Origin: Amyelois transitella
Lineage: Eukaryota; Arthropoda; Insecta; Lepidoptera; Pyralidae
Length of the DNA: 64,000 bases
Direction: 5' to 3'
Assembly (NCBI RefSeq): GCF_032362555.1
Contig: NC_083510.1
Span: forward strand, 5,793,501 to 5,857,500
Position numbers and translations under genes: made by a program. The notes beneath the pieces were generated by a model that was not told where the DNA came from, did no database searches, and worked only from the letters and a program-made list of their open reading frames with translations. Shown here one piece after another: positions 1-64,000 of this stretch (within the stretch, counting starts at the first letter, position 1; each line of letters begins with the position of its first letter).

Positions 1-22
1 CGCTCAAATTGGAGACCGATTT
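1..22 (-). CDS. Cadherin-like exon 7 (cut by window edge)
   Basis: A strong acceptor (TTTTTCTCACAG|AAATCGG) precedes a frame that continues exon 6 in the correct phase (LPE|EIGLQFE). Only the first 22 bases are inside the window. Confidence 0.55.
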
Positions 23-3000
23 CTGTGAGAAAAAGAAAAATTGAATTATTTTTAAATAAAGTCTTAACTCAAACTAATATAAAGCCATTTGAGCAGAAAC
101 AAAACATAAATTACTAGTTACCGCTAATTCGATGAAGTCCAGGAATATAGCTAATCAGTAAAATTAGGTTTTATTCCGACATAAACAGTTTTTGGTTATT
201 TATTTCTTTCTCGTTTCGGTACAATCAAAAGAAATGATTAGAGCACATAAATAAAAATGTAGTTTCTGAGGCCTGAGATGTTATATACCTATTGGTTCGT
301 CTTAATAACAACTTTTTATAGAAAAGTTCCAAAGTAAGTGATGCTTCCATGTTACAAAATACAAAATATTCTATATATTTAACAGTAAAAGAAACACCTT
401 CTCTCTTTCTTTAAAAAACCATTAAAGTTTACAATTCGAATTAAATATATAACTTATCGCCGAGAAAGCGATACCTTCAGGCAATTGTACCACAATAGTG
501 GCCGTAGCGCCGCTTGTGAATTCCCGATGAGCCCTTATTACGAGATAGATCTGCTGTCTTATCAAAATGTCTGCTGATAATGGGGTTGTCACGTTGAGTG
601 ACACGTTGTTCCCATCTCTGATTACGCCAAAGTAAGAACTGTATTCTGAAAAAATAATAACTATGTTAAAAATGTATACTAGATATATCGCACAGAGGAG
701 ATCATTAGAATGAGTTGGTAAACTCAGCTACTACATAATATCCACATAAGCACATTACTCAAGTCAAAATGAAGGAGATCGAACCCGGAAGTCTGTCTTC
801 TTAAGTAAGCTTTTAATCATACTTGTATGATAGAAACAAACAAACCTTTAATATTGTTGAATTCTTAATTAAATTGTGACCTCTTTTGAAATTTGTGGTA
901 TATTAGTTCCTACAGCGGTCAGAAGGGGTACGCTTCGCGTAAAATCCTGACTGACCCGATTCAGGATCGTGATTACAAGCTCAAGGGTCTCTCCAGAAAA
1001 ATGAGGTTACAAACAGGAATAAAACCAGAAGGATGATGTAGGTGATGATGAAAAATACTTATTTATTTTTAGGAAAAAAAGAAATATTTTTACCTTCATT
1101 CAAAGTAAAGTCAACAAGCTCGTGATAACCTTGCTGTAGTGAAATGGATTCATCAAGTATTATCGTGTGCTCTTCTGTGTACGTTGCTGTATACAAGGGT
1201 TGATAAAAAACGGGTTCTTCAGGAAATTCAGCATCGCTATCAGCGGTTATTCTAACGGTAGCGTAAGACGTTCTCGGATCATCTCCAGTTCTATCAACAT
1301 CCTGAATTAAATATGTAGGTAATTTAAAATTCTTCGTATTGATTGAAAAAAGATTGAGGTATCTCGTGACCGAACCGGACCGGCTGAGAATTATCTAGAT
1401 ATGAAAGTCAGTATTGCAATTTAACATGATAATATACCTATCTTTTAATTTCCCTTTTTCTGATAAATACCCTATTATTGTTGTGATGTACATGACGTTA
1501 CAATAATTTATTAATAAGATATTTTTGGTCAAAGGTGTCTTTGTGCCTACAGATTTGTGAAATAAAAGCAATAACAATTTGGTAAAGCCTTATTCATTGT
1601 TAAAAAATCTAACCCAAGTAAAATATTGCAAGGAAGAGTTGTAAAATACTTGACGTTTACTCATCTCTTTTAATTTTACGTCTTCTCTGTTATATTTGAA
1701 GGCCTGGGGATACTGTGCATTTTTAACAAAAGCATCAGCGCCTGAGAAGGTAACAAAATTTTTGCTTTGTTCTCGGGAGCTTCAGATGTTTTTTCATTCA
1801 ACATAAGTAACCAAGTGTATGCCTATTAAAACTTTTTTGCGCAATTAATTGCTCTTTAATAGGTCAATATATGATTTATGTTGTGTAAAGGATTGAATTC
1901 CAATCCAAAGGTTCAAACTTATGGTGAACTTACTTTATTTGTGTTTTCTATCTCAGCACGCCCCGTATAACATCAATGTAGTTTTATGATCATATATTTT
2001 CAGTTTTTCAGAACAATTTAAATATAATTTAGTCGTTAGTTGGTGTCAGACGGTTTTCAACATAATCTAATTTTATATACATGCATGCCTTACCTAACTT
2101 ATTGCTACACCGGATAATAAGGTGATCAATCTTGTATGTTATGATGGTAAAGTATTAAATTATTATAAAGGATCGTATCACATTTACGTCTCTAATTGGA
2201 ATTTGTACATGTGTTGCCAACACATATGTACATGTGTTCGCAAACATTTTTCGTTTTAATTTGTTATTTTATTGTGGTTTTATGATATTGGAAAACAAAA
2301 AATAGTCTAATACATATAAAAGTTATAAGTATACAAACTTCTTTTTGATCAGGCATAATTTTTATTGACAAATGTATAAACTATTTGATGTTTTTTTTTA
2401 TTTTCGTCATGAATACTTACTGTAGCGCTAATAGTCAGCTCAACAGGTTCAGGTAGTGTCCTTATAAATGTACTTGTCCTTAAAATGGCTACGAATTCCT
2501 TTGCATTAGTTGAGGATGCTTCATCATATTCAATTTCGAATAGATCGCTTCCAGTCAGTGCAAAATCTATTCTATAAGTTGTGAGATCTATGTCCCTCAC
2601 TACAATGTTGTGTTGGCACCCAGTTATCTGGTGTCCGGGAAGGAGGGGTGTTGCAATTGCGATGTCATATTCGTTGGATGGCAGGAAAACTGGACTGTTA
2701 TTATTTGTATCTTGGACATTTATTTGGAAAACCTAGAATAAAATTTATGGCGATTAAATTTATAAATGCGATGTATTCTTTTGAATTAATACACAATATA
2801 GGATATTTGTTTACTTGCATTGAAAATTTGAATGTACAAGCTACAGTTTAATCAAAATCTGTAGAAAGGACCTAAGCTAGGCACATTCTTCATTATTGAT
2901 TGATTTTGATTATTCTTTTGTTTGTTTTGTTTGCATTTGATTCTGGCGGGTACCACCACTACACTTTAATAATATTGGGCATGGCGGTAGGTATCTTGAA

Positions 3001-4596
3001 TTTTGTTTATTAACTTACTTGCGTAATAGCACTTCCGTCTGAACAACGGAATTGCGCGGTCAAAGTAAAAGTATCCAATGTTTCCAGTTCTTCATATTGT
3101 TCGTAGTTAGCGGATGTTGTTAAATAGAATGTTGTTTCCGAAATGTGACCACTTATATACGGCCCCGAGTTTAAGCCACTCTGTACGATGTCAATGACTC
3201 CTAAAATTACAAAGGAAGCCAAGAAGTTACACGAGAAGCACCAAAGTTCGTGAAAACTCTACCACAAATAGAAAATTTTGTTAAACTTAAATAAGTTGTC
3301 ATAAAAAATTAACACGTTTTTAGTTAAGATAAGAATTTCGTCGAAGGACTAGTTGTCATCACAGACAACAAATATTCGGGTTTTGTCTCCGCCAGTCATA
3401 TGTCAATGACGCTTTTCTAAGCTTGAGTCGAGTTGCTCGTCATGTCTACCACTCCTGGAATGTTGTAATAGGCGTACCCCACGGCTCTCCTACGGAACGG
3501 AACCGACAGAAAAATCCAGAAGCATTAATACAAGTTTTCTATTGGCGAAAAAAAATTTAAGATCTGGATCATGTGATGTGGAAGCCAAAGGTACAAGCTA
3601 TTCTGTAATATATTCGGAAATTTGAGTAAATTTAATAACTCTAACCTTCGTATTTCCAATAACACGCAAAGAGAGTTGCGAGCAACAGCTAGTGCAATAA
3701 TATATTGAAAGTCTGTGTATTCTCTCAAAATATTCTTAATATTTTGTTGTTTCCCCTCAAAGGTTTCTAGTAAATAATAAGATAATTACTAACCTGTAAT
3801 GCTGATTACTTGATTGCTATATATATCTCCTCGGTCGACATCAAATATGTTTACAGGTACCCGTGTGAGGCCTGGGGTGATGCCTTGCAACTGACACCCT
3901 GAAATTAATTCAAATGTACCTATTCTTTCCCTTAGCTATGCAATATAATTAGCTTTCACAGACATTAATGTGAAATTAGTAATTTATGGTATATAGTAGA
4001 ATAATAACAAATATAATTAATTTAAAAAGTTTAATAGAAAGCATTCAATACATTGGTTTTAAGTGTTTCATTAATTTTAAGATAAAGCGCCTGTTCTATT
4101 TAAATGCAAAACATGCTTTTAAATATTTCCGAAACTAAACTTTAGGCGTCACTTTACAAAAATGTAGATGGTGAAGTAGGTAAGTAAGTTTTTTTTTGTG
4201 GTCCCAGCTTTTATATGGGTAATTATTTTATTTATCCACTAAGTAAAAAAGGAGGAATGCGGATGATTGTGACAATGAACCTCAGACACGCGTTTGTGGA
4301 CGTCAGGTATTTAATTAAGGATGTTACGCATCATGTCTGTAGAAGTCTTTTCAGGCCCATTACATTTCCAAGTGCGTTATGGTATGTACCAACCTTACGA
4401 CTCGTATCTTTAAATTTTTGTGATGCTTAATTTTGTACTGCTTTCTATCTTGACTTCTTGAATGTTCTTGAATTAAACTTGTTTGTCAGTAGAGTTTTTA
4501 ATAAGTGTTTAAAATAAAATTCTTATTAAACTTACCATCGGTGACGCGAAAGGAAATGTATATTAACCAAAAAAGTAAAGTAAAATCACGTCCCAT
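1..4596 (-). CDS. Cadherin-like protein, 5' part of gene (runs off left edge)
   Basis: Seven spliced exons on the minus strand (4536-4596, 3794-3898, 3019-3200, 2421-2732, 1094-1301, 475-645, 1-22) join in one open frame of about 353 residues. The protein starts with a hydrophobic signal peptide (MGRDFTLLFWLIYISF). It continues with beta-rich extracellular cadherin-type sequence: a repeat-boundary motif VQDTNNNSPVF at about residues 122-132, and calcium-type acidic motifs VRDIDL and ATDVDRTGDDP. The boundary reads DTNNN rather than the classical DxNDN, so calcium binding there may be weakened. N-x-S/T sequons occur (for example NVS and NVT near residues 308-312). Family knowledge: such proteins are calcium-dependent adhesion or receptor proteins at the cell surface. 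The membrane segment and tail are outside the window, so I cannot assign a specific cadherin. The fold class is fairly secure; the exact orthologue is unknown. Confidence 0.72.
475..645 (-). CDS. Cadherin-like exon 6
   Basis: The acceptor is TTTTTTCAG|AATAC and the donor is CCTGAAG|GTATCG. The exon is 171 bases, phase 1 to phase 1. It encodes strand-rich sequence with two sequons, then IYLVIRAHREFTSGATATIV. If the donor were not used, the frame would stay open for about 17 more codons and stop at 422, giving a truncated form. I prefer splicing because a matching acceptor exists at 23. Confidence 0.68.
1094..1301 (-). CDS. Cadherin-like exon 5
   Basis: The acceptor is AATTCAG|GATGTTG and the donor is GAATGAAG|GTAAAA. 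The exon is 208 bases, phase 0 to phase 1. It begins with the acidic linker DVDRTGDDP and includes FPEEPVFYQPLYTATYTEE, the usual start of a further repeat. Confidence 0.72.
2421..2732 (-). CDS. Cadherin-like exon 4
   Basis: The acceptor is TATTCTAG|GTTTTCC and the donor is GCTACA|GTAAGT. The exon is 312 bases, phase 0 at both ends. It carries the clearest cadherin signature, the repeat junction INVQDTNNNSPVF, followed by most of the next repeat (IVVRDIDLTTYRIDFALTG). Confidence 0.75.
3019..3200 (-). CDS. Cadherin-like exon 3
   Basis: The acceptor is AATTTTAG|GAGTC and the donor is CGCAA|GTAAGT. The exon is 182 bases, phase 1 to phase 0. It completes the first extracellular repeat, with alternating hydrophobic strands (for example TFTLTAQFRCSDGSAI). 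Confidence 0.7.
3794..3898 (-). CDS. Cadherin-like exon 2
   Basis: The acceptor is TTTCAG|GGTGTC and the donor is ATTACAG|GTTAGT. The exon is 105 bases, phase 1 to phase 1. It encodes a mature N-terminus with one Cys (GCQLQGITPG) and an acidic motif NIFDVDRGD, as expected in a first cadherin repeat. Confidence 0.68.
4536..4596 (-). CDS. Cadherin-like exon 1 (start codon and signal peptide)
   Basis: The start codon is the ATG at 4596-4594. The exon encodes 20 residues plus one base and ends at a GATG|GTAAGT donor in phase 1. I chose this start because the peptide is a good signal sequence (basic and acidic head, then LLFWLIYI) and because the phase fits the next exon. A TATAAA motif at 4632-4627 lies about 30 bases upstream of the ATG, so any 5' UTR from that promoter would be very short. 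Confidence 0.65.
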
Positions 4597-4626
4597 TTTT
4601 CATTACCGATTGAGTATAACTGTTGC

Positions 4627-4632
4627 TTTATA
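4627..4632 (-). promoter_or_regulatory. Candidate TATA box of the cadherin-like gene
   Basis: TATAAA lies on the minus strand about 30 bases before the ATG at 4596. The position fits a core promoter only if the 5' UTR is about 10 bases or less, so it could instead be chance in AT-rich DNA. Confidence 0.25.
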
Positions 4633-6494
4633 TCTTTTCATTACTGCATTTGAAAAAGCACGATTCAAATAAAACACCTTATTGTTCTTTGATATAACTA
4701 TCACTTTTACAAAATTGTAATACCGTTGCACTTTAATATTTCGAAGCTACTATATCTTCGTTAAACCAATCTTTATTATTAACACTAACGAAAATGTTCT
4801 CAATATCATTAAAAATAATATCAATAAGTACGTCAAAGAGCAAAGAAATGTCCACCAATTATGAATGCGATGCATATCATTCGTTTAATGGCGATTAGAA
4901 TATCTATCGATTGTTATCAATGCGAGGAAATAACATGATAATACGATGTTCGGAGTACATATGAAAATTAAAGATTCGTCTATAAATGTTAAATGAAATA
5001 CGTACAGATTGAGCTTGACCCAAAGCAAGTTTAATACTTGTGTTATGAGACAACTCAGTGACAGGAGTTCAGTATTAGTATCTTTTGATAAATACTTATA
5101 TAGAAATCATATCCCTACTTCCCTACTAATATTGTAAATGCGAAAGTAACACTGTGAGTATAGTAATCTGTCTGTTACGCGATTTCACGCCTAAACTACT
5201 GCACTGATTTTCATGAAATTTGGTACAGATATAGTAGTAGTTAGTTGACCTTGACGAAGAACATACTTTTTATTGCGCAAAAAAGGGAAGAAGACAACGC
5301 GTGTGATTTCGTGGGCAAATTAAATAATTGGTTTTTAAACTAATATGTATAAAACATCCAAGACCCATTAAATGAGAAAAAAGCTAATTTTTCATCATAA
5401 CCTGACCTGAGACCTGTGGTTCAAAGACAGAAATACCAGCACTACGCCTAAATTCTGCAGTTTCTCAAACTAATCCAAGGTTCATGAATGGAGTCAGGAC
5501 AATTAGTTAGTTTCCAATAATTCGTCGCGTCACTTTTCTTCCGTCTATACCTAGGTATGTATAATTCGTGTGATGGCACATTGGAATTAAATTATTCCGT
5601 CTCTTTTCCATAGGTGTGGTAGAAGGTGACTACGGAAATTACCACATTCATCTGAGTTTGCAAGCTACCCTACTGCTCTGGTGGTGAAAAAAAATACATA
5701 GTGTGTGCCAACTGGGTCTCATTAATTCTCAATAATGTTTTTGTTTTTAAACATATGGAATCATACCTTATTTAATTTAAATTATCAAATGAAATATTTA
5801 GCTATTTTAAAATTAAAGTGCGATTTTAAGTTATCAATCAGATAAGGGGATGTGATTGATTTTAAACAAATGCCGCTTATGATAAACACCTCCTTGAATG
5901 ATACATACATTGCTAATGACGTAGTGTATTATTATTTTATCAACTGATATCAGTATTAAGTTGCCTATAATATTTTATCAGTAGGGTATTGAATCTAACA
6001 TGTGATATGAACAGGGTTTTTTCGCGGTCGTTTTCATAGATCATTTGCTAAGTTCGTAGGTATATGCAACAAGACGATATAACAATTAAAAGACGAATTG
6101 CTGAGGAAACTACGACAATTCTTTTCTCTAGCTTGTCAAAGAGATCACCTAACAACTGTACATGTCCTTACTCTCTTGCTCTCATCAAATCAATAAATCA
6201 TCGAACAGAAACACTATTCACTACGAGTCTTACAAGAACTGTATGTTATTCAGAAAATGATTGTGAGAATAGTTCGTCGTCTGTTTCATGGGACCGCCAG
6301 TTTAGTTTTCCTATTTTTCCTTAATATTAGATGATGTTTAGCAAAATATTTGCCCTTTACAATCTTTGGACTACTGACTGTATTACCTGTAGATATATTT
6401 TTCACTTGCGAAATTTAAATGAAGGTTCTACAAACTGTTATAATTGTCGTATATTATGAACAACAACAAAAAAATCATTAAAAAAAAACACGTT
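4633..6494. other. Intergenic region between the cadherin-like and LRR genes
   Basis: No convincing exon is seen. The segment 5114-5285 matches a dispersed lepidopteran repeat type: it starts TCCCTACTAATATTGTAAAT and continues with the phrases CTGATTTTCATGAAATTTGGT and GAACATACTTTTTATT. The rest is AT-rich unique-looking sequence. The ORF at 6064-6324 has no recognisable domain and I do not call it a gene. Confidence 0.5.
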
Positions 6495-6747
6495 TCAGTG
6501 CCAAGCATTAACAGTTGTGACGTCATGATTCTGCTCCATACTGTCCTGTGGCTTCCTATTCACAGACACGTTGAGGGCTAGCAGCTGTTGTATAGGAAGC
6601 CTCGGAGAGAGATTTACCATGCTGGCCCATTGGCCAGAGCACAGTTCTGGGAATTTAAGTTTCTTCAGGAAATGGCCCTCAAGAAACCAGGGCGAAACAC
6701 ACGTAGGTGAATAGTCCCATATTTTCAACTCGTTGAGACGAACCCAG
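6495..6747 (-). CDS. LRR gene exon 9 (C-cap and C-terminus)
   Basis: The acceptor is TTATTTACAG|CTGGG. It encodes the rest of the C-cap (WVRLNELKIW, two further Cys in PTCVSPWF and FPELCSG) and a polar tail ending HDVTTVNAWH, then TGA at 6497-6495. No hydrophobic anchor follows the cap, so the product looks secreted. Confidence 0.8.
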
Positions 6748-9700
6748 CTGTAAATAAAAAACGGTATGTAGAACAAGTTTGTCTACAAGTTACAAAGTAA
6801 ATAAATGAATATTCACGTGTAAATTGGCAACACAGAATTAAAAAAAAACACACTTTTTTATACGAAAGAGTAACAATATCTTTTTTCAATATTGGAATCT
6901 ACTACTGGAAGCTGTGTGTTATTGTTGTGGCTTATTATATTATGCTCCCAATATTTAAACCATATTTCGGGAAACTGGCGGGCACAAATTGGATACTTAC
7001 GGTCCAAAATAGAACAGAATGGAGGTTAATGAAAAATCATGATGGTTCTCAAAATAGGTTTTCTTCATTGCTTTGTAGGGAGTTGAACTATATAAAGGTA
7101 AAAATAATAATCGTACCAACTTAAATCAAGTGGTTGTGTTTTATACGTCACTACTACTTATATATTAGTCGCCTTTTAAGACACACATGAGAAAGAGATG
7201 GAGTGATCCTATTCTTTTATTCTTTCGAGGCCGGGAACACCGGGTTACTCAGAGTGACCTGTGAGCAAAATATTTGTTTAATAAATATGCCGATATCGAA
7301 TGACTACATAATTATTACTTTAGGAAAATTATAGATTATTTCTAAGAAATATTGCTTAAATCTGATTTATCTTTATCAGCGATAGCATTTCGCGAGGGCT
7401 AAGAAAGATGTACAGTGAAATGTTTTTTGTAAATATATCTCAATCGACAAATATACATAACGAATGACATTTTCAGCGAATAATCCTAATTATTAGGGAA
7501 TTAACCATTCAGTGATGAATATTTTCATCAGTAATGCTAAAAACAAAAAATAAATAAATTGAATTTATATTTAATGGGGAGATGATTTATTTTGCATACT
7601 CGTACATGTAAATACTCCCTTTAATGAGTTACCTAAAGATTGATTGTAACGTAACTCGTATAACAAAATTAATATAGAAAATGATCAATCGATAAGTGAA
7701 CCGAATAAACGAAATTCTATACAATATCTGGGACTGGGTAAATCTATAGCAAAACACTTCAATAAGTAAACAAGGGTGTAAGTATCGTACTATTTGTTTT
7801 GTTTGCCTCGTAGTTTGTTGTGGATGACGAGAATAGACATACTCGTACAAACGCTAAGACGTGGCTGTGGAAAACGATAACAGTAGAATATTTAGTGTGA
7901 ATTGTCAACAGAAAATAATTTGTTTAAGAGATTTTGACATACACTCATAAATTCAGGGAAACGGAATGTTTTATATCCCTTTCAGTAAAGACAGAGCCAA
8001 AAGTTTAATGAAAGAATTAAGATTCAAATAGTGACAGGTTGCTAGCCCATAGCCTAAAAAAAGAATCTCATGTTTATGAGCCTATACATTAATTGCTTTT
8101 TACGACATTTATGAGAAAGAGATGGAGTGGTCCTATTCTTTTTTGTATAAGTGTTGAGAACACTGCAATTCATACATTTTACTTCAATGTATCAATATGA
8201 TTTATGGCTAACATAACATTTATCTGAAAAGTTAGTGGTTTGGTGGAAATAAAAAAATAAACATCTTAGAAAGATGAAAAACTTACGCTGATATATAAAG
8301 CGCATGACAGTCACAGTGCCAAGGGTTTCCGGACAACTTTACTATGGCTAGTTTAGGCATGTAGTCCAGAGTGCGCGACGGCAATGATGGAAACATGTTA
8401 TTGTCGAGGTACCTAAAAAATAAAATGAATTTACAGCTGAGTCTAGCCAGTGGTTAAGAGTGTTTGTGTTGTCACAATAAAATTATTTTAATAGATTTTA
8501 GTATGCATTTCATATTCGTTAATTTAATTCTCAAATAACAAGCACGGGGAAAGCTATGGTATGTATTACGTTCAATATAATCTTGACCCTCATCAATGGG
8601 GAATATACTTAGCAGTTCTGGCAAAGGGTTAATATTGTTGATGACCTCGGCTCCCCTCATACTAGGTACTTTATTGCCGAGAGATTTCTGTAAATATTAA
8701 TTATACCCATACAAACTTGATATCTATGTGGATACGTTTAATCGAGGTTTGTTCTGATAAAACCACGACCAGACAGTCAATATGTGTGCATAAACATATG
8801 TTTGCATTTTCACGTCTAGAGTCTGGATGAAACAAAGGATAACCTTATCTATATCTATACATATAATAAATCTGTAGAAGGGTCAATTCTGTACATTGAA
8901 AATATTGAAAAAATAAATAGCAGGGGGTGTTACTGGATCGATACCAAACACAAATATGTGATTAAAAAAATTTTTGTCTGTCTGTCTGTATGTTCAGGCA
9001 TCACGTGAAAACTAACGGTTCGATTTTGATGAAACTTGGTATAATTATACCTTATTATCCTGGGCATAAAATAGGATACTTTTTATCCTGGAAAAATACG
9101 AAGAAAAAAAAAACTTCATTTTTCAGTTTTTCCATAGACGTTGTTCTGTAGAACCGCGAACACACGTTACGTTACCCGCAGTGGATTCAGCGCCGTAACT
9201 GTAGCACCGAAAGTCGGATTTAGCTTGAACCGTTTGCGGGACACGCGGGCCGCTACTAATTACTATGAAAAAAATACTTTAGTCCGGTCAATCTAGACAT
9301 TCGAAGCTACATTAATTCCCATCAAGCTCAAAATGAGTATACTTGTTTAAAACACAATCAAAAGCATTATTTCAAAATTCCCCATGATTCCGGTTTAAGG
9401 AAAAACAAATACCGAAGATCAAAGGTAAAAAATGGGTGTTTCGCGATTTTCTTCAAAACGGTAAGTTTTTCTAATCGGAAAATTATGTGTGTTTATTCTA
9501 ACCTATTTCAGACTTTTTCAAGTTTAATAATAAAAATGTTAAAAAACGCGCTAATAGTACACTACCTCAGAGGTGGCGTGGATACGTGTGCATATTATGA
9601 CGCTTGCAACTTTTATCGTTATATCTTAGAAACGGTAGCTTTATTGAAAAAAAATATTGATTCCTTTTTATAGATAACTTTATGATCTACAATCTATGTC

Positions 9701-12700
9701 TGAGGTAATTTTCCGATAAAACTTACCGTTTTATGTATAAACTTTACTTTGAAGAAAATCGTGAAAAACCCATTTTTTACCTTTGACCTTGGGTAATTTT
9801 TTTTCCTTAACCGGTTTAATGGGAATTTTGAAATAATTCCTTTGATTGTGTTTTAAACAATAATACTCATTTTCAGTTTGATGGGAATTACTGTAGCTTC
9901 ATTCTTATTTTTTGGTCTAAATTGACCGGACTACTTACTACAGAACGCGAACTCAACTGCAGTAGCTCAATAGAGGGATCTCCTTAATTATTATAGGCCT
10001 AGCCGTAATTGGGTCCAAAAGATATTTATAAGATGTCATTGTCAGAGTTACTCAAAATGGAGAAATAAACCATCCACGCGAAGACCGACATCCGCGCGGA
10101 CGGAGTCGCGGGGGGAAGCTATCTATACTAATATTATAAAGCTGAAGAGTTTGTTTGTTTGTATGAACGCGCTAATCTCAGGAACTACTGGTTGGAATTG
10201 AAACATTATTTTTGCGTTGAATAGACCATTTATCGAGGAAGGCCTTAGGCTATATAACATCACGCTGCAACTATAAGGAGCAAAGATATAATGGAGTATG
10301 TGAAAAAATGGGGAAAATTATTCATGCTTGAGGTCTTTAATGATGCCCAAAAAAAACTATTCCACGCGGACGAAGTCGCGGGCACAGCTAGTATGTAAAT
10401 AAGGACCCCAAAAGTAGAATTTAAGCCATCATTCAACGAAGTTTAATGGTATTTAATATTTGTTCGGCTCTGTTTGTTGCCAATAAATCTTAATACATAC
10501 TAGTACATATTAATTATTGTTAGTAAATTTATTTTATTATAATACATACTTACAGAGTTGTCAAGTTTTTAAGCGTTGCAAAAGTTTTGAAATGAACCTC
10601 AAAAATTTTGTTATCAGTCAAAAGCAATGATGTAAGATTGTTTAAACCATGGAATGCAGTGTAGTTCAAGAAACGTAATTTGTTTCTTGACAAGTCGAGT
10701 TTCTCCAATCTTGAGCAGTTTGAAAATATGAAGTCTGGGAGTTCTGAGAGTGAGTTCTCTCGTAAATCTAAATGCCGCAGCTGTTTCAAGTTTTCCAGAT
10801 TTACGTCCATCAACTGAAATAAAATGTCTTTTATGTTCGTTGTAAAGGTATCAAATAAAAATACAAAAATTTATTACTAAAACCAATAATTATGTGTGCA
10901 CACATAGTCATTTATCGCAAATCCCATAGGGAAAGTGTAAGTGTTAGTCTTTCCGAAATAAAAAGTACCAGTATTACACCGGATGCTAAAGTATAAGTTA
11001 TGTGTAGATATTGCTGAAGACTAACAGCTAAGTAACAAGTAAGAATAGAACAGAAAGTCAATTATCTACAAGTCTCCAGCAGTAATAAAGAGACAGAAAA
11101 ATCCAAAAACCTAGCTTAGATTTCATCAGCTGACAACTATACCATTTACACATAGGAGAAATCTGTTGTATCTTCGTTATGTTTTCCTCTACCTTGGAAG
11201 CATCAAAAAGCAATCACACTAAAGTATGTAGCTCAGAAAAGAGTCATTGGTTTATGGACGCAGGAGGATTTTAACCCGACCACATTGAAACTGGAACGCT
11301 AAGAGAGTTTAAGGCGGATACCAACTCGACCATCAAAATTCTTTAAAAGTATTTATGGTTATTCCTTTAAAGTACTTACATTGATTAAATTGTTGTTCGA
11401 AATATCCAGGAAAGTCAAACAAACTAGATTGATGAAGAGCCGGCCGGGCAGGTACTGCAGTTTGTTCTTATCCAACAATAACGTTTCGAGAGAAAACAAG
11501 GCTTCAAAGGAATTCTCGGATATGTTATTTATTCTATTGTCTGACAATTTCAACACCTGTAGTGTTCTCATTATAAATGTTCCGTTTTCTATGTGTTGGA
11601 TTTTATTCCTCGACAAATCTAATATGAGGAGTGACGACAGTCCCACAAAGCTATCAGAAGGAACGTACATACGTGACTTGATTATTAGATATATCTATCG
11701 TTTCTAATACAGAATTGTTGGCAAATAACATCTCGGGGAGTGTGTAAAGGTAATTGTTTGATAAATCGACATGAAAAAGCCTTTTTGTATGCCGGAATGC
11801 CTCGCTGTCTATTTCCTCAAGGTAATTTCTTTGAAGACGCCTTAAAAAAGAAAAATGAATATTAGTACATTCTTTTATTTGGTAATTTAATGGTAATGTT
11901 ATTTAACATATACAAAACTGATTGACAAAACAGTGTCTCTAGTATAAAAAGAAACCATGTTCTTCTTGATCTGAAACTAGAATATTATTTTGAGTAAATT
12001 TCACATATAGCTTTAAATGTTGCCCACCAATTAATAAAAACAAATGAAGCTCGTTTACGCTCTTCAAAGTATTGATAGATATTCTATACAAAATCGGTAC
12101 TATATTCGATACTATAATAATTCTGTGACACAAACATTCACATTTTAATCAATGCTACATATAGAAACAACCACTTATGTTCTTTCTCTTTGTTATCATA
12201 ATTCGAATATATTTTGTATTAAAATTAAATAAGACTATATAAAATAAGAAGCATTCATTAGTTTGTTATCTTCGAAACTACTCAACTGAATAAACAAAAT
12301 ATTTCAACCATGTTGTATGAAACATCAGGATGGATGTAGACTATTATATAAATCAATTTATTTATCAATTATCTCAACTAATTAAAAGAATGTATAGCTA
12401 ATTTTATTTTTGAAACAAAAGCAAAAGATTCGAAAAATTATGAATTGCTGTTGTCGTGTAAGTTAATAATTTTTATTAATGTCAATTAAAATATTACTGA
12501 TATTATTATTTTTCAGTATTTTCAGTACGCAAGGAACCGTGCAACATCATAAGAATTTACAGAATTTGAACATTTTAGAGGAACAGTGAAATGGAACCAA
12601 CGTACAATATCCTCAAATTGACGAGCGAGTCGAATATTCCCGCTGGCAGATACTCGACGCGATTGTCGTACATGTCTAGTTCGGCCAGAGACCGCATCCC

Positions 12701-15700
12701 TTTGAAAGTCGTCTTATGCAGTGTGCGCAATTTGTTGGTTCCCAGGTCTCTGGAAAGCAAGGCTTTATATTATGGAAAATTTAATGGTGATGTAAGAGAC
12801 TTAACATATGAAACATTGTTACTATATAGGTTACAGCGTTTTTTTTTATTGGAAATACTCGTATGATTGTGTTTGACATCAATCTGCCTGATTGCAAGCA
12901 AGGGGTCTAAGGTAGTGCACGCTACCTCAATTAATGATTATTTATTATATCATTTAAAATCCCTAAGAAGGTTTGGGGAACATTTATAATACAAAAATAA
13001 TAAATGTAATTGAAATTAAGATTATTAAAATATCCATGTATACTTAAGACTACTTTCATAAATAGACAGACTCTTTTTTATTGTAAAGGTCTAATAGAAT
13101 GCCAATAATCGAGCGTTATAGATAAAAATACTTTTGAGTAATATATACTCTATACAAAGTAATCCGTGTGAAGTAAAGCAAAGAAACTGTATTTCAGTTT
13201 CTGTAGTTCCGTTATTTGAAAATTTGCTATTTCTTGGAATATGTGCTCACGTACAAGCCGAGTGAAATTACTAGCTTAATTACAGGTCTCCGATTTGAAT
13301 ACGATCTTTGATTAACAAAACCTTTCATCCCGAGTCTATTGGACGTACTCTGAACATAGGAAATCAAGACTATACAAAGTAAACTAGAGTTTAGGTTGTT
13401 AATTTGATCATTCATTGCTTGCTTGCAGACTGAGATTGCGCGAAAAGATATGTTTTTATCGAAGAAAGGAAATTATAAATATCAGTTGATAACACTAATC
13501 TTCGATAATAATTTGAATATGTGCAAATAAGCCTTCTTAAAGTACCTTCACTTAAATTCAGCTATTCCAAAGTAAGTTCGAGACTTGTAAAATTTTAATC
13601 TATCTCATTGTAAAATAATGTATGTGACTTCAAAGCTCAGGGTGCTCAAGACAATATCAAATTGATACCTAAAAATTATATATAATATAATATATAATTA
13701 AGTAGCTACTCTAAGAAATAATACGCCATGAAAATTTTACTTTTTTCGGTCGGCTGTCTGTGCGACGATTAAACTTGAATTTATTTAAACATAAATAGTG
13801 TTAGTGCTTATGACTCTGTCACTTCTTAGTCTATTTAAAATAGTCGTTGTAATCATATTATAGCATAATTTTTACTTTGTACATATAGGCTAAAAATTTC
13901 AATGGTATAAGCAGTAAATTTCGTGTGGAATATAAACCCTTGAATGTATCTTGGTAACCGTATATTTTGTACAAATATAATCTTTACCTCAAAACCGGTA
14001 ACTTGGCTATTAAAATAATATAAGGCGTCTGCTTAAGTAGAAAAATCTGTGAATAGATGTCAGCTTTTATGAAAAAAATACTTTTGATCAAATATTATTA
14101 ACAATGTCCTTTGAAGGTGGGATTAGTTATGGCTTAGAGGTTATAAGATCAAGATCCTGCGGGAAGACTACTATACAGATAATAACTTAATTCAAACATT
14201 AATTTATTATAAGTTAGTCATATTCCGTTTTTCCACAGACATATGAAGAGTCAACTACCACCATTTCATGAATGGGAAGTTAGAAGCCAAACATAACAGT
14301 TTTGGAGTGTTAAATTTACAAATAAAGTTAAACAACTCACTGAACCGATTTCCGGTAAATTTGACAAAGAAATATGCGGAACACTGGACCTTTACGATTA
14401 ACATAGCATAATTTTTACCATTCCAAGTCACCATGGGAGCAATGCCCTGGATAAACTGATTTGCTTATACTAACATATTGACTAAATCTGCAGGCACGAC
14501 CAGGTCAGCTGGAAGGCTGGAGAGGTCAGATCTCCAGCAATTGAGCGCACGACGATCAACATCACACTGGCAAATTCCTTTGGAACACTGACGCCATCTG
14601 GATTGCCCAAAACTTATTGTCCACGCTGTAAAAATTTCGTGCCATTAGGTACTAATTTAAGAACGATTTTCCTCAGGGCAGGCCTGGAGTCTGGCTGAGA
14701 TCGTGCTGCTTGTCTTATCACATCGAATGTCTAGTGCAAGCATTGTAGTGTCCTCGGAGCGATGAGGCACGGTCAAGATACGAAACATTTCATTTACTGT
14801 GTAATAAAAATTGATAGATAGATAGATAGATAATTCATTTATTTGATTTGCTACACACAATTTACAATGAACATACGGAATACAAATTAATTAGGGTGTG
14901 AGTTGCAGCAATACAAAAAGGTCACAACTCAACGAATTTATTGCTTAATATTAAAAGTACTCTCATATTTTGTTTTAAGGTCTGTTTGATCAAACATGAA
15001 AATTGTTTTGATTCGTCAAGCCAATTTTAGTAGGTTCTGATTTAACAAGCCGATAAAAAGTTCTAATTTATCAAGTCTGTTGGTAGTTTCAGTATGTCAA
15101 TTGTTAATTGGACCTAAAACTACCTAGTTCTGTTCTGTCTAAATCTCAGATTCTCCGCCCCGGTACGGCCCACTCGCATGACAATCGTTTTTTATCTTTT
15201 TCTGGCCATAGCATTGCCTTTATGTTTTTTTTCTGTATTTTCTTTTCATACCAATGAAAAGAAAGATATTCTTATATCCTTTTCAAAAACGTTAATTGTT
15301 ATGGTGTTCAAATATCTACTACTGAACGAAATGGAAATAGCAAAAATGATGACAAGAAATTCAATTTACCCTTTTTATATACCTATGATATTCACATGAA
15401 TATTATCATTGACTTTTTGCCTAAAGCGATACTACTGATTCCTGTAAGCCGGAAAGAAAAGGGATAGTATTTGTGACATTGGTAATGCGATCCCTTAAGA
15501 TTCCGTAAATCCAATGTACAAATGAGGGAGTTAACAGAAAGGTGCTGTATGTAAATACTCATTTGTTCAAGTCCACAAAAACTGAAAAATTTAAATAAGT
15601 AGTATAAATTAAGGTGAGTGTAAACAACTCATTGCACCTGAATACAAAAAGGATCCTGTTCTGTTTATTTGAATTAAGACAGTTTATAACAAAACGTACT

Positions 15701-18700
15701 TACACATCTAAATTAAGGAAAATATACATACATACATACATATGATCACGTCTGTATCCCTTACGGGGTAGACAGAGCCAACAGTCTTGAAAAGACTGAT
15801 AGGCCACGTTCAGCTATTTGGCTTAATGATAGAATTGAGATTCAAATAGTGACGGGTTGCTAGCCCATCGCCTAAAAGAAGAATCCCAAGTTTATAAGCC
15901 TATCCCTTAGTCGCCTTTAACGACATCCATGGGAACGAGATGGAGTGGTCCTATTCTTTTTTTTTATTGGTGCCGGGAACCACACGGCACACGCATATAT
16001 ATTTATGTACATGAGTACACATTCATATAGTAGTAGTTGAAATTATTTCAAGAGTCAAGAAAGATTTCTATAGAAGTATTCCCATGAAATTTTCTGGCCC
16101 TTTTATATCATCCCCCGGGGTTACTATCGAATCTAGGGATATTAGGTTCGCTAAGGACCACCTCCTCAGTGTTTGTAACTCAGGTAATCACACAAAGCGG
16201 CTTTAGTATGACCCTGTTAAAAGGGGCACCTAACCTAGCTTCGATAATTGTTGCACAAGGTGAAAGTGCCCTAGATTGTGCCCGCTGACCTAGCTTAAAA
16301 CCAAAAAACTCGTTTATCTCGTGTTCCCGTTGGCAATTTTAGAAAACCCTCTTCTTGTGTTATAACACATATCAAAGAAAATTCATTTTAAGAATTAGCG
16401 TCATACACCCAATAGTCGTTTCTGTACTTTTGGTTTTTTATAATAGCATGTTCAATATGAAATGAGCATAATTCCGATAAATTAATTTTCATTTTGGGTT
16501 TAATCCACTTTCAGATATTTGAATTTTATTTTAGGTAGATATATATTTTATGTTTAAAATACCAAATAAAAGAGAGTATGATGGCGTATGATGAAACACG
16601 ACAAACTTTTCAGAATGATGAATCACAGTGTCATAGACCTGATACTTTACCGCAATTATGGTAAATGTCAAATGTTTCCGTATCGAAAAAAGAAAATAAC
16701 AGTTAACTTTGTTTTACGCTTGAATGTCAAGACTCAAGACAATATTTATTATTTTTGATGAGGTTGGTGCCGATTTCGTTTACACTGACTTTATTTCCAA
16801 CTTGATGTTATCATTGTATACTTCCAAGATTGAATAGGTATAGGTATTGTAATTTCATTAATACGATTCACGCGTTTTAAAGAAATATAAATTAGTTTCG
16901 TTGTAACAAGTTTATCGTAGGAAATTTGAAAAAAAAATTCTAAAAGGAAATTACCAAATATATTTTTTTCTTTAAAAATATACTGGTATGAAAATGAGAA
17001 AATATTGTTAAGTCTTCCGACCGGAACCAATGACAGACGTGCTTCGGAAGACTGAATCATGATAGTCTTTCCTTGTATTTTGTTTATTTATGTACCTATT
17101 TGGATAAAAAATATTTAACACAGAACTGTAAACTATTATTTCAAAATTGGTTGTTGTGTTTTTTAACAAATATTATTTTGATTTTTTTGATCAGTATGAT
17201 CGGTATTTAAATATTTTACCTATAGAAGAAATTAACATATAATGTTTATCAGCGGCCGACCAAGATTTTGGAACAAGATTAAACCTTGAAGTGGATTAGT
17301 ACTCGGTAGTTTTATGTAAATCTAACCTTTGTAGGAAAATAATAAGTAAATAGTTTTTTTTTAAATTTCAAGGTAAGTAAAGAAATTGCTAAGTTGCGTG
17401 TGTCATAAAGAAAGGTTTTTATGAGTTCTTAAAAATTAACGCGTAACTACATAAATGCCAAAGTATACTCATATAATGAAATAATGTTTAGGTAAGAGAA
17501 GATTTAAAAAAAAAAACATAATAAAATCTTAAAACTGTCGCAATGGTTTTATAGGAAAAAATCAAGAAAAAGAAAGAATAAAACCAGAGAAAATTTGAAA
17601 AAAGAAATTACTAGTTCGTCAGAAAAATGAAAGAAGTTTTTAACGTAGCACGCGCAAAAAATTTAATAACATTTTTAAGCCTGAGAAGAAAAATATCGAG
17701 AAGGTGACAATAAAAAAAAAATACTTGGCTGTTCAATAGCCCGCAATCTCCGGTCCAGTTGCCGCCAGTGGACATCCGAAGTGCATGGTCCGACCGCTTT
17801 CTCGTCCTTACTCGATCCCCGAGTCAGCATCTCGAAAACTTCGCAAGCGTTCATATTGCATTGTGATGCAGCCGTCTGCAAAACTGAATTAAAGGAAGAC
17901 GATTTATGAATTTTGGTTACAGAGTCAGTTTTATTGATGGATTATTAAATTCTTTCTTCGTTAAGTAAAGGTCCGAGCACACCAAACAGCAGTTCAGAAG
18001 CAGTGTGGTTTAAAAACAAGTCCTCACCAAGTTGTCATACAATATAAACTCTTCAAAGTCGTTACACTGGGCGAGGCAGCGGAGCAATTGGAGCGCGGGA
18101 CTGCGTTTAAATTTGATGTGACGAGCTCGAAGTTTCCTTCAAACTATTTGGTGTGCTGAACGATTGTGCATGTCCTAGAGCCACAAGTTATCAATAAATC
18201 TAGCTTCTGAGGCGATGAGGGGAGGTGAGAAGGTTATATTGAGCGGTATTTAGGTAGTCCCACTTCTTATTATTAAATGCTCTTGAGAAAGCTGTGTTCA
18301 CCTATGATTGGGTTGTATGATAGTATAATGAATTGTATGTTTTTGTCATGTAACCTGTTGGTGTATCTAAATAAATAAATGAAAAAATGATCATATGGCT
18401 AACCACAACCTGAACTGTTCATAAGAGTATATTTTCTTCTAATTTATCAGTTGTAATCGTACGTTGCTAGCTCCTACATTAACTTGCCCATGAAAGTATT
18501 TTGTTTTACAATGAAACTTAAGCATTATTAAATTAAACTACTATTATGGGTTTCACCAGTAATTACTCGTTTGCGTGTTGTTAAACACCTAACATAACTA
18601 AACAGATAAGGTTTTCATGTTCGTAGTATAAAAATTTTTGGTTACACAATTTCAGTTACATAAAACATAGAGGTATAAAAACAAGTATTTTGATTTATTT

Positions 18701-20788
18701 AATTTATTTATTTGATTTGCTTTGCCTTCGCGTATTTTATTTCTCTATTAATCTTCATTATATCGTAGTTATTCTGGTCTTATGACTATTGGCTTTGTCC
18801 ATCCTGTTAGGATTTAACCAGAAAGCAAAAAAAAATTTAAGGTCACAAACAGCTACCTAACTAATTAAGGCCACCTAGACGATAATTTGAAACAAGACAA
18901 CAGCCCCCAATTACGACGTTAAGTAGGTACTGCTATTGAGCGCTAATTTAGTAAATGTAAGATAACAATAGAATCTAGAAGACATTCTCAAGTACCATAC
19001 CAGCTCGGTCGTTAAAGTTTCAGAAAGCACTAAGGAACCGAGTCGCATTAAATTACGTCCACTGGGAAGGAAGTCGAGAAGTCAACCATAGTTTCGGCTA
19101 AGTTAGAACATGTAACTTATTTTACAAAATTAATTTGATAAATACCACCAAAATGTAATTGAAAAAAAAAAAGAGTATTGGAAAATTATTATTAAGGTAA
19201 GTTCTTTGAAAGATACAGATATAACACGAACTTAAGTACCTTGATCATGATCAAATCGGAGATAAACGAACATACGAAAAGAAAATGGCAAGAAGAAAGA
19301 TGTAGGCTCTGCCAACCCTCTCCATGAATAAGGCATTACTATTTGTTACCAACTTACGTATGTTTTGAGTATCGAAAGTTTATTAAAATTGAGATTTAAT
19401 TTGAACAAAAAAACTTAAATACATCTATAGAGTCTGATCATAATTTATTGTTACTTCGTTATAAAGCTCCATGAAAAGTTCCGTATTCGTTCATCACTGC
19501 TTACGACAGTTTGATCCCCAATACAATAATTAATCCATGTCACGTCAGTTTCCCTATATCGAATTTACGTCGAGATTGTCGCCTCATGTTAACTTCATTT
19601 TGGATAATCTGTGTCAGCTACCTAGACAGCGGCAAGTTCATACATACGCTTCAATTTGCAAAATTTGTTTATACGTTATTCCAGGCACAGATGTTGATCT
19701 AGCTAGACCCTGAAAATACGACGAAAATTGGGACGGAATACTTGTATCCCTTATTTCGCCCTAATGTCTTCGCAGTAAGCCAAAGAAATCAGAAACATTT
19801 TGTTTTTTTAAGTGATGACTGAGGCCCACCACATCACAACTCGGCCGCAGAGGACAGGGGCAGCCGCGTTTTGTAAACAGTCTTCTTTCCTTATCACATC
19901 TACCTACTATCGTGTGTGCTAACCACTGCGGCCAGGACAGGACTGAACTACTGAAAAAAATGAAAATGGAAATTCCGGCAATCGGTCTTACCCCGCAACC
20001 TTTGGATTGGATTCTTCTTTGCTTTCCTGCGATTCACGGCAAACAGCTGGTACTGATGTCGCGGGTTACTATCATGTCGCGAAAGGGTCCCCTTTACGAC
20101 ATGATTGTTACCCTTGGGGACCATATAATGTAAAACCTATCCTAACTCATTTTCTGGAAATACCTCTTGTAACCTCGTCATAATGGTCAAAGTCCGAAGT
20201 ACAGAGAAGGACTTATCGTACGGGAAAACATAGGGACACACAGAAGGACCTTTATGATGAAGATACCTTTCATCCCCGTAAAAAACAATTATTTACAAAC
20301 CTGTATTCTATTGTAGTTGACTAGACTTAATATATAATTGAAATTCGTGAAATAGGCATTGTTATATTTCATGGACAGATTTGTGGCTCAACTGCTGAAT
20401 TTGTTTTATTTTTAGTATTAAGTTTGAGTAAGGAATTTAGGGCAGGACTATGTTTAAGTTATTTACCCCGGAATTTGAGAAATCTCGCGAAGTTGAGTAT
20501 TATTCAGTCATTCAGAAGTTTCTCTTATTATTTGTAACTGTATTTTCACTGGCTTCAACGAATGAGTGTACTATGTTAACTTTGTGTTAAACAGTTTATA
20601 AATTGAGGCACTCAAAAAATTCGATTGTGATACCCTAGACGAAGTTAACTTGGTTTATTTCGAAAGAAGGAAGTTATCTGTTTGGTTAGGTCGTTTGTAT
20701 AATTTCGTGCTTAAAAGCAATAAATATCAGTTTACACACCTTGCAGCTGTATTATTTGCACCAAAAGTAATATATTAATGATGAACAT
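6495..20788 (-). CDS. Secreted leucine-rich-repeat protein with Cys-rich N-terminus (model contains two breaks)
   Basis: Nine minus-strand exons: 20740-20788, 18028-18125, 17725-17875, 14471-14625, 12606-12749, 11380-11840, 10554-10813, 8287-8412, 6495-6747. In order, the protein has a short signal peptide, a novel Cys-rich segment (LRCLAQCNDFEEF, ASQCNMNACEVFEML), an LRR N-cap (CSKGICQCDVDRRALNC), about 12 LRRs of 24 residues, and an LRR C-cap (GNPWHCDCHALYIS). It ends at a TGA about 50 residues after the cap. No membrane helix follows the cap, so a secreted extracellular-matrix or ligand-binding role is inferred. I do not recognise the orthologue. Two faults: a net +4 (effectively +1) frameshift near 11665, and a phase-0 donor at 14471 facing a phase-2 acceptor at 12749. 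These could be assembly errors, a missed micro-exon, or early pseudogene decay. The LRR identity is near certain; the N-terminal exons are less so. Confidence 0.75.
7160..8165. repeat. Two fragments of dispersed repeat family A in LRR intron 8
   Basis: Two plus-oriented pieces lie at about 7167-7250 and 7985-8165. Both contain GAGAAAGAGATGGAGTG(R)TCCTATTC; the second also has TTCAAATAGTGACAGGTTGC. They match the fuller copies at 15728-15990 and 37019-37267. The sequence between them (7251-7984) shows nothing recognisable. Confidence 0.6.
8287..8412 (-). CDS. LRR gene exon 8 (last LRR and start of C-cap)
   Basis: The acceptor is TATTTTTTAG|GTACC and the donor is ATCAGC|GTAAGT, 126 bases, phase 2 to phase 2. 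It encodes LYLDNNMFPSLPSRTLDYM, then LSGNPWHCDCHALYIS. NPWHCDC is the hallmark of an LRR C-terminal cap. Confidence 0.85.
8860..9280 (+). repeat. Interspersed repeat with lepidopteran TE-like phrases in LRR intron 7
   Basis: It contains the phrases TTTTTGTCTGTCTGTCTGTA, CGATTTTGATGAAACTTGGTA and GGATACTTTTTATCCTGG, which recur in degraded form elsewhere in the window (for example 5170-5285). A GC-richer section follows at 9125-9260 (ACGCGGGCCGC). The element type is not certain; a Helitron or LINE tail is possible. Confidence 0.5.
9281..9932. repeat. Large imperfect foldback (inverted repeat) in LRR intron 7
   Basis: The arm at 9281-9487 (starts AGTCCGGTCAATCTAGAC) is largely the reverse complement of 9705-9932 (ends ATTGACCGGACT). 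They share blocks such as TTTAAAACACAATCAAA, TTATTTCAAAATTCC, AAAGGTAAAAAATGGGT and CGATTTTCTTCAAA. The arms are about 207 and 228 bases, with small indels and a 217-base spacer. This resembles an old foldback element or two opposed copies of one repeat. Confidence 0.75.
10122..10391 (+). mobile_element. Non-autonomous Helitron, copy 1
   Basis: It starts TCTATACTAATATTATAAAG and ends CACAGCTAG. A GC hairpin (CGCGGACGAAGTCGCG) lies about 8 bases before the CTAG end. It sits between A (10121) and T (10392), the Helitron target rule. It is about 270 bases with no coding capacity, and is clearly homologous to 27418-27706. Immediately upstream (10091-10121) is the GC-rich hairpin-like tail of another, older element ending AAGCTA. 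Confidence 0.8.
10554..10813 (-). CDS. LRR gene exon 7
   Basis: The acceptor is ATTTCAG|TTGATGG and the donor is ACAACTCT|GTAAGT, 260 bases, phase 0 to phase 2. It encodes LKQLRHLDLRENSLSELPDF, then LEKLDLSRNKLRFL and LTSLLLTDNKIFEVHFKTF: three full LRRs and part of a fourth. Confidence 0.85.
11380..11840 (-). CDS. LRR gene exon 6 (about six LRRs, contains a frameshift)
   Basis: The acceptor is TTTTTTAAG|GCGTC and the donor is ATCAAT|GTAAGT. The first part reads LQRNYLEEIDSEAFRHTKRL and IDISNNQVTYV, then hits a stop. The LRR pattern resumes at once in another frame as PSDSFVGLSSLLILDLSRNK, then ISENSFEALFSLETLLLDKN. Exactly four extra bases within 11660-11677 explain the shift; without them the exon exits in phase 0, which fits exon 7. 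Confidence 0.78.
12606..12749 (-). CDS. LRR gene exon 5 (two LRRs)
   Basis: The exon is 144 bases (exactly two 72-base LRR units), phase 2 to phase 2, between CTTTCCAG|AGACC and GGATATT|GTACGT. The repeats read LGTNKLRTLHKTTFKGMRSL and LDMYDNRVEYLPAGIFDSL. Multiples of 72 bases with phase-2 borders are typical of LRR gene structure. Confidence 0.8.
12750..14470 (-). other. LRR gene intron 4, no confident exon found
   Basis: AT-rich sequence. A short exon that restores the phase between 14471 and 12749 may lie here, but I could not identify one from the sequence alone. Confidence 0.4.
14471..14625 (-). CDS. LRR gene exon 4 (LRR N-terminal cap)
   Basis: The acceptor is TTTTTACAG|CGTGG, phase 1. 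It encodes RWRQCSKGICQCDVDRRALN, then CWRSDLSSLPADLVVPADL. This is the classic LRRNT arrangement: a four-Cys cap followed by L-x-S-L-P. The likely donor is ATGTTA|GTATAAG in phase 0, which does not match the phase-2 entry of the next recognised exon. Confidence 0.62.
14811..14832 (+). repeat. (GATA)n microsatellite
   Basis: Five tandem GATA units, in the LRR intron between exons 3 and 4. Confidence 0.9.
15003..15083 (+). repeat. Degenerate minisatellite of about 27 bases x 3
   Basis: Three diverged copies can be lined up, with cores GATTCGTCAAGCC, GATTTAACAAGCC and AATTTATCAAGTC. They are spaced about 27 bases apart. Confidence 0.45.
15728..15990 (+). repeat. Dispersed repeat family A, near-complete copy
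   Basis: About 260 bases, starting with a CATA run and ATGATCACGTCTGTATCCCT. It has internal landmarks GGGGTAGACAGAGCCAACAG, AGTGACGGGTTGCTAGCCCA and CGAGATGGAGTGGTCCTA, and ends GGTGCCGGGAACCACACGGC. It has no ORF, and I do not see terminal inverted repeats. It is a common short element in moth genomes whose class I cannot determine. It lies in LRR intron 3. Confidence 0.7.
17725..17875 (-). CDS. LRR gene exon 3 (Cys-rich segment)
   Basis: The acceptor is TTTTGCAG|ACGGC and the donor is CAGCCAA|GTATTT, phase 0 to phase 1. It encodes three Cys residues in the pattern SQCNMNACEVFEML and GPCTSDVHWRQLDRRLRAIE. Codon use is GC-richer than the flanking introns. I do not recognise the domain. Confidence 0.58.
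18028..18125 (-). CDS. LRR gene exon 2 (Cys-rich segment)
   Basis: It encodes RHIKFKRSPALQLLRCLAQC, then NDFEEFILYDNL. It ends at AACTTG|GTGAGG in phase 0, which matches exon 3. The acceptor at 18125 (CTTCGAG|CTCGT) fits the phase of exon 1. An alternative acceptor at 18100 (CGCAG|TCCC) would need a phase-2 exon upstream. An in-frame stop just upstream of the exon shows that an acceptor is needed. Confidence 0.5.
18126..20739 (-). other. LRR gene intron 1, mostly unremarkable
   Basis: AT-rich with no recognised exon. A perfect-looking short stem-loop lies at 20071-20105. The ORF at 19912-20133 shows no domain. Confidence 0.4.
20740..20788 (-). CDS. LRR gene exon 1 (candidate start and signal peptide)
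   Basis: The ATG at 20788-20786 opens MFIINILLLVQIIQLQ, a plausible signal-peptide core. The exon ends at CTGCAAG|GTGTGT in phase 1. The phase fits an acceptor at 18125. There is no independent proof of the join, and another first exon is possible. Confidence 0.42.
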
Positions 20789-23700
20789 GGCAAAAACACT
20801 ATATACACGACAGAAAGACAAATGCACTGAAATCTGTGTCATTGTTCTCCATTCGATTGAATGGCACAATGCAACAACAAGCAAAATTTTTGTGATATAA
20901 TTAATAAAGATAAATACTGTAAAAATTTATGACAATACTTGCTTTGCTCGGGGCTCCGCTTGTTTGAAAAGCTGTAGCCTAGGATACTCCTAAAGGTTTA
21001 GTCTGTTTGTGTGCTAAATATTATCAAAACAGGTCCAGTAATTAAAGAGTTTATCCATGAAAATCTAAAAGTACTGTAATAGCACAGCATTGATAGAGTA
21101 GAAAATATTACGTAATTTTGTCTACCTTTTGTGTAGTTCCATCGATGTTTTATTAAAAGGCACTCAATTAAACTGTTAACTAAATTGCTTCTATCCGCAT
21201 TCGTAACTAAATCAAGTAGGTAGGTAAGAAGATATAAATACTTTCTGTGTTAAATTTAGTTATATAGGCAATAGTACATACCTTTATATAAGTACTATAT
21301 ATTCTTAATATCCATCAAATTAGTAAATTTGCGAACAAAAGCAAATTTGCAAAAAGACGAAGAATATCTTATGCCTACTACCAGTTTAGTTTATCTTTGA
21401 TCCAAATTTCATCAAAATATGTTTAACAGGTTTTGAGTTTGGTCTTCCCCAACAGAAACATAAAAGTTTAGTTAAATAGTTTGTCTACAGTAAGTAAGTT
21501 AAGTATGTGTAAGTAAGATATGGATAAGTACAATATGCAACAAACCAACCATGTAATAAGATGTATGTAAGGATATATCATGGAAAATATTTTTATTAAA
21601 GATAATATTGTATGTTTAAATTGTGTAACATGAACATCCCATTAAAGAACATTTTGTACCAGCGATGCTCCGGAAATATAATATTCCATAAAATTGACGC
21701 TTTCGTCTTTTGTATAAATTGATTTTGATGGGTGATTTTTATCGATTTTCACTTAAGCTTATGAATTAGTTGGTAAAAAGAGAAAATATTTTTGGTGATA
21801 GGTATGTTTTTTGTTTTAAGTATTAAACAAAACATTCTACGCCCAACTGTCTTTCCAAATAAATGCTATTAATATAGGTACTCGTACAATAAAAAGTTTC
21901 GCGTATACGTTACAACAAAACGTTTTAGAAGCTGTAAAAAAAATCAAGGTTTTAACTCGACGCAATAAAATAAATAGGCGCGGCCATTATTACACGCACA
22001 TTGTCTCTCGCATGGAAAATGCCTTCAAAGGAGAATGCGCTGAAAATTATGAGTTCCTATATTTTTTAACAAAAACTGGCTGTAAAGCTATTAAGAAAGG
22101 ACATATTGTAATATAGGTAATTTAATTTTATATCAACAACTTCTATAATTATCGTATTTATATTTAAAGTTTTAGAATACGGGTCAAGAATACGCTAAAC
22201 CGACGAGCTTACCAAAACTTGTAAACTGGCAATAATTAATGTCGCCTTAGAAAAAGAACAACCAAACAGCTGAACGTAGCCTATCAGTCTTTTGAAGACT
22301 GTTGACTCTGTCTATCCCGCAGGGGATGTAGACGTGATGATATGTATAGAAAAATAATTTTACAGGGATTATGGAGAAGTAGAAAGTTGTAGTCTCTACA
22401 TGCTGTACTGCAGAGGCGTACTCCGAGAGAAAGGTTTTAACTTATGTATATCGATTATTTTACTAATAGTAGTTTACTACAAAAGTATTTTTTTAATTAA
22501 ATCAGTCAAATAGTACCTACACCCCGAATCCTCTCAAAGGTACCCATCACTAGCACAAGTATTTGTTTGTAATTTGTGTACTTTCAAAATATCTCTAAAG
22601 CAAATGAAAACTCAATAAGAGAAATATGAAGCGATTTCAAAGAATCTTTTTGTTCCTTTACGGCGGTCTATCCCGCTGAATGAACATTAATAACGAATGC
22701 GCAACCGGATCACAGCCCTGATGTATGGTGATTAGATACGGGGTGGGTGCGTAACGTGAGAGCCGCTCATAAACTCGACGCGAAGGCGTTATGAGAAAGA
22801 ATTATTTCCCCATCAATCCATTTTATCTATAGGAATATTACAAAACCGAAGCGATTTATACATTGTCTGTTTGAACGAGCTAAGCTCGATGGATAAAACC
22901 ATTGAAAATAAGTAGGTAGTATATAAATAACAAGAAACTAAAATAGAAATTGATTGAAAGTATTGAACACAAATGTAATTTCAAACTGGATAAATAAAGT
23001 CCATTAAAAGTTTTATCTCAAACATAAAATTGATGGAAACTTTTAAGCCAAGATTTAACAGGCGAAAACCAATTTTTACTAATACCAATTTGACTGGCCG
23101 AAAATTGAATTTCGATTTCAATTATACAACTTGTAACTTTTACGGATTCATTTCTAGTCAATGAATCGTTTGATAGCGAATTAAGAATCATATTTGAAAC
23201 TCCGAAAATAATCTGATGAAAGCAGTACCTACGATATAATCCGACATGAATTCTTGTAGAATTACAGGTGCAAAAACAGAAAATGTCAATATTTTTCAAC
23301 CATAAAATAAAGGGTTCTTAATTACAAAGCACATAACCCTACTACATAGTTTGAATAATTCTTCTTGCTCGGCTTTTTTATATTTGTTTTTTGTTTGAAA
23401 TGAGATAATTTTGAGATGGACATTTGGAGAAAATCTATTGGATTGATATAATAAGTCGTAGTGATTATGACATATTATAAAGTAAATTCCTCGTTTTTTG
23501 TCTGGACTATTGTGGACGGATTTTGTTCCTGTTTGAAATATCGGAAACAGGATTTTCTTAAAGGTGTTTTATTTATGGTGGGTCGTTAGTAGTTAATAAA
23601 TTGAGTTTGGGCAAGTAAGATGAATTTGGTATTAAACAAAATAATTTAAGGTAGGTTTACTGATTATAATTTATAATAATGACATTCATAACAGGGTTTG

Positions 23701-24300
23701 TTCTTTTTATGATCTTAGTAGGGATCTTAATATGAAAGTACTTATACTTAAACCTTAATAACCAATATTATATCACTCTATCTATATTAATTCTTTATAA
23801 AAATGAAATATTTTAATTAAAATTTAAATTACTTTAAAAATTTTAAAAATTAAATTTAAACATTGTACTAATCTAAATAATTGTAATTGTAAGCGCACCT
23901 TTTATTCCTTTTGTGCCTAATAAGGCGATCGAATTATTCCCAGAAAATACTTTAAAAAAATCATAAATAAGGAGTTTGAGTAAGTTTGTTGAGTAAAGAT
24001 ATGTAAAATAATTATATAATACATATATAATAAATATTTGCCAAAATTCCATGAAAGTTTATTCAAGTTTAATTGTTAAACTTGAATAATTATTTGACTA
24101 CAAAAATAATTTAGTACACATTAATATCGATCGTTTTCATGCATTCTATTATTGAACTCACAAATAACTTTAATGATACATTATACACAAACTTTTTCCG
24201 TAACTTTCCAGACACTGTTGGTTGTTTAATGAACATTATTATAAGTTCCTAGACGCCAGTCATACACAATGGTGAAATAAACTTAATGACAACTATTAGG
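20789..24300. other. Intergenic region between the divergent LRR and kinin receptor genes
   Basis: No exon is recognised on either strand. Fragments of dispersed repeats are present at about 20935-21080 (CTTGCTTTGCTCGGGGCTCC) and 22262-22350 (family A, minus orientation). It should hold the regulatory sequence of both genes, but no specific site can be named. Confidence 0.45.
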
Positions 24301-24961
24301 TCGTGTTAACACAAAAACATTTGACGTCGCGTCCGAAGGGTGGGTGTCAGAGGCACCCGCGCGCCCATTCGCTTTGCATCGGGCGGCCGGAGACAGCGTT
24401 TCAGGCGGCTGAAATTCGCACGCAAACGGTCTCTGCGGAAAACTACGTAAAAATTTAAACAAACTTTTTAAACTACTCTGTTAACATGTTGACTTCGTTT
24501 TTTGTCTCTAACAATACATACTTGGTGTCATATAACTTCTAAAAATAATTTAGACGAATCTAATTCTTGTGGACCTGTTAATTACAGTGATGTAGTGATA
24601 AATGATAAATAGTTTATGTCAATTGCGTTAAAATGTGATTTATGTGAACAAAGACATATGAGTAAATAAACGTTATTGTTTGTTTCGTGTGCACACATGC
24701 CATTTAAAGTGAAGTGATATATAAAAATATCAGTTGAAGTTTGTATAAGTAATTTCTATGTGAAGGTTAAAAAATCAGTAAGTGCGCAATGTCAACTTCG
24801 GGAGCGGGGACTAGCATGCTAATCGCTTTGCAAACAACCTGTAAGACGGCGTTTGGTTCTGCCCCTTGTGTGCCTTGCGTGTTAGCACAGTGAGCTAAGA
24901 AGGCCTCACTTAGCGAAGAACAAAGGATACTGTCGTTGTTATCTGCTTATCACAAGACACC
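24301..24961 (+). promoter_or_regulatory. GC-rich 5' region and 5' UTR of the kinin receptor gene
   Basis: A GC- and CpG-rich block at 24322-24440 stands out sharply from AT-rich surroundings (GCACCCGCGCGCCCATTCGC, GGGCGGCCGGAGACAGCG). It is followed by AT-rich leader-like sequence and the first coding exon. The exact start of transcription cannot be read. I infer a promoter and 5' UTR from composition and from position just upstream of the spliced start codon. Confidence 0.45.
24789..24893 (+). other. Upstream ORF in the kinin receptor leader (34 codons)
   Basis: ATG at 24789 to TGA at 24893 encodes MSTSGAGTSMLIALQTTCKT and 14 more residues, ending 68 bases before the receptor start codon. 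It is GC-rich compared with nearby introns. An upstream ORF here would be expected to lower receptor translation. It counts only if transcription starts upstream of it. Confidence 0.4.
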
Positions 24962-24972
24962 ATGGACACTAG
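24962..24972 (+). CDS. Lkr: Kinin receptor coding exon 1 (11 coding bases)
   Basis: The ATG at 24962 is followed by GAC ACT AG and a strong donor AG|GTAAGC in phase 2. Joined to 33752 it gives MDTSTTNSSQDDDTDWSRNS in perfect frame. This start is preferred over the internal ATG at 33804 because the exon at 33752 has a good acceptor and its upstream part encodes two extra N-glycosylation sequons in frame. Confidence 0.75.
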
Positions 24973-27900
24973 GTAAGCAACTACAAATATTTTTTTGCTT
25001 AAAGACCAATAACCTAATGCTTGATATATGTAAAATATTTAGGTATAGTTTACTTACCCAATTTTTGAATCTGTATAACGTGATAGCTGAACTGAAATCA
25101 CTAGTGGAAATGACGTGGGTAGCCGTACAAACAAATACACCAGCATAAAGAGCGGTCAGATTGTAGCACATCCATAAATTTATATTATTCAATTAGAAAT
25201 CCGATTTAGAAATATTTCAGTTCCTGGAACTAAAAACTTTAATTTGAGAACTGTGATAATCCAGTAGCGCCTGTTTTGTTTGTGCCGTGTCTGTTAACTC
25301 TGCTTAGACAAATATTGTTATCAATGTTTTCCAGTTTATCTTCCGAATATGAAATTGCTCCTTTCTTGAATATATATTTAACTTGTAATTGAGTTGGCAG
25401 GCGTAGAAAGGGTACTATAAACTTAAATTTGAAATTTGGAATCATTAAGTGATTACAGATAATAAACTTACTCTACAACTAGCTTCGCTCACGTAACCAT
25501 ATCCATAAAGAAAGCATTATGTTACTCCAAAAACTAAAAACTGAAGTAAATAACTTGGGATTCTGTTTTTTTAGGCTAGAAACCTAACACTATTTAAATC
25601 TCAATTCTATCATTAAACCATACAGATGAACTTTGCCTTTTAGTCATTTCGAGTCTTGGCTCTACCCCCGTAAATGACTCTAAAATGAATGATAACCCTG
25701 GGATAAAGAGATGCGATTATAATGTATGCATGTAAATAAAATTAGTTTTGATTTATTTGTTAGTATATCAAAGTACCAGGGCCAATATATCTGCTGATTT
25801 CGTGGTTCTTTGATGAAATAATAATATTAACTATACTAATTATAATGTATTACAGAGACAACTGACTAAAACTTATTTATTACCTTGTATATAATATTTA
25901 CTTGTATAGTAGCTATTGCGAACTAATTCAATTCGATCTTAAATTAAGTATGGCTTTTCTGATAACATCATATAGTTTACGAAAATGAAAGGCAGTAGTG
26001 ATTTGATAAAAGATGTGTACTTACAACTGAACATGAGTGATGACATGTCACACGTGTACAGATAACCTGAAATGTTTGAACGCTATGTTTAACTTGGCCT
26101 ACAAAATGTACTGTTTTTCCGATACTCTAGAAACTGAGAATTTAAAATAACAGGTATCTAAGTAATAAATTATTATTATTGTTGTGTTAGCTTATGAATA
26201 TCATCTAAATGAAAACATAAATATAAAATTTGAAAATTCTGACATCACGATTGTGATTTGCTGACCGTATTGAGCGAGTCGTGCCTTAATCTGACATTTT
26301 GTGGCGGAGGCTGTCTTGAACCGATCTTCATCAAACAAGCTAAGAATGCTCCCGGCTAATAAAAAACTAAATCAAAATGGGTTATCCGTTTGCGAGCTAC
26401 AATGCCACAGAGAGACAAGTCAAATTTACCACCTCGTGTCCTTTTTTCCTCAGGGGTTACAATTAGCTGTTTACAGTGAAACGAAACAAAATGTCACAAT
26501 CAAATCTTTTGTTTGATCTTTCAGGTAATTATTTACCAAATGGTGTAGTGAGATTAATTAATTATTTATTGAAGGTTCCTTCGAGATTTTTTGTAAAACC
26601 AATAAAACACTTCATTCTATCGAAAGTACTTGTATGTGTGTATAGGTACATTGTATTCCACTCCACAAGTTCTTAAAAAACTTCAGATAAAGATTAATTG
26701 AATATTTGGAGTCGTTCAAGAACGGCAATAATATATATTATTTTTAATTAATCAAAAATACACCCATTTATATAACACAATAACTAACTAACATTCCATT
26801 TCTTGCTCGTATTCGTTTTTCATGCATTTTTATTAAGCATTATTCTATCACTAGAGGCCGCCCGCGACTTCGTCCGCATGGAAACCCTATCAATCCCGCG
26901 GGAACTCTGGGATAAAAAGTAGCCTATGTGTTATTCTGGGTCTTCAGCTACCTACATACCAAATTTCATGGTAATCGGTTCAGTAGTTTTTGCGTGAAAG
27001 AGTAACAAACATCCATACAAACTTTCGCCTTTATAATAGTAAGTAGGAAGTAGGATTCTTCCTCTTGGCTTTAGTCCCGATTGCATTCTCACCACTCTGG
27101 AGGAGAGCCCAGGGTTTGCCTATGATCACGAATCCTGGATTGGGTGAGTTAAATTTTTATATTAAGCGACTCCTATCTGATCTCCGCAATCATTGCGGGG
27201 GAACCTAACCCGTACTGGATCGATCATTATAGAGACATATATGTATTTGCAGGTTTCCTCACGATGTTTTCGCTTACCGTAAGACCATCGGATAGCATTT
27301 AAAATAATGCACATAACTTCGAAAATAATCATTAGTACATGGCCGAACCTGTATCTTTCTGCGTATCACGCGTTTGGCACCTTACCGATTCGTTCACTGA
27401 CACTCTAATCATTTACATCTATACTAATATTATAAAGCTGAAGAGTTTGTTTGTTTATTTGTTTGTTTGTTTGTTTGTTTGAACGCGCTAATCTCAGGAA
27501 CTACTGGTTCGAATTGAAAAATACTTTTTGTGTTGAATAGAACATTTATCGAGGAAGGCTTAGGCTATATAACATCACGCTGCAACTATAAGGAGTGAAG
27601 AAATAATGGAGAATGTGAAAAAATTGGAGAAATTTATTCATCTTTGAGGGCTTCAATGATGCCCAAAATAACTATTCCACACGGACGAAGTCGCGGGCAC
27701 AGCTAGTAGCATATAATCTCAAACCATCCATCAATGCAATACGCGCTGAATTTAATGTGAATTGAACATTCGATAAGCTTTAATAATATTTCAGTGGTAG
27801 CGATGCTTTTTTTTCTATGATCGTTGGACAAAGAGATTTAAGTTTAAATTGAATGGACGTTTTGTAAGTTAGAAAGTTAAATTAATGTTATTCATGATAG

Positions 27901-30900
27901 GTACGTGGGATCTGAATTACTAGAACGAAATCCAAATTAGACGAGATTTCAAGTGATTTAATAATATCTCATTCAGAATTAGGACCATTTAGTACATTAT
28001 TATGAACTATTGAATAGAGTTAATCTTAATTGTATACCAATTAATGCAATCACTAAAGTTTATCGACATCATATCTTCAAAGTGATCAACTATTAATTTG
28101 CATGATATCTTATTCTTCTGAACTTAGTTCGTGTTTCCTTATTTGATAATAAAAATTATAACCATTAAGTATTAATGCCACCTTTCTTTGAAACTTACGA
28201 TAGGTTAACAACCTGTCACGTCACGATTTAAAACTCAATTCCAACACTAAGCCCTACAGTTGAACGTAGCCTTTTCGAAATTGTTGACTCTATCTACCCC
28301 GGAACGCAAAAAGATGTGGTGATGTTTGTACGTATATGACTCGTAATTTGTCTAATTTTAGTAGCGTTTGTATCGGTTGCACTTGACCACCTATATCTGC
28401 CGTCCTCAAATTATAAGTAAACGCGGATAACCTACCTGTAAGGTCCTTAAACATAGCCGCCTTAAGCTTAAGTCTTCCCACGATTTCCTTGACCACTAGG
28501 TTGTAAGGTTTGAACTACTAAATGTAACGCAGGAAAGTTATTGATACACAGTCGAGGATTTGATTCAATCCGACACGACGACGACTTGTACCACCTACGT
28601 ACAATACACGTAGTTCATTAAATAGTCTATATTCACAGAACATGTGTCAATACATCGCAACATTTTATTTTATTTCTTTTCTAAGGAAATCGTCAGATAA
28701 AACATTTTATTACTTCTGGTGCCGGTAAATAAATTAACTCTGAGTTTTCAGAATCAAAACATTGATTGATGCCAGAAAAATCTCATCGAGATGGTTATTT
28801 AAAAACACACCTAGTTTGTTATAACTTGTATTTCTTATTATTTTTTAATTAAAAGCTTATTAAATGTTTGCTTAACAAACGTGAATGTTTTAACTACTAG
28901 AGCGATTTCGAGAGCTTCAAAATATTTAATGAAATTATTTTATTGAAGACAAAATATTTTTAACTAAATCATTTCTATCATGCAGAAAAAATGCTGCAGG
29001 AGATTTCATTTCGAGATTTCCGAGAAAAGAAGTAATCATGATAAGCTTATATAGGTATATTTACCAATAAAGATAGGTAGGTACGTTGTATCTTTTTGCG
29101 AAAAGATACCGTTTTAATGCATTCTTGTATTATATAGCGTCTATTCTAGGCACAAAACCACCTTTTCATCTCTTTTGTAGTCGTGATACCGAATCGTAAA
29201 AACGTCGTAAATTAAAAACAAAGGAAAAGTATTCGGCAAGTTTTTACGAACTTAGAAGATTTAAAATTTTGTGCAATATAATTATCTAACATTATCAACA
29301 TACGTGGGCTCTGCTCCAGATTGGTAAAGATGCAACCGGGACTGAAGCCAGGAAGAAGCAGAATTATCGCACATTTATTAAATTTTTTATTTATAACTTA
29401 TTAAGATGTATTATTTAGTATAAGTTGGGCTGCGCTAGAACTCGAATCCAGAACCAAACGAATATACACACGTATCTCGTTTTTATCGCTGAAATAGAGT
29501 CGAATAGTTGGAGACCATGTCTAATGATGGAGTTGCGATTCGGTGAATGCTGGCTCATCATAGGCTTTAACCATTGTTGACTTTAACAATCTAACACTAT
29601 AAGATTTATTTATATTAGGCCAGAATGGAATCACATAACATGCGGCAGATAATTTTGGGTTATTAAATACTCGTAAGAAACAAATCAACCAAGAGGAATG
29701 TAATCTTATATCACGCGGCAAAGCAGTTAACATTTGTGAACTAGATCCGCCCTATCTCACCTCAATATCAAGGATCCTTCACCCAACCATTCCCTTCCAC
29801 TTTCATAGTTCCTTTCAACTTGTCAACTACCTATTTACTTACGAGCCTTTCTAGACATATATTTACGCCTATAAAGCGTACCTTCCATGTCTTTTGTAGA
29901 TAAGTAGTACCCTTCGTTGAGATACTGGTATTACGCGGATAGCTTCACGCCAGACTAAACATTCCTTATACACTTATCCCTAACTAATGACCTGTAAGGG
30001 AGGCTACTATATGATTACTTTTCTTTCTACGAAATATAATTCCAGACGATTTTGTACATGATTTTTGATATATGCGCAGGCTTGTACAACTTATGTACTT
30101 GTGGTTCCCGATACTTGTGAAAACAACCATTCATCGTTAAAGGCGACCAAAGTATATGCCTAGTATAACTGTTGTATTAAATAAGTATTTGACTTAGTAA
30201 TTGGTGTAGAAAGACGAACGAAGTTGTGGTTTTTAATGAGTTGCTGACAATCCTGGCTATCTGATTTACAGATGTGTGATTCCGTAAAACATAGCTAGCT
30301 AAATAATCACATGATAACTGAATTGACTAAAACATCAATATAATTAACAAACATATAGGCACACAAAATTACTTGTATTATAAAATTAGCTTAAATTTAT
30401 GGGATCGCACGTGAAAAAGGGATCGTGTCAAGTGAAAATATTTAGTGTCTGTCTACCCCTCCGGTAAAGAGGCGTGTGTATTTATTACACAATCCACGAC
30501 TGTTTAATATTACATAAAATGTTATCAAAAGTTCGCTAGAACCATCTTTTTGGGCGTGGGTTAAAAAACCGATCTGATTACATGTTCTGACATTTCGCAG
30601 ATTGGGGGAATACAATGCGATCGATTCCATTTATCTCAAAATCCGGTAAGCGTTGTAAAGCTGGGTGTCTCATTTCTAGTTTGATCTTCCTAGAGAGTAC
30701 GGAAATGAAGAGTTCATGTAATGTGATCGCTGGTAACGCACAAACACAATCCATACTAATAATATTCCTAAATGTGATTGTGTATTGGTTTTTTTTTGTC
30801 CGTCGTTTACGTCAAAACCAGTGAACCAATCTCGATGAAATTTTGCATACATATAGTGTGGAGTATGGAGTAGAACATAGGGTACTTACCTTTCATAATT

Positions 30901-33900
30901 AAACAGAAAAACGAACTGTGCTAACATGCTAATCTCCGAATTTACTGAACGAATTTTGTTGAAATATTTTCGTTGTGTAGCTATTTTACTTGGACAACAT
31001 GTAAGTAGGGTACATTTAATCTTGGAAACTAGAATATATAAGGAACCCGAATAGTTTATCTATATGAGGTATGGGAATCGCACCTTAGTGAAAATGGTTC
31101 AGCTTGATGGCCACTTTCTGTCCACTTATACGTACGAACAACCCCACGTACGAATTCACAAGCGACAGCTAGTTTTTAGTAAATACTGATATAAATACGT
31201 ATCATAAAAGTACATATGCTTGAGTTTTAGCCAAAAATCGTCTTTTGAATGGAGAGGGCATCGCCCGGCAAACCCAACGAACTTGAAATTCTACGTATTG
31301 TTATGACAGATCCGAAAATATATTTCAACGATTTTAATGATGCACATTGAATATGTTTATTGAAATTTCATGCCGGTCTAGGTGTGAAGAAAGGAACGTA
31401 TAAAGCCGCTTAAATTTCTTGCAGTACAGGGGTTATCACAACAAGAGCTGTCAAGACACATGTTTTATCTTCTCTCCCTTTCGAACTTTGGGTTAACTTT
31501 AGAGTTAGAGAGAGGGATAAGACATATGCCTAGTCAACTATAAGTAAATAACACAGCAGGTCATTACAATGGAGCAATGAAATGGGTCAAAGCATATCGG
31601 TAGAATATTTTCTTCGTAGATTTATTCATAAAAGTTAAAAGTTGATTTATAAGAAACTGATGATATTATAATTTATTAATGATGGGTGATAAAGACTAAT
31701 AAACATATCACAGGCTCTATATATTTGAGAAAATATGAAAGCAGAGTAAAGGATATAAAGACTAATGCAGCTTCATTATCATTCCTTATCATTGGATGCA
31801 TCAGATTTTTTATATGCTGAGCGCGATCTATACAGATAAGAAAGATAATGCATCGACGTAGCCTCGCCTTTAGATATTTCTACTCTCTTTGTCTACAAAA
31901 ACACGCGACATTGTCTGAAAAACTAATATAGGTAATTTATTTTCGCTCTTAAATTGTTTTGCGTCTATAGACTCGCAAATTAATCCTATCATATATAGGT
32001 ACATATTATACCATTATACCTGTCATTCACTTTGTGGTACTGCCCTAGCTTTTATAGACGGTTTTATGTTTTATAGTTACGTTATGTCGAGGATGGCCAC
32101 ATTAGACCTCAGGTATAAAATATTGTGATTGTAGAGATACCGGTCGTGCAAACAAAGTTAAACTATACTTTTCTTCGTTCTCGTGGGAATTTTCATCCAA
32201 AAAAGTATCCTATGCACTATCACTTTCGCATGTATAATATAATATTAGTTTTTTTGTATTATTATACGAAATAATACTAAAAATGGAGAAAAGTCAAGAC
32301 CTATTTTATACAAATTTTGCTACCTACAAAAATAATTATAAATAAACATTATTTACCAACTCAAGAAACTTTTACTACGTATAAAACCAAAACTGTACGT
32401 TTATATTATACACAAACATATTGCGTATGTGCGTAACTATAGTGCTTTATAAGAAACAGCTGATTTACTTTTCGTGTTTTTGACTTTGACATGGGTTCTT
32501 ATTGTTAAAGTTATTTAGTTTTGTGTACTATAAATATCCATAATGAACATCATTATACATTAATAAAAACGTAAAAAATATACCCACACCATAAAAGGCA
32601 CCTACTTATATGAAATCTTTAATACGATATCATAATGGTTTTACCCCTCGTGTTAGGTATTACCCATTATTTGAGCTTGCGTATATCGCTTTAGACCTAA
32701 AATTTTTTCCTATCAGAAAAAATCGGATTAAAGTCACGCAATTAAAATTAAATTATCGAAATATACATATGATATGAAAGTGGAGACCGACTGACTGATT
32801 GACTTAACTTGAATTTTTGTATCTATTTTTGTTTGTAGTAGGAATAAACCCAAAATAGCCCGACCGATTTTTATGTGGCAGCGAGATAGAACAAACTTTT
32901 TGGAGTAACATTGACTAACTATTGAAACAGTACTTTTTTATGGAAACAAAGTACAGTACCTACATTACTATTTTTATAACATTATAAATATATTCATTCA
33001 TGCACTGAATTTAGAGCTGTTTTTGTATTTAATAAGCCTGCTTTGTATTTATTGTAGCTATTGCTCGCGGCGCCGTTCGCGTACAAAATCGTTTCCAGAA
33101 AATTTCCTTGGAATAGTATTTTACAGTATTTGTTTTTCAGTAACCGTGCGAGCTTTTACACTTCATTCCGATGTTAAAACATAGATTTTGCGTGGGCAAA
33201 AAAATTTTTGGGATATTGTACGATCACAAGTCACGGTTCAGCTTTGCGTTGTCAGGCAGTCACTCAATCATTTGGTCGATAATGGCTTTATATAAATTGA
33301 TTGATTGATGATGATTAATTATACGGCCAATCTGACGTAAGCTTATGTACATGTCTCTAAATCACAAGGTCTCGGTCAGGTCATGTTTGGAAATTAAACT
33401 TTTTCAGAATGGGCTGGATCTTAAATATACATACACTTAACACTTATTTATCTGTCACTGGGTAGATTCAATAATCATAAGACATGCCTAATGATGGAAG
33501 TGAGATGCATATTGCATCATTGAATTAGTATTATTGATAGAATTCGGAATAATAAAAGTTTACTTTCATACTACGCAGAAAACTGCACGCAATGACGTGA
33601 CATAATTCCTGTAATTTTCAGTTCAGTTTTCAACTACGCTTTGGCATTTTTTTTGTCTTATATTATTCCGATTTCTATTGTATTACCCCGTTCCAGTCTC
33701 TAATGTGTATATTCGTACAAATATTTTAGCAGCGTTTCTTATTTGTTTTAGCACAACAAATTCAAGTCAAGATGACGACACGGATTGGTCGAGAAATTCA
33801 ACGATGGAGGAGTACTCTTATATTGCACACAATGCTACCGACTCTTACGGTATGTCAATTTGTTTTATTTCTTTAAATATAATAGGAGAGACATAATATC

Positions 33901-36900
33901 ATTCAACAACATAAGTAGTGTTCAGACGTGATGCATTGATTACGTTATTGTTGAATGATATTATTCCAGTAGGTATCTTATAAATACATTAAAATTTTAA
34001 TTGTAAAAATATAAATTTTATTATAAATTGATTTTTTATTAATTTAATTTCTTGTACAAATAAAAATTCTTCTATGCTGGTTCGGAAGCAAACGAAGATA
34101 GAAGAAGTAAAAATATAATGTGTGCCAGCGGTTCTCTTCCCGCTCTCATTGTAGTGATGAAGACAAATGCTAACAAAGTCGGTATTGTTCTTTTAGGCGA
34201 TTAACAACGTGTTTCTATCTGAATCTCAACTCTATCACAGATTACTATCTCTTACCGTATAAAGGGCTACTGCCCGGCTAATAGTCACGAGACTTAAAAC
34301 TCTGTTTAGCTGCATGACTTTAAGACAGAATTGAGATTCAGAGATGGCTAGTGACAGGCTAGAATAAAATGTAAATAAAAATTCCTAATTTATAACAAAA
34401 GCTTTACATTTGAAAACTACACGGTAAGCTAAGTAGCTGGAATGGACTGTTTTTTATTTGCTACTAGACCAAGATGTAACTTGCGCTAGATGATTTGCAT
34501 ATGAGAAAAAATATTCAACATCAACAGTTTTCAAAATCCAAATCTTCTCTCTCTCTCATATCGTACCGTATTCCCAATTGTATTCTCCGCTGGCTTCAAA
34601 GAGAAACCTTCGAAATCCAATGTTCCTTGTTATTTTTATCGAAGCAAAATATAAATATTTCCATAAGTTATATCACCGCGACAGAGATGATTGAAAACGT
34701 GTTGCGGACTTGTTCAAATTTATTTCAATGGATTCGTCTGTTGTTACTCGAAGAAATGAAAATATTAATTTTATCATTTGTATCGAAAAAAGTTCAATAC
34801 GAGTTTTACTTGTTTTTGGAATTTTCATTTTAAATTTTATTTGTACAATGCTTAAAAACCTTATAAATGATAATCAGTTTTTTGTCATTTAACTTTAAAT
34901 AATATAAAAATAATTAATACTGAAGTTTCAATAATATCAAGTTGTAATTTGTAGTTATTTAGTACAAATATCAGTTATTCCATAGATTTTTTTATCATCC
35001 GTAACACTTCAATTACCTACGGTCTAATAAAATTATGAAAATTAGCTATGTATATGCAAACCTTCACTCCTATAAATCTTGATTTAGATTAAAACTGGCA
35101 TCTTTACAACCCTAAAGTGTTTGTATGGCTAAGAGCCAAGAAAGATAGGAGTAGGCCCACTTCCCAGTTACTTTAGCTACTTATTTCTTATTAGAAAAGC
35201 TGGTTGAGCAAAAAAGTTAGCAGTGACACTCTGGTTTTATGGCGGATTTATCGGTGGTAGTCAACATTCTGCAAACATAAAAGGTTTAGTACTTGAGTGA
35301 GTTTCTTTAGTAGTCTGGCGTAAATGTTCAAAAATGGTTATTCAATATCATAAACTTTACTTTTATTTTGAAAAAAAAAAGATTAATTTACCTGGATATA
35401 TTCTTTCAGATACCTGGTTTATTTAGAGATAATCCTAGGTATAAGTTCGCCATTGTGAATGTTTTTGAAGACAATACTGATCAAGGCCATATTTTATAAA
35501 TGTTGTCATGAATTTACGTATTTAGATAAACGCATTTATTTACAAACAAAAGTTATCGCCTAAAAGAGCTTACACTTATATCTCTTAAGGAACCAATAAA
35601 CAAACTTACATATCTTTATTATAAAGTCATAGGCATTTTAATGAACTATCTATTTATTTTAAAAAAATATAATCATCTAAATGGATTTTTTTAAACATGA
35701 ATACAACAGATATGAAATTTGTATGAAAAATAAATTCATTTGGGAAGATCAGTTTAAACATCGAAAGAAAGAACTTCTGATTTCACTTTATACACATACC
35801 TACAATATGAGTATTTTATTTTTGCTAAAGTACATAAAGTTCATACTTCAATACAGCATCCTTAGAGCGGGCATCAAAAGGCGGCAGCTTAATAAGTAGG
35901 TACTGCAATTATGTAAGGTATTTCACGGCCAGAATGCTTTGTATTTTGTACATAACATTATCTTCATTTTAAAATATCACGGGGTCGATAAGCCGACAGT
36001 CTCAAAAAATTTTAAGGCCACATGGCCTTAAAAGGAAACATTTCCTTGATGGCTCAAGTTTGGAATAGTCAGGTTGCTAGCCCGTCTCATTAAAGAAGAA
36101 CAAAAAAGTTTTCTTTCAAAATATTGCATAATACAACAAGAAAATTATAAATCAATAAAGTAACATTCACGCTCATTTTATCTGTTTTGTCTTAGAGGAA
36201 TGAATTAATTGTCACGTCTTCAAATAATATAATGTTTTACAGCTAACCTAGCCGACTACGCACTTACCCAAAGAGGCTTGTGATAAGCACTCAGTCGGTG
36301 GAAAAAAGTCCTTTGAGACGTGAGATAATGTAAAAAAATTGGCATAGTAATGATGAAAATGAGAAAGCGAACTTGTCTGGGCCATTACTATTTCATAAAC
36401 GCAAAGGCACATATGAAATTCTGAAATGCGTCATGAACAACCAACAAATTCTTTCGGGACTTGAACAAATGTTTATGTAACACCATGTCGTATGACCAAT
36501 AAATATTTTTCTTTTTCCTTTTTCTAAACTTTTTTAACGATTTTGTACCTGTTAAAGCCCGTAAATTGAGTTTAAATTAATTTGCGGTTTGTAACTTTTC
36601 AATGACCTTTATTTATAAAATTATCGGCCTCTGTGGCGCAGCGGTAGTACGCTTGCCTGTGACACCGGGGGTCCCGGGTTCGAATCCCGGCCAGGGCATG
36701 ATGAGAAAAGAACTTTTTCTGATTGGCCTGGGTCTTGGATGTTTATCTATATAAGTATTTATTATAAAATATAGTATCGTTGAGTTAGTATCTCGTAACA
36801 CAAGTGTCAAACTTACTTCGAGGCTAACTCAATCTGTGTAATTTGTCCCATATATATTTATTTATTTATTTATTATTTATTTAATAATCAATCAAAGGTT

Positions 36901-39900
36901 TACCCGAGAGCCAAGTAGGAAAGTGTAATTAAGTACAAAATAAATTTTTAAATTCCGATTTTCCTGATAACTAACTGGTAAGTAATACGGGCAAACTCAA
37001 TATTCAAGACAGATTTTATACATACATATAGTCATGTCTATGTCGCTTGCGGGGTAGACAGAGACAACAGCCTTAAAAAGACTGAAAGCATTCAGCTGTA
37101 TCGCAGCTGTATTGGCTATGTAATTGAAATTCAATAATGACAGGTTACTAGCCCATCGCTTACAAGAGGAGTCTTGAGATTATAAGCCTATTCCTTAGTC
37201 GCCTTTTACGACATCCTAAGAAAAGATATGGAGTGGTTTCATTCTTTACTGCCGGAAACCATACGACTCTATTCAATTTGTTAGAATGATGGATAATTTC
37301 ATATTTTTAGTTTTTAGATACTAACCTTGAACTTAGTTTTTTCATAATTTCTAAACGAATTTCCCTATATTGTTGCTTTAGCCATAATATGAGAAAACTT
37401 AAAAAATATTGTATCTTTTTCTGACAAATAATTGAGTAGAAATTCTGCGAAATCCGTCTGCGATATAAGTGTCACCTATTTCATCATATTCAGATTTTAG
37501 AATTAATACGGAATCTATTGTTTCAGACACACTATACGACGTTCCCACCGGCATGATAGTGCTGCTGTCTTTTTTATACGGGTCCATATCGGTGCTGGCC
37601 GTGGTGGGGAACTTCCTGGTGATGTGGGTGGTGGCTACATCGCGGAGGATGCAGAGCGTCACCAATTGTTACATAGCAAATCTAGCGTTAGCCGACATAG
37701 TTATAGGATTGTTCGCTGTACCATTCCAAGTGAGTATCTAATTGTAGGTACTTTTTGTTTTTTTTTTGTACGAGTAGGTATAGCAAGCGTCGTAATTAAA
37801 AAAACACTTCATCACTTACAGACAGGGTATGCAGAGCTTTCTCTTTCTTCTTTCTTCTTTCTTCTTTCTTCTTTCTTCTTTCTTCTTTCTTCTTTAGTAG
37901 TCGCATGTCGTACATACGTTACTATTACCCGCAAATAATGTACCTTTCAACTATGAATAAATGTTCATGATCGAAATGAATTTCACAACAAAGTACTTAC
38001 AAACAAACAAACAATGAAAGTTATAAACTTCACCTCTTTATAACATTAAAAGAGATCCTATTTTTACTTTGCTTAAACCGAACTAGTTTCGAATAGATAT
38101 TTTTTCACAATACTACTAAATCTCGAAGTATACTTCGCCGTAACTCTTCGTAGCTTCGTAGCAGTCCCGCGTAGCGTCTGCGTAGAGTCTTAACGCGCCC
38201 GGTGCCTTGTGCGGTGATTCTATAATGTTAGATTATTTTTATTATAACTGTATGAAAATATGAAAATAAATAAATACGCATACAACTGTTATATTTATTT
38301 ATGTAGCTTTCTTTCATTTCCAGATTATTAAGTTTGACATTTAAAAATAATCAAAATTATATACCATCAAAATTGTATAGGTAAATTGACGGTAAGAAAA
38401 ACAATCTAGCTGAACGCTTCCTACGATTTACGTAAATATTATTTCTGTTTGTCTTGTAAGGAACGATGAATTGATTTATGCGTATAAAGTTAGCTTTAAG
38501 ATAACTTTTAAAGTTTACATTCCTTATTCCTTATATTTTTTTTTTATATTGTTTTCAACAAATTTCTACTGCCAGGTATAAATATATTCCGAGAAAATGG
38601 ACAGGCACACGTGACAATCACAAACACCCAAATAGATTTCTCAAAGGAATAAGTTATATGTACCTATAATAAAGTTGCGAGTGACACGTTTGAAGTGAAA
38701 CGTAAAACACACACACATACCATGTATTTATCCCCTACTAAGGTTTCGTTTGGCTAAATGGCTTAATGAATGGTTGCAAACCCATTTCCTATGTATGAAA
38801 ATTTCGAAGATGTAATTTAAAGCAGGTTATTATTAAAAACAAAATAACTTTTACGGTCGTTGGGCTTTACAAAACCTTTCATTTATAATTTTTCTGTAGT
38901 TCTACATGTATCGTGTTCGTTGGACCTTCGAAATATACATCGTTTATCGAGCGTTTCCCATACAAGTAAAAATGTCATTTCAACTTATATTATAAATGTT
39001 AAAGTAAGTTTGTTTGTTTCCTATCTCTTCACAATTAAATCACTGAACCGATCTTCACCGAAATTTTGTATTCATGTAGGAGGATTGGAACATACATAAG
39101 ATACTTTTCACATGAGCGTAGCTGCGGACTAAGTGTATTTTCTAATAATTTAGTTTAAAGCAGTTAATTAATTTTTCATTACGTCTCATCGAATTAGTTA
39201 TGTAGTCACTATTAATGGCATAATTTTTTTATTGATTAGGTACCTCACTGAATCTACCAAAAAACTGCCGATTGAACATTTTGATTATACAAGAAACTAA
39301 CTTTTATAAGACAGTGGTCCTACAAACCGTAGTTTCCCCGCCTTAATTACGCAGTTAACTACAGCTATCGGGAAACGTCGAGATCCCTATCATATAACTA
39401 TGGTGTGCTGTGACCTACTCTGACGCAAATATTGATTTAAAACCAGTTGGTAGTTACGTAAGACAATATGTCTTGGCCACCGTAATCTTTTTAAAGAATA
39501 TAATTTGTGTAAGAAAACAAAATTGCGTACAAAGCTCCTGTTACTCGTAGATTCAAAATTAAGATATTTCACTCGTAAGGTAGAAACTCGATATTATTAT
39601 CACATTAAAGCGTGTTCTGGGCCTTAAAGCTAAAAGGAATACGTGAATATGAGAAAGAGTGTTAAATAATTAATAACTAATTTAAGAACAGCATTATTAA
39701 AAGTCTTCTTTATTTAATGATAAAAAAGCTACAATGAATAAACTGTCGAAATAAAATTCAAATAACTAAATACATCCTGCATGAATCATGACTTACTTTA
39801 AAGTATTCTTCCTCCTAGCTTTAGTCCCGGTTGCATCCTCACCACTCTAGAGTGGAGCCCAGGGTATAGCCCTTTAACTATGGATCCTGGATTGAGTGAG

Positions 39901-42900
39901 TCAGGTTTTTACACGAAGCGACTCCCATCTAACCTCCGCAACCATTGCGGAGGAACCTAACTTGAATTGGATCGATCATGGTTAATAAACCAGTTGCCTC
40001 AATGTGCAGATTTCCTCACGACATTTTCCTTCACTGTAAGAGCATCGGTTAGTATACAACATACTTGGTACATAGCCGAAGTGTGTTTTGAACCTGTCTT
40101 TATGCTCATCACGCATTACAACCAATCAGTCGCTCACTTACTTTTAAGCGTCGATCAATCAAAAAGAAGACAATAAACTACATCAGAATACGTGAGAATG
40201 TTAGTCTTTTCTTGGGGTATTAAGTTTTATACGCAAGAATTAATAAGTGTTCATGTGTGCTAATTTTAATTTATAAAAAAAACATGATTAATTATCTTTT
40301 TCCATTATTGTTTGGCGGTTGACTAGAACAGATTCCTTCATGGGATAAGTCCGCCATTGTAAGTGATTTAATTCTTTTAACTATGTATTATTCTTGTAAC
40401 TGTGTAAATTTCTGTGCAATAAAGATATTACAAACAAACAAACATGAAAAATTGTGCAATTAACATAATGGAACAATGTAAGGGACAAAGGAAATTCCGT
40501 TTGATCCACATACAGTTTTCGGAATTCATTTTCATACATGCATACCCAATGAATCCGGAAGCTTATGAGTGGAACTTCCGGATTGGGCTCAACTGATGTT
40601 AGAACGTACACCCGAAGTATAATCACATTGCATGCATGACATACATATACTCCTAACTTGACAAAGGATTTGAATAATAAAATACGTGAGTAGTGGAGCG
40701 CGCGGTAACGAAAATTTAAACATCAAAAATAAAAGTACTACGAGTATCCTTCATATAATCGTGTTACGCTTTTTCTCAGGATAGGAAAATTTACTATTGA
40801 TCGATAAATTCATTTAAGATATAACATAGTTACATATTTGTTTAGATAAAATGTTCCTTAAAAAATATATTTTCAAAATCTATTGTTAAGTTAGTAATCA
40901 GGAAAAGCAACTACTATCAACTATCTAATAAATTATTATATTTGATTTTAAATACCTAGATACTGGTTTAGCATTTATTTGTTGATTCATACAAATAACT
41001 TATCTACTGCAGGCTGACAAAATCTTGGAATAAAGTATTCTATCATTCGAGTTTTTCAAGGCTGCTGTTGGCTTTGTTTACCCCATACTTATATGAATAA
41101 ATAAAGACAGGGATAAAGACGTATGCATAGATGTCAACCATGTGAATGTTATAACTACTTCAACAAATCTGTTCTCTTATAATTTCAAAAAATACTTCTA
41201 GTCCTATTTAACATTATTGGTAATTGTATGGAAATTGCAAAATAATATTATTTACTTACTTATAAATATTTAAAGTTCGCTCGTGCAATTTAAACGGCTC
41301 AACGAATCAATCCGACGAATCGGGATATTGAGTGAATATAAACCGATCCACAATTTATTGGAAGCTGCGAGATTTCAAATCTCAAATTTATTGAATGACG
41401 GATTTACTTTATTAGAAATGACTGTTTAAATACCTGTTTTTTTAAGCTAGAATACCTTTTAATAATTTGGAGCTTTAGTGAAGGAACAGCTAAAGGAAGA
41501 TGTTCACGGAGGCATAGGTTCATATCCTGCAGCGGCCATGTACCAATGACTCTTTTTTGAGTTAGATATGTAAATTAGTTTGGTTTGGTTTTTTGGTTAA
41601 CAATCAATTGTAATTGATATCCCTTCCCTTGTACAACAAGGGAACAAAGGAAAACATCGTAGGAAACTTGCAAATTTATTGTTGTGAAAGTTTCTTAGGC
41701 TCCTGTGGTATTTATTAAAGTGTTTAGTCTTCTACAAATGGGAATATCAATGTGATTAAAAAATAAGTTTATATTCGAGATTCGCTGCTAAACTGCAAAA
41801 GAATTTGAATAACAAGTAATATAAAAGTTTTTCGAAAATAAGAATTCTTGGTTATAAGCATTAACATATTTATTTTCTCAACAGTTTCAAGCGGCGTTGC
41901 TGCAGAGGTGGTTACTGCCGCACTTTATGTGTCCCTTCTGCCCATTCGTACAAGCCCTCAGTGTCAACGTCAGCGTCTTCACGCTGACAGCCATCGCGGT
42001 GGATCGACATAGAGCGATTATTACCCCTCTGAGGTACTGTTATAATGTTTCTTGTAGAAAATATATCACTGTAGAATAGGACCACTAAAATTGTGTTCAC
42101 GTGGATGTCGTAGAAGGCGAATAAGGGAAAACGTACACTATATACATACATCAAAATATTTGGGTTTTGGTTCCCCTGCAAAGGTTGCGGTCAGACGGGA
42201 ATCGCTTCGAATAAAAAACTTACTTACACAAACCAGGATCATAGTCAAAACGTGCAATTCGGGTTAAATTAATATTTAAAGTCAGGAGGTAGAAGAAGGA
42301 AATTATTGAACGCACACTTTTGTCAGACATATTTAGATGCCGTCATCTTACACGAAACATTTGGAAATAAAAAAAAAACATTCTAGTCAGTCTATTTTTT
42401 ATTATTAATAAAAAAAACAGAGAAATAATATTAACATAAGAATTAAATCCCGGAGCCTTGGAAGAAGTTATCCAAATTTCGAAAAAAATGGTAATCTGTT
42501 GGAGCAAGGTCCAGGGAGTGCGGTGGAAGTCTTAGACATTCCAATTGAAGCTCCTTTAATATGGTAGCCGTTTGTTGTGCAGTGTGTGGTCTAGCGCTGT
42601 CGTGAAACAGCAGTGGCGTGGAGCGATTGACCAGCCTCAGGTTGTTTAGCAGCTAGTTTTTTCATCATAATTTGCAATTGCTGACAATAAACGTCTGCCG
42701 TAATCGTCTGGCCAGATTTTAGAAAACTATAATTAACGACACCAGCACTAGTCCACCAAACACTTACAAGAATCTTTTATTGGGTCAATTATCAGTCCAG
42801 CCATTGTGGTTAGCGACTTTTCATCACATGTTATGATTTGATTTAAATACCCTTCATTATTGTACCGGTTAAGTAATTAAACGAAGCAGTCAACACGCGT

Positions 42901-45900
42901 TTGCCGGTTTGCTTTACTCAATTTGTGAGGTGCCCACCTTTCAAGTTTCTTAATCTTCCCAATCTGCTTCAAGTGGATTAAAATAGTTTTATCACTATCA
43001 CCGAACGATAGTGAACCGAACGAGACGTAGTGAACAGAACGTAGAGACGTCAGTCCCTTGAGAGAGGGTTTCAGTTCCCTGAGACGAGAAGCGAAACTTT
43101 TACATTAAAACGACTCTTTTTGATACCAGAAAATTTTAATTCTCCGCTGCACCACGCGGCATTTCTATTCGTATGTGTTTAGTGTGTAACTGACCTTAAG
43201 AATTCCAATCTCAAATAATGAGAATCTCTTTAGTCGGAGTTCCGCTTGCGATATATTAACGAGTAAAATAGTCTATATAGGTATGTATAGTCTAGTCTTA
43301 AAAACTTGAGAATTACTATTATGTATAAATTTGTATAAAAATGGCAAGCGATGATATCATAACCACTTTCAACATTTGCATAGCAGGTTATTACTAGATA
43401 TTAAATTAGTAAAGTAAATCTTATCCATATAAGAATCATAATAAGATACGTTATTCAAAATATGACAAAGGCAAACTATGAATATAATGTTATTTGAAGA
43501 ATAATAATCCTCATTTTTCATAAATCTAACAACTTGTTCCAAAGTATCAATCTTCTGTTTATTTCTTTACTGAACCATGATTTTCTTAACCTTATTCCAC
43601 CACCTGCTTATCTAGATTCGGCGCAATATGTCTTATCTTATTCCGCCTTAAGCTTGCTTCCACACGGTATTTACATCTAGCCCCTATTACCTTTATATCT
43701 TTCGGAACGCAGCCTATTCATCTTTTTTTTTTTTGATCTTTCTATTTGTAAAGTATAGATACATAATAAAATTTAAAATTCTTTTTGTTAAAGGATATAA
43801 TGTTATCTTTATATTATGATAGCGAATAGGACTACTTCATGTTTTAATATTACATTTTAACGGCAAATTTTGAGCTTTGACATCAATGCTAAAGAAACAA
43901 TTCATTATATTCATAATGAAGATTTTTTAAAAGCTTTTTTAAATAAAGAAAATTTCCTAAGCATATCAACTGTGCAGCTAAGCAAATGTTGTATTATGCT
44001 TTCAATCTATTATGAGTAGATTGATTGCGAACGAAAATAATTTTAATTAGAATTGATGAGTTGTTTGAAACGATAATTTAACCAAACATTAAAATTAAGT
44101 TTATTTTAGTCCTCAACACATTAAAAACCATTCAGCTAACGAATAAGTTCACTGCTAAATTTAATTACTTCCTGATACGTAAGAGGCAGATCTTCAAACA
44201 ATCTTATTATGCCCGTCCGTTGTTATATTCGTCTGTTTCCGGTACTAATAAACCATGATGGGCAAAGTGACCGTAAACCTTCAAATACGAATCGGACCAG
44301 ATTACGTCGGAGTGAAATAATTGCCTTGTAATTAAAGTTTTAAGCCCTCTTCGACGATATTTTGGACTAACAACTGTTGAATTGCCCAGTTCGAACATTT
44401 ACGCTGGAGGCAATATCGTTAAAGTTAAAACCTTAAAAATCTATAAATAGTCTTGGGATGGTCGTTGAATTATCGGCTTTACTAGAAAAGATTTTGAAAT
44501 AATATTTATATCTGATGAGCAGCAATATTTGAACTTAAGCAACAAAAGTGTTAGCACTATTTAGAAATGTTTTAAACTCATAATAAAATTATTTTTTCCC
44601 ATTGGAATCTACAAAAAGAAAATCGTCCTCTGCGAGTCCTTTCATCGTTAAAACTGTTAGTGCAGTGCTTTTGACTAAACGTTGGAAGTTGGAAATTATG
44701 TCTTCAGTCACTTTTCCTTTAAACATATTATATAAATTCTATGCACAGCATTTGTGGATCTGCCATTAGCACTCAGCTTCAAAGTACAATAGATTGTCGT
44801 CATTGTTAGTGTTCCAAAGAGATTTTAGTATAAAACAGTTTTCCACTCAATAAACCCCGCACAATACTGGCATCAATAACTGCCAATTTCTCGGGATAAA
44901 ACTCGCAATATCACGACAACTATTTTGTCCCGAATTGCGAATAAAAAGCTACATTGTTGGCATTCTGGGTTTATTTATTTTTGGCAAGTTACAAAATTCT
45001 TATACGAAAATAGGTCGTTGTTTGCTAATTATATATACCTAGGTAAAGATTTCTATAACTAAGACTTTCTATAACTAAGACCATTTACTAACTTAATAAC
45101 TTTAGAAAGAGTTAGTGTTATTTAACTCTGCCAAAATATTAGTAATATAATTTTAGGTACCTACTCATAGAAATCGAAATAATATGCTCAAATATATCTA
45201 TGGTCATACTGTACTGTACTTTTTTAAACCCATTTGGAAGTAATTTTAAGTTACAGATTAAACGTAACAAAAATGCACGATTGGTGGGAGCTGGGTACAG
45301 AATAAGGGGGTTAGGGAGGCTCCTTTGATGATTGTGATGAATAAATTGATCGGATTTACTTGTACAATGGAAATAAATAAATGTAACATTTTGTTTTGTT
45401 TTCTTTGTTTTTCTATTTCTTTTGTTTTATCGAGGTCTGTCGTCCTTTTGAAAATGGTAAAAAATTTCAAACAGATGATTGTTCTTTTTATACAAGAATT
45501 CGTAGTATTCTACTTATTGATAGGTATTCTATTCACGTATCTTACCAATTCTTATTGTACATGCGTAAATTTAAGTATGTTTGACACTCGCTCGTGCAAA
45601 AACTACTGAACAGATTCAAATTAAAACTTTTGTAGGATGCCATATACCATGCATCTGAAATAAATAAATAGTCTACAATTTTCAGACGCACGCACGCAAA
45701 TTTTCAAAGTTGGGAAACTACATTTGTGTTTTTAGATAACTTTGTTATAACACGACAAACAGTTTCCTATGATTTCTCTCGTGAATTGACTTTTGTAACA
45801 TCTCACAAAACCAGTAAGGAATGCTCAACTTAAGGATGACAGTCGAAATTCCTGGGAATCATACATTCAAGCAATTTACTAAAAGGGTTTACATGTTGTA

Positions 45901-48900
45901 GCGGCTGTCATGCGTCCAACATACCGACTTTGCTCTCATTTCCCTCGTGCGATGTTTACATAGGCACAATATGGATATGACATTTATATATAATTCTTTT
46001 TTGGTCCATTAAATATCTTTCAAGAAAAAAATATTTTCTTTTAACAGTGTATTTTTGATTGCATTCTCTGTTACGCCTTGAAAAATGAGAGCTGAGTGTA
46101 GGTATTTAAATGCACTTTGTGTGCCGAGATAAAAAAAAATTACGCCTGCTTTGAATTTATTTCAAGTAGTGTCTAGAAGACATACCCTTTTCTTACCATC
46201 GTGTAAGAAGATAGTCATTGCTAAAAAAAAATAGAATTCCTCGGTAAGTCACTTTAGATGTAACATTATTGAAATTTATAAGCTAGTGCAAAACTACGGC
46301 GCGAGTTTCTGAGAAGCGTCAACTATAAAAACATATTGAACCAGCAAACGACTACTGCTTTGAGGAAAATACCGGCGCAACCTACCGTTCAATCACGAAA
46401 ATCCGCAACCTAATTTCCACTGGATTTCGTTAGCAGATTTAATTTGAGAAAACGATCAAGTTGATTTACGAGCGAGAATTTACTGACCTTATTTTTGGAG
46501 TATGAACGAATAAATTCTCACAATCTTTCTTCGTTTAATCCAACTTTTAATTTGTTTATTTATCAATTTGTTACTCAATCTTTTAGTCAGAGCCAACTAA
46601 AATTATCCATTCATAAGCTGTACCATGCCTACACCGAAATAATCTGTTGCCTTCCCTAGAATTTTGAATTTTACTCACAGAAAAGGTCTGTTTCCAACAA
46701 ACTGGGAATGAGTGTTAGCTATCCTAATAAAAGTCCAGACTCAAGAATCTAATAAGCACTTGTAAATAGGAAATTTTAAATCGGCGTAAAAAGGGTCTTC
46801 CGTAGAAAGTGAAAAAGTTATACACTTTAGAAAAAGCATGTCGCATAAAGAATTTATAAATACGCTTAGTCATTACATTTAAATTGTAGTACCCTCAGGA
46901 GAGAAAAATAATTGAAATGTAATGAATAAGCGTATTTATAAATTCTTTATGCGACATGCTTTTTCTAAAGTGTATAACTTTTTCACTTTCTACGGAAGAC
47001 CCTTTTTACGCCGATTTAAAATTTCCTATTTACGAGTATATAGCCATGCACATATTGCAGACATATGTAGGAATTAATACTCGTGACTGTCCATCTGCAA
47101 TGATCATGATCATTTATAAATAAAATCAAACGATATTGCATCGTAACCAGGCTATTTAAAAGCCGTAAAGTTCGTAAACCTCAAGCTATAAAACGCTGTT
47201 TGTTCAAACATTCATAAATTTTATTTTGTTTCAGCGCACACACGTCCAAACGCATAGCGAAGGTGATTATAGTTTTTATTTGGCTACTGGCTCTGTCTTT
47301 GGCAGCGCCTATGGCCATGTCTTGGGAAGTCATAATGGAAGATGAGCTAGATCCTAGTAAGTATCTCATATAATTATTTATGGAATAACTATAAAGAAAA
47401 GCTGCAATGAATGACAGAGTCGTAAAACAAAATATGGCCTCCTTGGCATTAAACATTTTTATCCTAATCATATCATATAATATCATACCAAAGAAAAACT
47501 GATAAGAATTAGTTTAATGGATATTCTATTTACATGTACTAGGCTGTGTACATTTTATCAATACGGCGTGTTACTCGTACATTAACAATACCGTGTATAA
47601 ATTGAAGCTTTCTTTGAAATAAAAAATAAAAGAAAAGCAGTATTTTCTGTTTAACACAAAATATGTATTTCTATCAAAAATAACAAAAATTAATAGTACT
47701 AAAATTGAGATAATTAAATTTAACTTAAGTTCACCATTGTCAATTAATTAAACGCAAACTGTTAGAATTGCTGATATTAAATGGAATTGCTCACATATTT
47801 TGATCAAATTGTAAAAAAGAGATTTAAAACGTTTAAAAACGTAACTTGCGTAGATATGTTTTGCATAGTACGCAAATTAAACACACCTCTTCTTTGTTAT
47901 TATTTCCCCACTCACACAGAAATACATCAGCACAGTTCACATTAAAACGAGATTCCGTTCCTTTGCTTCAAGTTTAGATCTAATAAAATACGATTTATCT
48001 ATCAAAAGGTGTTTGTTCCCAAAACACGTCATTTTAACATCGTTCATTTTGAACCTCTATAATGGTATCGTCGCAATAAAAAGTTATTACGCGGTCATTG
48101 CATATTGTCGTGACTGAAGATACTTACTCTGTTTCATGGTGACGAATTTAAGTATCGCTTATATTCAAATGGTCAATGACATCAAATTTTTAGGGTTCCA
48201 TACTCTAAGAGTACAACGAATCATTGCGGGAATGACGGGTTCTCACACATACACACAGTCAGTGTTGTAATATTGTTTTAATGGTAATTAAATAGATTTC
48301 GAATCTAATCAAAACCTAACACAATTTTCAAGGACTAGAATTTAATTAACTAATGTGATTAATATGTAAGACTTTTAGATTTATATTAATTAAAAATATT
48401 TGCTTTACAAAGTTTTTGTTTCAGTTACAAATCAAATTTATAAGAAGCCATTTTGTGCTCCTAGCGAGTTCGGCTCGCATTCCTTAGCAATCTATAGACT
48501 GCTTTTGTACATATTTCAGGTAAGCATAGATTAGTCATAAAATATATAACTTAATACCTAAGTAAACGCTTTAAGTATGTAAAACTACAGTTTCCAAATC
48601 TAAACTTCACTATTTCTCTTCTTGAAACTTGCAACTAAATATCAGAGTACTTTAATATGTTTATGTTTGCAGTATGTGATCCCGCTTTGCGTGATAACAT
48701 TTGCATACGCACACATGGCGATGAAGCTATGGGGTGCGCGTGCACCGGGTAACGCACTCGAAGCGAGAGATGCAAATCATATGAAAAACAAAAAAAAGGT
48801 AATAAAATATTCTAATTACTTGCAATATTGTTTACTTACTTAGATTCCTGGATTACAATTATTATTATTTTTCTCCTTCATATCCCGTTCTGTGGAAATA

Positions 48901-51900
48901 TCTTATCTTAGTGCTCCCGCTTGACTTTCCAAGTAATATCTGTACCAAAATTCAGTACGTCGAATAGTTTCGGTTGACATTTATCTGTCAGTTACTTGGC
49001 AATGAAAGAATTTTATTAAATTGATTAATGACTAAGGGATAGACTTATGAACTAGGGATTCCTCTTGTAAGCGATGGGCTAGCAACCTGTAAGTATTTGA
49101 ATTGCCTCATAAAGCCATAAAGCTAAAAGTGGCCTTACAGTGTTTTTGAGACTGTTGCTGGCTCTGTCTACCCCGCAAAATATTTAGATGTGACTATATG
49201 TATGTATGTAATAACTGTTTGATTTGATTTTTATTTTATTGTTCGTATTTTAAACAATATAATGAAATAACTGTACAGTACTTAAAACCCACTTATCCCA
49301 AGTCGCCTGGGAAAAGGCTCTTGAAAAAATAACGTCCGTTTGTAGTAGCAGAAATTTCGTATATTTTCTAAGAGAATGTAGTTAAAGGCTTTTTCTTTGG
49401 ATCCGAATAATATCTACTGCATTCAGAAACTCCCAGCATTCTATTGAAAATTAAATACAAATATTTATTTTTAAATCTCGTACAACGTTCATATTTTGCG
49501 AACAAAGGAAATCTGGTTACATTGTTTCAAATTATTTACTTTGTAATCTTTAAAGCTTAAAACTGATTTTTCTTTTCTTTTCTGAATTATATATATATCT
49601 TATCATATATTTATAGCATTGTTTTTTTATTTAATAAGAAAAATATGTATATTTAATATAATTCAAACACATGTGCTAAATATGAATGCTAAAGAAGAAT
49701 CTTTGACATATAGGAGACTATAGTATTTCTATAGTATCTAATGAATCATACACAAACACATTAATTCATTATTAGAGAAATTGCAAATTGCTGTGTTTTT
49801 TCATTTCACGAGTAAATTATCTTCAGCTTGCACCGTCGTTATGAAAAGACGTCACTAAGCCATAAACTTTATGCTTGGCAAATGAAAAATGGCAATAGCA
49901 AATGAAATGCTTCCCTGAACGCGCCCTAGTTGTGATTGCTAATGGATCTTTTATTTTCGTACAGGTGATAAAAATGTTGGTGCTGGTAGTCGCGCTCTTT
50001 GCTCTGTGCTGGCTCCCGCTTCAGAGCTATATGCTATTGCAGTCGTTTTTCCCTTCGATAAACGAGTAAGTATTTTATGTTAGAAATATTATTACAAAAT
50101 TACTCTGCTTTGTCCGTAATGCCAGCATGCTTTATGTTATGCTAAAAGGGATCGTGGCAATCGAAAGAATATGGTTTTTGCCTACCCATTCGGGAAAGGG
50201 GCGTGATTTAAATATGTCTTTGTACATTATATGTATGTCGTATAATAAAGAAACAAATACTAGTCAGAAGAAGAGAGTCTTGAAGAATCTCAAGTTTATA
50301 ATATTTTTTTAACTAAAAATAAATTTTAAGCATGGGTTCACACAAACTTGATGTTCTTGATACACGTACTCGTATACAAATGCCCATGTTCGTCAAATTA
50401 TCTTATTGTGGTGTTGGAAAATTTTATTACTCGTCTACTTATCATGTAAATTACACCTAGACGCGTTACATTTACACTGATTGTTCTTGAAATTAATATT
50501 ATAATGAGAGATAGAAGGCTAGCTAGTAGTCGGCTAATTATGTATTTAAATTTGAAATTGCAGACAATGTTAAAGCTTAAGTAATTTTTTTATAAATTTG
50601 TATCCAGTTAACTACTACAAGTTCACAAAATGTTACAAAAATTGGATATTTTATTTTTCTTTGAATAAATCTTGTTCATCCATTAGATGATGTCCAACGG
50701 GAAATTGACATTAATTACGATTCTAGTCAAAATATTTTCAAACTTGGAATTTTTATAATATTTCATCATTAAAATATTGACAAGTGAAATGTGTTGTTTG
50801 CTTTTCACGAGTTTGTTATTTGTTGGGAATTTATTTCCATTTCTGAATTTGTACGATTCACTGAATTTAGTTAATGTAACGATTAAGTACATATTTACTC
50901 AGTCGTTTTCATATTTAATCGAAAATCATTTAAATTAATGAAGTTCGAATAATTATTTTGAAGCATTCACTTTTGGTACTAGTGACTCGTATTTTCATGA
51001 GTCTTAACAAAGTTCAAGAAAAGTGATATTTTAATTTCTTTCCTAGTCAAAAGTTTATAGTATCCTTTTACCTGAGAAATTTCCCGGGGAAATGGTTTTT
51101 TATTAAATAAATAAATAATAATAAATAACGTTTATTTGCTCTTCACAAAAATGTTATTGCAAGCTAACTTTAAAAATCCTTAAATACTAAAATAAAATTT
51201 ACCTGAAATACCAAGTAATCGGCAACCGAAACGGGTAAAAAATATCTACACATAGGTACTGTACTAAGAACTGAATACGCCTCTTTTGCGGGGGGTAGGC
51301 ACAGACTAAGTACATTTTACCTGTAGCCACAAAGCTTGCATAATTATTTTACTTAATCCACATAGACTAGTATGTTTAAATAAGAGTACGCTTGGCTTGA
51401 CCTTTTACCATTTTTTTTTTGTTTTTTGTAAATATCCATTCTTAACAAATAAAGGATTTTTGTAGTTAGCTTTCAATCAAATAGCATTTCCCCGGGAAAT
51501 TTCTCAGACGTTTGCCTTTAAGCCTATTTTTCTAATAATTCAAATAATATTCTATAGAGATTTCATTCTATTCTGCCAGAATTCACAGGCCAATTGAAAA
51601 CTGAGAACATAAAATTTTATTTTACGAGAAAACATTGTTTAATTTTTATTTTCTGGAATTTTATCCCATTAATTCTAAGACATCGTTCCTCTTGCAGGTA
51701 CAGATACATCAACGTGTTATTTTTCTGCTTCGACTGGTTGGCGATGAGCAATTCTTGCTATAATCCATTTATCTACGCCATTTACAATGTAAGTGAATAA
51801 GTCACAAAGTCAACTCGAAAGGTTTTAGTTTGTACCATTTACAGCACAAGTAATACTAACTTATGTTGATAGAATTCGGAATAAAATAAAAATACAGATT

Positions 51901-54900
51901 TGGTAAGTATTGGTGAACATAACGTCGCAACTTAAGATTTGTTGTGATAAAAAAAGTTTTTATATTCACCTCTATTTTGAGATTTGTGTGGTAGTTCAAG
52001 AGTGAATTGTACATATTAATAAAATCTATCTTGGGTTGTAATAAATAATGGGTGAAAGATTTCATTCCTTTGTCTCCGTCGTTTTGTTGACTTGACAGAG
52101 TGCTGGTGATTATGGAGTATTTTTCACAGTTTTCCTGCAGATGGTAGCCGCTTTCTTCCAATCACTCTCTAATATGTAGTCTATGGCTGATTTTTAATAC
52201 ATAAAATTTAACGCTACAGGTTTGATTAGTTTTATTTTTAATAAATATTTTATGAATAAGACAGTGATTGTAGAAAACGCGAAAATTTTATTGAATAAGC
52301 ATTCATATACCTTTTGGTGTCGTCTTTAAGATACCTACTGGTAATGTCATTGGATAGCGAATGTTTTTTAGAAATTTAATAAAATAATACTTAAAATACT
52401 AAATTCTATGGAAACAATTTGGATATGCGGATTCTTCGAAATTGTGTCTTGAAACTTAGTGAGTTCATTCATTAATTTTCAAGGCAAAGCGAAGAATCCG
52501 CATATTTGCATACTCATATCGACTTGCCTTCGGGCACATTCTGAGTAGCAATGTATTTCTTTTCAAGTCAGGTTTAATATCATGATCTCATTAGTTCTAC
52601 GTATTAAAATTACGATACAATTCATTAAAAAATTATCGTGTGATGGTTTTTTGTACAAAACTGTAAACTGCTTGCTTGCATCAACTAATATTAAGATTAA
52701 TATATACCTATGACATTTCTCTGATTTATTTGAAACCAATAGGTAACATATAAAATTCCTGTAACACCTAAAACCAACTCTAATTATCTTTGACACGACA
52801 TTTAAAATAAAGTTTGGCATTTCCAAAGTTAATTTGCTTTTGTTTCGGTTTGATTAATACAAAAACAATTCTAATTTGAACAATATGATAGGCAAAGTTA
52901 TGAAGTACTCCAATAACAATATTTCATACTCGTTTGGAAGCGAAGAATAAATATAAAATGTGGCAGTTAATTTTCGTTCTGCGAAGATCGCAAAAATACT
53001 CGTATGATCATGTATCTGCGGTTGCGTGTCTTGTCAAAATATGCGAAGGGCTGACAACCTGTCACTAGAAATTACATTACATTTAAAATACTAGCGAAAA
53101 AGCGCAGTTTTATAGGGGCTCCTGAGATTTTATAAGCCGCTATAAATAGGTACTTCTCATATATTTTTTGTAGGTACTTATACCTATTCATTTTAGTTAG
53201 GGCGACCTCAAACTAAGTTTGTAATAAATATCTAGATTCCGAGACCAGTTGAAACAATAGTAAATAATTAATAATAAAAGAGAATAACTCACATTTACTA
53301 ACAAACATTCAGCGACACTTTAAGTAAAGTATAGTAATGGGGGATCAAAACGTTTTCCTTAACAATGAATATTTTAAAACGTTATTCAATCTCAGTATTG
53401 TCGAACACACACATCATTTAATTGTACTTAAATTACGCAGACCTTAAATATATTCTTCAAAACGATATCTACGCAGAAAAAGGAAAATGTCAAGATACTA
53501 CCTACCCATACTCGTACAACACTCGATTTAGATTGGATGCCGAGCTTCCTTTGATTGATTGCTTCTATATTGTCAAAGAATTGGAATTCTCGCATAAAAC
53601 AAACATAACTCACAAAAGTTGGTGTGCCTGACGTTACATTAACTATGTGGCTGTATTGTCTTCAAGTTGTGCTAAGACAATAAATAATATCAACACAATT
53701 TTGACATTAAATAATGACTTTAATGGAACTAATGATTTCTGTATTTAATTTAATTTTTATTAAATAAGTGTGCGGTCTATTTGGACCTTGCTATTCTAGA
53801 TGAACGTAACTGAGAGAAGAATTATTGATATAAGACTCCTATGGATTGAACCTCATACGAACAAAGTGCTTCGTTTAGTTTTTCTGTTAATCAATTATTA
53901 TTTTACACATTTCATATTTACCAAACAAAAGAAATCAATTTCTTTCTAAAGTTAAGTATTTTTTAATTACTATTCTAAATGTAATGAGAACAACTTTGTA
54001 ACCCACTAATTAAGTATTACTAAAAATACTTCAATTTTAACGACAGAATTCAATTTGTTTGACTTTGTAGCCACAAATTATTTTCAATACTAAGTAATAT
54101 TATGGTATGAGTTTTAAGTAATTATTAGCAATGCCGGAAAACTAGTGGAATCACGCGCCCATTCCTTGAAAAGTCCTCATAATCCCATTTTAGATATACC
54201 TTTGATGGTAATAACTTAATATTCATTTCATTTTCTTTTCTTTTTAATTATTATTACCCTATCCCGATCCAATCGTAAGATCCGACTAATTCCTTATGTT
54301 CCGATTTCTTTGAAACCCTTATCACTCATGGTGTTATAAAAATATGTGACCCTCGTAACCCCATTCGAACACCATGAGTTTTCAAGTGAATTCCTACGAT
54401 TTATTTACCCCAAAGGACGAAAAAGTAGCCTTGACATGTGATCTGGAGATATACATTAACCCGAATCACCCGCATGATATAGAACAGATTGCTTCAATTC
54501 ACTATTTCAGTCACGAACATTCGGTGAAATAGTTGGACAGCTAATTCCGGTGGCCTGAAATTAGGTTCGTAAAATCAATTGAAACAATTATTGACAATCA
54601 CACATAATAAATAATGATTATCACTGCAAGCTTAGATAATATTTGTTATAATAATTATGTTTATCTGTGTTAAATACATTCGCAATAGTTATCATTTAGA
54701 ATTAAGGACAGGTTGTAATTCCATTGTCTGAAATAAAAATCCCTTACACGTTTTTTTTATTTAATCATATTTAATGATGTGATATTTGTTACAGGAAAAG
54801 TTCAAAAAGGAATTCAAGCAGAGATTTACATTTGGGAAGAAGCCTAATAGATTTGCCAACGATAGCTATGAGGTAAGATGTCGGAACCGAGGCACACTAA

Positions 54901-55600
54901 ATTGCTATGCAATATCTGTTTCATGCCTAACTTTCTTTATACAAAATAATTTCACTGTATTCATGATTACTTTTGATAACACAAACTACCGAAATTATTT
55001 AATACGAGATTTGGAGAAAACTTCCATTTTTAAATAATTTTAGCTCTTTCATTGTGCCGAAGTGAAGTATTTTATCCATTTCTATATTACTATACCTACT
55101 ATAAATATCATGCCTATCTACTGTTTGATATTTTACGCACTTTTTTTTAAAGCTATAATTAAATTGTAATTGTTCACAAATTAAATATATACCATGTATG
55201 CTATACTATAAACGAAAAATATTTTTCACAGGATGGACAGTCCTACAGGACCAGGATACTATCATTTCGGTCAACAAATGACAGAAGCGTTTATTCGGCA
55301 AGAAAATCGATAAATATCGCCCTGGATGATACTTTGAAGCCTCCAGGAAGAAATCCTTGCCATTGTCTGAGAAGCCAAAGTAACTTGCAGGGCGGCAATG
55401 GTTTTAGACTTATGAAACCTGAAGTACAAACAGATCAGAACAACAGCTTTAGATCTAATGATAGTAAAAACAAAAGAAGACCAACAAAAAGAATATCAAA
55501 TGATATGCCTATCGGTGATGAAAGGGTTAGTGAACTGTATATATTTCCTAATAGTAACATTGTAGAGTTTACAGACATATCTTACGATGACAAAGTGTAA
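24962..55600 (+). CDS. Lkr: Leucokinin (insect kinin) receptor, rhodopsin-like GPCR
   Basis: Eleven coding exons (24962-24972, 33752-33849, 37527-37729, 41885-42033, 47235-47356, 48425-48519, 48673-48798, 49965-50065, 51698-51788, 54795-54872, 55232-55600) join to 1443 bases, 480 residues. The extracellular N-terminus (1-45) has sequons at N7, N19 and N31. Seven membrane helices follow: TM1 about 46-72, DRH at 144-146 after TM3, FALCWLP in TM6 (about 280-286) and NPFIY at 324-328 in TM7. C120 and C205 are the usual disulphide pair. The loop-3 motif GARAPGNALEARD and the TM7 run DWLAMSNSCYNPF are, from memory, diagnostic of leucokinin receptors. Known role: a Gq-coupled plasma-membrane receptor that binds C-terminally amidated kinins and controls Malpighian tubule secretion, hindgut movement and feeding or water balance. 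The Ser- and Arg-rich C-tail of about 140 residues has many possible phosphorylation sites. Every splice phase agrees and no break is seen. Confidence 0.93.
26851..27046 (-). mobile_element. Short Helitron-like element on the minus strand
   Basis: Read on the minus strand it ends with GCGGACGAAGTCGCGGGC, then CTAG followed by T. The 5' side reads TTACTATTATAAAGGCGAAAG. The body carries the phrases ACTGAACCGATTACCATGAA and GGCTACTTTTTATCCCAGAG, common in moth repeats. The CTAG is at 26851-26854. The 5' boundary is approximate. Confidence 0.55.
27050..27415 (+). repeat. Dispersed repeat family C, copy 1
   Basis: Shares blocks with 39805-40160: GGCTTTAGTCCCG, GAGCCCAGGGT, ATCCTGGATTG, CCGCAA(Y)CATTGCGG and CTGGATCGATCAT, then TTTCCTCACGA. 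No ORF is retained. The element class is not determined; a LINE- or SINE-related sequence is possible. Confidence 0.65.
27418..27706 (+). mobile_element. Non-autonomous Helitron, copy 2
   Basis: Same family as 10122-10391. It starts TCTATACTAATATTATAAAG after A (27417) and ends CACAGCTAG before T (27707). It contains a GTTT tract at 27446-27481. It is about 289 bases and non-coding. Confidence 0.8.
27446..27481 (+). repeat. (GTTT)n simple repeat inside Helitron copy 2
   Basis: About nine GTTT units with one ATTT variant. The copy at 10122 has a shorter run at the same place, so the array length differs between copies. Confidence 0.85.
33752..33849 (+). CDS. Lkr: Kinin receptor exon 2 (extracellular N-terminus)
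   Basis: The acceptor is TTTGTTTTAG|CACAAC and the donor is TCTTACG|GTATGT, phase 2 to phase 1. It encodes an acidic tail with sequons NSS, NST and NAT at 12-residue spacing. Confidence 0.82.
36626..36880 (+). mobile_element. tRNA-derived SINE, full-length copy
   Basis: The tRNA-like head (36626-36698) has an A box TGGCGCAGCGG at 36634-36644 and a B box GGTTCGAATCC at 36677-36687. It is followed by an unrelated body (GGCCTGGGTCTTGGATGTTT, GAGGCTAACTCAATCTGTG) and a TTTA/TATT-rich tail. This is the usual layout of a Pol III SINE. The head is not a working tRNA gene, because the body runs on directly. Confidence 0.88.
37019..37267 (+). repeat. Dispersed repeat family A, second near-complete copy
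   Basis: Matches 15728-15990 along its length: CATACATATAGTCATGTCTA, GGGGTAGACAGAGACAACAG, TGACAGGTTACTAGCCCATC and CCTTTTACGACATCC. It ends GCCGGAAACCATACGAC. It lies about 260 bases before receptor exon 3. Confidence 0.7.
37527..37729 (+). CDS. Lkr: Kinin receptor exon 3 (TM1-TM2)
   Basis: The acceptor is TTGTTTCAG|ACACAC and the donor is TTCCAA|GTGAGT. It encodes TM1 with GNFLVMWVV (the class A Asn) and TM2 with NCYIANLALADIVIGLFAVP (the class A LAxAD core). Confidence 0.95.
37838..37895 (+). repeat. Seven-base microsatellite (TTCTTTC)n
   Basis: About eight tandem copies with period 7, starting 108 bases after the donor of receptor exon 3. The strand is purely pyrimidine and may form triplex DNA or slip. 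It should vary in length between individuals. Confidence 0.9.
37896..41884 (+). other. Kinin receptor intron 3, remainder
   Basis: It includes a short GC-richer stretch at 38118-38215 with repeated CTTCGTAG units, a degraded TE phrase at 38990-39130 and a family C copy at 39805-40160. No exon is recognised. Confidence 0.45.
39805..40160 (+). repeat. Dispersed repeat family C, copy 2
   Basis: Homologous to 27050-27415 over most of its length, with shared blocks GGCTTTAGTCCCG, AACCTCCGCAACCATTGCGG and GATTTCCTCACGACATTTTC. It is degraded and non-coding. Confidence 0.65.
41885..42033 (+). CDS. Lkr: Kinin receptor exon 4 (loop 1, TM3, DRH motif)
   Basis: The acceptor is TCTCAACAG|TTTCAA and the donor is CTCTGAG|GTACTG, phase 0 to phase 2. 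It encodes LPHFMCPFCPFVQALSVNVS, then FTLTAIAVDRHRAIITPL, which includes the disulphide Cys and the G-protein contact motif DRH. Confidence 0.95.
42370..42990 (-). pseudogene. Mariner transposase relic
   Basis: Read on the minus strand, three frames give pieces of a mariner (DD34D) transposase in the correct order. They are IGKIKKLERWAPHKLSKANR (about 42960), QIITCDEKSL (the first catalytic Asp region), SAGVVNYSFLKSGQTITADV, and SARPHTAQQTATILKELQLE followed by APTDYHFFRNLDNF. Two stops and at least two frameshifts separate them, so it is dead. The 5' part of the gene and the terminal repeats are not seen. It sits in receptor intron 4, opposite to the gene. Confidence 0.85.
46762..47033. repeat. 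Nearly perfect 119-bp inverted repeat (long hairpin)
   Basis: The arm at 46762-46880 is the reverse complement of 46915-47033 with a single mismatch (46869 against 46926). The loop is 34 bases (46881-46914). The arm starts GTAAATAGGAAATTTTAAAT. The near-identity implies a young or selectively maintained structure. It lies in the sense strand of a receptor intron, 201 bases before exon 5. It could be a MITE with very long terminal repeats or a source of hairpin RNA. Confidence 0.95.
47235..47356 (+). CDS. Lkr: Kinin receptor exon 5 (loop 2, TM4)
   Basis: The acceptor is TTGTTTCAG|CGCACA and the donor is GATCCTA|GTAAGT, phase 2 to phase 1. It encodes KVIIVFIWLLALSLAAPMAM (TM4), then SWEVIMEDELDP at the start of the second extracellular loop. 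Confidence 0.93.
48425..48519 (+). CDS. Lkr: Kinin receptor exon 6 (extracellular loop 2, start of TM5)
   Basis: The acceptor is TTGTTTCAG|TTACAA and the donor is ATTTCAG|GTAAGC, phase 1 to phase 0. It encodes TNQIYKKPFCAPSEFGSHSL, with the conserved loop-2 Cys at residue 205, then AIYRLLLYIFQ. Confidence 0.93.
48673..48798 (+). CDS. Lkr: Kinin receptor exon 7 (TM5, intracellular loop 3)
   Basis: The acceptor is TTTGCAG|TATGTG and the donor is AAAAAG|GTAATA, phase 0 at both ends. It encodes YVIPLCVITFAYAHMAMKLW, then GARAPGNALEARD, the motif that most clearly points to a kinin receptor. The preceding intron is only 153 bases. Confidence 0.95.
49023..49208 (-). repeat. Dispersed repeat family A, minus-orientation copy
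   Basis: Reverse complement of the family A landmarks: GCGATGGGCTAGCAACCTGT, CTGGCTCTGTCTACCCCGC and a terminal TATGTATGTATG run. It is partly degraded. It lies in receptor intron 7. Confidence 0.6.
49965..50065 (+). CDS. Lkr: Kinin receptor exon 8 (TM6)
   Basis: The acceptor is TCGTACAG|GTGATA and the donor is AACGA|GTAAGT, phase 0 to phase 2. It encodes VIKMLVLVVALFALCWLPLQ, with the CWLP toggle region, then SYMLLQSFFPSIN. Confidence 0.95.
51072..51507. mobile_element. Candidate MITE with 23-bp terminal inverted repeats
   Basis: CTGAGAAATTTCCCGGGGAA at 51072 (arm to 51094) is exactly inverted at 51485-51507. The 436-base element has no coding capacity, and its interior begins with a TTTATTAAATAAATAAATAA tract. 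No clear target-site duplication is seen. It lies in receptor intron 8, ending 190 bases before exon 9. Confidence 0.7.
51698..51788 (+). CDS. Lkr: Kinin receptor exon 9 (TM7, NPxxY)
   Basis: The acceptor is CTCTTGCAG|GTACAG and the donor is TACAAT|GTAAGT, phase 2 to phase 0. It encodes YRYINVLFFCFDWLAMSNSC, then YNPFIYAIYN. Confidence 0.95.
51789..54794 (+). other. Kinin receptor intron 9, otherwise unremarkable
   Basis: AT-rich sequence with the short inverted repeat at 52423-52506 and a degraded family A piece at about 53040-53140. No exon is recognised. Confidence 0.45.
52423..52506. repeat. Short 16-bp inverted repeat with 52-base spacer
   Basis: ATATGCGGATTCTTCG (52423-52438) is exactly inverted at 52491-52506. 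It is GC-richer than its surroundings. It lies in receptor intron 9. Confidence 0.6.
54795..54872 (+). CDS. Lkr: Kinin receptor exon 10 (helix 8)
   Basis: The acceptor is TTGTTACAG|GAAAAG and the donor is TATGAG|GTAAGA, phase 0 at both ends. It encodes EKFKKEFKQRFTFGKKPNRF, the basic helix 8 after TM7. Confidence 0.93.
55232..55600 (+). CDS. Lkr: Kinin receptor exon 11 (C-terminal tail and stop)
   Basis: The acceptor is TTTTTCACAG|GATGGA and the stop is TAA at 55598-55600. It encodes a 122-residue tail rich in Ser, Arg and Asn (for example RTRILSFRSTNDRSVYSARK). CHCL may be a palmitoylation site. Two poly(A) signals, AATAAA, follow at 55684 and 55779. Confidence 0.9.
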   Translation, partial: DGQSYRTRILSFRSTNDRSVYSARKSINIALDDTLKPPGRNPCHCLRSQSNLQGGNGFRLMKPEVQTDQNNSFRSNDSKNKRRPTKRISNDMPIGDERVSELYIFPNSNIVEFTDISYDDKV

Positions 55601-55683
55601 ATATAATTATAGAAAGAGAAATTCCATTACATTGTTATTATTTAGAGAACTGTCCATAGTTATTTATTTAATACTATAATTAA

Positions 55684-55784
55684 GAATAAATAACTAAATT
55701 AAGAATCTTTTGTATTGTTTCATTGATTCACCCTGAATGAATGAAAGCTGTAGGATGAAATAGAATTATTCACATTCAAATAAA
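55684..55784 (+). terminator. Poly(A) signals of the kinin receptor gene
   Basis: AATAAA occurs at 55684-55689 and 55779-55784, about 85 and 180 bases after the stop codon. Either could be used. Confidence 0.5.
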
Positions 55785-56716
55785 ATTTTACGTATTTATT
55801 TGACATGAGTAAAAATAATGAAAAAGGTAATTTGAAAACTAACACATAGAAAAAAAAGCAAATAAAAATGATCGTTATCCTTGCCGAATTTCACCCTAGC
55901 ATAAAACTGTCGGGAACAATACTTGCATATCGGGAAAACTGCGACTATTGCATTTTTTGTCAAAAGAGCAGCGACATTATTTCAACACGCTGCTGGAAAA
56001 AGCATTCAACTGACCTGCCCTGCCCATACATTCGTAAAAACGAAGATCGAAATAAAGTTTCATCCTTACTTGATAGTTTCAAGCATTTACCAGTACAGCA
56101 AATCCTACGGAAACTACAGTTTTTACTGGGATGAAAAGTCATTCGTCAGAATTTTAATTTTATATACGCAAAATTGGTTTAGTTAGATAACACGTGAAGT
56201 GGCAACAAACAAACAAATAAAACTTACCTACTTTATTTATAATATTAGTTGGGATTCATGACACGACATACGCACAAATTAATTCTTCACGGGGTCAATC
56301 AATTTAATATCAAGCGTTATAATATTTTTTTCATTTACACATAAAAAAACAACTGATGCTACTCAAATCCTTTATATTCATTTTATATTAAACTTTCTTA
56401 CTACCAAAGCAACTACGTAAATTCAATTAACAGTCAAAATAGACCAGTGGCAGCATAGTACAGAGTGGAGTTTTATTGGAACAGATGAGACCACTGTAAA
56501 AGTCTTTGCTAATATTTTCACAGCATCCAAATAATTACTCACAAATACATAATGACACCTGATTTTTAAATAACAATTGCATTCATGCAACTCACAATGA
56601 AATTGACCAAGGACCAAGTATGCAATTAAAATATCGTTAATATGAAAGAGAATCGTTGTACTTTCATATCAGATTGAGTATCCGAAACCATCGATGCCAC
56701 AACCCAGTAAACGCGT
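55785..56716. other. Intergenic region downstream of the kinin receptor gene
   Basis: Two overlapping plus-strand frames cover 55868-56186, one with several Cys, neither with a clean start, splice context or known domain. I record them as a possible decayed coding fragment only. The rest is AT-rich. Confidence 0.3.
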
Positions 56717-56760
56717 TATAAACAAAATCTCTTTTAGCCCACACTTGCGATTGCTATAAA
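56717..56760 (+). promoter_or_regulatory. Candidate TATA boxes before the small-peptide ORF
   Basis: TATAAA occurs at 56717-56722 and 56755-56760. Each would place transcription start about 30 bases downstream, ahead of the ATG at 56825. Confidence 0.35.
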
Positions 56761-56824
56761 ACTTTTATACCTATGTAGCTGGGCGATGAGATTAAAAATA
56801 GATGAAACAATAAACATCGGAAAC

Positions 56825-57001
56825 ATGGATGCTACCTATAGTTTCAAGGTTTTATTTATCTTTTCATATGTATTGTACGGGTGTTTACCCGTAGAAGGTT
56901 CCCCAACAGCAAGTAGTTATATAAGGTCCACTATACGTAAATCAATACCCAAAAGTTATTTGCAAAGATACCTAATAAATACAATAAATTGGTTTTTATA
57001 A
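56825..57001 (+). CDS. Possible small secreted peptide (58 residues)
   Basis: The ATG at 56825 lies in a good insect start context (GGAAACATGG). It opens a frame with a convincing signal peptide, MDATYSFKVLFIFSYVLYGC then LPVEG, with likely cleavage after VEG. The predicted mature part is about 33 residues, basic and Ser-rich (SPTASSYIRSTIRKSIPKSY), ending INTINWFL. An in-frame ATG at 56786 would add 13 residues. TATA boxes lie upstream and AATAAA follows at 57140. No family is recognised, and there is no Cys in the mature part and no obvious amidation site at the end. It could also be exon 1 of a longer gene, with possible donors GAAG|GTTCCC or TATAC|GTAAAT, but no further exon is apparent on this strand. 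Confidence 0.38.
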   Translation: MDATYSFKVLFIFSYVLYGCLPVEGSPTASSYIRSTIRKSIPKSYLQRYLINTINWFL

Positions 57002-57139
57002 ATATATTATCATCTTATTTAGTCTCACATTTTCATACTGACATGTGTTATGAAGCGTATAGCTTCATTTGAATATTTTCAGTCAATAAGGTTTAAATTC
57101 CAAGGCGCAGACGTGACTGGCGTTTGCGCCTAGCGTTTC

Positions 57140-57145
57140 AATAAA
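57140..57145 (+). terminator. Poly(A) signal after the small-peptide ORF
   Basis: AATAAA lies 139 bases after the stop codon of the peptide ORF. It is consistent with a compact intronless transcript of about 400 bases. Confidence 0.35.
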
Positions 57146-58025
57146 AGTATATGCTATTTCAATATTTTAAATAAAATAATGCACAGTACTCTTTATGGAG
57201 AGTGTGAACGGCCTTGATCAAATCGGAGTTATCCTAGCGTAAGCTTAGGTCAATGACATTCTATGTAGAGAGGAAATGAATGTGGATGAAACAAAAGAAG
57301 AATACAGGGATCCTCCTTTATACCCCTCCGAGAGTAAATATTTTTTTTTTACTTTTATAATCATGATTCAAGCAATTGAATATATTAAGTGTAAATAAAC
57401 TTTACAAACCATTGCACTGCTCAAAATGAGATCACCCTAGGAAAGACTGATGGCGGATGGTGGTGTGAAATTGCATTCTTTACCACGCTCTTTAGTGTTT
57501 TTGAAGTCAATCGAATATTAAGATTTAAACATAATGAAGGCATAAATTTTTAACTAAGAGCTTTATAAATCCCATTTTAACAATCAAAGATTTTAAAATC
57601 AAGGAAAAAAAGTATGCTTGGGTGAGTACCTAAATAACTTTAAATTGCAGGCATACCTACATACTTACTGGCAGTCCTTTAGTCACTCATGTTACTGAAT
57701 TGCTAAAATTTATTAGGATTTAATAGGCTTTGGACGCTAAACAATCCGAATCACCAAATTATTTAAGTGAATATAATGTGCTATGGCATATCAGATAAAA
57801 TAAAAATAAAACATTCAGCACCAAATCTTTTTAATCAAAAGCATTCATTGACAATTTGTACATGCATAATTACAAACGAAACAAATATCACAGAATAAGG
57901 TAACAGATGTTATATGAACAAACGTTTTATCTAAATTGTTCCATTTACAGAACGTCCATTATTCACAGGGTTTCGGCTTACACTAACCATCGTAAGTTGA
58001 ACTACGTTAAAATCGTAATAGTTCC
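57146..58025. other. Intergenic, 3' side of the glutamine synthetase-like gene
   Basis: AT-rich sequence with no recognised gene. On the minus strand ATTAAA (57834-57829) and AATAAA (57712-57707) could serve as poly(A) signals for the gene ending at 58026. Confidence 0.35.
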
Positions 58026-58174
58026 TTATTCGTCGAATATGCAGGTCCTCAGAATAATAGATATAATTCTATAGGGGTCTGCGTTAGCGGCCGGCCGACG
58101 ATCTTCTAAATATCCTTTCTTGTCCTCCGAGACCTGCCTCGGAATCCTGACGCAGCAACTTCGGTTGGCGACAC
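58026..58174 (-). CDS. Glutamine synthetase-like last exon
   Basis: The acceptor is TTGATTCAG|GTGTCG and the stop is TAA at 58028-58026, phase 1 entry. It encodes VANRSCCVRIPRQVSEDKKG, YLEDRRPAANADPY and a short end ILRTCIFDE. The nucleotide- and glutamate-binding arginines and the last metal Glu are kept. Confidence 0.92.
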
Positions 58175-61100
58175 CTGAATCAAATAGTTTTATTATACGT
58201 GACTTCTTGGATTGTACAGGCAACCGCATATTGCGTTACCTTGCACAAGAACTGTATAATAGAGACGAATTCACAATGTATTTGGATAGGTTGATATTCT
58301 GTTGACCGTACTATTTACGGTTTATGTCGATAGAAATATATGTAGCTATGGATCTGTTCAGCATGTTAATTATTAGATAAATATACAACCTTTCATACGT
58401 CTACAACATAAAGGTACTTTTCTACATGGCCTATTGTAAAAATTATGCTCAGTTCGACTTTTTCATGTAACGCTTTTGTGATATAACATATTAAACAATC
58501 AGGCAAACCTAGGATCTCATATCTTTCTACTAAAAAAATAATAGTAAAAATTAAACACTGTCAGGGTGTGTGCTGTAACGCGCATACGGGGAAGAACAGT
58601 TTATACAGTACCGATACATGTTCAATATTTACATTAAAATTTATTATTATTTATCAAAACCCTAATCTGATATCTGTCCAATTAATCGTAATTATAATAT
58701 GATTGGAAATAATCAGCTTAACCAGTAATCAGAATCGTCGTGAATTGATGATCATGCTTTCATGATTGATGATCTTCTAAATATCTCTCCTTAGGTCCTT
58801 TCATAATTTATCACCGCATAGTTATAGTAAAAATAATATCCACAAAAGTCTACATAAAACAAACACAATAAACTAAGAACAACATCAAATATTTTGATGA
58901 CGCTGAAAAACGAACCCTGGTTTCTCATTGTGGCGGTCTAGTGTACACCTATTTAATTAACTCCTGTGGCATGCAGGTGTTTCGATATTTCTTAACATGC
59001 TTTTTTGCCAGAAATACTTACTTTTTTTTTAATAAATTTTGCTTATGAATCTGAAATAAATAACGTGTTCATTCAAGAAACATCTGGACTCAGTTTGCAG
59101 AGTATTTTAGGTCACCATGTTCTATTCTATTCCGGAGAAGTTTCGAAGCAGGAGCAAGGTCATTAAAAATGTATTTTATATAACATTTTGAGCTTATATT
59201 TATTAGCATATTATTCAGTGCCCAGGATAGTATATATCCTTATTGTACTGTCATGAATATTGCAATGATTCAAAGAAGTTTATTTTACCGTGATTATACC
59301 TACATCAACATACAATATTAATATTGTATATTTTGATGTAACATGTAAATCTTTAGAAAATTTGTATAATTATTGAATGAAGCATACAGTTATGGGGAAC
59401 ATATTACACTAGTTCGGCCGCATAATCTTTCCTTTGTAAATACGACTACGTTATTTTGTATTGAAACTAACGCAATACAAAAGTTAACGAACTAGTATTT
59501 TTTTGTTGAATCACAAATAGAAATAAGTCACAAAAAATTTACCAACGCGAACATAATAAATTTTACACTGAAAACTGCATTTTTATCAAGCTTTCTTCAT
59601 AGACCGTGTGTTGCAGTTCGTTCATCTGTATAACATAATAGAAAGGTTACTGACATACCTACTGTATTATTAGTAGTCGTAATGACCTCGGCATCCATCA
59701 GGGCATGATTTTCATGCGGTGGCGAAGGCCCGCGGGTAAAAGCTTATCTGATGCATGAGGCGTGTCATAGACATTCAATTAACTGATAACTATTTACAAA
59801 CGCGCCAAACTAACGTTTGTCCGCGACTTCGTACGCGCGACGGTTTGTTTTTCCTGGTCCCATGGTTTTTCCATTTTGTTTCCCATGGTTCCAATTAGTG
59901 TTAATACTTTTTGTCTACTTTAAACTTTTAAAGGAATGTATGTTCAAAATTTAAAAAAGGGCATCCAAGAGGAAGATATGGAGTGACTCATTCTAAATTG
60001 CTGAAAACCACACGGCGCACCTTTAAATAAAATTAATTTTAGAATAACCTATGTCAACTACACGTCAAAGGTAGCGTAGAAGAAGAAAACAAGTACACTC
60101 GTGTGTATTACCTGCAGTGAAATCTCTAATGTGAGGCATTCCATTCTTGCCGGTGAGTCGTCTGGCGTTGTCTGCCCCGTTGTTCGCGTCGTACTCGTTG
60201 ATGTGAGCGCCGTGTCGACGAGCCAATTTGTCTATAGCTCGTTCAATTACCCTGTAAATTTGTATCAGACATATTTTTATTTTGTATAGAATATTTATAA
60301 ATAGCTCCACATTTGCTAACGATAAGTTTGGATCGATCATTTTGAAAAATTTCAAAGCGCTGAAGGTGAGGTAGATGGATCCGAGTTTGAGGCTTTGTGT
60401 TCAACCACAATGACATCATTGTGAAAGGAGTTTTACAACATACTTAGTAGGTAACCAATATTTAATTAAATTATTGGGGATAGTAAAAATCTAGTAAGTA
60501 CTAGTAAACATAACGTAACCAAGAAGGTATGCGGTATACATAAAGTTCTATAGATACATATATTTATTTTTTGGTAACCCTTGTTCATATGTCTGTGACA
60601 CCGGAGGTCCCGCGTTCGAAATCCGGCCAGGGTATGATGAGAAACTAACTTTGTCTGATTGGTCTGGTTCTTGGATATTTTTCTATTTAGGTAAGTATTT
60701 TTATAAAATATAGTATCTTTAAGTAAATATTTCGTAAAACAAACTTTTAGCCTCGAGGTAAGTTCGCAATCTGGGTAATTTGTCCGGTATATATTTATTT
60801 ATTATCTATTTTATGGCTTGAAAAATCAAATTGTATTTGTACATAGTATGTAGATACGTCTAAAGAATATAAGTAAAAGCTATAATCGCTCTAAAAAGCA
60901 ATACAACGTATTGTTGTCGCCACGAAAATGATAAATTATTCTCCTTAGACAAGGGATTCTTTTTGACCAATGGATTATACGTGGTATAAATTTGAAAAAC
61001 CCTATTTTCATTATATTTTGTAAGTGCTTAAAATTCCCCTAGAGTAGGATGCGTACATACCTAGGAATTTCCCAAAGGGATTCTTTCTATAATTTACAAC

Positions 61101-63948
61101 ACTTAAATCTAAACTAATGTTAACATAGTAAAACTCAAGAAACTCATAAAAGAATTTTAGCAAGAAATGAATAAATTCAAAATCCACCTTGCCGATATAA
61201 AATAAAACGCAATTATTTTAGGAGTAAAATGAGTTAATTTCTTATGGAATCTGTTGACAAAAGACACATAATCCGATAATCAGTTTTTATTTACAAAAAT
61301 TCAGGTAGGTACTTGAAAGATGTTATTAAATTTATTATAGAGATTTTGAAACTTATATATATATGCACTTATAAAATTTTCAATTATTATATTATTCTCA
61401 AGTAGCAGCGTTGCAACAAGAATACAACAACATTTTCAGCGAAGCTAATATTAAATTCTTAGTTTCTAAAGTACCACATTACTTAAGATGAGCTTTTATT
61501 AAAATATTCATTAAACCATTTTTCCTTTTTCTAAACGGTTTTGGCCTTTAGCCAACATTTCAAATAAAACAATAATTTCAGATATTATTACGCCTGTAAG
61601 AGCCTACTTGGCAGTTTTCACAGGTTTTGTACATTAATTTAAGCACCTTCTGTGCCAAGTCAGCCTTTCCATTTTTATTAATAAATAATATATTTGTATA
61701 TTTATTTATTAGAATATTGATAGGATAATTCAACACGGGACTAGGAGTACAAAAATTGGTGGTACCTTTTTGTATCGACTTATTCAAATGCAAATGAAGC
61801 CATAAAGCCCGCATTGTTTTTTCAATAACTTATGTACGACACGTCTATGATTTTCTTATATGTACATTAAATTTTTTAGAGCACCTAGTCATGCCCAAAA
61901 TTAGAGCTATACAATTGCAACGTTTGAATGTTTTAATGAAACATTACTTACAAAATACCGTCCTCTTCCCTCATGTCCTTAGAAGAAAAGTAGCAGAAAG
62001 TGGCATTCCCTGGCCAATCGGGTACCGGCTGGGGTTCGAAGGTAGCTACCGTGCCGTACTCTTCCGCCAGGCGCGCCAAGATATAACGAGCCATCCACAG
62101 GTCGTCCGCTGCCCGAATACCTGGGTTTGGACCGACCTAAAATTTTTATGTCGACATCAATGTGTTTGGAAAATTTTGGTAAATAATTTAGATCACTAAG
62201 ATGTATTTAATGATAATGTCATATACTTCCTATAGTACAGTCAAAGACTCGCTGCCCGCGGGGCCATAAAACTTCGGTGCGCTAGGGCGAGGGACATGCG
62301 ATGAGTCACTTATCGATAACAGTATATCGATACCTACGTGCGCTTGAGCACGGTAATTAACTTTGGCTTATTTTACTTTTTCACAACATAAATATCTACA
62401 CAATGTTTGCGTCGCGCGTGGGGCATAACTATGCCTGCCGTAAGGCCTGTAAGTGCGATAGAGAACGCGGCAGGCGGCGTCTAACTTCCACGTTTTATGG
62501 CCCCGCGAGGCAGTGAGTCTTTGACTCTACTACAGTGGATACTTTAGCGAAGAAACAGTAGGTAGTAGATTTAAAAAAGTAGTGTTTTATATCTAAACAG
62601 GTTACATTCTATGATTATATTCACTCATAATTTGTTGTCAATACTTCTCTTTCGATCATGTTTACATAACTAAGTACCTAAATCTTTAATTATGTTGTAG
62701 GACTTCTTCTAGGACAAAAGCGTTTTTATTAAAAAAATAAAAGTAAAGTAATTCATGACGAGACATTGGAAAAACGAGGCAAAGTCGAAGCTTCCCAGGT
62801 AATTGAAAAAAAGGACAAAGCATTAGCTAAGTTATATATTTACTAAACAGGGCTATTTTAAGCGGGACACATCATTCTTTTTTGTAAGACACGTAACAAA
62901 TAAATTAGGAAAACAAAAGAAAATCTTAAAGCACGCTTAATTCCAGAATATTTTTAAGAATTCTACAAATGTAAATATAACACAACGATATTATCAACAA
63001 TTAAAACTTAAAGGTAAAACTTCCTAAAAGAATGTTAGTATCAGTTTGCTAGAAGCTTGCGTTAAAATTCATGAAACAATTTTCGTTTGAGTGTTTTAAA
63101 GCTCGAATTTAACAAAAAGTAATTGTTTCATATTATTTTGTGCCCTTTTACGTTGTTTTATAAACGGAACTGCTACCGGGTTGCGCAATTTGGAGCGTGC
63201 AAAACTTTGTGGAAAATGCTTGACATTAAAGAATGGAACGAGTTTCTAGTTGCAGGAAACAATTCATTTTCTATATGCGAATAGATTTATCTGAATTTTA
63301 CACTTTTCAAACAAACAAACAAACTTTTCACTAGAATTCTTACTTAGCTTCATACAATTTGACGTCGATCATAAAAGAGCGTATTAATTAACTTTACATG
63401 AAGCATGCAGGGCAGACCCTTTAAATCCGGCTCTGAACGATCGATACCTAAAAGTGAAACTACCTCTTTTAATAATTTTGGTTACTTACTAAATATGACT
63501 GTTCTATTAGCTGTGAGTTGTTATTGTTATTATAGTTGTTATAGTTGAAATGCCTACTTTCATGCTAACATTATAATATATACGCGATAGAAAGACAGTC
63601 TATCATTTGTCCGTCTGTAACATTTTCACTGCTAAACTCCGGTCTTGTCAAGTAGGTAATATGTGAAGCTCTTTTTCTTGAAAACCACACGGCATGGGGG
63701 AATAACAGAAACTATATACAGATTTACACGGGCGTAATTACGCCGCTAGTCGACTATATCACAAGGACGTATACAATATTGAATATTCAAATCGAACAGT
63801 TGCTGGAATGAATTAACAAAACCCAATTATATTTCCGCGAACTACTAATACATGGTCAAATATTATAGTATGTACCTGAAAATTCCATTGTGATGGCGTT
63901 GTTCCTGGATTTATCCCATTCAAACCTATTCCGGCGTAAAGGCAACAT
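58026..63948 (-). CDS. Glutamine synthetase-like protein, C-terminal half, probably catalytically inactive (runs off right edge)
   Basis: Four minus-strand exons (63876-63948, 61952-62136, 60112-60251, 58026-58174) join in frame and end with TAA, giving about 182 residues of the catalytic domain. Clear family signatures are QVGPNPGIRAADDLWMARYI, FSSKDMREEDGIL, DNARRLTG, ANRSCCVRIPR and DKKGYLEDRRPAANADPY. Active enzymes make glutamine from glutamate, ammonia and ATP. By alignment to human GLUL (numbering from memory), metal ligands E196, E203 and H253 are replaced by N, P and F, the ammonia-site flap E305 by G, and the GAGCHTN loop by GNATFCY. R299, R319, R324, E338 and R340 are retained. The C-terminus stops about ten residues early (RTCIFDE). 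Splicing and frame are intact, so I infer an expressed pseudoenzyme rather than a decayed gene. The N-terminal beta-grasp half is outside the window. Confidence 0.88.
58175..60111 (-). other. Glutamine synthetase-like intron (1.9 kb)
   Basis: AT-rich. The TE-like phrase CCGCGACTTCGTACGCGCG lies at about 59821-59839, and a 3' fragment of family A at 59955-60020 (ATATGGAGTGACTCATTC, AAACCACACGGCGCAC). No exon is recognised. Confidence 0.45.
60112..60251 (-). CDS. Glutamine synthetase-like exon (flap region)
   Basis: The acceptor is AATTTACAG|GGTAAT and the donor is ACTGCAG|GTAATA, phase 2 to phase 1. It encodes VIERAIDKLARRHGAHINEY, then DNARRLTGKNGMPHIRDFTA. The position normally holding the flap Glu (HETSN in human) reads NGMPH. 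Confidence 0.9.
60592..60810 (+). mobile_element. tRNA-derived SINE, 5'-truncated copy
   Basis: Same family as 36626-36880. It begins within the tRNA head (CTGTGACACCGGAGGTCCCG), has a mutated B box (CGTTCGAAATCC), then the shared body (TGATTGGTCTGGTTCTTGGA) and a TATT-rich tail. It is more diverged than the other copy. It lies in the glutamine synthetase-like gene, antisense to it. Confidence 0.8.
60811..61951 (-). other. Glutamine synthetase-like intron, remainder
   Basis: AT-rich sequence with nothing recognised. Confidence 0.4.
61952..62136 (-). CDS. Glutamine synthetase-like exon (central catalytic part)
   Basis: The acceptor is AATTTTAG|GTCGGT and the donor is GGTATTTT|GTAAGT, phase 0 to phase 2. 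It encodes VGPNPGIRAADDLWMARYIL, ARLAEEYGTVATFEPQPVPD and the altered loop WPGNATFCYFSSKDMREEDG. Confidence 0.9.
62239..62526. mobile_element. GC-rich MITE with about 34-bp terminal inverted repeats
   Basis: AGTCAAAGACTCGCTGCC at 62239 (arm to 62272) is matched by its near-perfect reverse complement at 62492-62526. The two arms share CGCGGGGCCATAAAAC and differ by one substitution and one indel. The 288-base body is GC-richer than its surroundings and has no ORF. The flanks TAC/CTAC hint at a 3-base duplication but are not decisive. It lies in the intron just upstream of the 61952-62136 exon. Confidence 0.75.
62527..63875 (-). other. Glutamine synthetase-like intron, remainder
   Basis: AT-rich. 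A fragment resembling the family A 3' end lies at about 63675-63700 (GAAAACCACACGGC). Nothing else is recognised. Confidence 0.4.
63876..63948 (-). CDS. Glutamine synthetase-like exon (leftward from window edge)
   Basis: The acceptor is TTTCCAACAG|ATGTTG and the donor is AATTTTCAG|GTACAT, 73 bases, phase 2 to phase 0. It encodes CCLYAGIGLNGINPGTTPSQ, then WNFQ. In active enzymes this is QWEFQ, so the first metal-binding Glu is Asn here. Confidence 0.82.
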
Positions 63949-64000
63949 CTGTTGGAAATTGTTTAATTTAGATAATTAATGAAGGATTCACGTATTGGGC

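What the first reader, a model, noticed from the sequence alone, without database searches (positions are those of the whole stretch)
58026..63948. Divergent glutamine synthetase that has lost its active-site residues: candidate pseudoenzyme
Seen: four in-frame exons with intact splice sites carry the glutamine synthetase fold signatures (LWMARYIL, DNARRLTG, ANRSxxVRIPR, YLEDRRPAAN). Established: active eukaryotic enzymes use Glu, Glu and His as metal ligands and a Glu in the ammonia flap. At those aligned positions this protein has N (QWNFQ), P (GPNPG), F (TFCYF) and G (KNGMP). Losing several catalytic residues while the scaffold and splicing stay clean suggests a selected non-enzymatic role, loosely like vertebrate lengsin, rather than ordinary decay.
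Basis: partly seen in the sequence, partly recalled or inferred. Interest (0 to 1): 0.78.

Follow-up and report, generated by a model that had tools for sequence, protein, structure and literature searches.

The report
Moth and butterfly dead glutamine synthetase
Moths and butterflies carry an extra copy of the enzyme that makes glutamine which has lost most of its catalytic residues yet has stayed intact and well conserved, so it very probably does a different, non-enzymatic job.

Summary
The four exons end a complete seven-exon, 362-aa gene on the minus strand; exons 1-3 lie just outside the window. It is a class II glutamine synthetase (GS) by sequence and by the predicted fold of an ortholog. 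Lost, human numbering: E134N, E196G, E203N, N248P, H253F, E305G. Twenty-two protein clusters share the pattern; the 20 with source names are lepidopteran. They form one clade (100/100) with a long stem and short branches after it. D63, E136, E338 and the phosphate-site arginines are kept. The same genome has intact active-type GS genes. So this is most likely an old lepidopteran GSII pseudoenzyme under purifying selection, not decay. My searches of the held library found no description. Its job is inferred: probably a non-catalytic oligomer subunit, perhaps mixed with active GS. It is not lengsin, a GSI remnant. dN/dS and tissue expression were not tested.

The parts
63876..63948 (-). Exon 4 (73 nt): (R)CCLYAGIGLNGINPGTTPSQWNFQ; carries E196G and E203N
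   Evidence: AG|..|GT borders
61952..62136 (-). Exon 5 (185 nt): VGPNPGIRAADDLWMARYIL...DWPGNATFCYFS...GI; carries N248P, H253F and N255Y
60112..60251 (-). Exon 6 (140 nt): VIERAIDKLARRHG...DNARRLTGKNGMPHIRDFTA; carries E305G (flap), keeps R299
58026..58174 (-). Exon 7 (149 nt) with stop: GVANRSCCVRIPRQVSEDKKGYLEDRRP...FDE*; keeps R319, R324, E338, R340, R341
62137..63875 (-). Intron between exons 4 and 5, absent from this genome's two active cytosolic GS genes, where the matching 258 nt are one exon
   Evidence: 5 of 9 ortholog models printed break at the same VGP border

Best explanation
A lepidopteran class II GS pseudoenzyme. A cytosolic GS gene was duplicated at the DNA level. The copy changed quickly, lost most ligands of its metal and glutamate sites and the flap Glu, and was then fixed in the new form before the sampled Lepidoptera, bagworm included, diverged. 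The protein still folds as a GS subunit but should not make glutamine. Shown: the gene, its frame, the losses, the clade and its conservation. Inferred: it works as a non-catalytic oligomer subunit. My preferred version (about 0.4) is that it enters mixed decamers with active GS, giving its neighbour the kept Asp63 while its own catalytic half is dead, so it tunes activity, assembly or stability. The alternative (about 0.35) is a self-assembled scaffold or binding protein using the kept phosphate-site arginines. The confidence below is for the pseudoenzyme core, not for either mechanism.
Against: No activity, binding or tissue expression data. dN/dS was not computed. In 5 of 10 same-species comparisons the pseudo copies differ more than the active ones, in four of them about twofold, so constraint is weaker than on the enzyme. 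E136 and E338 remain, so weak binding of a metal is not excluded. The branching point from active GS is unresolved. Hetero-assembly was not tested.
Confidence: 0.85

Rival explanations
1. A decaying pseudogene.
For: Many otherwise invariant residues are lost. Several public gene models skip exon 4 or other exons.
Against: Intact frame and splice sites in all 7 exons. Nine models of 362-374 aa from named lepidopteran records (P0122-P0127, P0130, P0132, P0133) and two of 362 and 376 aa on short contigs (P0128, P0129). 13 pseudo rows average 82% pairwise identity. In simulated drift a distance giving 81% identity leaves 2 of 100 copies free of stops.
Confidence: 0.03
2. A self-assembled non-enzymatic scaffold or ligand-binding protein that works without active GS, in the manner of lengsin or of the GS that binds bestrophin-2.
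For: Phosphate-site arginines and the inter-ring loop with its flank (149-160) are kept: 6 of 6 Arg/E338 and 7 of 8 active-invariant loop columns. A bestrophin-2 and GS complex is in the PDB (8ecy, title).
Against: Keeping Asp63, which serves a neighbour's active site (recalled), has no obvious use in an all-dead oligomer, though it may be structural.
Confidence: 0.35
3. A neo-enzyme: same fold, different ATP-dependent or metal-free reaction.
For: Twelve positions fixed to new residues, several in or next to active-site motifs (P, F, Y at 247, 252, 254), suggest a remodelled pocket. ATP-side arginines are kept.
Against: Of the metal ligands only E136 and E338 remain; the E203 and E305 positions vary (N/C; G/N/S), which is odd for a new catalytic site.
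Confidence: 0.08
4. An active GS whose catalytic residues are restored by alternative exons.
For: None found.
Against: tblastn of this genome's active GS over the window plus 20 kb upstream finds the seven known exons; the next hit has E 0.47. Orthologs show the same losses.
Confidence: 0.01

Closest known systems
Cytosolic glutamine synthetase GS2 of insects (class II; fly structure 7cpr)
   Different: Six catalytic positions replaced; separate clade; one extra intron.
Lengsin of the vertebrate lens (pseudo-GS)
   Same: Catalytically dead GS relative kept in evolution.
   Different: Lengsin is described as a dodecameric GSI remnant (PMC2667176, passage). This is a class II paralog of separate origin; eye expression unknown.
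Dominant-negative plastid GS mutant Ljgln2-1 of Lotus japonicus
   Same: A defective GS subunit present at normal level with activity lost in heterozygotes; its authors propose mixed oligomers (PMC3430217, passages).
   Different: A mutant allele in a plant, not a fixed paralog.

Membership tests
Class II glutamine synthetase fold family | GS catalytic-domain profile (PF00120) above cut-off | tested here: met
   54.3 bits against 24
Class II glutamine synthetase fold family | GS beta-grasp profile (PF03951) above cut-off | tested here: inconclusive
   30.4 bits, E 2.9e-07, under the 33.4 cut-off; the precomputed column lists PF03951 for some orthologs (P0122-P0124 among them)
Class II glutamine synthetase fold family | Closer in fold to class II than class I | tested here: met
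Active glutamine synthetase | Conserved metal and glutamate ligands E134, E196, E203, N248, H253 | tested here: not met
   N, G, N, P, F
Active glutamine synthetase | Flap Glu (E305) | tested here: not met
   G here; G, N or S in the 22 rows covering it
Active glutamine synthetase | Enzyme activity | not testable with these tools
   needs purified protein
Lengsin | Class I GS origin | tested here: not met
   best matches in sequence and fold are class II; lengsin itself was not compared; its GSI origin is from PMC2667176, passage
Lengsin | Lens-specific expression | not testable with these tools
   no RNA data
Pseudogene | Broken frame or splice sites, loss of constraint | tested here: not met
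   dN/dS not computed

The most novel reading that the evidence does not exclude
Lepidoptera have a dedicated, obligately inactive GS subunit that builds mixed decamers with the active cytosolic enzyme. It donates the Asp63 half-site and senses nucleotide or phosphate through its kept arginines, and so sets glutamine production (for example for silk, eggs, sperm or ammonia handling). This would be an animal GS regulated by a built-in pseudosubunit.
Probability: 0.3. Interest if true: 0.8.

Novelty: new variant of a known kind. Interest (0 to 1): 0.6.

Why it matters
Public records name many of these proteins glutamine synthetase, so pathway maps and expression studies in moths and butterflies may count a dead protein as the enzyme. 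It offers a class II counterpart to lengsin kept across a large insect order, and a testable case of a pseudoenzyme that regulates its parent or took another job.

Tried and rejected
Pseudogene, alternative splicing and lengsin membership were examined and dropped (see rivals and membership). dN/dS was not computed: I had no ortholog DNA. Simulated drift stood in for dN/dS and is only a rough guide.

Literature: ten searches listed no description of this protein in the held open library; that is a limit of those terms and that library, not proof. The Chilo suppressalis CNS paper reports GS1 and GS2 with conserved residues (PMC4501067, passages), so it neither shows nor excludes expression of this gene. 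Vanessa cardui and Bombyx papers name a GS without my being able to tell which copy (PMC12968515, PMC7013401, passages).

Rows dropped: the tree used 14 pseudo rows (window, P0122-P0133, P0138). P0121 and P0134-P0136 (skipped exons or a scrambled model) and fragments P0001, P0002, P0047, P0070 and P0209 were left out, as was P0137. Column statistics used 13 pseudo rows without Eumeta (P0138) and 39 active rows. Site counts use only rows where the motif is really there: for E134 and E136 P0001, P0135 and P0136 are set aside (the N that one search aligns in P0001 comes from another exon); for E196 and E203 P0001, P0134 and P0138 are set aside, so Eumeta says nothing on those two sites. misplaces part of P0121. 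The protein listings show the best 120 of 574, 1686 and 2173 hits, so further members or distant pseudo-GS may be unseen.

Full report
The window lies at C6:5793501-5857500 of a 327-Mb, 33-contig genome. The finding's region holds four minus-strand exons, 63948-63876, 62136-61952, 60251-60112 and 58174-58026. The missing upstream stretch was fetched and its exons located by tblastn: exons 1-3 at C6:5861283-5861118, 5860080-5859919 and 5858056-5857843. Together they give one 1089-nt reading frame, ATG to TAA, 362 aa, with all six introns GT...AG.

Active-site table, human numbering (the window protein's own numbers run one lower in the later part, for example 252 for H253). Lost: E134 to N, E196 to G, E203 to N, N248 to P, H253 to F, E305 to G; also S66 to N and N255 to Y. 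Kept: D63, W130, E136, R299, R319, R324, E338, R340 and R341 (W130 is M in P0127). PMC9713474 (passages) names E134, H253 and E338 as Mn ligands and R299, R319, R324, R340 and R341 as substrate-site residues; PMC3430217 (passages) reports roles for plant Asp56 and Glu297 with ammonium, an essential His249, and Arg316 with ATP. That these equal human D63, E305, H253 and R324 is my reading by motif and numbering. The roles of E136, E196, E203 and N248 are recalled.

Orthologs: three protein searches give 22 clusters that share the pattern: P0121-P0136, P0138, P0001, P0002, P0047, P0070 and P0209. That these genera are Lepidoptera is recalled. P0121-P0136 (323-391 aa) are 77-90% identical to the query, P0121 over 70% of it; Eumeta is 54%; the active GS listed next reach at most 58%. 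Counts over rows that hold the motif, window included: E134 lost 17 of 17 (15 N, 1 S, 1 T); E196 16 of 16 (all G); E203 16 of 16 (13 N, 3 C); N248 21 of 21 (all P); H253 21 of 21 (20 F, 1 L); E305 22 of 22 (18 G, 3 N, 1 S). E136 is kept in 17 of 17, E338 in 22 of 22, and D63 in the 18 rows with a letter there, P0121 set aside. Over the 265 fetched proteins, many of them partial, 231 show no departure at the sites they cover; 34 do, 22 of them this group. The 12 outside it have one (9), two (2) or three (1, the partial ant protein P0067) departures, and 8 of the 12 are under 320 aa.

Tree: 54 rows, 14 pseudo rows in one clade (100/100) with a stem of 0.94; Eumeta (0.39) branches off first, and the program marks its place as unsure because the row is long. 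Where the clade joins active GS is not resolved. Gene structure helps: the two active cytosolic genes on C31 have exons of 198, 162, 214, 258, 140 and 149 nt (the first counted from a splice site; any earlier exon was not sought); this gene has 166 (from ATG), 162, 214, 73+185, 140 and 149 in the same phases. So it most likely descends by DNA-level duplication, with one intron gained here or lost there. Of nine ortholog models printed, five (P0001, P0002, P0134, P0138, P0209) break at this very VGP border and four read through it, which says nothing about an intron; that the intron is old is inference.

Constraint: in same-species comparisons over five genomes the pseudo copies are 83.7-89.0% alike and the active ones 83.3-94.3% (ten pairs). 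The pseudo copies are less alike than the active ones in 5 of 10 pairs, about twofold in four of these, and more alike in the other 5, four of which involve the divergent active Leptidea copy. Mean identity is 82% over 13 pseudo rows and 87% over 13 active lepidopteran rows. Of 146 columns at >=95% in 39 active rows, 108 are kept; loss is concentrated on metal, glutamate and flap ligands (6 of 8 against 32 of 138, Fisher p 0.004; the eight were chosen by me from known roles), while 6 of 6 Arg/E338 positions, 23 of 28 N-domain columns and 7 of 8 columns of the inter-ring loop and its flank (149-160) stay (the loop's role is from PMC9713474, passage). Twelve columns are fixed to a new residue. 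Simulated drift to 81% identity leaves 2 of 100 frames free of stops. That the sampled families parted many tens of millions of years ago is recalled.

Expression: P0128 (11 member sequences, longest contig 1366 bases) and P0129 (longest contig 1610 bases) are full-length frames on contigs too short to hold the introns of a gene that spans about 9.8 kb here. I read them as assembled transcripts; a retrocopy is not excluded, and 'lgn' as a read-archive assembly is recalled.

Mechanism: class II active sites form between neighbouring subunits (PMC3430217 and PMC3848809, passages). A subunit with a sound fold, interface and Asp63 but a dead catalytic half could sit in mixed decamers. Lotus Ljgln2-1 is a precedent for a dominant-negative GS with mixed oligomers proposed by its authors (PMC3430217, passages). 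A homomeric scaffold fits almost as well. Neither was tested.

Noticed in passing
G000:C31:7537478-7541900 and 7572322-7577287 (loci L010, L013, L014): Two active-type cytosolic GS genes on one strand about 30 kb apart with matching exon lengths; copy A has a tip about ten times longer than copy B (0.093 against 0.009).
   Followed up: partly
L016:4054-5298 (G000:C4 from about 2431054): A single-exon GS frame (415 codons) with an N-terminal extension and the main catalytic motifs in place, probably the mitochondrial GS1; it may be a retrocopy, and GS genes are named among lepidopteran retrocopies in PMC11675541 (passage).
   Followed up: partly
window 10550-11691, minus strand: Leucine-rich-repeat frames (LRR_8) of an unidentified gene.
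   Followed up: no
window 49899-50066 and 51558-51797, plus strand: Frames resembling a rhodopsin-family receptor (7tm_1, weak and under cut-off).
   Followed up: no
window 1059-2732, minus strand: Frames that look cadherin-like to the eye (DTNNNSPVF); the two scanned have no Pfam match at 0.01.
   Followed up: no
P0177 (Strigamia maritima): A centipede GS with only the flap Glu changed (E305G), otherwise canonical at the 13 sites.
   Followed up: no
P0121 (Danaus chrysippus): A model with a set of C-terminal exons ahead of the normal order, suggesting a tandem copy or a misjoined model.
   Followed up: no
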